Shown: positions 1-47,672 of the stretch, piece by piece
How positions within the stretch are numbered: the first letter of the stretch is position 1
Layout: every line of letters begins with the position of its first letter
Source of the DNA: an uncultured marine group III euryarchaeote
GTDB taxonomy: Archaea; Thermoplasmatota; Poseidoniia; MGIII; CG-Epi1
NCBI GenBank assembly: GCA_902531985.1
Contig: CACAGG010000004.1
Span: 1 to 47,672, forward strand
Direction: 5' to 3'
DNA length: 47,672 nt
Program-made: the position numbers and the translations under genes
The notes under the pieces: model-generated
Databases searched by the model: none
What the model saw: the letters and a program-made list of their open reading frames with translations, nothing else
What the model was told of the DNA's origin: nothing

Positions 1-5
1 CAGTA

Positions 6-2879
6 GTGATTATGCTATTGGCAGCTTTGCCTTTTTCTCCTCTGGTATCTTTTAAATCATCACAGCACATTGATTTTCAATCTGCAACTACAGATTCTAA
101 TCTTCCCACTAAGGACAGCGACAATGACGGAATGCCTGATTGGTGGGAGATGGATTTTGGCTTGGATCCATATGATGCTTCAGATGCAGCACTAGATTCA
201 GATAGTGATGGACATGATAGGAATAGAAATGGAGTTTTAGAAGTAGAAGAATATTTCACTAATTTGATGGAATATGAAATGGATTTGCTAATAGGTAATA
301 GCACAAATCCAATTGAAAGAGATACAGATAAGGATGGCATACCGGATGGTTGGGAAGTTTACTACAATCTTAATCCGCAGTATTTTCCAGATGGTGATGA
401 AGATAATGATGAGGATGGATATGATGTTAATCGTGATTTGTATCTGAGTGCGGATGAAAAACACACTAATTTAGAGGAATATCTCGCAGGAACAAGTCCT
501 TGGGAATACGATACAGACAGTGACACTATGCCAGACGGTTGGGAGTTATTTTATGGCTTAGATCCGTTAATGTCTGCAGATGCCTGGTATGATACAGATG
601 CAGATGGTTGGGATGCTAATTTCAATTCAGATTTAGAATATGAAGAGAGATATTTCAATTATATGGAATATTACAATGATACTAATCCACTTGTGGCAGA
701 TACAGACGGTGACACTATGCATGATGGTTGGGAAGTATATTTTGGGTTAGAACCTCTAAGAGCCTCAGACAACTTTGAAGATAAAGAAGCAGACGGTTTG
801 CCCAATGTTTATGAATACAATAATAGTTTAGTTAACACAGGATGGGTTGATAATGATGGCATTTTCACGACTCGTCCAGATTTTAATGATACTGATGAAG
901 ACACAATTTCTGATAACGATGAATTATTTATTCATTTAACAGATCCAACATCAAATGATACAGATGGAGATGGGATGCCAGATGGATGGGAAGTAAGATA
1001 TGGTCTGAATCCTATTTCAGCATTGGATGCTGCATATGATTCTGATAATGATGGTTGGGATTTTAACAGAAATTTCAACATAACTGGCGATGAATTATTC
1101 ACTAACCTTGAAGAATATCTTAATGGAACTGATCCTTCCAAAAATGATACAGATGGTGATGGTATGCCTGATGGTTGGGAAGGATACTATGGACTTCAAC
1201 CAACAGATCCCTCTGATGCAACTCAAGATTTTGACGGAGATGGTTATGATATTAACCGAGACGGTTTCATTTCTTTTTCAGAGAGATTCACTAATTATGA
1301 AGAATTTAAAAATGACACCGCTCCAAATAGCAATGATACAGATGAGGACGGCATGTGGGATGGTTGGGAAGTTTATTACAATTTAAATCCTCTAGACGCT
1401 TTCGATGCTACAGTTGACAATGATGAGGATGGGTTTGATGCTAATTATAATGGAACTCTTGAGGAAGACGAGGAGCATAACAATATTCTTGAATTTCAAG
1501 CAGATACACACCCTTACATTGAGGACACTGATGCAGATGGAATGTTGGATGGATGGGAATGGCTCTATGGTCTTAATCCATTGAATCCATTAGATGCGAA
1601 TGCAGATAGTGATAATGATGGAGTAATTAATCGTCTAGAATATAACAACAGTGCAGCAGGGCCTTACATTGAAGTTGACAACATAACTTCATCGATGCCC
1701 AACAATAATGATACTGATGGGGATGGGCTTTTGGATGGTCAAGAATTATTCATACATCTAACTGATCCAACATACGCAGATACAGATGGTGATGGAATGC
1801 CTGATGGTTGGGAAGTCAAATACGGACTAAATCCCTTAGATTCTGGAGATGCTTTACTTGATACAGACAATGATAGCTTTGATACAGATTGGAATGATAA
1901 CCTAACAGAGTCTGAAATATATGCAAACTTATATGAATATTTGAATGGCACAGATCCCACAAATGGAGATACAGATAATGATGGAATGTCCGATGGCTGG
2001 GAAGTTTATTGGGGGTTTCAGCCCTTAAATTCTAGTGATGCTACTGATGATCCTGACAATGATTCGCTCATCAACCTTTATGAATTTGACAATTCAAGGG
2101 TTGAAGGGTTTGATGATAACGTTTACAGTATTGATAATATTACAGGCTCCAATCCTCTTTTAAGAGACACAGATGCAGATCTGATTAGTGATGGTGAAGA
2201 ATGTGTTTTTGGCGAAGATGGTTATGTTACAGATCCGTCAAATCCTGATTCAGACGGTGATGGAATGCCAGACGGCTGGGAAATGCTACATGGTTTAGAT
2301 CCTTTTGATCCAAGTGATGGTGAATTAGATTCAGATAGTGACGGTTGGGATTTTGATAGAAATGGAACTATAGAGCAATGGGAAAAATTCACTAATTATG
2401 AAGAATATCTGAATGGTACTGATCCAAACGATAATGATACCGATGACGATGGTATGGTAGATGGTTGGGAAGGTTATTACGGATTAAATCCTAGATCTTC
2501 AGAAGATAGAGATTGGGATTCAGATGGAGATGGTTATGATTCAGATAGGGATGGTGAACTGTCACCAGATGAGAAATTTACTAATTATGAAGAATATTTA
2601 ATGGATACAAATCCAGTTAGGACAGATACTGATGGAGATAATTGTACGGATGGATGGGAAATATATTGGAATGAAAATAAGCCCGTAAACGAAACAAGAA
2701 CTTTGAATCCATTAGATGCTACTGATGGTTTCTTAGATTATGATGATGACGGATGGGAAGATTGGGAAGGACTCCAGTATAACTTTCCTAATTGGCGCGA
2801 GGAGCAAGCAGATACTAATCCTTGGAATCCAGACACAGATGATGATGGAATGACAGATGGTTTCGAGGCGGATAACTAA
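6..2879 (+). CDS. Secreted thrombospondin type 3-like (Ca-binding, DxDxDG) repeat protein; possibly truncated at window left edge
   Basis: 957-aa ORF with hydrophobic N-terminus (MIMLLAALPFSPL) and about 13 units of the type DTDxDGMPDGWExxYGLNPxxxxDAxxDxDxDGxDxNxxxxxxxxExxTNxEEYxxxTxP. The reading frame may extend upstream of base 1. Confidence 0.85.
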   Translation: MIMLLAALPFSPLVSFKSSQHIDFQSATTDSNLPTKDSDNDGMPDWWEMDFGLDPYDASDAALDSDSDGHDRNRNGVLEVEEYFTNLMEYEMDLLIGNSTNPIERDTDKDGIPDGWEVYYNLNPQYFPDGDEDNDEDGYDVNRDLYLSADEKHTNLEEYLAGTSPWEYDTDSDTMPDGWELFYGLDPLMSADAWYDTDADGWDANFNSDLEYEERYFNYMEYYNDTNPLVADTDGDTMHDGWEVYFGLEPLRASDNFEDKEADGLPNVYEYNNSLVNTGWVDNDGIFTTRPDFNDTDEDTISDNDELFIHLTDPTSNDTDGDGMPDGWEVRYGLNPISALDAAYDSDNDGWDFNRNFNITGDELFTNLEEYLNGTDPSKNDTDGDGMPDGWEGYYGLQPTDPSDATQDFDGDGYDINRDGFISFSERFTNYEEFKNDTAPNSNDTDEDGMWDGWEVYYNLNPLDAFDATVDNDEDGFDANYNGTLEEDEEHNNILEFQADTHPYIEDTDADGMLDGWEWLYGLNPLNPLDANADSDNDGVINRLEYNNSAAGPYIEVDNITSSMPNNNDTDGDGLLDGQELFIHLTDPTYADTDGDGMPDGWEVKYGLNPLDSGDALLDTDNDSFDTDWNDNLTESEIYANLYEYLNGTDPTNGDTDNDGMSDGWEVYWGFQPLNSSDATDDPDNDSLINLYEFDNSRVEGFDDNVYSIDNITGSNPLLRDTDADLISDGEECVFGEDGYVTDPSNPDSDGDGMPDGWEMLHGLDPFDPSDGELDSDSDGWDFDRNGTIEQWEKFTNYEEYLNGTDPNDNDTDDDGMVDGWEGYYGLNPRSSEDRDWDSDGDGYDSDRDGELSPDEKFTNYEEYLMDTNPVRTDTDGDNCTDGWEIYWNENKPVNETRTLNPLDATDGFLDYDDDGWEDWEGLQYNFPNWREEQADTNPWNPDTDDDGMTDGFEADN

Positions 2880-2940
2880 TGCATAACTCGATACAATACC
2901 TTTATTTACGAGTAAAAGGATATCTACGCGTAGGTGAAGC

Positions 2941-5900
2941 ATGTTAGTAAAGAAAGCTCTTGCATTATTTTTGGTCTCTTTAATGCTAATTTCACCTTTA
3001 ACTAGTTTACCAGTTACGGCAGATATTGATCCGGATGAAGATAATGATTCAGATGGCTATGATGCCAATAGGGATGGAGTTTTATCTGACGATGAAAAAT
3101 ACACTAATTTAGAGGAATATTACAACAATACTAATCCTAATGATGAAGATACTGACGATGGAGGTGCTTGGGATGGCTGGGAAGTTTACTATGGATTTAA
3201 TCCACGTAATTCCTCAGATGATTCTCTTGATTCAGATAGCGATTCCCTAGTGAATAATCTAGAGTTCTTCTGGGATGCAGACCCTTTTAGCTCAGATACT
3301 GACCAAGATGGAATGCCGGATGGTTGGGAAGATTTCTACTCAGACAGAATGCCAGATGGCTGTGGACTTAGTCCAATAGTTTCAAGTGATAAATTCGGTG
3401 ATCCTGATGGAGATGGATCCGATAATTTGAGAGAATATCAGGAAGGTACCAATCCTTGTGACGAAGATAGTGATGATGATGGAGATCCAGATGGAGAGGA
3501 TCCGCCACCAGTCGACCCTGGTGATGATGATGAAGGTAATCCAGATACGGGTGCTACAGATGGAAATGTAACAATCTACGAAATTTTTGACCCCGTTCTT
3601 GGTACTGCTAAGAGGTGGAATGCTTTGGATGGCTTACTTTACGATGATCAAGCTTCTAATCCAGATGATATGTATACGATGTATAATTTTGATTCAGATA
3701 AGTATGAAATATTTCCAACAAATTATGAAAGCTATTCAAATATATTTGAAGGCTGGATATGGATGGGAATCCAAGTTACCACTGATGATTATACTCGGAT
3801 TCCTTCAGTTTCTCCAGACGCAGACATCATAGACTATGATCCCAACGCTACAGGTGTAACAGTTAGTTTTTTCAAAGACGGGGCTGATAATTACTATGTT
3901 CAAGGTAGTGAAAATATTGTAATTGATTTGAAATATCGAATGGGCACTAATGGTTCATATTTCAACAGACCTATCTCAGAAGATTTAACACTCGATGACA
4001 TTCCTGATGAAGCAATAAGGCAAATTAATGGAGCTAATCAAGTTAAAGAAAATGTAAAAGATTTCCTACAATATAAGCATGATAATGGTACAATTGCCAA
4101 TGAGCCACTTTATTGGCTTTGGCCTGAAAATGGTACTCCTGAAACTAATTTAGCGTTAATAATCAACAATTTAACATGGTATTTTTCAGCTTTCATAGAA
4201 GGTGATGGTGATGTTCCAGACGCAGAGGAACCGTGGGATGTTTATCAATCGATTTGTATCAACGGCATTGGGGCTTGTAGGCATCGTTCTTTTGGTTTTT
4301 TCGTAACAGCTTTGGCACTGGGAGCTCCAACTAGATATGTTTCAAATGAAGCTCATGCTTTTGTCGAAGTTTATGTTCCTGAAGATAATGAAACTTTTTC
4401 AGCAAGTCATTGGAAGAGAATTGACTTAGGAGGGACTGGAAGCAGTACAACCCTTGACAGGCCTGATGATGAGGAAGATGATGGTGATATTTTTGATTTT
4501 GATGATATGGATCCAGATGATATTGAGAACATGACTGGGGAACCAGTTACAATTGTAATTACTCAAATTTCACCTGACGACAGAGTTGATAAGGGTGAAG
4601 AGATAACTATCAGAGGATATGCAGAAGATCAAAATGGAACTAGGATTTCTAACTTTAATGTTGGATTTGGAATGTGGGATAAGGAACATTCAGAGCCTGC
4701 TTTTGAAATAGGTCAAACAGTTACTAATTCCTCAGGTAATTTTGAATTTAATACAACTGAATTTCTATCGGCCCTGCTCGGTGAAAATGAGATTTATGCA
4801 GCAGCATATGAACAAGGGTTTTTGGGACTTGATGGTCCAGAAGATATAGAAATATACTCAGATTCAAACTTAGTATTAGACAATCCTGAGTCTGTAGGTA
4901 AGGGTCAAGATTTGATAGCTTCTGGTAATCTACTTGATGTAGGTGGAGTTCCAGTTGAAGGTGCTACCATTAGCGTTTGGCTTTGGGAAGATGGATACGT
5001 TTCTTGGCGTCAAAATTGTGATGATGATTGGTCAGGTATATTATGTAACATAGGTGAGATTGAAGGAGAGCCAGTTACTGACGAGTTTGGTAATTTTGTA
5101 TTTAGTTGGACAGTTCCTGAAGATGGCCAACCTACTGCAGGCACAGACTATCATATTTACATCGCCTATAATGCTCCAGATGCTGACGATAACGATTTAC
5201 CCGATGATTATGTTTATTCCACAAGTCAATCAACGGATTTAATTATTCTGGATTCAACTGTAGACTTGCAAGCTTCACTTGAACCAAGTAAGGAATATGT
5301 AGGAAATAAATTCTGGGTAAATGGAACTATATCTGATTCAGCAGTTGATAATGGTAAGATTAGTGTTGAACTTTCAGGATTTGAGCTTTCCGTAATTGAC
5401 GTTGTACAAACGGATTGGTCCATGGAAATAACAGTTCCAGAAGATTTATCAGCAGGAAACTATACGGTTATAATTTCATTTGAAAGTAGTGAAGCAACTT
5501 TACCAGATGAGAGAGTTAATTTAAATTTCACAGTATTAGGAACAAGTCGCATAATATTAGATACAGATAGTCTGAAATTTACTAGAGGACAAAATGCTAC
5601 GCTTGAAGGGGAGCTTTTAGACCATCTGGATCAGCCGATTGCAGATCAGAGTATCGATTTAATATGGGATGGAGTCACTATAGCCACAGTAACTACCGAG
5701 ATTGATGGGGATTTCATATTTACACATAATATACCAGAGGACCATACATTAGGTAATACAAGTTGGTTAGCGAAATTTGAAGGTAATAACCTTTACATGG
5801 GTTCTAATAAGTCACAAGTTTCTGAGGTTTTCCAGCAGTCAGTTGTATCACTTCAGTCAGACGATAGACATTTTTATGCCGGAGAAAGCATGATTTTGAG

Positions 5901-8892
5901 TGGAAGTCTTACATATGATAATGAGACTTTGTTACCAGGAATACTATCAATTTATTTCGGCGGTAACTTTTTGCAGTCTTTTGCTACTAACGGAACTTTT
6001 AGTTTTGAATATAGTCCAGACGCCTCTTATCTTGATGTAGGTGAGCATACAATAGAAATTAAATATAGTGAAAATGGCTATAATTTGGCCGACACGGCAT
6101 ACGTAGACGTCTATCTTCATCGTAAAGTTTTCTTGTCGTTGGAAGAAGATCAAGTTCTCAGAGATACTGAAATTACTATGACTGGTTTTGCGAGAGATGA
6201 GTCCTCATTTGGAATATCGGGAATTGGCTTATCCTTCATTTGGGGCGAAAATTCACTAGATGATGTAGCTACTACGACATTTGGAGGTTCATACACTAAG
6301 ACATATTTGGTTCCAAATGCTCAAGTTTTAGGTAAGGTTGAAGTTCAAGTTATTTTTGATAATACAACTTCGCCTTATTATGATAATTCTACAGAAATTT
6401 TTGAGTTTACTGTAGTTTCAGAGACTGTTATCAATCTTCCTGATTTAGAGATAATAAGAGGGGAAGAAATATGGTTTAATGGCTCTGTTTTTGATGACAG
6501 AGGTCAAGCTGTAGAGGAAATTGAAGTTAATGTATTTTGGGAGGATGATTACCTAAGAAGAGTAACTGGAGATACGAACGGTAGTTTCAGTTTCATTTGC
6601 TCAGATGAGTGGTCATGTTCTGACTCAGAGCATCCAGTAGGGATTGTTCCAGTGGAATTGTCATTTGGGGGTTTCGGTTATTATTTACCTTCAACCTATG
6701 TTGCAAATTACACGATATGGGGAAATACAAATATTACAATTCTTGAATATAGTGAAGTAGTTGTTGCGGGACAAAATGTAACGTTTAGCGGTTTTATAGA
6801 AAATGATTTAGAAGTACCACTGGACAGAGAGGTCACACTTCTTTGGGATGGTATAACAAGAACAACAGTCAATTCGATTAATGGAGAATTCATGGGTACT
6901 TTTGTTCTTCCTTCTAATACTATGGCAGGAAATCATACTTTATCTGCTGAAATTGATGATCAAAATTTCCTCAGGGGGACTTCGGATGATGCTGAAATTT
7001 TGGTCATGCGCGAAACTGAATTAACAGTTCAGTGGTTAGGAGGATTTAGAAATTCAACTTCAGTTGTTTCAGGTTATCTACGTGATGTTGTAGGTGTTGG
7101 TCTTCCAGGCTATCAACTTGAGATGTATTTTGACGATGAATATGTAGGAAATGTCACTACAGGTGAGTCAGGTCTTTTTGTTTACAGTTTATTCGTTGAT
7201 AGAGAAACTGAATTAGGTATTCACAATGTGGCAATTATGTTCGAAGGATCTTACTTTTATTTACCTTCGGAAGTAGCAACAAATTCTGAGATTTTAGCTA
7301 AAACCTATTTTGTAACAGAACCTTTAGAGGTATTAAGATTGCAAGAATTTTATCTTGAATCTTACTTGCTTGATGATTTAGGTAATCCAATGTTAAACCA
7401 ATCAGTAAATGTTACCTTTGAAGGCCAAACGTATCAATTATTTACAGATTTAGAAGGTTATGTTAAGAAAAATTTGACATTATCATCTGCACATTCTCTT
7501 GGAATTTATACGGCTTCATGGAGTTTTGTTGGTCATGATTACTATCTTCCCTCAGATAATATTCAAACAATAGTGGTTGTAGCTTCTACTAGTATAAGTA
7601 TTGAATCGGATTCGGAGGTTATAGTTGGTGAATCTTTTGAGTTTAGTGGAAGAATTATTGATGATATGGGGAATCCATTAAGTACAAATTTAAATTTCCT
7701 TTTCCAAGGACAATACGTTGAGGGCCTAGTTACGGACAGTGACGGTCGTTTTTCACATCAATATTTAGTTCCACATTACACTGACGCAGGATCAAATACT
7801 ATTACTGTAAATTATGTTGCAGAAGAGTATTATCTTCCATCTTCTTCAATATGGCAACTTCAAGTATTTCACAATACACGTATTGAGATGAATGAATTTG
7901 AAACTCTTTTGAATTCCACAGTACCTATTACTGGTTTCGTCTATGATAAAGCAGATAGACCAATCGAAGGACTGAGTGTGAGATTAGTTATGGATTCTAA
8001 TTTTCCAATAGATGGTGTAACCGACAGTAATGGTGAATTTAGTATACCTCTCAATGTTCCATTTGGAACTGAATTAGGATATCACAATTTGACAGTTTCA
8101 TTTGCAGGTAATGACCAATATATTGATAATTCTACAGAATCAAAAATTTTTATCATGGGTGAAACCACCTTAAGCCTTGAAATTCCAAGTACTTTAGAAT
8201 ATCAACAATCCTATACGGGAAAAGTGACTTTGACAATGCTCGATGGAAGTCCAGTTTCCGGAGCTCCATTGCTTGTAGCCTTTCAGCCAAATGGAGTAAC
8301 TTCTATGGTTATCACGGATTCAAACGGTACTGCTTCTTTTGATTCAGTATTTTCAGGGAACGATACAGTACCTATGACTGTTAAGGTTACCTACACGGGT
8401 GACGAACATTACATAGGTAATGAAGTTGAATCTACAATTATATTTAGGCCACCTACTCAAGAAGCAAATTATTCATTTTGGATAATTCTAGCAGCTACAT
8501 TGGTAGGGGGTTCGGGAGTGATGCTAGGTTGGAAATGGTATCGCGAGAGACACTTAAGAGAAATAAGAAGAATATTGGAATCAACTGCTTTAGCTCTTGA
8601 AGCCAATATGGATTATAGAGATTCAGTTGTACATTCTTACAAAGAAATGTGTAAGATATTGAATGGCTACGGATATTTGAGGCAGCATTTCGAGACAGTG
8701 AGAGAGTTCCAAAGAGCTTTAGAGGAAGCTCTGCCTTTAGATCATAGCTCAGTTGCTAACCTTACTTTGCTTTATGAAGAAGCAGATTACACTACTAAAA
8801 GTTTAGATGATGATCATAGGCTTAATGCAGTGTCATCGCTTAGAACGATTATCGAAAGTTTAGATTCAAGTAATGAAAATATAGAGGAATGA
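2941..8892 (+). CDS. Giant membrane-anchored protein: TSP3-like repeats, transglutaminase-like domain, many Ig-like/carboxypeptidase-regulatory-like repeats, TM helix, DUF4129-like cytoplasmic tail
   Basis: Signal peptide MLVKKALALFLVSLMLISPLTSLPVTA; TSP3 repeats; transglutaminase-like triad in GACRHRSFGFFVTALALGAPTRYVSNEAHAFVEVYV...WKRIDLGG; repeated xxDxxGNPxxxxxVxVxWxG modules; C-terminal TM (FWIILAATLVGGSGVMLGW) and helical tail with DUF4129-like YKEMCKILNGYGYLR..ETVREFQRALEEALPL..VANLTLLYEEADY. Confidence 0.85.
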   Translation: MLVKKALALFLVSLMLISPLTSLPVTADIDPDEDNDSDGYDANRDGVLSDDEKYTNLEEYYNNTNPNDEDTDDGGAWDGWEVYYGFNPRNSSDDSLDSDSDSLVNNLEFFWDADPFSSDTDQDGMPDGWEDFYSDRMPDGCGLSPIVSSDKFGDPDGDGSDNLREYQEGTNPCDEDSDDDGDPDGEDPPPVDPGDDDEGNPDTGATDGNVTIYEIFDPVLGTAKRWNALDGLLYDDQASNPDDMYTMYNFDSDKYEIFPTNYESYSNIFEGWIWMGIQVTTDDYTRIPSVSPDADIIDYDPNATGVTVSFFKDGADNYYVQGSENIVIDLKYRMGTNGSYFNRPISEDLTLDDIPDEAIRQINGANQVKENVKDFLQYKHDNGTIANEPLYWLWPENGTPETNLALIINNLTWYFSAFIEGDGDVPDAEEPWDVYQSICINGIGACRHRSFGFFVTALALGAPTRYVSNEAHAFVEVYVPEDNETFSASHWKRIDLGGTGSSTTLDRPDDEEDDGDIFDFDDMDPDDIENMTGEPVTIVITQISPDDRVDKGEEITIRGYAEDQNGTRISNFNVGFGMWDKEHSEPAFEIGQTVTNSSGNFEFNTTEFLSALLGENEIYAAAYEQGFLGLDGPEDIEIYSDSNLVLDNPESVGKGQDLIASGNLLDVGGVPVEGATISVWLWEDGYVSWRQNCDDDWSGILCNIGEIEGEPVTDEFGNFVFSWTVPEDGQPTAGTDYHIYIAYNAPDADDNDLPDDYVYSTSQSTDLIILDSTVDLQASLEPSKEYVGNKFWVNGTISDSAVDNGKISVELSGFELSVIDVVQTDWSMEITVPEDLSAGNYTVIISFESSEATLPDERVNLNFTVLGTSRIILDTDSLKFTRGQNATLEGELLDHLDQPIADQSIDLIWDGVTIATVTTEIDGDFIFTHNIPEDHTLGNTSWLAKFEGNNLYMGSNKSQVSEVFQQSVVSLQSDDRHFYAGESMILSGSLTYDNETLLPGILSIYFGGNFLQSFATNGTFSFEYSPDASYLDVGEHTIEIKYSENGYNLADTAYVDVYLHRKVFLSLEEDQVLRDTEITMTGFARDESSFGISGIGLSFIWGENSLDDVATTTFGGSYTKTYLVPNAQVLGKVEVQVIFDNTTSPYYDNSTEIFEFTVVSETVINLPDLEIIRGEEIWFNGSVFDDRGQAVEEIEVNVFWEDDYLRRVTGDTNGSFSFICSDEWSCSDSEHPVGIVPVELSFGGFGYYLPSTYVANYTIWGNTNITILEYSEVVVAGQNVTFSGFIENDLEVPLDREVTLLWDGITRTTVNSINGEFMGTFVLPSNTMAGNHTLSAEIDDQNFLRGTSDDAEILVMRETELTVQWLGGFRNSTSVVSGYLRDVVGVGLPGYQLEMYFDDEYVGNVTTGESGLFVYSLFVDRETELGIHNVAIMFEGSYFYLPSEVATNSEILAKTYFVTEPLEVLRLQEFYLESYLLDDLGNPMLNQSVNVTFEGQTYQLFTDLEGYVKKNLTLSSAHSLGIYTASWSFVGHDYYLPSDNIQTIVVVASTSISIESDSEVIVGESFEFSGRIIDDMGNPLSTNLNFLFQGQYVEGLVTDSDGRFSHQYLVPHYTDAGSNTITVNYVAEEYYLPSSSIWQLQVFHNTRIEMNEFETLLNSTVPITGFVYDKADRPIEGLSVRLVMDSNFPIDGVTDSNGEFSIPLNVPFGTELGYHNLTVSFAGNDQYIDNSTESKIFIMGETTLSLEIPSTLEYQQSYTGKVTLTMLDGSPVSGAPLLVAFQPNGVTSMVITDSNGTASFDSVFSGNDTVPMTVKVTYTGDEHYIGNEVESTIIFRPPTQEANYSFWIILAATLVGGSGVMLGWKWYRERHLREIRRILESTALALEANMDYRDSVVHSYKEMCKILNGYGYLRQHFETVREFQRALEEALPLDHSSVANLTLLYEEADYTTKSLDDDHRLNAVSSLRTIIESLDSSNENIEE

Positions 8893-8893
8893 T

Positions 8894-10195
8894 ATGGCAG
8901 TTTCTAGCCGCTCTGGTGTAATAATATTATTTGCTACTATAGCAGTATGTACTTTGATTTTATTCCCTATTTTACAAATTGTTGTGGAAAGAGATCCTCA
9001 ATTGTCAGCTTATGATGATGATTGGAATGATATTTCACAATTTAGGGAAGCTTTAGAAAATGAGCCTGAAACATCATACAATGTTAGTGCCATATTATCA
9101 AATCCAGCAGTACTCGACGAAGTTAGTAATCCATCCTCCACTTTACTTGTAATAGCTGGAACTGAATCACCATATACTACTCTTGAATTGGAAATACTTG
9201 TAAGCTTCATGGAAAAAGGAGGTAGCATTTTAGTTTTTGGAGATTTTGATTATTCCAATACCATAGCCGATTTGTTTGCAATAGAGTATGTAAAGCATAA
9301 ACTTTGGGATAGAAATTACAAAGGCAATGTTTCTTTGATTGAAACAACGGCATTTGTTGATGGTCAATCATACAATGTTCTTTTGAATGAGCCAGTTGCG
9401 ATAAAAGCTTTAGATAGTCAGGAATTGAATCTTTGGAGCTCAGGTTTCGAGTGGTCAAGGAATGTTTTCATGACTACATCTAGTAATTCTTGGATTGATT
9501 CAGATGACGATGGTGCTATAACACCAGAAGATGAAGTTGCACCATTATCTGGTTTTACTTTGGGCATGAGTTGTGGTATGAAATCTATGGGAGAGCCTCT
9601 CGGTTCAGCAGTTTTCATTTCAGATTCCAGTTTACCAATAAATGACATGTGGTCCGAAGGTCAAAATTCACAATTTCTTTTAGCTTTAGTAGATTCCATT
9701 ATTGGAAGCAGCGGTGTTATTCTATTTGATGAGTCAAGACATACACAAGACTCGTTTGGAGCTAGTCTTTTTCAGGCAGCTTTAGGTTTTTACTTTCTTT
9801 TATCTGGAGATACCTTAATCCTTCAAATTATAAGGTTAAATGTTCTTGTTGCAGTTATTATTCTAACTATGGCCTTATCAATGAGACAACCAGAGCCAAA
9901 GCGTTGGTTTCATATTTTTGACATACGTAGGCCGAGACCTTTCCGCTCCTATGGCCATAATTTAGATAATTCGATACTCGCTTTGCAAGAAACTTTGTTA
10001 GAACGTATGAGACTAAAGTACCAAATATATGAATTTGATGAAAAATCTAGGAAAGATAGATTAGAATATTTACCTAATGTGGTTAAAAGTTATAATATAC
10101 CCTTAGATGATGATTTTAAGATGCTTCTGGGTGCGCCTACTAAGGTAGGGCCCAATGACCTGCGAAACATCGCTAAAAAATTGAGTGTGTGGTGA
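8894..10195 (+). CDS. DUF4350-like membrane protein (GATase-like domain), MoxR-cluster component
   Basis: N-terminal TM; TLLVIAGTESPYTTLELEILVSFMEKGGSILVFGDFDYSNTIADLF resembles the DUF4350 GATase-like fold; C-terminal TM; 1 bp after the upstream gene and overlapping moxR. Confidence 0.7.
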   Translation: MAVSSRSGVIILFATIAVCTLILFPILQIVVERDPQLSAYDDDWNDISQFREALENEPETSYNVSAILSNPAVLDEVSNPSSTLLVIAGTESPYTTLELEILVSFMEKGGSILVFGDFDYSNTIADLFAIEYVKHKLWDRNYKGNVSLIETTAFVDGQSYNVLLNEPVAIKALDSQELNLWSSGFEWSRNVFMTTSSNSWIDSDDDGAITPEDEVAPLSGFTLGMSCGMKSMGEPLGSAVFISDSSLPINDMWSEGQNSQFLLALVDSIIGSSGVILFDESRHTQDSFGASLFQAALGFYFLLSGDTLILQIIRLNVLVAVIILTMALSMRQPEPKRWFHIFDIRRPRPFRSYGHNLDNSILALQETLLERMRLKYQIYEFDEKSRKDRLEYLPNVVKSYNIPLDDDFKMLLGAPTKVGPNDLRNIAKKLSVW

Positions 10196-11187
10196 AATTG
10201 AGCGAAGGCAAAAAAGAAACCGGAAAAGCGATTTCCATAGAGGAAACTAATAAGGCAGCTAAGTCTATTTCTGATGAAGTATCAAACGTAGTTTTGGGTA
10301 AGGAACAAACCATAGAAATGGTGATGGCTGGAGTTCTTGCAAATGGTAATATTTTGTTTGAGGATTTTCCCGGTTTAGCAAAAACCTTGATGTCCAATAC
10401 ATTGGCAGATGCTTTAGGTTGTGAATTTAAGAGAATACAATTCACTCCAGATTTACTCCCGGCAGATATTACAGGTTCCTATTTTTATGATCCAGAAAAG
10501 AATAAATTTACTTTCAGAAAAGGACCTATTTTTTGTAATATATTGTTGGCGGATGAAATTAATAGAGCACCTCCAAAAACTCAAGCGGCACTGCTAGAGG
10601 CAATGCAAGAGAAACAAATTACTATAGAGGGAACTACTCACAAATTGTCTCAACCCTTTATTGTTTTAGCCACTCAAAATCCTATTGAATATGAAGGAAC
10701 TTATCCACTACCGGAAGCTCAAATGGATCGATTTTTGATCAAGCTTAGTGTGGGTTATCCAGATGAAGACGTAGAAACTGGTATTTTGCAAGGCCGTTCA
10801 GAACGTAAAAAAGATTCTTTTTCAGTTAAGGCAAGGGCCTCACCCGATAAAGTAACCGCAATGCATGATTCGATAGAGGAAGTTTATGTTAAGAAAGAAG
10901 TGATGCGTTACATTGTAAGTTTGGTTCAGGCAACCCGGCGTGATCCTCGTGTTGCAGTCGGCTCAAGTCCCCGTGGAAGTTTAGGTTTGTTTAAGTTATC
11001 AAGAGCTCTGGCAGTATTATCTGGCAGGGATTACGTAGTGCCTGATGATATTAAGAGAGCTGCACTTCCAGTTCTTGGCCATAGGGTAATTTTGAAACCT
11101 GAGGCCCGTATTCGTGGCGTTAAGGTTGAAGAAATTTTGTCTGAATTATTAATGACAGTTGAAGTTCCTGCTGTTACAGTGGAATAA
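10189..11187 (+). CDS. MoxR-family AAA+ ATPase
   Basis: GNILFEDFPGLAKTLMSNTLADALG (Walker A-like), ADEINRAPPKTQAALLEAMQEKQITIEG, ATQNPIEYEGTYPLPEAQMDRFLIK; GTG start overlapping the upstream gene. Confidence 0.95.
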   Translation: MVKLSEGKKETGKAISIEETNKAAKSISDEVSNVVLGKEQTIEMVMAGVLANGNILFEDFPGLAKTLMSNTLADALGCEFKRIQFTPDLLPADITGSYFYDPEKNKFTFRKGPIFCNILLADEINRAPPKTQAALLEAMQEKQITIEGTTHKLSQPFIVLATQNPIEYEGTYPLPEAQMDRFLIKLSVGYPDEDVETGILQGRSERKKDSFSVKARASPDKVTAMHDSIEEVYVKKEVMRYIVSLVQATRRDPRVAVGSSPRGSLGLFKLSRALAVLSGRDYVVPDDIKRAALPVLGHRVILKPEARIRGVKVEEILSELLMTVEVPAVTVE

Positions 11188-11195
11188 TACCATAA

Positions 11196-12443
11196 ATGTG
11201 GACTCGTAAGGCCGTAGTATATGTTGGCCTTGGAACAATTTTAGTTCTATTTTCTCCATTTATTAATAATCTTCAACTATTCTTATTAGGTACAACCATA
11301 CTGGGTTTCGTAGCCATTCATAGCCTAGTTAATACTAGTCCAATTGATGTTAAAATAACAAGAACGTTTGATTCAGATCAAGTATTTGAAAATAGTAATG
11401 TCAGTGTTGATTTAATTATACAAAATAAGGGGCGTTCGGTTGGTTTTCTAGAAATATATGACAATTTACCTTCGGAGGTCGAGGTCAATAATGGATTAAA
11501 TCATACAATTATAAAGCTAAGAAAAGAAGAATTAGTAATCAACAAGTACAATTTGGATTGTCGACTTCGTGGTCAATATAGATTAGGAAATCCTAGTTTA
11601 AGAATTTACAATCCATCATTCCTATTTTATTACGAATCAGATATTGATTCTAAGTCCAGTTTAGTTGTTTTACCACAGATTGAGCAAATAGAAGGAGTGG
11701 ATTTGTCTACAGATTTCCCCAAAATGTATCAGGGAGCCATGCCTATCAGAAGAATAGGGACAAGTGGAGAGTTTTACGGAATTCGTGAATATATGCCAGG
11801 CGATGATTTTAAGAATATTAATTGGAGAGTTTTTGGACGAACTAGAAAATTGATGGTTAATCAATTCGAAAGAGAAGATATTTCAGATATCATGCTTGTA
11901 CTTGATGCTAGGGAAATTTCAGGAACAGGTACAATACTGAGAAATCCATTAAATTATTCTTGCAGAGCTGCAGCCTCTTTGACTAGTTTCTTTTTGAGAG
12001 CCCGTAATAGAGTAGGTTTAACGATTTATGGAGAAACTGTTAATGTAATTCCTCCAGATACTGGAGAGAGACATCTTTACCGTATTTTAACAGCTTTAGC
12101 TGAGGTTAAACCAACCGGTGGATTAGGATTGCATACAGTGCTGGGAGATTTGCGTAATTTCACGCCTAGATCTCCAGTAATGGTTCTTTCTACACTGGAA
12201 AGTGATCCAACTAGCACAACAGCTCTTAGGGAAATCACTGCTAGAGGTTTCAAGTTGACAGTGATAGCTCCAGATACATTGGATTATGATCGTGAGGCTC
12301 GCATAATATCACCTACAGTTTATTTCACAGCCTCAGCATCTTTAGACAACAAAATCACAGAGGCTCGTTCTCTTGGGGCTAGAGCTATGCGTTGGGATCC
12401 TGAAAGTGTTTTATCAACTTCATTGGCGGAGGTTGTAATTTGA
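11196..12443 (+). CDS. DUF58 domain-containing protein
   Basis: Two N-terminal TMs, then GEFYGIREYMPGDDFKNINWRVFGRTRKLMVNQFERE and a vWA-like DIMLVLDAR segment, typical of DUF58 partners of MoxR. Confidence 0.93.
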   Translation: MWTRKAVVYVGLGTILVLFSPFINNLQLFLLGTTILGFVAIHSLVNTSPIDVKITRTFDSDQVFENSNVSVDLIIQNKGRSVGFLEIYDNLPSEVEVNNGLNHTIIKLRKEELVINKYNLDCRLRGQYRLGNPSLRIYNPSFLFYYESDIDSKSSLVVLPQIEQIEGVDLSTDFPKMYQGAMPIRRIGTSGEFYGIREYMPGDDFKNINWRVFGRTRKLMVNQFEREDISDIMLVLDAREISGTGTILRNPLNYSCRAAASLTSFFLRARNRVGLTIYGETVNVIPPDTGERHLYRILTALAEVKPTGGLGLHTVLGDLRNFTPRSPVMVLSTLESDPTSTTALREITARGFKLTVIAPDTLDYDREARIISPTVYFTASASLDNKITEARSLGARAMRWDPESVLSTSLAEVVI

Positions 12444-13285
12444 ATACAAATAATAGTTTATCTTTAATGCAAGGCATTGCAACTTTTTCTTTAATGTTTA
12501 GTTTGGGCCTTGCTTACGTAATAAATCCTATAGATGAATCACTTTTTTTCAAAGCATTAGATGGAATAGTTTCAGGGATTTATGGAACTGACGTGTTAGA
12601 TGAATTAAATAGTTCAGCAGTTGCAGGAATGTTAGTGGGGCTTTTTGCTGGTACTTTATTTGTTTTTTTGAGTATTAATAAAAAAGTTTATAATTATTCA
12701 ATATTAATTTTGTTTATTTCCACAATTCTAGTTTTTTTAGCAGACATAATGAATTATGATTCATTTCCATACCAAGTAACTCAGCAATTATTCCTTTGGT
12801 CCTGGATAGGACTCCCAATATTTATTGGAATAATAGGAATATGGCAAGATTACATAGGTAACCAAATTGTTGCAGCTTTTTTAGTTTTGGTAATGCCTTT
12901 AGGATTGTCAGGAAATACTAATGAGCAAATTTATCCAATTCTTGGATTTGTATTTTCTTTCATGCTTTATATTGAGTTGAGTTATGGACATACAAGGTAC
13001 AGTCGGCTTGCAAGAGTAATGTATTATTCTAAAGAATATGAAACAGTTTTACAATGGTTTTTAGTTACTTTAGTGATAACTTTGGCCTTGACTACAGGGT
13101 TAACATCAATAGCCTTTTTATTTCATGATTTCCTTAGTGATTTACTTCCTTACAGCTTTAGTAATTCTATAGAATTTAATACAATATATGGACAAGCATT
13201 ATCAGTTATGGTATTTTTTATGATTTGGGCAGTTATTCAAACACTTTTCTCACGTGGTTATCTTGCTCGGCAAGTAGAAGACTAA
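12440..13285 (+). CDS. Multi-pass membrane protein of unknown function, MoxR-cluster member
   Basis: 281 aa with multiple hydrophobic segments; 4-bp overlap with the DUF58 gene. Confidence 0.7.
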   Translation: MNTNNSLSLMQGIATFSLMFSLGLAYVINPIDESLFFKALDGIVSGIYGTDVLDELNSSAVAGMLVGLFAGTLFVFLSINKKVYNYSILILFISTILVFLADIMNYDSFPYQVTQQLFLWSWIGLPIFIGIIGIWQDYIGNQIVAAFLVLVMPLGLSGNTNEQIYPILGFVFSFMLYIELSYGHTRYSRLARVMYYSKEYETVLQWFLVTLVITLALTTGLTSIAFLFHDFLSDLLPYSFSNSIEFNTIYGQALSVMVFFMIWAVIQTLFSRGYLARQVED

Positions 13286-13317
13286 AACAGAAACTTCAAA
13301 AACACATATACCTGTAA

Positions 13318-15642
13318 ATGTATTACATGGATAGTCCATCAGCGTTAAAAAAGGATTACAATTATTGGGAAATTACTAAGGATTTGATAGATCAATGTAT
13401 TGATATCACCCTTAATTTAAGTCAAAGTGGGCACCCTGGTGGTTCACGTTCCAAAGTTCACGGAATGTTAATTACACTCTTATCAGGAGCTATGAGGTGG
13501 GATATACGCGACCCCACGAAACGTTTTGCAGATAGATTTGTTCTAGTTGCAGGACATGATAATCCAGTGGTTTATGCAACATTAGCAATACTAAATGAGG
13601 CATTAAGATTGAAATATGATCAAACTAAAGATTCTAAGTACCTTGTTAGAAACGGAGAAGAATTTCAGTTAGTGTGGGAAGATTTACTCACACTTCGTAA
13701 AAATAAGGGTCTTCCAGGGCACGCCGAAATGGAAGGTAAGACACTTTTTTTCAAATTTAATACTGGACCAAGCGGGCACGGTTCACCTGCTGCAGCTGGA
13801 GAGGCTTTGGCTCATAAATTGGCAGGCACGGATCAGGTCAAAGTATTTGCATTTGAAGGGGAAGGCGGATTGAGTACTGGAGCAACACATGAAACTTTGA
13901 ATTCCTCCTGGGGATTGGGCCTTGGAAACATAGTCTATTATATTGACTGGAATGATTTTGGAATAGATAGCCGTCCTTTTAGTTCAATTGTAAAATCGAC
14001 TCCTCAAGAATTGTTTGAAACTAGCGGTTGGCATGTTGAAGGAACTGATGATAATGAAGATTGGGATTCATTCACTAATGCATATTATGACCTTTTAGTA
14101 GGAAACGCTGAGAAAAACATTCCAAAGATGATTTATGCAAAATCACGAAAAGGTAGAGGTTACCATGTTTTTGATGAAAAATCGCATGGAGTTCCGCATA
14201 AACGCAATTCTAAGTTATTCTGGAAAACTAAGGATGATTTCGCAAAGAAGTATGATTTTTCTTTCTCTAATTTTGGTGAAGAAGAATCCCCAACTCGTGA
14301 GGAACAGGTAGAACAAGCAAGAAAATATTTCCATGAAGTCATATCAGTAATGCATAACAATCAATCTTTAGTTGATTACTTAGCAGATAGGTTGGTAGAA
14401 ATCGGAGATTCAGTCCCTCAATCGATTGATGGCTGTATAGTTTCAGAATCAAATCCTCTTACTGATAAATCACTTTTTGATTATGCTAACTATCCTAAAG
14501 AGTTATTCGTAGAACCGGGTACAAAAATCCCAAATCGTGTAGGTTTTTCTAAAGTTGCATCTTGGTTAAATTCACATAGTCGCAAAAATTATGGAAGGCC
14601 TTTATTCGTTGCAATGTCTGCAGATTTGGCAGATTCAACTAATATTTCAGGTTTTGCAAAAGGTTGGGACAATATGGATGATTTAGGGATGTATGATAAA
14701 TTAACAAATACAGATTCACCATTGATGCCTCAAGGAATAACTGAATTTACTAATTCAGGAATGATGGCTGGATTATCTACTGTTAATTTCAATAAAGATA
14801 CACTTGAAAGATATAATGGATTTATTGGATCATTTAGTACATATGGTTCTTTTAGTTATTTGAAATACGGCCCAATAAGATTATTCAGTCAAGTAGCTCA
14901 AGATTCCCAAATTAAGGTAGGAAAATTATTGTGGGTTGCAGGCCACTCAGGACCAGAAACGGCAGAAGATAGTAGAACACATTTTGGTATTTTTGCACCA
15001 GGAGTCACACAATTGTTTCCAGATGGCCACATAATAAATCTACACCCTTGGGAGCACAATGATGTTGCTCCAGCTTTAGCAGCAGCTTTTGCAACAGAGG
15101 TGCCTATCGTTGCTTTACATCTGACTAGACCTGCAATAGAAGTGCCAGACAGAGCAAAATTAGGTATTGCTAGTCACTTTGATGCATCAAAAGGGGCATA
15201 TCTGATTAGAGATTATGACTTTAGACCTAAAGAAGGAGTTGTGATAGTAAGAGGGACAAGTTCTACAAATACGATTATTTCTATTCTTGAAGAATTAGGT
15301 ACTAAACATAATGTAAAAATTGTATCTGCAATATCATGGGAATTATTTAACAGGCAGAGTCAGTCTTACAAAGATTCTATTATTTCAGAAAAAGAATGGC
15401 CAGATTCAATGATTATTACCAACACAGGTCTTAGAATTATGCAGAAATGGATTTCAAATCGTATAGTCTCAGAATATTCAGTTTCTCCAGATTGGGACAA
15501 TAATTGGAGAACTGGTGGAAGTGTTGATGAAATTATTGATGAAGCTCATCTAAGTCCTCGTTGGGTTTTAGAAGCTATAGAAAAATTTGCTTCTGAGCGT
15601 AATATTAGATTAGAAAGACTTAACAACCAACTTCCAAACTAG
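13318..15642 (+). CDS. Transketolase-like thiamine-diphosphate enzyme (full length, variant motifs)
   Basis: 774 aa; LSQSGHPGGS, TGPSGHGSPAAAGEALAHKL, FEGEGGLSTGATHETLNSSWGLGLGNIVYYIDWND (GDG-like TPP motif), C-terminal PIVALHLTRPAIEVPDR. An in-frame alternative ATG lies at 13327. Confidence 0.8.
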   Translation: MYYMDSPSALKKDYNYWEITKDLIDQCIDITLNLSQSGHPGGSRSKVHGMLITLLSGAMRWDIRDPTKRFADRFVLVAGHDNPVVYATLAILNEALRLKYDQTKDSKYLVRNGEEFQLVWEDLLTLRKNKGLPGHAEMEGKTLFFKFNTGPSGHGSPAAAGEALAHKLAGTDQVKVFAFEGEGGLSTGATHETLNSSWGLGLGNIVYYIDWNDFGIDSRPFSSIVKSTPQELFETSGWHVEGTDDNEDWDSFTNAYYDLLVGNAEKNIPKMIYAKSRKGRGYHVFDEKSHGVPHKRNSKLFWKTKDDFAKKYDFSFSNFGEEESPTREEQVEQARKYFHEVISVMHNNQSLVDYLADRLVEIGDSVPQSIDGCIVSESNPLTDKSLFDYANYPKELFVEPGTKIPNRVGFSKVASWLNSHSRKNYGRPLFVAMSADLADSTNISGFAKGWDNMDDLGMYDKLTNTDSPLMPQGITEFTNSGMMAGLSTVNFNKDTLERYNGFIGSFSTYGSFSYLKYGPIRLFSQVAQDSQIKVGKLLWVAGHSGPETAEDSRTHFGIFAPGVTQLFPDGHIINLHPWEHNDVAPALAAAFATEVPIVALHLTRPAIEVPDRAKLGIASHFDASKGAYLIRDYDFRPKEGVVIVRGTSSTNTIISILEELGTKHNVKIVSAISWELFNRQSQSYKDSIISEKEWPDSMIITNTGLRIMQKWISNRIVSEYSVSPDWDNNWRTGGSVDEIIDEAHLSPRWVLEAIEKFASERNIRLERLNNQLPN

Positions 15643-15647
15643 GATTA

Positions 15648-16238
15648 ATGTCTTACGAAAATTTCCCTGTAGCTGTTGTTGATAATGGGGGTCAATGGAC
15701 TCACAGGGAATATAGAGTTCTGAATTATTTAGGTTGTAGAGCTGAGATTGTCTCTAATGTCACTCCAATAGAGGAATTAGAGAGATTCAAGGCACTAGTT
15801 CTCTCAGGTGGAGCTCCTAGAATTGAAACTGAATCAGAGGCACTTGGTTTGACTTCTGAATACATTGATTCAGAAAAATGGCCTATACTTGGAATATGCG
15901 TAGGTCACCAATACATGGCTACTCATTTTGGAGGTAAAGCAGGTCCTGCAGAAATTCCAGAATTTGGTTCTTCACTATTAACACTGATTGACGAAGGCTG
16001 GATTTTGGCTGGTTTTCCCAAAGAGTTCAATGTTTGGGAGTCACACAATGATGAAGTTCACGAAATGCCAAAAGGTTTTAGGTTGTTAGCTTCCTCAGAC
16101 GCTTGTCAAGTTCAAGTAATAGAGCATGAGAGTTTACCTTACGCAGGCGTCCAATATCATCCAGAAGTTGAACACAGCGAATATGGTTCAGAACTTTTTC
16201 AAAATTTCCTTAACAAAGCAATTGAGTGGAATGAATAA
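15648..16238 (+). CDS. guaAA: GMP synthase glutamine amidotransferase subunit (archaeal split GuaA, subunit A)
   Basis: Class I GATase: LVLSGGAPRIE, PILGICVGHQYMATHFGG, WESHNDEV, GVQYHPEVEHSEYG; 196 aa without a synthetase domain. Confidence 0.9.
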   Translation: MSYENFPVAVVDNGGQWTHREYRVLNYLGCRAEIVSNVTPIEELERFKALVLSGGAPRIETESEALGLTSEYIDSEKWPILGICVGHQYMATHFGGKAGPAEIPEFGSSLLTLIDEGWILAGFPKEFNVWESHNDEVHEMPKGFRLLASSDACQVQVIEHESLPYAGVQYHPEVEHSEYGSELFQNFLNKAIEWNE

Positions 16239-16311
16239 GGTATATATTTGGTGTTTTTTTTTCTGAAACACACAGGTAATCTATATTTAAACTGGGTGTT
16301 CCTGTTAAGTT

Positions 16312-18150
16312 ATGGCCGATTTAATTACTAGATTGTTTAGCCTAGGTTCCAAATTAAAAAATCTTCCCGATGATAAAGAAAAAGCTATCAGCGGTTATGG
16401 GTTCTATGATTGGGGTAAGTCAGCTTTTGAATGCAGCGTTACTTTAGCAATTATTCCCGTCTGGTATACCGTTTTATTCCTTAAAGCTAATGGACTTACA
16501 GTTTCACTTTTTTCACAGTCAATGACTGCTGATGCTGTGTTGTCACTGGTTGTAGCAATTTCTACACTTTCTGTAGCTATAATTAGTCCTCCATTAGGAG
16601 TTATTGCAGATCGTAGACTTGTTAAAATGCGCTGGTTAAAAATCCTCACAATAGTTGGTGCTGGCGGTACTTTCCTTATTGCTTTCGCGCCTCTTTTTGG
16701 AAATGCGTCTTGGATTTGGATTATGGTTATGTATTTTGTAGCCAATGTAGGGCTTAACGGTGCTGGAGTTTTTTACAATGCCTTACTTCCTCATTTGGGT
16801 GAGCAAGATGAGTTGGATGATATTTCCAATAGAGCTTTTGCTTATGGGTATCTTGGAGGCGGACTTCTTCTTGTAATCCATCTTGTAGTTTTAATGTCCA
16901 CAGATTTTGCAGATTGGGCTATTCAGTTTTCAATGGCTACAGCTGGTATCTGGTGGTACGGATTTGCCTTGATTACTTTTGCATGGGTACCTGAGCCTCC
17001 AGTTGAAAATGAGATGGAAAAGTTAAAGTTTAGAGACGCTGCAAGATTTGCGATTGGAGAAGTCAGTCAAACATTGAAAGATTACAAAGACTTTCCACAT
17101 TTATTCCTTTACATGCTTGCTTATTTCTTATTTATTGATGGAATAAATACAGTAACCGCTCTTGCAGGAGTTTATGGAACTACAGTTCTAGGTATAGGAT
17201 TTACCGGGTTGATTATTGCCCTTCTAGTTGTTCAATTTATTGCAGCTCCATCAGCCATATTGTTTACTAAAATAGCTGAGAGAAAAGGTACTAAACAGGC
17301 TTTAATGATTTCGATAAGTGGCTGGGTAGTTTTGTGTTTTGCAGGTCTTTGTTTTGCACCGTTGGAGTTGGAAACACATGAAGAGTATGATATCTTATAT
17401 GAGTGGAATGATGAAGACAATGCATACTCAGTTTATGTTTCATGGTCTGCAAATGATTTAGCTCAAAAATTGGATTATGAAGATGATGAATTTAACGAGC
17501 AAGCTTGGGCTAAAGAGTGGTCATATATTCTTCCTACCAAAGTTAATGAGGATGATGAGGATATTTTAGAATGGTCTTGGGGAGTTGATGAGGATGAGCC
17601 AAATATGATTAAGCTCATAGGAATTTCAAACGAAAATATAACTTCTTTTCTGTCTTCGATAGATAATACTCGGTTTAGTGCAAGTGTATTGGGAGGAGAA
17701 TTAGGAGGTGAAGCAAATGTTGGTGAGGATCATCCAACCAATTTAGGAGATGGCGTTTTGGATAGTATTCCTATTTGGGCTAGAGATAATGTTTGGAAAC
17801 CACTAGGAATGGGTGTTTTCCTCCAGTTCATAGTTCTCGGTTGTTTTATGGGGACTTTACTCGGAGGTTCACAAGGTCTTGCACGTAGTTTGTTTGGTCA
17901 AATTGTTCCTGAAACTAGGAGCACAGAATTCTACAGTTTCCTCGGATTCTTTAACAAGGTTGCTGCTTTTGTAGGTCCAACACTTTATTTCTTTATGACT
18001 GTAATTTATGATAGTAGAGCCGGAATTTTTAGCATAGCATTTTTACTATTATTAGGCGCCATTCTACTTTACCGAGTCGATATTGAGGCAGGTAAAAAAG
18101 ATGCTAAAGCTGAAGATATTAGAATAAGGAAACTGTTAGAGGAATCTTAA
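16312..18150 (+). CDS. UMF1/Atg22-like MFS transporter with a large acidic soluble insertion
   Basis: GYGFYDWGKSAFECSVTLAIIPVWY N-terminus typical of the UMF1/Atg22-like MFS family; about 140-aa acidic insertion between TM segments. Confidence 0.75.
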   Translation: MADLITRLFSLGSKLKNLPDDKEKAISGYGFYDWGKSAFECSVTLAIIPVWYTVLFLKANGLTVSLFSQSMTADAVLSLVVAISTLSVAIISPPLGVIADRRLVKMRWLKILTIVGAGGTFLIAFAPLFGNASWIWIMVMYFVANVGLNGAGVFYNALLPHLGEQDELDDISNRAFAYGYLGGGLLLVIHLVVLMSTDFADWAIQFSMATAGIWWYGFALITFAWVPEPPVENEMEKLKFRDAARFAIGEVSQTLKDYKDFPHLFLYMLAYFLFIDGINTVTALAGVYGTTVLGIGFTGLIIALLVVQFIAAPSAILFTKIAERKGTKQALMISISGWVVLCFAGLCFAPLELETHEEYDILYEWNDEDNAYSVYVSWSANDLAQKLDYEDDEFNEQAWAKEWSYILPTKVNEDDEDILEWSWGVDEDEPNMIKLIGISNENITSFLSSIDNTRFSASVLGGELGGEANVGEDHPTNLGDGVLDSIPIWARDNVWKPLGMGVFLQFIVLGCFMGTLLGGSQGLARSLFGQIVPETRSTEFYSFLGFFNKVAAFVGPTLYFFMTVIYDSRAGIFSIAFLLLLGAILLYRVDIEAGKKDAKAEDIRIRKLLEES

Positions 18151-18188
18151 GAATTAGATTTAGATTCCATGCACAATAAAGAATAGAG

Positions 18189-19745
18189 ATGAGTCGCGCT
18201 AAAAAAATATTAGAAGCCCCAAGGAAGATTAAAGAAAAGTTAAAGGACTTTAACGAAGAAAGAAAAAAACCAAAGGAGCCTATAACTACCAAAGCTTCAT
18301 TGTTTAGTATTTTTTCTTGGGCATTTTATGATCTTGGTAATACTATCTTTTCGGTACTTATTGTATCATTTTACTTCAGTCTGTGGGTTGTTAGTGATGA
18401 AGTGGGAGGATCTGATGCAGATTATGGATATGCTAATGCCGCATCAATGGCACTTGTTTTCCTTACAGCACCTCTGATTGGTGCTTTATCTGATCAAGCC
18501 AGACGTCGGATGCCTTTCCTTTTCGTTACTACTCTAGCTTGCGTTGCTTTTACAGCACTTTTAGGATACGAAAGAGATGGTTGGAGTAAGAGTACAGTTT
18601 TGACAGCCTCTCTGGTTTTTTTTGTAATAGCTAACTATTTCTATCAAGCAGGTCTTATTTTTTACGATTCTACTTTAGCTACAATTTCAACTCCAGGTAA
18701 TAAGGGTCGTATAGGAGGTATAGGTATAGGCGTAGGTTACGTTGGAGCACTTATTGGAATATTATCTGCACTTTACATTACTTCAGTTCTAGGTTTCCCA
18801 TATACTGCAGTATTCCAAGCCACAGCTATGCTTTTCCTAATATTTGCAATTCCTTGTTTTATCTTTGTTAAAGAAAGTCCTGATGATAATTTTTGGCCTA
18901 GTTTGATGATTTTAATGGCTATTTTGTTTGGCCTTAATGCTTGGTTAATTAGTGGAACTATACAGTATGCTACCATTTTTTTCGCAATAATTTGTGTTAT
19001 TTCATCTATTAACACTAAGACATCCCCTTTATTCCGAGATGGTTCAATTGTGACTGCAGTTTCGGGAACTTTTACACAATTGAAAGGCACATTATCAATG
19101 TTAGATGATTTCCCTGGTTTATCTCGATTTTTGGTTGGCCGTGTGTTTTACACAGATGCAGCTAATACTTCCATTACATTTGCAGCAATTTACGTTAGGG
19201 AGGAATTTGGTATGGAAGATTCTGAAATTGCAGTTTACACCTTAATTGGTGTTTTCTCATCTATTGTAAGTGGGTTTGTCTGGGGATATTTGGTTGATAT
19301 TATTGGTCCAAAGTCTACACTTAATGCAGTTCTTTGGTTTTGGTTTGCTTCTTTTACACTATTGATTTCGACAGTTTGGCTAGGATTGCCAGTTTGGATG
19401 ATATGGCTTGCACCATTTTTAGCAGGTGTAGCCTTGGGAGGAACTTGGTGCGCAGACAGGCCATATATGTTAGTCTTGACTCCACCTCGTTACATAGGTC
19501 AATTCTATGGTTTGTATAGTATGGTTGGGCGTTTTGCCACAATTATAGGTCCTCTATCTTGGGCAATAATTGTTGATGAATTAGGTTTCGGAAGGCCTGC
19601 AGCAATTGGTTTCTTATTCATAATTATGATCATTGGTTACATTATTCTTCAAGGTGTAGATGATAAGCCAAGGGAGTGGCCTCCAGAGTTACAAGCAGAT
19701 TATGAGCCTGAACCTCCACGTGGCGCAATTGGAAGGTCACGATAA
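18189..19745 (+). CDS. UMF1/Atg22-like MFS transporter, tandem paralog
   Basis: SIFSWAFYDLGNTIFSVLIVSFYFSLWV and GALSDQARRRMPFLFV motifs; multiple TMs. Confidence 0.78.
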   Translation: MSRAKKILEAPRKIKEKLKDFNEERKKPKEPITTKASLFSIFSWAFYDLGNTIFSVLIVSFYFSLWVVSDEVGGSDADYGYANAASMALVFLTAPLIGALSDQARRRMPFLFVTTLACVAFTALLGYERDGWSKSTVLTASLVFFVIANYFYQAGLIFYDSTLATISTPGNKGRIGGIGIGVGYVGALIGILSALYITSVLGFPYTAVFQATAMLFLIFAIPCFIFVKESPDDNFWPSLMILMAILFGLNAWLISGTIQYATIFFAIICVISSINTKTSPLFRDGSIVTAVSGTFTQLKGTLSMLDDFPGLSRFLVGRVFYTDAANTSITFAAIYVREEFGMEDSEIAVYTLIGVFSSIVSGFVWGYLVDIIGPKSTLNAVLWFWFASFTLLISTVWLGLPVWMIWLAPFLAGVALGGTWCADRPYMLVLTPPRYIGQFYGLYSMVGRFATIIGPLSWAIIVDELGFGRPAAIGFLFIIMIIGYIILQGVDDKPREWPPELQADYEPEPPRGAIGRSR

Positions 19746-19776
19746 CCACTTTAACAGATATCTTTGTGACAAATTC

Positions 19777-20961
19777 ATGGAACGTCGCTTAGACCACTAT
19801 TTGGAAAGATTGGTATCTCCAGATTCAATGACATTTTACAAAGCACTGTGTGACTTTGCAGATGAAAGAATAGAGCCGAATTATCTTGAATGGGAAAGAA
19901 ATCATGACTTACTTCCTCAGGAAATCATTGATGAAATGGGGCAAATGGGTCTTTTTGGAGTTACAGTATCTGAAGAATTTGGTGGACAAGGAGGAAATCA
20001 ATTAGATTTGATTCTAATGGGATTAGCTCTCGGTTATCATTCTCAATCATTGGCGATAACGCCAGGTGCAGCTATGTCTCTAGGAGCTAAGCCATTACAA
20101 TTATTCGGAACTGAAGAACAAAAAGCAGCCCATCTTCCAGATTTGGCAGCTGGAAAGAGAATGTTTGTTTTTGGTTTGTCAGAACCTGGCAGAGGCTCGG
20201 ATGCTACCAACCCGCAAGTTACAGCTAAGAAAGAGGGTAATGATTGGGTTATCAAAGGTGAGAAATGTTGGTCTACGAATGCAAAATGGTCTAGCCATGT
20301 CGTGGTACACGCTCTGACAGATCCTGATTCTAAGCCAGGACACAGAACTACCTGTTTCATTGTTCCAATGGATAATCCTAATGTTTCATACCAGGAAATG
20401 GCCGGAAAAGATTTGTGGAGCCAGTCTTCGACAGGTTCAATTACTTTTGATGATGTTCGAGTTTCTGATGACGCGATTCTTGGAAAAAAGAATGAAGGTT
20501 TCAAAGTTATGGCTAAGACTTTGAATGGTGGTCGACTATTCATTGCAGGCATGTCTTTGGCTTCATTGGCCTTTGCTTTAGACAAATGTAGAATATATTC
20601 TCAAGAAAGAGAGCAATTCGGAGTTCCTATCGGTAGTTTTCAGAGAGTTCAGGATGTCATAATTGATATGGATATTACACTGGAACAAGGTTTGACATGG
20701 CTGATTGATTTAACAAACAGATACAACGATAATACATTAGATCGAGAATCTGCAGCCAAAGTAAAGATTGAATGTTCACGTAAAGCTTCAGATCATTTAA
20801 CAATGGCAATGGAAATTTGTGGGGGTGTCTCATCATTGGATGAGTTTGGATTGATTAGACATCATAGAGACTTGTTTGTTTGTAGGGTTGGAGAAGGAAG
20901 TAATTTTGCATTGAAAGGTTTTGCTACAAGACCCTTAATGCCAGATATTACTTTACAGTAA
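19777..20961 (+). CDS. Acyl-CoA dehydrogenase
   Basis: EEFGGQGGNQLDLILMGLALGYHSQSLA, GLSEPGRGSDATNPQVTAKKEGNDWVIKGEKCWSTNA, IYSQEREQFGVPIGSFQRVQD, MAMEICGG. ORF-track start 19660 is inside the upstream gene; ATG 19777 (MERRLDHYLERL) is more likely. Confidence 0.93.
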   Translation: MERRLDHYLERLVSPDSMTFYKALCDFADERIEPNYLEWERNHDLLPQEIIDEMGQMGLFGVTVSEEFGGQGGNQLDLILMGLALGYHSQSLAITPGAAMSLGAKPLQLFGTEEQKAAHLPDLAAGKRMFVFGLSEPGRGSDATNPQVTAKKEGNDWVIKGEKCWSTNAKWSSHVVVHALTDPDSKPGHRTTCFIVPMDNPNVSYQEMAGKDLWSQSSTGSITFDDVRVSDDAILGKKNEGFKVMAKTLNGGRLFIAGMSLASLAFALDKCRIYSQEREQFGVPIGSFQRVQDVIIDMDITLEQGLTWLIDLTNRYNDNTLDRESAAKVKIECSRKASDHLTMAMEICGGVSSLDEFGLIRHHRDLFVCRVGEGSNFALKGFATRPLMPDITLQ

Positions 20962-20992
20962 CATAGTTAAAGGGGCCTATCTTTACTAAAAT

Positions 20993-21214
20993 GTGGATTT
21001 TAACGAGATAGTTTGCTACAGCCAAACAATCATTTTAATTTTGTTGTTAATAGGTGCTCTTCTAAATTTCCGAAAGGACTTAAGCTCAACTAAGGAGAAA
21101 GTTAAATCAAAATGTCCTTCTTGTGGTTACAACATTATTGGATCCGATGTTCAATATTGTGCTAAGTGCGGAGATCTGTTGTCTCAATCTGATGGTTTAG
21201 GATTAGATAAATAA
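20993..21214 (+). CDS. Small zinc-ribbon membrane protein
   Basis: 73 aa; N-terminal TM (TIILILLLIGALLNF) then CPSCGYNIIGSDVQYCAKCGDLL (CxxC...CxxC); GTG start. Confidence 0.65.
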   Translation: MDFNEIVCYSQTIILILLLIGALLNFRKDLSSTKEKVKSKCPSCGYNIIGSDVQYCAKCGDLLSQSDGLGLDK

Positions 21215-21253
21215 CCCTCATATCTTTAAGTATAACAATTTCTATTGGCATAA

Positions 21254-21478
21254 ATGAAGCGCAGAAAAATCTATTTTTCTAACGATGATAAGGAAATATG
21301 TGGTGTTATAGGCTGTAATAAAATTCCAAAACGCTCGATTCCTCGTAAAAGGGTTGAAAAAGTAGGTATTTTGAATCTTCGCGGGTCTAGTCGTAAAGTA
21401 CAACTTTGTTCTGACTGCTATCGAATTTTTAAGAAAGAGACTAAGAAAGACAGAGCTATGGAGTCTTTAGGTAGATGA
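21254..21478 (+). CDS. Small basic protein with two Cys pairs, unknown function
   Basis: 74 aa, ATG start, CGVIGC...CSDC, highly basic; 4-bp ATGA overlap with the downstream gene. Confidence 0.6.
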   Translation: MKRRKIYFSNDDKEICGVIGCNKIPKRSIPRKRVEKVGILNLRGSSRKVQLCSDCYRIFKKETKKDRAMESLGR

Positions 21479-22977
21479 GTATCACATATGCTATTTTTGA
21501 AGCTGAATTTAGGACTGCTTTTCGTAAGAATATCCAAGGGTTAAAGAAGAGGATTGCAGGCACATTTTTCATTTTTTTCGTAGGTTTGATATTTTCTTTT
21601 GCTTGTATACGTCTTATAAAATTTGTAATAGATAATCCTGAATTATTTCCAGAAGGATCTAATGAAGGATACGGGACAATATTATTGATTTTTTTTGCAT
21701 TATTTACTCTAAGAACAGCAGGACTTACATATAGGAAAATAATTAAGTCAAAGCGCATGGATTTGCATTTAGTACAACCGATTACTCCCAGGCAAATAAT
21801 GCTCGGAATGTGTTTTTCTATCCTAATTCCAAATTTTCTATTATCACTTTCATTATTAGGACTGTTTTATCTTGGAAATATTGTAACAAATACTGGTATA
21901 GTGCTGAGTAATGATTTTCTGATATTGTATTTTCTTCTTAGTATTTTATCATCTTTAAGTGGATATATTTTCTCGATTGCAGGCGCTTTGCATCCATTTT
22001 CACGTAAACTGGCTTTTCTCATAATATTATCTCCTATCTTAGTTGTGGTAATGTTAGTCTCAAATGAATCCCATCTTTATCCAACAGTAGCTATAATAGT
22101 TTGTTTAGTTTGTCTTTTGTTTCTATCAGTGTTCTTTTATTTCATGGATGGTATTTTCGTTGAGGCCTTGGAATCATATAAGATAAATTCTTCATCGCAC
22201 AAAAACCCTATTAGGATTCTACAATTTAATTGGTTAAATTCTATAATTGGAGTTAGGGCTTCTTCAATATGTTCTAAAGAAGTAATATCTTCAATAAGAG
22301 AACGAGATGTTCTTAGTTCTGCTTTTTCTACTTTTTCACTTGCATTTATCCTTGTTTTTTGGTGGCTTAAAGTAGGCATTCCAAACGAGCCTCTAGGTGA
22401 TTTACCCACTACTCTATATTATCCAGGCATGCTTGCAATGAGTCTGTACATGGGTGCTTTACTTCAATGTACAATGCTAGGTTCAACAATATTGGGAGTT
22501 GAAGGTAAACGCATGTGGATTATGAAGTCTAATCCTGTTGAATCGGTATTGATAATGAAGGGAAAGGCTACAGCCTTAGTTATGATGGCGCTTCCTGGTC
22601 TAATAGCTATTTGGCTTCCAATATGTCTTTTAGCTCAATTTCCATTAAAAGTTACGTTATTTTTTGGTGAATGTCTCTTGATACTTCTCTTTTGCAATAC
22701 AGGCCTGGGTGTTTGGGCAGGTAGTACCTTTGCAAATTTTGATGAAAGTGACAGAGGTAATCCCGATATTTTGGTTCAATTTATGTTAATGGGTACTTCA
22801 GCACTTTTATCTGGAATAATTTTAATTCTTCCAGCAACTATTATGCTCTGGGATCATAATGCAGGTTTGCTAGCAGGCTTGGTATTTTCGTTTGTATCGC
22901 TTGGATTTCTATTTGCAGGAATCCGTTCAGCAGCATCGGCATATAGGACAATTTTTGTTGATAGTTATGGTGTATAG
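21475..22977 (+). CDS. Multi-pass membrane protein, ABC-2-type-permease-like
   Basis: 500 aa, about 10-12 hydrophobic segments; overlaps the upstream ORF by ATGA; general resemblance to large ABC-2 permeases. Confidence 0.55.
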   Translation: MSITYAIFEAEFRTAFRKNIQGLKKRIAGTFFIFFVGLIFSFACIRLIKFVIDNPELFPEGSNEGYGTILLIFFALFTLRTAGLTYRKIIKSKRMDLHLVQPITPRQIMLGMCFSILIPNFLLSLSLLGLFYLGNIVTNTGIVLSNDFLILYFLLSILSSLSGYIFSIAGALHPFSRKLAFLIILSPILVVVMLVSNESHLYPTVAIIVCLVCLLFLSVFFYFMDGIFVEALESYKINSSSHKNPIRILQFNWLNSIIGVRASSICSKEVISSIRERDVLSSAFSTFSLAFILVFWWLKVGIPNEPLGDLPTTLYYPGMLAMSLYMGALLQCTMLGSTILGVEGKRMWIMKSNPVESVLIMKGKATALVMMALPGLIAIWLPICLLAQFPLKVTLFFGECLLILLFCNTGLGVWAGSTFANFDESDRGNPDILVQFMLMGTSALLSGIILILPATIMLWDHNAGLLAGLVFSFVSLGFLFAGIRSAASAYRTIFVDSYGV

Positions 22978-23018
22978 TATAGCCGAATAGAATAATAATA
23001 GGCACTCTATAGTGTGAT

Positions 23019-26000
23019 GTGGTACTTGTCGCATCCGATAAAATGGAGTCCTATTTTCGGAATTTAGAAAAGAAAGCTGATGAATGTTATGATTTAGTTT
23101 CTAAAGCACGTAAAGCAGGTTTTGATCCTTCACTAGAGCCGGAGATTCCCCGAGCCAAGGATTTAGCGGAAAGAGTTGAAGCGCAGGTTGGTCCCAAGGG
23201 TATCGCACCAAGAATACGCGAAGTGGCAGAGACTAGCGACAGAGAGTCTACTGCATTAATGATAGCTAAAGAATTGGCAAGAGACTTAAAAGAAAAGGAA
23301 GGGGTTGCCTTCGCACTCGAGCAGGCAGTTAGAACTTCACTTTCAATACTTACAGAAGGAGTACTTGTAGCACCTACAGAAGGTGTTGTAAAAGTGAGTA
23401 CTTTAGAAAATAATAATGGCACCACTTGTGCTTCGATTTACTATGCAGGACCGATTAGAGCGGCTGGAGGGACTGCGCAGGCTTTATCTGTTTTGATAGC
23501 TGATGTAGTAAGGCGTGAATTGGGTTTAGATTCATACATACCAACACCTGCTGAAGTTGAAAGATATAAGGAAGAGATTCCGCTTTACAAGAGGGCCGTC
23601 AATCTTCAGTATGTTCCTAGTTCTGAAGAGATTGAAAGTATAGTAACTTCTTGCCCTATATGCGTTACTGGAGAGAGAACAGATAGACTTGAGGTGGCAG
23701 GTAACAGAGATTTGCCTCGTGTTGAAACCAATTCATTGAGAGGCGGGGCCTGTTTGGTTCTCGCTGAAGGTCTTTGCCTTAAGGCTGCTAAAATAATGAA
23801 ACACGTAGATAATTTATCCATTAGCGGTTGGGATTTTCTTAGAAAATACACTGAGAAAAAAAAGAGCAGTGCTTCCCTAGATAGCAAAGAACATAAATAT
23901 TTGAAAGACGTAATTGCAGGTAGACCTATCTTTGCATTTCCAGATGAGCCGGGAGCTTTCCGCTTAAGATATGGTAGATCACGATCATCTGGTTTGGCAT
24001 CAATGTCTTTACATCCTTCAACCATGCTAGTTGTAGACTCATTTGCAGCTATAGGTACTCAAATTAAGCTTCAACTTCCAGGTAAAGCAACAGCTGCGAA
24101 TCCTTGCGATTCCATAGAGGGCCCATCAGTGATTTTGAAAAATGGTAAATATTTGAGACTTGACAAGTATGAGGAAGCTGAAAAAGTAATTGATCAAATC
24201 GAGCAGATTGTAGATCTTGGAGAAATTTTAATTCCTGTAGGAGAGTTTGTTGAAAACAATCATAATTTGGAACCTTCAGGCTGGTGTAATGAATGGTGGG
24301 AGGCTATAATAGAAAGTCATAAATTACCAAAATATAAGGGAGATTATGATTTTGATTCCCTGTTAAAATATAGCAGAAATAATAGTATTCCCCTTCATCC
24401 TAAATATACTTATTTTTGGGCAGATATAGGTGTTAATGAGATAAAAGATCTAAGAGATCAATTGATTAAGGATTCTGAGGAAGTAATTAAAAATCAATTT
24501 AAGTTAATTTACAAAGAGATATTTTTGAAATTAGGTTTGTTTTATGAAGTAGATAATCAAAGATTAATATTAAAGGACGGCTTCCAGCCTTTGGTAACTC
24601 AATTAGGTTTACAAGAACAGGATTCTAAATTGGTTTCAATATCAGAGATAAATACAACAGATGATGTTACTGAATTAGTTTCTTCATTATCAGGCGTTGA
24701 AATTAAAAATCGTGCACCCACAAGAGTAGGTGCAAGTATGGGGCGCCCAGAGAAGGCAAATGAGCGCAGAATGAAACCTCCACCTCATGTTTTATTCCCT
24801 CTTGGCAATTCTGGAGGCAATCAAAGATTAGTTAATAGTGCATTAACTGCAAACGCACCAAACAGAGGTTTTTCCCAGGGTAGATCAGGACGTATTGAAA
24901 TGGAAGTTCAATTACGATTTTGTAAAAAGTGCAACGATGAAACCGTTTCGCTAAATTGCTGTAATTCACAGACAATGGTGAAGGAATCTCCTAAGCGACG
25001 TTTAGTCGATATTTCAGAATTGGTAACTAAGGCAATGAATAATACTAAAACAGGAATTCTTCCGAAAGTGAAAGGTACGGATATTCTTAAATCAAAAAAT
25101 AAAATACCTGAATGTTTAGAAAAAGGAATACTAAGAGCTAAAAGAGATTTAAGAGTTTACAAGGATGGAACTTTGAGGTATGATATGATCGATTTGCCAA
25201 TAACCCATTTCTATCCAAGAGAAATAGGCTTAACTTTGGAAAAAGTTAAGGAATTAGGATATACTGAAGATATTGACGGTAAAGAATTAATTTCTTCAGA
25301 TCAGTTAGTAGAAATAAAGGTACAAGACTTAATTGTTTCTGAAAGGGCTGGAAATTGGCTAGTAAAAGTATCTAATTTTGTCGATGATGAACTTTCAAAA
25401 TTGTATGGTTTAGAGCCTTTCTACAATTTAAGTCCAAATTCTAAACCAGAAGATCTAATTGGAAATCTCCTAATTTGTTTGAGCCCTCATACATCAGCAG
25501 GAGTTTTAACGCGTTTGATTGGTTTTACTTCTGCAAAAGCGCAGTATGGCCATCCTTTCTTGCATGCAGCTAAGAGGAGAAATTGTGATGGAGATGAGGA
25601 TTCAATAATGCTTCTTTTGGATGGATTACTGAATTATTCAGATAGTTTTGTGCCTACTACAAGAGGCGGTACGATGGATATTCCAAGAGTCTTATCTACA
25701 AGAATAGACCCCACAGAGATTGATAGTGAGGCACACAATGTTGAATTAAACAGAATCTATCCATTAGAGCTTTATGAAAATGCAGAAAAGAAAGTTCCCT
25801 CTGGATCAATAACTAACCTCTTGGATATGGTTTCCAATCGACTTGAGAGTCCTAATCAATATGAAAATTACAATTTCACCCATGATTCATCAAGCATCAA
25901 CATGGGTCCGGTTGAATCACGCTATGTGACATTAGATTCTATGGCAGACAAAGCTTTGGCTTCTCTAGACTTAGCTTCAAAGACAAGAGCCTCAAATGCC

Positions 26001-26333
26001 ACCTATGTTGCAGATCAAACGATTGAAAAACATTTGATTAGAGATTTAATTGGAAATTTACGTGCATTTTCAACTCAATCAGTAAGGTGTAAGAAATGTA
26101 ATACTAAATTCCGCCGCCCTCCTTTGAAAGACACTTGTTCTTGTGGAGGAAAGTTACAACTTAATATTTCTCCAGCTTCGGTTGCTAAGTATAGAAAAAT
26201 AGCTACAGAGATTTCGGAACGTTACGGGTCCAGACCATTTATCAAACAAAGATTAGAGCTAGCTTTCAATTCAATCGAAGAAACACTTGAGAATGAGCAA
26301 ATAAAACAAATGGATCTTGGGGCATTTCTTTGA
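23019..26333 (+). CDS. polC: D-family DNA polymerase large subunit DP2
   Basis: GPIRAAGGTAQALSVLIADVVRRELGL, TNSLRGGACLVLAEGLCLKA, SAGVLTRLIGFTSAKAQYGHPFLHAAKRRNCDGDEDSIMLLLDGLLNYSDSFVPTTRGGTMDIPRVL, terminal Cys clusters. GTG start 23019 or in-frame ATG 23043. No intein interruption seen. Confidence 0.97.
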   Translation: MVLVASDKMESYFRNLEKKADECYDLVSKARKAGFDPSLEPEIPRAKDLAERVEAQVGPKGIAPRIREVAETSDRESTALMIAKELARDLKEKEGVAFALEQAVRTSLSILTEGVLVAPTEGVVKVSTLENNNGTTCASIYYAGPIRAAGGTAQALSVLIADVVRRELGLDSYIPTPAEVERYKEEIPLYKRAVNLQYVPSSEEIESIVTSCPICVTGERTDRLEVAGNRDLPRVETNSLRGGACLVLAEGLCLKAAKIMKHVDNLSISGWDFLRKYTEKKKSSASLDSKEHKYLKDVIAGRPIFAFPDEPGAFRLRYGRSRSSGLASMSLHPSTMLVVDSFAAIGTQIKLQLPGKATAANPCDSIEGPSVILKNGKYLRLDKYEEAEKVIDQIEQIVDLGEILIPVGEFVENNHNLEPSGWCNEWWEAIIESHKLPKYKGDYDFDSLLKYSRNNSIPLHPKYTYFWADIGVNEIKDLRDQLIKDSEEVIKNQFKLIYKEIFLKLGLFYEVDNQRLILKDGFQPLVTQLGLQEQDSKLVSISEINTTDDVTELVSSLSGVEIKNRAPTRVGASMGRPEKANERRMKPPPHVLFPLGNSGGNQRLVNSALTANAPNRGFSQGRSGRIEMEVQLRFCKKCNDETVSLNCCNSQTMVKESPKRRLVDISELVTKAMNNTKTGILPKVKGTDILKSKNKIPECLEKGILRAKRDLRVYKDGTLRYDMIDLPITHFYPREIGLTLEKVKELGYTEDIDGKELISSDQLVEIKVQDLIVSERAGNWLVKVSNFVDDELSKLYGLEPFYNLSPNSKPEDLIGNLLICLSPHTSAGVLTRLIGFTSAKAQYGHPFLHAAKRRNCDGDEDSIMLLLDGLLNYSDSFVPTTRGGTMDIPRVLSTRIDPTEIDSEAHNVELNRIYPLELYENAEKKVPSGSITNLLDMVSNRLESPNQYENYNFTHDSSSINMGPVESRYVTLDSMADKALASLDLASKTRASNATYVADQTIEKHLIRDLIGNLRAFSTQSVRCKKCNTKFRRPPLKDTCSCGGKLQLNISPASVAKYRKIATEISERYGSRPFIKQRLELAFNSIEETLENEQIKQMDLGAFL

Positions 26334-26968
26334 TACATATAATTGATAAAATTAGTTCCACAAATGATTGGTTATCTAAATATCATCTTGATATTGATGA
26401 TACTATTATCGCACTTGAGCAAACAGATGGAAAAGGACGTAGAGGTAATATTTGGGATTCTAAAATAGGAGGTTTTTATTTATCAACAGTTTCTTCTAAC
26501 CATAAATTGCTTCCAACAGTAGTTGCAGTTAGTTTAGCGAGAGTTCTTAGAGAACATGTAACAGATTTATCACTTAAATGGCCAAATGATTTAATTTTAG
26601 GAGGGAAAAAAGTAGGAGGAATACTATGTGAAAATTTTGAGAGTCATAGTATCATTGGTATTGGTATTAATTTAGTGAATAAGCCCGCAATTAGTAGTTC
26701 TACAAATTTATCCGCTCATGGGTTTGAATTTGATAAGTCGATTCTTTTAGCTTCATTTTTGTATAATTTTGACCAAGTTTCGGCTTTCGAATCACAAAAA
26801 ATTATAGATGAATTTATTGCTTTTGACTGTTTAATAGGAAAGGAAATTTATTGGGCAGATGATTCCGGAATTGCTAAATCTATAGATATAGATGGATCAT
26901 TAATTGTAGAGTCTGGGGGTCAAGATTTGAATTTGTATTCTGATGAGGTTCATATTGAAAAATATTGA
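26330..26968 (+). CDS. birA: Biotin-[acetyl-CoA-carboxylase] ligase
   Basis: STNDWLSKY, ALEQTDGKGRRGNIWDSKIGGFYLST, LKWPNDLILGGKKVGGILCE, GIGINLVN. Confidence 0.93.
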   Translation: MIHIIDKISSTNDWLSKYHLDIDDTIIALEQTDGKGRRGNIWDSKIGGFYLSTVSSNHKLLPTVVAVSLARVLREHVTDLSLKWPNDLILGGKKVGGILCENFESHSIIGIGINLVNKPAISSSTNLSAHGFEFDKSILLASFLYNFDQVSAFESQKIIDEFIAFDCLIGKEIYWADDSGIAKSIDIDGSLIVESGGQDLNLYSDEVHIEKY

Positions 26969-27554
26969 TTTAAATTTAGCATGGAAAGATAACAATTTCC
27001 ATTCAGTAGTGGAGCTTCCAGGAGATTATACAGTTTTAGACTTGACCAAAAAACCTTGGCCTAACATAGGAACCGAGTTTTGCATTGGCAAATATGATGA
27101 AATAAGGCCAAATATGTACACAACACCTATTTTTGCAGGAATTCGCAATATTCATGTAGGAATAGATATAGGTGGACCTGTTGGAACGCCTTGTATGGCT
27201 TTTGAAAAGGGAATCATATCCAATTTTGGTTATAACTCAGAACCAGGGGATTATGGTTTTGTTTTAATTACTGAGCACAATATATTAGGAATAGATATCT
27301 GGGCATTATATGGTCATTTAAGCTCAAAATCAGTAGACGGTAAAGATATCGGGCAAGCTATTGAAAAGGGAGAAACTATTGCGTGGTTTGGAAATGAAGG
27401 CGAAAACGGAGGCTGGTCTCCCCATCTTCATTTTCAGTTGTCTTTGATTAAGCCTGAAACACATGATTTGCCAGGCGTGGTTAGTGCTAAAGACAGGAAA
27501 CAGGCCTTGAAAACTTTCCCAGATCCAAGATTAGTTCTTGGGCCAATTTACTGA
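26943..27554 (+). CDS. M23/LytM-like metallopeptidase, apparently without signal peptide
   Basis: HVGIDIGGPVGTPCMAFEKGII (HxxxD), ALYGHLS, SPHLHFQL (HxH). No hydrophobic leader; exact start uncertain. Confidence 0.82.
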   Translation: MRFILKNIDLNLAWKDNNFHSVVELPGDYTVLDLTKKPWPNIGTEFCIGKYDEIRPNMYTTPIFAGIRNIHVGIDIGGPVGTPCMAFEKGIISNFGYNSEPGDYGFVLITEHNILGIDIWALYGHLSSKSVDGKDIGQAIEKGETIAWFGNEGENGGWSPHLHFQLSLIKPETHDLPGVVSAKDRKQALKTFPDPRLVLGPIY

Positions 27555-27587
27555 TAACTTTTTAATCAAGCTATTTTGGTTACTAAT

Positions 27588-28322
27588 ATGCAGAAGTTAT
27601 TAGTCATGGCTATCATGCTGGTTTTGGCTACTCCAGGATGTTTAGATAGTTTTAGGGAAAGTTTAGTTTCCTGTGACAATATTAATGGCGGATGCAGATA
27701 TGAAATCTTAAGAGGTAATGAGTATTCACGATTGCATATTGAAGTTAATTATGTTACAGGTAATTCTCCAGATTCTGATGCCTTAAATTTACTTAAGCAA
27801 AGAATTAAAGAAGTTACAGACAAATCAACAGTTACAGTTAGTCAGAGTAGTTTTGGCAGTACAGATAATAGTTACACATTAGAAGAAATTTTAGCTTTAG
27901 AGTCTAGCGAAAGGACTGAATTCAAAAGCGGAAATACTTTTGTTGTCCACATTTTGTATCTCAATGGAGAGTACAGTGATAATAATCAAGCACTTGGTAT
28001 AGCCTATTCAGGTACTTCCTTTGTTTTATTTAAGGAAAAGATAGAAGATGCAGCATTTTTACTTATTTCCTCTAAGGATATTGAAAAGGCAGTAATTGTC
28101 CATGAATTTGGCCATTTGCTCGGTCTTGTAAATAATGGATACCAATCTCCACATGACCATGAGGATCCCGACCATCCCCATCATTCTAATAATGAGGAAT
28201 CAGTCATGTATTGGGCCATAGAAAGTCAGGACATAGCTAATCAACTAGATGGTGAACCACCCAATAATTTTGACAGTTATGATCTTGATGACTTAAGTTT
28301 AATGAAACAAGGCAAATTATAG
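27588..28322 (+). CDS. Lipoprotein zinc metalloprotease, metzincin-like
   Basis: Lipobox-like LVLATPGC after an N-terminal hydrophobic segment; HEFGHLLGLVNNGY zincin motif; SVMYW Met-turn-like. ATG at 27588 is in frame with listed TTG 27576. Confidence 0.7.
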   Translation: MQKLLVMAIMLVLATPGCLDSFRESLVSCDNINGGCRYEILRGNEYSRLHIEVNYVTGNSPDSDALNLLKQRIKEVTDKSTVTVSQSSFGSTDNSYTLEEILALESSERTEFKSGNTFVVHILYLNGEYSDNNQALGIAYSGTSFVLFKEKIEDAAFLLISSKDIEKAVIVHEFGHLLGLVNNGYQSPHDHEDPDHPHHSNNEESVMYWAIESQDIANQLDGEPPNNFDSYDLDDLSLMKQGKL

Positions 28323-28323
28323 G

Positions 28324-28452
28324 CTAAAATTTCATTTTACTTATTCGTTTTTTGATTATTTTCCTCTTACGAGGTGTAGAATTAGGTTCGAATGTGACCC
28401 ACCCGGTGCCTTTTTGCGTACATTTAGGTTCTTCAGAATAGTCTGCGGCCAT
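28324..28452 (-). CDS. Small 42-aa protein, unannotated in the ORF track (MAADYSEEPKCTQKGTGWVTFEPNSTPRKRKIIKKRISKMKF)
   Basis: ATG at 28452 to TAG at 28324-28326 on minus strand; TATATAAA on minus strand (plus 28478-28485) about 29 nt upstream of the ATG; stop 1 bp from the convergent 27588-28322 gene; acidic/polar N-terminus and basic tail. Confidence 0.6.
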   Translation of the reverse strand: MAADYSEEPKCTQKGTGWVTFEPNSTPRKRKIIKKRISKMKF

Positions 28453-28477
28453 TATATTTGGCGCGGAGCAAGGCTGC

Positions 28478-28485
28478 TTTATATA
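28478..28485 (-). promoter_or_regulatory. TATA box for the 42-aa small gene
   Basis: TATATAAA on minus strand, centred about 29 nt upstream of the ATG at 28452. Confidence 0.55.
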
Positions 28486-28508
28486 GCTATGTTCGATAAA
28501 AAAGTTTT

Positions 28509-28804
28509 GTCAGGTGATGGGAGTAAGCCCCTTTCTGTTAACCATAATTGGTTGGCGACATTTAGCTACGCTTCCTACCTACCGCTCCCGAGCAGGTCGC
28601 TGCGGTTACTTGGAATTGCTCCAGCAGGGATGTTCGTTTCACCAAATCCTCCATCGACGTCACGTCCTAGACGATCATTCCATAAGATGGGTCTGTGTCG
28701 TTTCTGTTTCAGTGCCGACCCTCTCGGGCCCCTTACGGCTGCTTCGCTCATGGAGAGGGGACTTTCCTCAGCCTAAGACCGTCGGTCGCCCTCCATCTCC
28801 TGAC
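28509..28804 (-). ncRNA. rnpB: RNase P RNA
   Basis: Minus strand contains GAGGAAAGTCC (plus 28759-28769), ACTGAAACAGAAAC, GGTGAAACG, and ACAGAAAGGGGCTTAC (plus 28523-28538). Ends form a P1 helix: GTCAGGAGATGG (5') with CCATCACCTGAC (3'), 12 bp with one mismatch. Confidence 0.93.
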
Positions 28805-28825
28805 TATTCACAAGTTTTATACGTA

Positions 28826-28835
28826 GAATATATAG
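28826..28835 (-). promoter_or_regulatory. Candidate TATA element for rnpB
   Basis: CTATATATTC on minus strand, centred about 26 nt upstream of the predicted RNA 5' end (28804). Confidence 0.5.
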
Positions 28836-28882
28836 TTCACGGTTTATGGAAAATCCTTATTTACAGGTTATATTCGCAACTA

Positions 28883-30598
28883 ATGTCTAGTAAAGGTAAT
28901 GATGCTTATGACTCCGAAAAATCTAATTTTCACAGAAGTACAGATTATCAAAAAGCTTATGAAAAGTGGAAAGCTGAAGTATTAGAGCCCTCTTTAGAAA
29001 AAAACCCAGAAAGATTGAAAGAATTCATGACTACTTCAAGCCAGAAAGTAGACCGATTATATACTCCTTTAGATACGTCACATATAGATTTTGATAGAGA
29101 TATTTCTTATCCTGGAGAATACCCCTACACTAGAGGCATTCATTCAACAATGTACAGAGGCCGTTTATGGACAATGCGTATGTTTGCAGGCTTTGGTTCT
29201 GCAGAGGAAACTAATGCACGTTTTAAGTATCTTTTAGAGCAAGGCCAGACAGGGCTCAGTACGGCTTTTGATCTTCCAACACTTTATGGATATGATAGTG
29301 ATTCTCCATTAGCCGCAGGTGAATTTGGTGAATGTGGTGTTGGAGTTAGTAGTTTAGAAGATATGTCTATTTTGTTCAAAGATATACCTTTGGATAAAGT
29401 TACTACCTCAATGACGATAAATTCTCCAGCAGCTATGACATGGGCTATGTATATTGCGAACGCTGAGAATAGAGGAATTTCTAAGGCTAATTTAGGGGGA
29501 ACCATACAGAATGATATTTTGAAAGAATATATTGCTCAAAAAGAATATATTTTCCCACCACTTCCATCAATGAGGTTGGTTACAGATACTGTAGAATATG
29601 GAACTAAATATATGCCAAAGTGGAACACTATCTCTATATCTGGATATCACATACGTGAGGCAGGTTCAACCGCAGTTCAGGAATTAGCATTTACTTTAGC
29701 TGATGGTTATGCATATGCAGATTGGGCAATAGAGCGCGGTCTGAAAATTGATGAATTTGCACCTCGCTTCAGTTTCTTTTTTAATGCTCACAATGATTTT
29801 TTTGAGGAGATTGCAAAGTATCGTGCAGCCAGAAGAATCTGGGCTAGAGATATGAAAGATAAGTATGGTGCAAAAGATCCAAGAAGTTGGACTTTGAGAT
29901 TTCATACACAAACTGCAGGATGCAGCCTTACAGCACAGCAACCAGAAATAAACATTGTTAGAGTTGCAATCCAAGCAATGGCCGGAGTATTAGGAGGTAC
30001 ACAATCACTCCACACAGATTCAATGGATGAAGCTTTGGCCCTGCCTTCTGAAAAAGCTGTCCAGATAGCGCTCAGAACGCAGCAAGTTATAGCCCACGAG
30101 TCTGGTGTTGCTAATGTTATTGATCCATTAGGTGGAAGTTATTATCTAGAATGGCTTACAGAAGATATGGAAAGACAAGCAAGGGATTATTTTGATAGGA
30201 TTGATTCATTGGGAGGAGTGGTTCCAGCTATTGAGAAAGGTTTCTTTCAAAAAGAGATTGCGGCAGCTTCCTACAAATATCAACAAGAAATTGACAATAA
30301 TGAAAGGGTAGTCGTGGGTGTCAACAAGTATACTTCCGATGAAAAGGTAGAGATACCTATACTAGAAATGGATCCTGAGGGATTTGAAAGGCAATGTAAG
30401 AGATTGAATAATTTACGTAAATCCAGGGACAAGAGCAAACATACATATGCTTTGAGTGCGATAGAAAAGGCAGCAGAGGGTGATGAAAATTTAATGCCTT
30501 ATTTCATTGAAGCTGCTAAGGCTAAAGCTACTCTTGGTGAAATGTGCGATGTTCTAAGGGAAGTTTTTGGAGAGTACAGAGAAGGATCAGATTTTTGA
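28883..30598 (+). CDS. mcmA1: Methylmalonyl-CoA mutase, catalytic large subunit (no B12-binding domain)
   Basis: [82 protein letters not shown] 28883 ([16 protein letters not shown]) is in frame; the listed start 28514 runs through antisense of RNase P RNA. Confidence 0.96.
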
Positions 30599-30605
30599 GG
30601 TTAAT

Positions 30606-31166
30606 TTGTCACATCATATAATCGGCTTAACAGGTAGAAATGCAGCAGGCAAGGGTACAGTAGCCTCTTTTCTAGAGAAATATTCTTTCGTTTACCATTC
30701 CCTTTCGGATACTTTACGCGATGAACTAAAAAGAAGAGATTTGGAGGAAAGTCGTGAAAATTTGATACAAATAGGTAACGAGCTTAGGAAAGAAGGTGGT
30801 CCCGGAGTTCTAGCAGATTTAATGGTTGATAGTCTTTTGTCATTAGAAGATCATATTGTGGATTCAATACGCAATCCATTTGAGGTAGAATCACTTAGAA
30901 GAAGTTATTCAAATCATAAATTTGTTTTAATTTCTGTAGATGCTAGTCCTGAAATAAGATATGAGAGGCTAAAGTCTAGAAATAGAGCTGGAGATAGTTC
31001 ATCTTGGGAAGTTTTTTTAGAGCAAGAAAAATTTGAAGAGTCTAGTAAAGATCCAAATAAGCAGCAGTTATTAGGTACAATTTCTAAAGCAGACTTTAAT
31101 GTAGATAATAGTGGAAGCATAGAAGATTTAGAGAATCAAATTACAGATATTCTCAAAACATTATAG
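30606..31166 (+). CDS. P-loop nucleotide/dephospho-CoA kinase-like protein
   Basis: IIGLTGRNAAGKGTVASFLEKYSF (Walker A), YHSLSDTLRDELKRR, VDSIRNPFEVESLRR. TTG start at 30606 preferred over 30567. Confidence 0.7.
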   Translation: MSHHIIGLTGRNAAGKGTVASFLEKYSFVYHSLSDTLRDELKRRDLEESRENLIQIGNELRKEGGPGVLADLMVDSLLSLEDHIVDSIRNPFEVESLRRSYSNHKFVLISVDASPEIRYERLKSRNRAGDSSSWEVFLEQEKFEESSKDPNKQQLLGTISKADFNVDNSGSIEDLENQITDILKTL

Positions 31167-31880
31167 TGTGTCATAAGTAACAGTTAAAAAGAACATAAAT
31201 ACAATAGGCAACAAATGGAAAGCCATTCCAAATGCAACATTTACTACCATCCATCTTCCAGCAAAATTATTTGGCATTTCCATTACTTTATCTACGACTG
31301 TGTTCGTAGTATCCCTTAATTTACCTGCAAAGAAACCAACAAATCTTGCGACTTTTTCATGGGGCAGTGCTTCTTTTCCACGTTCTTCGCTTCCCTTCAA
31401 CCAATCTCCCATTTGCAACATGCGATCAACCATGGGTCTGTATCTTCCAACATCTACTTTTATTAATTTAATAGCCAAATTTCTAGTATCCCAAACTCTT
31501 CTCCAATCGAGATAAGTGTGCCCCACAAAGAAAATCACAATCGCAATTAATTGCCAGTCAGGTGTTTCTTCCCAATTAGGGGGCCTTAGTGTTTTTCCAA
31601 ATACTTCAACGATTCCATTTTCAGGTTCAAATATTACAAATCTCATTAAAGCAATAGTTGCAGGGACCAATAACCCTACAGTGAATTTAGCAGCAATTGA
31701 GTATCCTTTAGGTATTTCTTTTAGTCTTTCAAATAACCATCTAAGGTGATGTCCATGAAGTTGTATTGCCTTTAAAGCCGGCTCTCCCAAAAATATTAAT
31801 CTTTGTATAATTGGTATGAAAATAAGTATGTGAAAATATAATTCCCATGGCGTGTTCCACGTAAAAGAGTCTGTTATCAT
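31161..31880 (-). CDS. Membrane protein of unknown function
   Basis: Several hydrophobic segments (LYFHILIFIPIIQRLIFL, LLVPATIALMRFVIF, LIAIVIFFVGHTYLDW, FGMAFHLLPIVFMFFLTV). In-frame internal ATG (MITDSF) at 31880 preferred over 31919. Confidence 0.65.
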   Translation of the reverse strand: MITDSFTWNTPWELYFHILIFIPIIQRLIFLGEPALKAIQLHGHHLRWLFERLKEIPKGYSIAAKFTVGLLVPATIALMRFVIFEPENGIVEVFGKTLRPPNWEETPDWQLIAIVIFFVGHTYLDWRRVWDTRNLAIKLIKVDVGRYRPMVDRMLQMGDWLKGSEERGKEALPHEKVARFVGFFAGKLRDTTNTVVDKVMEMPNNFAGRWMVVNVAFGMAFHLLPIVFMFFLTVTYDTL

Positions 31881-31932
31881 GGATTGTTTTTGACTAGAGG
31901 AGGGTGTTAAAAAAAGCAACTAATGGGGTATT

Positions 31933-32250
31933 GTGGTAAAAAGACGCGGCCGTAGAACAAAAAATCAGGAAAAAATCGCAAGGGAGAGAATTGAATTGTT
32001 GCTAGACTTAGCTTTAAAGAGTTCTAGGGAAGGAAGTTCTGGTCAGTCACAAAGATTTGTTGAGTTAGCTTTATTGATAAGTAAAAGGTATAATCAGCGC
32101 TTAACTAAATCTCAGAGGCTTAAAATATGCCGGGATTGTAATAATTATTTTACATCCAATAATTCAAGAAATAGGCAGTCTTCAAAAGGGTGGAAAATTA
32201 TCACATGTTTAGACTGTGGTTCAGTTTCAAGGCATGTTGTAGAACCTTAG
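31933..32250 (+). CDS. rnp4: Ribonuclease P protein component 4 (Rpp21/Rpr2 family)
   Basis: KNQEKIARERIELLLDLA...RYNQRLTKSQRLKICRDCNNYFTSNNSRNRQ...ITCLDCGSVSRHV: archaeal Rpp21-type zinc ribbon. Confidence 0.9.
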   Translation: MVKRRGRRTKNQEKIARERIELLLDLALKSSREGSSGQSQRFVELALLISKRYNQRLTKSQRLKICRDCNNYFTSNNSRNRQSSKGWKIITCLDCGSVSRHVVEP

Positions 32251-32251
32251 T

Positions 32252-32713
32252 TTAGTTAGAATCTAATGTTTTTTGTTCTAGTTCTTTTCTATAATCTTCT
32301 AGAGCGTCTGAGATTCCCTTGTCGGAAACACCCAATATTCTAGCAACCAAGAGTGCTGCATTTTCTCCACGACCTATTCCAACTCCTCCAACGGGAACGC
32401 CAGGAGGCATTTGTACCACAGATAAGAGTGAATCTAAGTTGGCAGGAGAGCTACTTGAAGCGCATGGAACTCCTATTACTGGTTTTAAGGTATGGGCGGC
32501 AACAACTCCGGGAAGTGCAGCAGATAAACCAGCTAATGCAATGAAAGCATCAGCCTTTGATTCTTTAATGATTTCAACAACTCTATCAGGAGTTCTATGT
32601 GCTGACGCCACATATGTAGCATATGTAATGCTAAATTTATCTAAAATCTTTTCAGCTTTTTGGGCAGTTGGGCGGTCTGTTGCAGACCCCATGACGATAA
32701 TTACTTGAGCCAT
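32252..32713 (-). CDS. purE: N5-carboxyaminoimidazole ribonucleotide mutase (PurE)
   Basis: VIIVMGSATDRPTAQKAEKILDKFSI, VASAHRTPDRV, AFIALAGLSAALPGVVAAHTLKPVIGVP, SVVQMPPGVPVGGVGIG. Confidence 0.96.
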   Translation of the reverse strand: MAQVIIVMGSATDRPTAQKAEKILDKFSITYATYVASAHRTPDRVVEIIKESKADAFIALAGLSAALPGVVAAHTLKPVIGVPCASSSSPANLDSLLSVVQMPPGVPVGGVGIGRGENAALLVARILGVSDKGISDALEDYRKELEQKTLDSN

Positions 32714-32789
32714 AATTCGTAAAGGAGGCCCGTATATGAAATTCTGTTGCTATGTCATCCTTTAAGACTAGGCGTTGGTGCACATTTGC

Positions 32790-32865
32790 GCCCGGATGGT
32801 GTAGCTTGGAATCACAGAAGCCTGCGGAGCTTCAAACCCGGGTTCGAATCCCGGTCTGGGCGCCA
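32790..32865 (+). tRNA. tRNA-Arg (anticodon GCG), CCA encoded
   Basis: Acceptor GCCCGGA/TCTGGGC, anticodon stem GAAGC/GCTTC with loop CTGCGGA (GCG), T-arm CCGGG-TTCGAAT-CCCGG, discriminator G, then CCA. Confidence 0.88.
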
Positions 32866-32896
32866 TATTCTTTTAATCCTTAGTTATTAAGACATT

Positions 32897-35800
32897 GTGC
32901 CCCGCTTCTCGTACTACTTAATAGCCGCACTTTTTTTGGTAACAATTTTTAGTCCATTCGTTCAAACATCTGAGGATTCAAATAGTATACCTTTAGAAAA
33001 TATTCACTTAGTAGATAAAAGGCTACAACTAGCTTTCAAGAATCCTGATAATTCGGAGAATTTAGGTTTGGCTCCATCTCCAGAAGGTAAAATTAGTTTG
33101 TTTGCTCAGGTTGAATCTTTAGATGATAAACATCACACATATGTAGAAGATTTAGGTGGCGAAGTTACTTCTAGCTTTTCTAGATTTGATACTTTTGGTT
33201 TTCTTTTGTCTATTGACAAGGTACCAGAAGTAACATATTTACCTAATTTGATTTGGTTAGAGGCAGATGTTCTTTTTTATCCGAGTTTAGACAATAGTGT
33301 GGAAACGATAGGTACTGAAGTAATTTGGAATCAATTTGGTTTCAAGGGTGAGGATACTACTATTGCAGTATTGGACACAGGGGTTGATTTTAATCATGAA
33401 TCACTAGATGATTTGGACGATGACCCTAATACAAATGATCCTAAGATTGCAGTTGATTCCAATGGTATGTTGGCTTTCTACAATGCAAATACAGATCAAG
33501 AATATCCTGACGAACAACCTCATGATTCTGGAAGTCATGGTACGCATTGTGCAGGAATAGCTGCAGGAACAGGAGGAGCTAGCGGTACATATGCAGGAGT
33601 AGCACCACAAGCTAACTTAGTTGGAGTTATTGCATTAGATGGTGGTTCTGGCGATGAAGGAGATTTATTGAGAGCAGTAGATTGGACTATAGAAAACAAA
33701 GATAGATTTTCCATAGATGTAATGTCGTTGTCTCTAGGTGGTCCTGTTGTTATTCCAGGAGCTACCAATACAGGCTCATCATCAATATCTCAAGCTCTTG
33801 ATGTGGCTGTTGAGGCTGGAATTGTTACAGTAGTGGCAATAGGTAATGGTAATTTGGGAATTGCAGCCCATCCAGGTTCAGCTTCTTATCCTGGTGACAG
33901 TGAGAAAGCAATAACAGTTGGTTCTGTAAATGATGATCACAATAGAGAGATTTATTCATCAAGAGGACCTACTGGTGATGGAAGATTGAAACCAGATGTT
34001 ATGGCACCAGGAGGCGCCATAATGTCTGCAAGCGCAGGTTCAGGTGACGGTTATGTTTCATATTCAGGAACTTCAATGGCCACACCCCATGTAGCAGGCG
34101 TTGCAGCACTTATGATACAAGCGAATCCAAATGTTGCACCTAGTTCTAGTACTGATTATGTTAAACAAATACTTCGTGAAACTAGTGACCACAAAGTACC
34201 TCTTGACATTGACTGTGGTGAATTATTTACTCCTAATAATTGTTACGGTTGGGGAACTGTTGAATTAATTGGAGCAGTGTCTAGGTCTCAAAATTTGGGA
34301 TCTTCTGAATTGGATGGCGTATCTGGAATTCAGACAGAAACGAATGAAACATTTACGGCATCTATGAAACATGTGCAGACAGAATACACAAACAGGGGAA
34401 AAGATGGAGGAACTATTCAAAATTACATAACTAATCAAAATAATCTTCCAGATGAAATTCGAATAGTTGCTAAATATTCTAGTTCTTGGCCCCAGCCTTC
34501 AAAAATCTTGGTAGCCTCTAATGAGGGGGAGGGTGTTGAGGCAAGTGCGAGTTTAAAAGAAATAAATGAGTTAGATAATCAATGGGTAATTGAGGCAAAT
34601 TTCAACTATAGTTCTCAATTAAGTTCAGGTATAATTGCAAATAATTTCCCTGAACTTCAATTCGATATTGAAGCTCCAAATTTTGCCGACACAATAGATG
34701 TAAAAGTTGAATTTTTTTTGAATGACATGAGAGTCAATCCTCAACAAATGACAGTTTCATCTTTTACAGATCTTCCGGATTTATTTATTGAAGAATTAAT
34801 TATTCCCTCATCTATTTCAGCAGGTCAAGAAGTATCTTTGACAGCAAGAGTTGTAAATGAGGGTCCGGGACCTGCAAAGAAATTTTCAGTTAATTTTTAT
34901 AGTAATGATGTAATTTTTCAGACAACATCTTCGGATTCACGTTTAAATTCAGATGAGGCTGTGAATGTTCAATCTACTTGGGTTGCAGTGGAAGGACAAC
35001 ATGTAATTAAGGCAGAAATTGTAGATATAAGTCCTCAGGATGAGGATAATTCAGATCATGTTTTCCAAACGGATGTAACAGTAGATAGATTTGTAGACTA
35101 TCAAACTCCAATGGTTTTCATAACTGAACCATACAGGAATGAGGTAGTTTCTGATTTAGTTATTATCAAAGGTACAGCCAGTGATAACAATAATGTTGAG
35201 AAGGTTGAGGTGCGCATAGCTCCCAATGATTGGGAAGTGGCAAATGGGTTTGAAAATTGGGCTTGGGCTTGGAATACAACTCTAGATCTTAACGGACGCT
35301 ATGCTATAGAAGCAAGAGCATTTGATGGTTTTAATTATTCTACAATATCAAGAACCGAGGTTGAAGTTACCAATGAAGGTGCAAACCGGAGACCAACAGC
35401 TTCTTTGGCTTCTAATTTTGATGAAGTTTACATCAATGATAAAATAATTTTTACCGGCAATGAGTCTTCAGATGATTCTCAGATTGCAAAATATCAATTT
35501 AATTTTGGAGATTCGAAAGAAACTGACTGGATTGCTGAATCTTGGATAGAATATTATTATGAAGAGCCAGGTGATTACACCGTCTCATTACAGGTAGAAG
35601 ATGACGAAGGCGTAAGGTCTTCCTCACCAGATAATATTAATATAAAAGTAATAGATTTGCCTGAAAATAATAATCCAGTAGCAGTCATCAGTTCTCCTCA
35701 GACAGGAAGTACTTTTGACAGTGGCCAATTAATCCAATTTTCATCACAGGGTTCTATGGATTTGGATGGTGATGATTTATTTTTTACTTGGTCCAGTAGT

Positions 35801-36046
35801 ATTGATGGCGAAATATTTAAGTCTTCCAGCTTTTTTATGGAAGTTGTTTTGACAGATGGAGTACATTTGATAACTCTTGATGTACAAGATTCAAGTGGGG
35901 GACATGACGATGTTTCCGTAGAGATAACAGTAGTATTAATTACAGGATCTAGTGACAATTCACCGATGCCTTCCTTAGGTTTTATTTTCGTAATGTCAGT
36001 TATTACTTTTACTTCTTTCTTAAGGCGTAAATTTAAGTTCCTTTAA
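32897..36046 (+). CDS. Secreted subtilisin-like (S8) serine protease with PKD/CARDB-like domains and C-terminal TM plus basic tail
   Basis: Triad: [52 protein letters not shown]-like RRPTASLAS...YQFNFGD...[21 protein letters not shown]-terminus [25 protein letters not shown] start. Confidence 0.94.
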
Positions 36047-36392
36047 ATTCAACTCTGGAAACTTCATTTTCCCAAAGAACTAATCGTGATAAACCTTTCA
36101 AGTTTGGAGCAATTTGATTCCAAATCCATTCAACTAAAACCTCACTGGTGGGATTCTCCAGTCCTTTGATATCATTCAAGTAGTTGTGATCAATTTGTTC
36201 ATATATAGGTTTAAAGCTTTTATTAATATCATCAAAGTCAACGACGAAGCCACTTTTTTCATCCATCTCACCTTTTACATGAATTTCTAATTTGAAAGCT
36301 AAACCATACAAGTTGCTACATGGATGCTCTTTTGGGACTTTTGTAAGTTTTCGAGCTGATTCAAAGCGTATTGTATGAACTAGTTTATGCAT
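36033..36392 (-). CDS. 6-carboxytetrahydropterin synthase (QueD/PTPS)-family homolog with degenerate zinc ligands
   Basis: [45 protein letters not shown] strongly QueD-like, but FESAR and CSNLYGLAF where QueD has FEAAH and CGRLHGHSF. Confidence 0.88.
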
Positions 36393-37169
36393 TTAAAGTT
36401 CAATTACGTCCCTTGGTTCAGGTATAATCCATCTTCTTTGTTTATATTTTTTCAGAATATCTTTTTTATCTTTACGAAGGTTTCTATTAAGATGTATTAG
36501 GGCCATCTTTTTTGGTCTTGCCATATCATCTAATCTTTCTAGTTGTTGTATAGAACAATGTGTCTTTGTTCCTAGATTAATGGTTTCACCTCGTGGATTT
36601 TGAACTGTTCCATCCATTGTATAGGCTTCATGGACTAATAAATCAGAATTTGTGTACAATTTAGATGCAGTAGGTGTAAACATACCATCTCCTGAATAAC
36701 AGAATACTTTAGTTGGAGAACCTGCTTCTAGTCTTAGACCAAGGTTTTGTACAGAATGTCTTGTATTTACAACTCTTAGGTTCCAATCATCCCAGCGGTG
36801 AGATCTTTGCAATTCCCTGAATCTTAGAGTAAATGGCAAACTAGCCACCATAGTAGGGTATGCAACTTCCATTAATCTTTCAACATTTCTTTGAGTTCCT
36901 ACAGGTCCAAACAGATAGAAGGGCCTTGTTCTTCCGTCTTCTTCCATTCTTTTCATTAGTGCCGGTAAGCCAAATACGTGATCAGCGTGGAAGTGTGAAA
37001 TAAATATACCATCTAGATAATCAGGTCTCTTTGATTGGTGCCATACTGAGGGTGGTGCTGTAGCTCCACAATCTACCAGCATTCTTCTGCCAGCAGCTTC
37101 TACTAGGATACATGTATGAGTATAGTCATCGTCAAATGCTTCTCCAACGCCCAGAAATGTAACTTTCAT
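36393..37169 (-). CDS. Ribonuclease Z-like metallo-beta-lactamase-fold hydrolase
   Basis: FISHFHADHVFGLPALMKRM (HxHxDH), FCYSGDGMFT, LLVHEAYTMDG, KTHCS; overall RNase Z-like layout. Confidence 0.8.
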   Translation of the reverse strand: MKVTFLGVGEAFDDDYTHTCILVEAAGRRMLVDCGATAPPSVWHQSKRPDYLDGIFISHFHADHVFGLPALMKRMEEDGRTRPFYLFGPVGTQRNVERLMEVAYPTMVASLPFTLRFRELQRSHRWDDWNLRVVNTRHSVQNLGLRLEAGSPTKVFCYSGDGMFTPTASKLYTNSDLLVHEAYTMDGTVQNPRGETINLGTKTHCSIQQLERLDDMARPKKMALIHLNRNLRKDKKDILKKYKQRRWIIPEPRDVIEL

Positions 37170-37246
37170 AGCAAAAACCTCTCAGATAATTCATACTGCA
37201 CACTGCTTACTTTTCCGACATAAATCAAATATTTATTCATTTTCAT
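37166..37246 (-). CDS. Candidate 26-aa leader peptide (MKMNKYLIYVGKVSSVQYELSERFLL) coupled to the RNase Z-like gene
   Basis: AGGTGA Shine-Dalgarno about 7 nt before the ATG; stop codon overlaps the downstream start (ATGA). Confidence 0.45.
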   Translation of the reverse strand: MKMNKYLIYVGKVSSVQYELSERFLL

Positions 37247-37268
37247 TATTTTTCACCTTACAAAAATT

Positions 37269-37287
37269 GCAAATTTAAGTAATTTGC
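37269..37287. repeat. Perfect inverted repeat GCAAATT-N5-AATTTGC in the leader of the RNase Z-like/QueD-like operon
   Basis: gcaaatt taagt aatttgc, 7-bp arms, downstream of a minus-strand TATA-like TTTATATATTTG (about 37316-37327). Confidence 0.6.
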
Positions 37288-37373
37288 ATAAGTTGTGAGT
37301 TTTGTAGACACCCCAAATATATAAAATTAAGTGGGAAGCTTTATCAAACAGTTGTTTAAAAATGTAAAAAAAG

Positions 37374-37895
37374 TTACCGATTACGCCTTCTGAAACTTTC
37401 TAAATATTTGTAGACTGCACCGTGTTCAGATCCAGCAAGAACCATAGATATTGCTACTTTTGCAGCTTCTAGCCCTTCCAAATCGGAAATTACTGAAACC
37501 GTATGTCCTTGAATAGCTAAGTCAGCTCCAGTCATATCCTCGATTATTTTACGTGTTTTACCGCCTTTCCCAATAACTCTTCCTCTAATTATTGATAATC
37601 GCTTTTTGGATCTTCCGACATAATCTCTTATATCAACGATTTCTAAATAAGCTTCCATTTCTAGCAGTTGAATAGCTTTGTCAGGAGTGAAGCCTCTCCC
37701 AATTGCTTTAGTAACACTAATTAACTGAAGATTTTTTAGCGGCTCTTTCATATTTTTAGTGATGATTTCTATGAGCCCTTCGTCAGAATCAATTTTTATT
37801 TCGCAACCACTTAAATTTTCAATTCTTTTTTTAGTTTCCCCTTTTGGACCTATCAATGCTCCAATTCTTGAAAGCGGTACTTTTACATAATCCAT
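37374..37895 (-). CDS. KH-domain RNA-binding protein (Pno1/Dim2-like)
   Basis: VPLSRIGALIGPKGETKKRIENLSGCEIKID and RGRVIGKGGKTRKIIEDMTGADLAIQGHTVSVIS: two KH motifs; adjacent to rio1 as usual in archaea. Confidence 0.93.
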   Translation of the reverse strand: MDYVKVPLSRIGALIGPKGETKKRIENLSGCEIKIDSDEGLIEIITKNMKEPLKNLQLISVTKAIGRGFTPDKAIQLLEMEAYLEIVDIRDYVGRSKKRLSIIRGRVIGKGGKTRKIIEDMTGADLAIQGHTVSVISDLEGLEAAKVAISMVLAGSEHGAVYKYLESFRRRNR

Positions 37896-38632
37896 TAAAT
37901 GAAAACCTCCTCATTTAACTGCTCGATTTTTCTATTCCAAAATCTATACATGTTTTTCATATCTCTTTTGTGAAGTTCATCATACATAGGGTGTTCTTTA
38001 GGTACTGCTTGACCTACATCTATAATACAGGGTTTCTCTCTTACATTTAATATATTGTATTCACTTAAGTCACCATGACTTAATTTCATATTTCGATAGG
38101 CCTTAATTGAATCTAATAACAGGTTTAGAAAATTACCGGGATTTTCCGGCGGTAATTCTTTGATTGTGGGATAAGGTTTGTATCTCCAACCAAGATATTG
38201 CATGACTACAATGTTTTTGTAAACATGGTAAGGTTTGGGAACTTCAGCACCTCCAGCACTCATTGAATGTAAATTTTTATATTCTTTTTGAGCCCATGTA
38301 AATACTCTTTCCCTAGGATTGTTTCCACTGTTTCTAAATCTAGGATCGCCTTCAATATATCTTTCCAGTTTTCGAAAAGTTGCAGTATTTAATCGGTAAA
38401 TTTTAACGGCTCTATTTCTTCCGTCGAAAGTTTTTGCACGGAAAACATTAGCTTCTTTACCGGTAGCAATTATATTCTCAATTGTGGCAATAATTCCTCT
38501 ACTGAAAAGTTGTTGAATGTGTTTCAGAGTTGCTTGATCAAACACTTCGTCAACCGTTTTTCTCCCCTCTTTATCTCTAGATTGATAAATTTTCCCTACA
38601 TTCCAGTCTAAAGTTTCGATATCTGTTTTCAT
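37895..38632 (-). CDS. rio1: RIO1-type serine protein kinase
   Basis: IATIENIIATGKEANVFRAK, RAVKIYRL, MQYLGW, LSHGDLSEYNILN, CIIDVGQAV. Confidence 0.94.
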   Translation of the reverse strand: MKTDIETLDWNVGKIYQSRDKEGRKTVDEVFDQATLKHIQQLFSRGIIATIENIIATGKEANVFRAKTFDGRNRAVKIYRLNTATFRKLERYIEGDPRFRNSGNNPRERVFTWAQKEYKNLHSMSAGGAEVPKPYHVYKNIVVMQYLGWRYKPYPTIKELPPENPGNFLNLLLDSIKAYRNMKLSHGDLSEYNILNVREKPCIIDVGQAVPKEHPMYDELHKRDMKNMYRFWNRKIEQLNEEVFI

Positions 38633-38634
38633 TA

Positions 38635-39096
38635 TCAGTATATGTCTAATATCTCAGGAATTTTACCAAGACGTTTTAAATTAGAAGTTTGAGTGGGTGT
38701 GTATCTAAATTTTACATCAGCCTTACTGTCTTGAAAAGACCAAGGCACAATGATTAGGAGGTCATTTTCCCTAACCCACATTCTTCTTCTTAATTTTCCT
38801 GGAATTCGGCCCATTCTTCTTTCGCCGTCTTCACATATTAACTGTAATCTTGATCCTCCTTGAAAGGTTTCCGCGACAGCGAACATTTCTCCCTTTGGTT
38901 TGTATGGAAGTGTAACTCTTAGATTAGTTTCTGTATTTACTCCTCGGTAACCTTTCTTACCTTTCTTGCCTTTCTTACCTTTTGATTTTTTACTTTTTTC
39001 TACTTTTTTCTCTTCTTCTTTAGTTGGCTCTTCCTCTTTGGGTGGTTCTTCCTCTTTAGATGGCTCTTCTTCTTTACTTTCTTCTGATGATGTCAC
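38635..39096 (-). CDS. Translation initiation factor aIF1A with N-terminal acidic/lysine-rich extension
   Basis: Core GEMFAVAETFQGGSRLQLICEDGERRMGRIPGKLRRRMWVRENDLLIIVPWSFQDSKADVKFRYT; about 50-aa EEEPxK plus KGKKGKKGKK extension; GTG start. Confidence 0.95.
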   Translation of the reverse strand: MTSSEESKEEEPSKEEEPPKEEEPTKEEEKKVEKSKKSKGKKGKKGKKGYRGVNTETNLRVTLPYKPKGEMFAVAETFQGGSRLQLICEDGERRMGRIPGKLRRRMWVRENDLLIIVPWSFQDSKADVKFRYTPTQTSNLKRLGKIPEILDIY

Positions 39097-39116
39097 AGTT
39101 ACGTTTTAACCAGTTC

Positions 39117-39126
39117 CCATATAAGA
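39117..39126. promoter_or_regulatory. Candidate shared TATA element between divergent aIF1A and gcvT
   Basis: ccatataaga; centred about 26 nt from the aIF1A GTG (39096) on minus and usable in the plus direction for gcvT. Confidence 0.4.
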
Positions 39127-39169
39127 TTGTCGCCCTAGCCCTTATGGCGCCCTTCCCACATTACCTCCA

Positions 39170-40204
39170 ATGAGTAATAAGCGCACTCCTCTTTTCAATC
39201 ATCATCAAAGTAGTGGTGCCAAGATTGTTGACTTTGCAGGCTGGGATATGCCAATACAATATAGTGGAATACTAGCAGAACATAAAGCTGTAAGAGAAAA
39301 TGTGGGTATTTTTGATGTTTCTCACATGGGTCAAATTTTTGTTACAGGTCCCGAAACAGTTGAATTTTTATCACATGTAACGACTTGGGACATGAAGCGG
39401 CAAACAAAGGGAGATTGTCGTTATTGCCATATACTTGACGAGGAGGGACACATAATTGATGATACTATAGCATACACTTTGTCTGATGAAAAATACATGT
39501 TGGTACCCAATGCTTCAAAAGTAGATGATATATATGACTGGTTTCTATCAAATTCAAATAATTTTAAAGTAAATATAGATAATTTATCTGAAAATTATTT
39601 TTGTTTAGCATTACAGGGCCCGGAAGCTCCTCGTCTTTTAGGTCAGCATCTTAATACCTCAGTAGGTTCTTTTCAATTGGTTAGCGATGGTGAGACAATA
39701 GTTAGTGGTACTGGTTATACTGGTGAAAAAGGTTGTGAAATTATAGGTCCATTAAATGAAGTGGTGACTCACTGGGAAGCCTTACTTGAGATGGGTGCCG
39801 TTCCTGTAGGTTTAGGAGCAAGAGATACTCTTCGATTGGAAAAAGGCTACCTTTTATCTGGACAAGATTTTGATGGAACTCAGACTACACTTGAAACGGG
39901 TTATTCATGGGTAATAGATTGGAATCATGATTTTATAGGCAAGGAAGCTTTATTAAAAATAAAAAATACAAATTATTCAAAATTATGTGGAATCTTAATT
40001 GAGGAGAGAGGAATTATTCGACCAGGGAACGAATTATCTTACGAGGGAAATCCTATTTCTAAACTTACTAGTGGAACCTTATCTCCAACACTTAGAAGAG
40101 GGATAGGTATGGCTTACACTGAATTAGGTATCAATGATTCTATAACTGTGAAAGTGCGCGGTAATAACTTAAATGGGCGCGTGGTGAGAATGCCATTCCT
40201 ATGA
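39170..40204 (+). CDS. gcvT: Glycine cleavage system T protein (aminomethyltransferase)
   Basis: TPLFNHHQSSGAKIVDFAGWDMPIQYSGILAEHKAVRENVGIFDVSHMGQIFVTG, LGARDTLRLEKGYLLSGQD. Confidence 0.95.
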   Translation: MSNKRTPLFNHHQSSGAKIVDFAGWDMPIQYSGILAEHKAVRENVGIFDVSHMGQIFVTGPETVEFLSHVTTWDMKRQTKGDCRYCHILDEEGHIIDDTIAYTLSDEKYMLVPNASKVDDIYDWFLSNSNNFKVNIDNLSENYFCLALQGPEAPRLLGQHLNTSVGSFQLVSDGETIVSGTGYTGEKGCEIIGPLNEVVTHWEALLEMGAVPVGLGARDTLRLEKGYLLSGQDFDGTQTTLETGYSWVIDWNHDFIGKEALLKIKNTNYSKLCGILIEERGIIRPGNELSYEGNPISKLTSGTLSPTLRRGIGMAYTELGINDSITVKVRGNNLNGRVVRMPFL

Positions 40205-40578
40205 GCGAAATACCTGACAATTTGTCGTATACTAAAGACCATGAATGGGCTGATCTTCAGGACGATGGTAAAGTTAGAGTAGGCATTACAGATCATGCTC
40301 AAGACGCATTATCGGATGTTGTCTTTGTAGAACTTCCAGATGTTGGCTCAAAATTTGTTAAAGGTGATGCGATGGCAGTTGCAGAATCCGTTAAGGCCGC
40401 AAGTGACATTTACGCTCCTGTTTCTGGCAAAATCGTATCAATTAATGATAAATTAGAAGAATCTCCTGAATTAATTAATGAATCTCCATATGATTTTGGA
40501 TGGATGGTTGTAATTGAGCCCGAAGAAAAATTAGAAGGGCTTTTGGACTCTAATTCATACAGAGAAGTAATTGATTAA
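40201..40578 (+). CDS. gcvH: Glycine cleavage system H protein
   Basis: YTKDHEWADLQDDGKVRVGITDHAQDALSDVVFVELPDVGSKFVKGDAMAVAESVKAASDIYAPVSGKI with lipoyl-Lys motif ESVKAASD. Confidence 0.96.
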   Translation: MSEIPDNLSYTKDHEWADLQDDGKVRVGITDHAQDALSDVVFVELPDVGSKFVKGDAMAVAESVKAASDIYAPVSGKIVSINDKLEESPELINESPYDFGWMVVIEPEEKLEGLLDSNSYREVID

Positions 40579-41566
40579 GCATCTTAAAGTTTTAGAGAAA
40601 AATGCACAAGAAGCTAAAATCTTTCTAGAAAAATCTAATGCATTAAACGATGCATTTTTACCTGTAAAAAAAGAAGGGTATATCTTCTGGCCGTTGAAGT
40701 TTGAAGTGGATGGTGAGATAGTAAAATTTGAAGGTTTGAAAGCCACAAAATATTCTAGAGATTACAGGTTATTATTGTCTTCTAAAATTAGAAATTTAGC
40801 ACCTAGGGCCTTTGATATATTTGGCGATATTGGGATTATTAGGCTTTCAGACGAATCTTTAAAGTACTCAGAAACTATTGCAGAGGCTCTCTTGAAAAGC
40901 CATTTGAATTTAAAAAAAGTAGCCATCGATAAAGGAGTTAAAGGGGAATATCGCATCAGACAACTGCAGATGATTGCTGGAGAATCTGATTTTGTTTCAT
41001 TGCACAAAGAAAATGGATTTGAATTTAAGTTGGATATTTCTAAAGTTTACTTTTCACCTAGGCTTTCTATGGAAAGAAGTAGAATTTATGAAGCAGTTAA
41101 TTCAGGTGAAGAAATATTGGATGCCTTTGCAGGCGTTTGCCCCTTTGGAGTTAGTTTAGGTTCTAAGGGATGCAAAATTACGGCCGTTGATTCAAACCCA
41201 GATTCAGAATATTGGGCCCATGAAAACTTTAGAAGAAATAAGATATCAGAGTTAAATTATGTTTTCTATTGTTCAAAAATAGAACAAATATTGCCTAAAT
41301 TAAATTTGTATGATCGTATAATAATGAATAGTCCGACAACATCATTGAGTTATTTATCTCGGATATCTAAGAAATTAAAGGTAGGTGGTGTAATTCACCT
41401 ATATGCTTTAGTAGAAAATGAAGGCGATTTTAAAATTGAGAATCATTTGAGTCCAAACTTTAATTGTGTATTTCAAAGAGTAGTACATCCTTACTCTCCA
41501 AGTAGTGGATTGGTTGTGTTTGATATAGTTAAAGCAGGTAACAATGTCCAAGAGACAAACCAGTAA
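40571..41566 (+). CDS. tRNA (guanine37-N1)-methyltransferase Trm5-like
   Basis: GEYRIRQLQMIAGESD, FKLDISKVYFSPRLSMERSRI, ILDAFAGVCPFGVSLGSKGCKITAVDSNPDSEYWAHENFRRN, DRIIMNSP. TTG start, overlapping gcvH. Confidence 0.87.
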   Translation: MIKHLKVLEKNAQEAKIFLEKSNALNDAFLPVKKEGYIFWPLKFEVDGEIVKFEGLKATKYSRDYRLLLSSKIRNLAPRAFDIFGDIGIIRLSDESLKYSETIAEALLKSHLNLKKVAIDKGVKGEYRIRQLQMIAGESDFVSLHKENGFEFKLDISKVYFSPRLSMERSRIYEAVNSGEEILDAFAGVCPFGVSLGSKGCKITAVDSNPDSEYWAHENFRRNKISELNYVFYCSKIEQILPKLNLYDRIIMNSPTTSLSYLSRISKKLKVGGVIHLYALVENEGDFKIENHLSPNFNCVFQRVVHPYSPSSGLVVFDIVKAGNNVQETNQ

Positions 41567-41579
41567 GTTTTTATATTAG

Positions 41580-41591
41580 TTTATAAAAAAG
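41580..41591 (+). promoter_or_regulatory. TATA box for giant surface protein gene
   Basis: tttataaaaaag between trm5-like stop and the 41687 CDS. Confidence 0.5.
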
Positions 41592-41686
41592 TGGGATTCC
41601 TTTTATTAAGACCTTGTCAATGATGGTAGACCGTTTCTAAGTATCTTAGATGCGGTAATAGGACAAAACGCGAAGGTGTGCAAAAA

Positions 41687-44600
41687 ATGAACGCAAACGT
41701 ATCAGAGTCAGCTTCTATATCAGGAAAGTTGACAGCAATATTCGTTGTAGCTCTGTTTGTATTTAGCAGTTTTTCACTGTTAGCATCAGCAGGATCTAAC
41801 GACGAGCAAGAAAGCGAAGTCATCTCTGGAATTTCCATTGGTGAAGCATTAGTGTCTGAGTCAGAAGGGCATGTTGAGGCAATAAGTGAACTCAACACAA
41901 TTCAACCAGGCCAAGAAGTACCATGGACTACAACAATGGCAGATGGTAAGTTCTCTCCTGAAAAGCAGGAAGCTGGAGCTGCTAAAGTATTAGTTGTTGA
42001 TGATGATGGTGAAAATTGGATGTCAGGCCCATGGCTTGAAGCATCTCACATTGCAACAGCATTAAATGATGGTGGCTATTCTTACGATGTTTTCCGAGCA
42101 GGAAGATGGGGTGGAGTTGCTAAAGAGCTTCCAGCAGGAGACACTGGGTTATCAATGGTAGACGATTATGAAGTTATCATATGGTATAGTGGTTGGAATA
42201 CACAAATTATGTCTAATGCTGAACAGAGTGTTCTCTCTGATTATCTAGATGGTAATTGCGGTACAGAAGATGATTTCTGTACAACAAATAGAAATATGTT
42301 TGTATCAACACAAATGAGCGACTGGTTTGATGCTAATGCAGGTAGTTTCCAAAATAACTACATGCACTCAGATACTTACTATTCTTCATACATTGTTGTT
42401 GGAGGAACTTCAAACCCAATGAAAGGAGTAAGTGGTTCTATTATGGAAGGTAAAGAGTATGCAACAGATACTGCAGGTGTACACTATTTAGATAGGCCTT
42501 GTGGTAACAAGCCTTACGATAATACTGCAACAGGTGCATTCTGGATGGACGCTCGTAAAGGAGCATCTGACGGGCATGAATACCATGCAGTTCAGTTCCC
42601 AGTAGATGGTTATGTAGGTCCTCAAACTCACAAAGCATTTATGTTTGCTGATGAAATTGGAGTATTCAACAAAAGATCAGACAGGGCCGATTTTGTTGGT
42701 ACAGTACTTTCATGGATGGAAGTAACCAAAGAACAGACTCAAAATGTTGACATAGGCATAGGTGGAGTGGATATCCCTAACCATGTTCAATACTGGAGAT
42801 CAGTTGAGTCTATGGTTCCTGTTGATATTAGAATAACCGTTACCAATTATGGTATGTTACCACAGAGTAGCACAGCAGTTCACTTAAAGTTGAAAAACCA
42901 ATTTGGTCAAGTTCTATTTGATAGTACATTTGATACTAGAGCTTTCCCAGAAGGACATCCTATGCACATCTCGGATTCCCTTCAGAGTGGTGACAGTGTA
43001 GTATTTACATTTAATAAAACAAATGACAGATATCAACGTATATTCGATGGTTTAGATGAGAACAAAGCTAGACATGTTATGTTTACTAGTGCTGGAATGG
43101 ACAGACTTTCAGCAGAAGTTATGCACACAGGTGACCAAGGAAGCGCTAACAATTATGTTCAAGCAGACATAGGTGTAGGAAAGTGGATTGAAAATGGAGA
43201 AGCACCAGAAGATGAAATTGGTCCTTCTATTACTTTTGGAGATACCGATGACAATGGTGCTAGCAGTTTAGATCACGTGAATTATCACCGTGCTTCTAGT
43301 TACGATTGGGACATGGATGGTTGTGGATGGGCAGATGGAGTTGCCGAAGATTGTGCCGACAATGGCGGAACTTTGAATAAAACTCAATCATCAGTTTATC
43401 ACGAAGGTAAATCCGCTTTAGCCTCTTTTAACACAAATGGATGGTACAAATCAGGAGCTGACCCAAGTAGTTGTGACTGGTCTTCTAGTGGTGACAGTGA
43501 CTGTCCTAAATTTACAGCAGAACCAAATCAAGATGACTATTTCGTTTCACCTCCTCTAGATTTGAGCGCAATGGATGAAGTTGTTGTTGGTATGTTGTTT
43601 ACAGGATGTATGGAATCAGGAGATTACTTCCGTATGCAGATATCCAAGGATGGAGTATCTTGGACTAACTTAATCACTTACAGTGGTTTCTGTCCTGGTG
43701 AAGGTTCTTGGTATCTATGGGGAGGAAGTAATGCAAAATATCAAGGATACGTATTATCTAGTGATTACTTTGGTACAGATGACGCAGATTCCGTTCAATG
43801 GAGAGTTCAAATGGATGCAGACAGTGATCAAAATACAGAAGGTAGCAGACCTTATGCTGGCTGGTTCATTGATGAGATTGTTTTCCGTGGAACTGAAAGA
43901 ATAACTCGTGATGTTGCAGTAGGTGATATTGTAGTAGATACAGACTATGCAGTGAAAGAGGCAGGTTCAGAATCTCTGTGGAGAGAAGTTAATGCAACAG
44001 TTATTAATGCTGGAGAAGCTTCATGGACTGATTTACCAGTTAAATTCTCTATCACTAATTTACAAGGTGAAGATTTAACCTCCTTCTTGGATACAACACA
44101 ACCTTCAATTCCAAATCTTGCAGGTAACTCTAGATATGGAGACATTACGCCTGGTGGCGGTAATGAAGATCAAAAAGAACTATTCTCTTTATTTATGTGT
44201 CCGGGAGCTAACACATATTATGCAACCGTAGAAGTATTAGTGCCGGCAGGTAAAGATTTCTTCCCATGGAATAATTCTTTAACAGTTACATTCCGTGTTT
44301 TCGATACTTTCTTCCGTGATAATGTTGATTCACCGGCAGATAGGTCTTCAGTATATTCGTATACTTCGGTAGACCGATTATCTACTACTGAAAACACTTG
44401 GAAAGTCAGAGACGTCAATAATGATGCGTACGAAGGAGAGATGGTATGGCAATATGCAAAAGAAAACGGTTATAGTGCCGATAATCCAACTACTGCATCA
44501 GGATCAGATGACAGTTTGATTACTCAGGATACATATGATAGAGATGGATCAGGCGATCGTTTCCAGACCGATTTGAACATAGATCTTCGAGCTGCTTTCA

Positions 44601-47005
44601 AACCGATATTAACCTTTGCTATCAAGTGGGACTTAGGTTCAGGTGATAGGCTAGAAGTAAGAGCTGCAACAGACTTTGACAGTGATCAAAAACTAGCTTC
44701 AGGAACTTGGACAGTTTTAGAGACCTACGAGGGTAATTGTGGATGTCCATATTCAAGTACAGATCCTAACACTTGGGTTGTTGAAGAATTATCTCTAGAC
44801 GCTTTTGAAGGATACCAAACTTGGATTGATTTCCGAGTGGTTACTACAAATGGCGGTGGGAAAGGAGTTATGCTCGATGAAATTATGGTAATAGGTAATG
44901 AGTATAGAAATAATTTCGATATTACTAGTGTCATAACTGATCGTTATGCAGCTTCTGGAGGAGAACATGACTTAGAAATCACAGTCAAAGGTATTGGATT
45001 AGAAGCTCAGGAAGGAGTTACAGTTTATGCACAAATACTAGATTCAAATGGAATCCGAGTATGGCCAACTGATCGCTCTTTCAATTTCTTTGAAATCCCT
45101 TCAGATTTTGATCCAGACGATAATGGAGTAACTGGACTCGAAAAAGGACAAACTTTCACAGTTAATCCGTCAACTGCAGGAGATGATTGGACTTGGGGAT
45201 CAGGTTTTGCACCTGGAATTTACAATTTGAAAGTTTCCGCTTGGAGACCTGATGAAATACAAGTTCCAGATGAAAATCCGGCAAATAATGTAAAGAGTGT
45301 AACTATAGTACTTGGTGCAGCCCTATTGACCGGTGATCAATGGTCTACGGGTGATGGTTGGTCATCAGGTTCATACGTATGGGATGGAGAGGAAGATGGA
45401 TCATTAACATCCGAGTCATTCATTGTGTGGAATAGTAAGCCATTTTTGGTTGTAGAAGCTGAATATGATTTAACTGATGCATCTGTAAAAGCTCAAGTTA
45501 GAGCAGGTTCCAGTGGAGCTTGGTATAACATAAAATGGAGGGCGGCAGATCAATTATCTACGCTTTACTCTATACCTGGAGCAAATTATACTCAATTACC
45601 AGACAGCTGGACTGGAAGTAGCAGTTTTGATAATTCAACAACTCAAACTTTCTTTGCAGACTTGGGAACTGTTGAGCAACTAAGTGATGGATCAGGTAAC
45701 TTGCAAGATCAATACATTAGAAATTCAATGCAAATCCGTTTAACAGGAACTAATACTGGCTCAGGAGATGGCGGCCACTTTACGACTTTTGACCCTGCAG
45801 TATTTGGTCTAGATGATTTCTCAGTGGATGTTAAGGAAATTTCACCTACAACTCAAAACGGTGAACCATCCTCCACTACTGGAGATGAAGTTGTAAGGAC
45901 TTATACAGTCAAAGTTAACAACTACGGAGCTGCTTCAGATTCCGGTGTTGTAGACTTTGTAATCTCAGCTCCAGACAACTCTTTCATCACACTTGCAGAT
46001 GGAACCAAAGCAATCATGGACTCTATCCTACAACAGGACCGTTTCACAGTTGTCGCAATCAAGCCGATTAGCGGTGCATGGGGAAGTGGACGTGATGATA
46101 CTTCGGGAGGAGATCAGACTGCATACATTGGAGAAGATGGCCTTATCCAATGGCCTAGTGGAACTACTGAGCAATCTTTGGATCAGACAGGTTGGTCAAT
46201 AAATAATCCAACTAAATCTAGTTGGGACGCAGTTGCAGATAAGCCAATGGAACCAAGCGCTTCTAACTTTGCAGATCCAGGTTCAGTAATGACAGTATCA
46301 ATTGATGTCAAAGTTGGCTTTGCCGCATGGGCACCGCCAGGCACATACAGTATTCAGGCTGATGCACGCTCTTGGTCAGACTATGACAACACATTCACCA
46401 GCGGAGATTCAGATGGTCAAGCAACTATGATTATTGCTAAGCCAGATTTGTCTATTGGTAGTGATGTAAGATATATTTCACACGCCACAGGATTCGGTGA
46501 ATCAGGTGTAGGTTGGGTCAAGAAAACCGGCGGAGATGAACATTTCAGTTTCATGTTTGAAGTTGTTAACTCGGGCACAGAAACTGTTGGTTCTTTCAAA
46601 GTAGGTCTTTTGGACTTTGAGAGCAATCCATTGGGTGTTCAGGTAGGTCTTTATTGGACCAGCAGTGGCTGGGCAATTGATGACACCAAGACTTCAGCCA
46701 TGGGTGCTGAAATAGTCTCTGAAGGCAACAAGAAATACGTATACTTCCAAGCAACAGCAGGTGAGTTGGGTATGTCTGCAGGTCCTGGTGATGACACAAG
46801 TGGAGCCTATACTTTCTATTTGGCAGTTGATACTGAAGATTCGGTATCTGAATCTAATGAGAACAACAACCGTGTTCCAATTACAATAACTGCTGTAAAG
46901 GAAGTAAACACAGTACCTTCTTTCGCATTGTCTATGTTAGGCATAACCATTAGCGGTCTTTTGGCTGCTTTAGGAATGTCTCTAAGACGTAAAGAAGAAG
47001 AGTAA
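41687..47005 (+). CDS. Giant secreted surface protein with CARDB-like modules and C-terminal TM plus basic tail
   Basis: N-terminal hydrophobic leader (LTAIFVVALFVFSSFSLLASA); AAKVLVVDDDGENW domain; repeated CARDB-like ITVTNYG, VNNYGAASDSG, VVNSGTETVGSFKVGL; C-terminus VPSFALSMLGITISGLLAALGMSLRRKEEE. ATG 41687 with upstream AAGGTG preferred over GTG 41678. Confidence 0.85.
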   Translation: MNANVSESASISGKLTAIFVVALFVFSSFSLLASAGSNDEQESEVISGISIGEALVSESEGHVEAISELNTIQPGQEVPWTTTMADGKFSPEKQEAGAAKVLVVDDDGENWMSGPWLEASHIATALNDGGYSYDVFRAGRWGGVAKELPAGDTGLSMVDDYEVIIWYSGWNTQIMSNAEQSVLSDYLDGNCGTEDDFCTTNRNMFVSTQMSDWFDANAGSFQNNYMHSDTYYSSYIVVGGTSNPMKGVSGSIMEGKEYATDTAGVHYLDRPCGNKPYDNTATGAFWMDARKGASDGHEYHAVQFPVDGYVGPQTHKAFMFADEIGVFNKRSDRADFVGTVLSWMEVTKEQTQNVDIGIGGVDIPNHVQYWRSVESMVPVDIRITVTNYGMLPQSSTAVHLKLKNQFGQVLFDSTFDTRAFPEGHPMHISDSLQSGDSVVFTFNKTNDRYQRIFDGLDENKARHVMFTSAGMDRLSAEVMHTGDQGSANNYVQADIGVGKWIENGEAPEDEIGPSITFGDTDDNGASSLDHVNYHRASSYDWDMDGCGWADGVAEDCADNGGTLNKTQSSVYHEGKSALASFNTNGWYKSGADPSSCDWSSSGDSDCPKFTAEPNQDDYFVSPPLDLSAMDEVVVGMLFTGCMESGDYFRMQISKDGVSWTNLITYSGFCPGEGSWYLWGGSNAKYQGYVLSSDYFGTDDADSVQWRVQMDADSDQNTEGSRPYAGWFIDEIVFRGTERITRDVAVGDIVVDTDYAVKEAGSESLWREVNATVINAGEASWTDLPVKFSITNLQGEDLTSFLDTTQPSIPNLAGNSRYGDITPGGGNEDQKELFSLFMCPGANTYYATVEVLVPAGKDFFPWNNSLTVTFRVFDTFFRDNVDSPADRSSVYSYTSVDRLSTTENTWKVRDVNNDAYEGEMVWQYAKENGYSADNPTTASGSDDSLITQDTYDRDGSGDRFQTDLNIDLRAAFKPILTFAIKWDLGSGDRLEVRAATDFDSDQKLASGTWTVLETYEGNCGCPYSSTDPNTWVVEELSLDAFEGYQTWIDFRVVTTNGGGKGVMLDEIMVIGNEYRNNFDITSVITDRYAASGGEHDLEITVKGIGLEAQEGVTVYAQILDSNGIRVWPTDRSFNFFEIPSDFDPDDNGVTGLEKGQTFTVNPSTAGDDWTWGSGFAPGIYNLKVSAWRPDEIQVPDENPANNVKSVTIVLGAALLTGDQWSTGDGWSSGSYVWDGEEDGSLTSESFIVWNSKPFLVVEAEYDLTDASVKAQVRAGSSGAWYNIKWRAADQLSTLYSIPGANYTQLPDSWTGSSSFDNSTTQTFFADLGTVEQLSDGSGNLQDQYIRNSMQIRLTGTNTGSGDGGHFTTFDPAVFGLDDFSVDVKEISPTTQNGEPSSTTGDEVVRTYTVKVNNYGAASDSGVVDFVISAPDNSFITLADGTKAIMDSILQQDRFTVVAIKPISGAWGSGRDDTSGGDQTAYIGEDGLIQWPSGTTEQSLDQTGWSINNPTKSSWDAVADKPMEPSASNFADPGSVMTVSIDVKVGFAAWAPPGTYSIQADARSWSDYDNTFTSGDSDGQATMIIAKPDLSIGSDVRYISHATGFGESGVGWVKKTGGDEHFSFMFEVVNSGTETVGSFKVGLLDFESNPLGVQVGLYWTSSGWAIDDTKTSAMGAEIVSEGNKKYVYFQATAGELGMSAGPGDDTSGAYTFYLAVDTEDSVSESNENNNRVPITITAVKEVNTVPSFALSMLGITISGLLAALGMSLRRKEEE

Positions 47006-47017
47006 GTAAGACAATGA

Positions 47018-47049
47018 CATTGGGGAGGAGCTAATCTCCTCCCACAATG
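47018..47049 (+). terminator. Strong stem-loop immediately 3' of the giant surface protein gene
   Basis: CATTG-GGGAGGAG-CTAAT-CTCCTCCC-A-CAATG: 13 bp with a single bulged A, 12 bp after the stop codon. Confidence 0.6.
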
Positions 47050-47090
47050 CAACGCTTATAATTAGCTTCAGCTTTGTAAAAATCTAGTTG

Positions 47091-47669
47091 CTAAAGATTT
47101 AAGATGCCAACTAATTTGTTTTTTAGAATATCTATTCCATCATTATTCATAACTGAAACTGTGATTGGATCATTATAATCTAAATTCTCTTTTGGTTCTA
47201 AGTCAGATTTGCTATAAACGTCAATCCAAAGATAATCGCCATATCTACCTTTTAATTCTTGATGAAGCGAAGTTTGTGTTTTAATTGAATAACCTGAGCT
47301 CTCTGATAAATCAGTTAAAAAAACGATTATAGGTTTCAAATAATCCAATGCTGCAATTCCTTGCTTTTCCATATCATTTCTATCTGAATCTGGTCTGTCT
47401 AAGAGTCCAGGAGTGTCCATTACTTGAATAATATCATATTTTGCTTTTATGTGTCCAAGCGAAACTCCTTTTGTAGTAAAAGGATAGCTTTTGACCTCAG
47501 GCTTACCTGATGAGATTGCTCCAATAAGGCTAGATTTTCCAACGTTTGGAGCTCCGGCAAATACAGCTAGTGGTTTATCTGTAGATACATTCGGTAGATT
47601 ACGAAATATAGATCTGGCAGAGATTAAAAATTCCAATTGTTTATTAATCTGTCTGACAACATTTGTCAT
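47091..47669 (-). CDS. Nog1-like (OBG-family) GTP-binding protein, N-terminus beyond window edge
   Basis: VFAGAPNVGKSSLIGAIS (G1), VMDTPGLLDRP (G3), YSKSDLE (G4); frame stays open to the right edge and archaeal Nog1-like proteins carry a longer N-terminal domain. Confidence 0.85.
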   Translation of the reverse strand: MTNVVRQINKQLEFLISARSIFRNLPNVSTDKPLAVFAGAPNVGKSSLIGAISSGKPEVKSYPFTTKGVSLGHIKAKYDIIQVMDTPGLLDRPDSDRNDMEKQGIAALDYLKPIIVFLTDLSESSGYSIKTQTSLHQELKGRYGDYLWIDVYSKSDLEPKENLDYNDPITVSVMNNDGIDILKNKLVGILNL

Positions 47670-47672
47670 TTT

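Follow-up and report, generated by a model that had tools for sequence, protein, structure and literature searches.

Small basic proteins of the archaeal ribosome include eL39, eL41 and the archaea-specific small subunits. The protein subunits of archaeal RNase P are POP5, RPP30, RPP21, RPP29 and L7Ae (PMC4919922). In some archaea many mRNAs are leaderless; in Haloferax volcanii leaderless mRNAs account for 72% of the coding transcripts (PMC4983044). For marine euryarchaea, a primary transcriptome from the Red Sea gives RNase P RNAs as transcripts of 292–306 nt (PMC5069720). Here we describe a short open reading frame that directly follows the RNase P RNA gene (rnpB) of an uncultured Marine Group III archaeon and compare it with these systems. 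The features that we refer to lie in a window of 47,672 nucleotides, which is the whole stretch of DNA that was analysed:

27576-28322, plus strand: convergent predicted metalloprotease gene
28324..28452, minus strand: gene for the 42-aa protein of an apparent orphan family in Marine Group III archaea (ORF, homologues, purifying selection), called the small gene below
28327..28374, minus strand: codons 27–42, basic tail (alignment; tail pN/pS 0.60)
28387..28452, minus strand: codons 1–22, conserved acidic N-terminal segment (alignment; pN/pS 0.18 over codons 2–21)
28409..28422, minus strand: TGYACGCAAAAAGG, codons 11–15, containing the frozen ACG CAA AAA (14 same-genus genomes)
28478..28485, minus strand: TATA box TATATAAA, beginning 33 nt before the A of the ATG and centred at about -29
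28512..28801, minus strand: RNase P RNA (rnpB), directly upstream of the small gene (Rfam RF00373)
31933..32250, plus strand: Rpp21/Rpr2 RNase P protein gene (Pfam PF04032, E 3e-8), given as neighbourhood context only

The match of rnpB to RF00373 reaches 208 bits (E 1e-60), and 59 nt lie between rnpB and the ATG of the small gene on the same strand. On the other side the convergent gene ends with its stop at 28322, leaving a single base (28323) between both stops. The minus-strand ORF of 42 aa with its ATG start, which an earlier note on this DNA had placed 1 bp from the convergent gene, was recovered with the same coordinates and the same sequence. The convergent gene itself shows an HEFGH motif and a lipoprotein-like start, and its Pfam matches are sub-threshold only (Peptidase_M10, Reprolysin_3).

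We propose, with a probability of about 0.5 for the statement as a whole, that the locus carries a genuine orphan gene for a protein of roughly 5 kDa, independently transcribed and probably leaderless, and that this protein has an accessory role combining docking and RNA binding. On its own the protein would be largely unfolded; its conserved acidic and aromatic N-terminal segment would dock on a specific, conserved binding partner, and RNA would be bound by the basic tail, for which a helix is predicted. Because of the position of the gene, the likeliest setting might be tRNA maturation or translation, where the protein would assist either RNase P or the ribosome.

Coding status and promoter of the small gene

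By its length alone the ORF is unremarkable, as 47 ORFs of 40–60 aa with an ATG start occur in the window. It stands above chance because its frame is conserved, because changes fall mostly on third positions and because there is no signal in the shifted frames. The frame is kept in 14/14 genomes of the same genus, and counting the distant homologue from a second genus (G015) all 15 frames are open. Over codons 2–21 of the 14 same-genus sequences we obtained a pS of 0.47 and a pN of 0.086, i.e. a pN/pS of 0.18, whereas the shifted frames of the same codons gave ratios of 1.29 and 1.14. Variable columns in this segment comprise 14 third positions versus five first and four second positions. With its ratio of 0.60 the basic tail is under looser constraint than the N-terminal segment.

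The earlier note had claimed a real gene shorter than the length cut-off used for listing ORFs, to be judged by its homologues, by selection and by the presence of frame-breaking indels. Conservation in related archaeal genomes bears this claim out: 14 homologues were found in the same genus and one in another, all 15 keep the frame, and selection on codons 2–21 is purifying, with both shifted frames above 1.1. On the basis of these comparisons we regard the ORF as almost certainly a real protein-coding gene. A frameshift signal at CAAAAAGG was considered as well and rejected since neither of the shifted frames has a signature of coding. An example of a tryptic peptide predicted from the 42-aa protein is GTGWVTFEPNSTPR.

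The gene had also been credited with its own TATA box about 29 nt before the ATG, a spacing expected of a leaderless transcript, and both points hold across the genus. TATATAAA begins at -33 in 9/9 species and a different A/T box, TTTTAAAT, is located at -34 in the other 5/5, while the rest of the spacer from rnpB to the TATA box differs between species in both sequence and length. A box at a fixed distance from the start codon, by which leaderless genes are recognised (about 25–30 nt), is therefore present in the 14 same-genus species. With this spacing transcription would begin at the ATG or right beside it, as in leaderless genes, and the small gene is probably transcribed independently into a leaderless mRNA. 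In G015 an GATAGCTATATA element at -56 is followed by GGAGG and then by the same conserved ATG; because of the box at this position and the GGAGG, a short leader is probable for the mRNA of this homologue.

That the small gene has a promoter of its own speaks against an RNase P operon transcribed as one unit. The transcript lengths of 292–306 nt for RNase P RNA likewise fit rnpB and the small gene as separate units, and the small gene finds no mention in the available part of the Red Sea paper (PMC5069720).

Distribution and linkage to rnpB

Among the 21 family genomes searched, the small gene is present in 14/14 of its own genus (source genome included) and in 1/6 of a second genus (G015, 41% identity). 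The third genus, represented by one genome (G014), lacks it, so that the two sister genera together account for 1/7. A profile built from the 15 sequences gave the same distribution in the family as the first search, and in 293 genomes of the class and 390 of the phylum it detected no relative beyond Marine Group III. The hits outside this group were fragmentary (E 0.003–0.006 per genome, two with internal stops) and about as many as chance predicts.

For the protein and all 15 relatives a Pfam scan did not rise above noise (the best hit, SeqA with E 0.034, fell below the cut-off), with no sequence match to the POP5, RPP30, RPP21, RPP29 or L7Ae families. There was no match in NCBIfam and only noise in PHROGs, and a profile scan of phage records and viral contigs gave no relatives, in view of which the hits of a degenerate DNA pattern were set aside. 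Among the chain sequences of the PDB, where solved ribosomes and subunits of RNase P are represented, nothing matched the family profile at E up to 10; a relative among known ribosomal proteins was thus found neither there nor in NCBIfam or ribosomal Pfam. A literature search gave no description of the family, of its rnpB link or of the synonymous freeze described below. Judging from the collections searched, this appears to be a lineage-restricted orphan family, so far confined to Marine Group III archaea.

In 15/15 genomes carrying the small gene it is the next gene 3' of rnpB and shares its strand, so that conserved linkage with rnpB, which had been put forward as a check, was indeed found. 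The gene beyond it differs: either a metallopeptidase gene follows directly or a short gene comes before it, and in G015 the neighbour is unrelated. By eye the short gene is VanZ-like; it separates the small gene from the metallopeptidase gene in some same-genus genomes (L003, L006–L014) and is absent in the window, L002, L004 and L005.

Counted over the family, 15/16 genomes with an identified rnpB have the small gene. In the exception, G014, a transporter gene (LysE-like by eye) comes within about 20 nt after rnpB and no small ORF was found there, which suggests that RNase P does not require the small gene across the family. Marine Group II genomes also have no such ORF after rnpB. For G016–G020 (genus g3, 64–81% complete), neither rnpB nor the small gene was found, with rnpB being searched by Infernal under strict and lax settings and by DNA similarity to the G015 copy. 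Rpp29 is present in the three tested genomes without an rnpB match (G017, G018, G020), and the missing rnpB in G016–G020 is probably the result of rearrangement plus incomplete assembly. In G017 an ATP-grasp-like gene (by eye) is found upstream of mcm, where rnpB would be. The distance between rnpB and the Rpp21 gene is 3.1 kb in the window and about 3–5 kb in other family members, and Rpp29 is encoded elsewhere in the genome. As RPP29 and RPP21 are both encoded elsewhere in the same genomes, the small protein replaces neither of them.

Position beside rnpB could also be incidental, with the gene order being kept only because the genomes are close and streamlined, and to this alternative we assign somewhat less than an even chance. 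The small protein might then serve in another process and be, for instance, a DNA-binding, stress, membrane-surface or ribosome-bound protein. The mcm–rnpB side of the locus is likewise conserved without any functional relation, the small gene has its own promoter, G014 has rnpB and not the small gene, and the protein matches no RNase P subunit family. On the other hand, rnpB and the small gene have stayed together in 15/15 genomes although the gene beyond them has changed. For the docking and RNA-binding accessory protein that we prefer, RNase P or tRNA maturation is a reasonable first candidate because the gene is positioned by rnpB and near Rpp21. We nevertheless consider it unlikely that the protein would act on RNase P specifically, because of the separate promoter, the absence in G014 and the lack of similarity to known subunits.

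The protein and its frozen codons

Ten residues are invariant in the 15 species (M1, A2, D4, E8, P9, C11, Q13, G15, W18 and F21). The protein is split by charge, with a pI of 4.6 for residues 1–22 versus 12.0 for residues 23–42, and the tail varies in sequence and length, yet it is basic in all 15 homologues. AlphaFold2 gave a mean pLDDT of 67 and a pTM of 0.22, with a low-confidence helix at residues 28–41 and an N-terminal half without structure. Of the composition described in the earlier note, the basic tail (pI 12 in the 42-aa protein) is confirmed in all 15 homologues, whereas the supposedly ordered TQKGTGWVTFEP is not, having a pLDDT of about 62–67. Only one conserved cysteine and no zinc-site pattern were seen in the alignment of the 15 homologues, and hence there is no recognisable RNA-binding domain. 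We put the chance that the small protein might bind RNA at about even.

A further peculiarity is seen at the codon level. E8 (GAA) and T12-Q13-K14 (ACG CAA AAA) are each encoded by one codon in 14/14 same-genus species, whereas synonymous sites elsewhere vary freely in the genus and the nearby T16 varies as well. In the adjacent mcm of the same genomes none of the invariant columns for these amino acids uses a single codon (Thr 0/22, Gln 0/7, Lys 0/7, Glu 0/13), and ACG is uncommon among the Thr codons of mcm (51/353). Single-codon columns make up 4/11 of the degenerate columns in the small gene versus 4/241 in mcm (Fisher P 1.3e-4, in a post hoc test that ignores phylogeny).

These identical codons and the excess over mcm would be explained if the DNA or mRNA of codons 8–15 carried a second signal, i.e. 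a regulator site or an RNA element, such as a site for autoregulation by the protein or the target of another RNA. Such a signal would be compatible with our main explanation. We regard it as possible but doubtful: no covarying RNA structure was found at the small gene, the motif has no second copy within the window and is not conserved in the distant genus (G015), and the comparison with mcm is limited by being post hoc and blind to phylogeny. That the protein is a lineage-specific extra RNase P subunit or regulator whose own mRNA carries a frozen expression-tuning signal (GAACC..AA.TGYACGCAAAAAGG) seems quite improbable to us. Finally, the idea that the conserved stretch, instead of being a gene, extends the RNase P RNA at its 3' end or belongs to another non-coding RNA, which its place directly after rnpB and the nucleotide-level conservation of its core might suggest, can practically be dismissed, as codon-position variation appears in the ORF frame only, the region from rnpB to the TATA box varies in sequence and length, the Rfam match to RNase P RNA is full-length and stops short of the stretch and no conserved RNA structure is present.

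Comparison with known systems

In summary, a well-supported and apparently undescribed small-protein family is added to an uncultured ocean lineage, and reading beside well-known RNA genes can recover real genes that fall under annotation length limits. Should the protein indeed bind RNase P, one of the oldest RNA enzymes would gain a new protein component. The synonymous freeze is a specific second question that is open to testing.

Like the archaeal RNase P subunits the protein is small, and its gene adjoins that of the RNase P RNA and lies 3 kb from RPP21; unlike them, however, it is far smaller with its 42 aa and shows no recognisable fold. With the small basic archaeal ribosomal proteins it shares a similar size, charge and a basic tail, but core ribosomal proteins have a wider distribution whereas this family occurs in one archaeal lineage only. 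The small gene also resembles lineage-restricted leaderless small-protein genes of archaea in its TATA-to-ATG spacing, its short ORF and the purifying selection acting on it, and it differs from those described in the papers searched by its link to rnpB and by the synonymous freeze.
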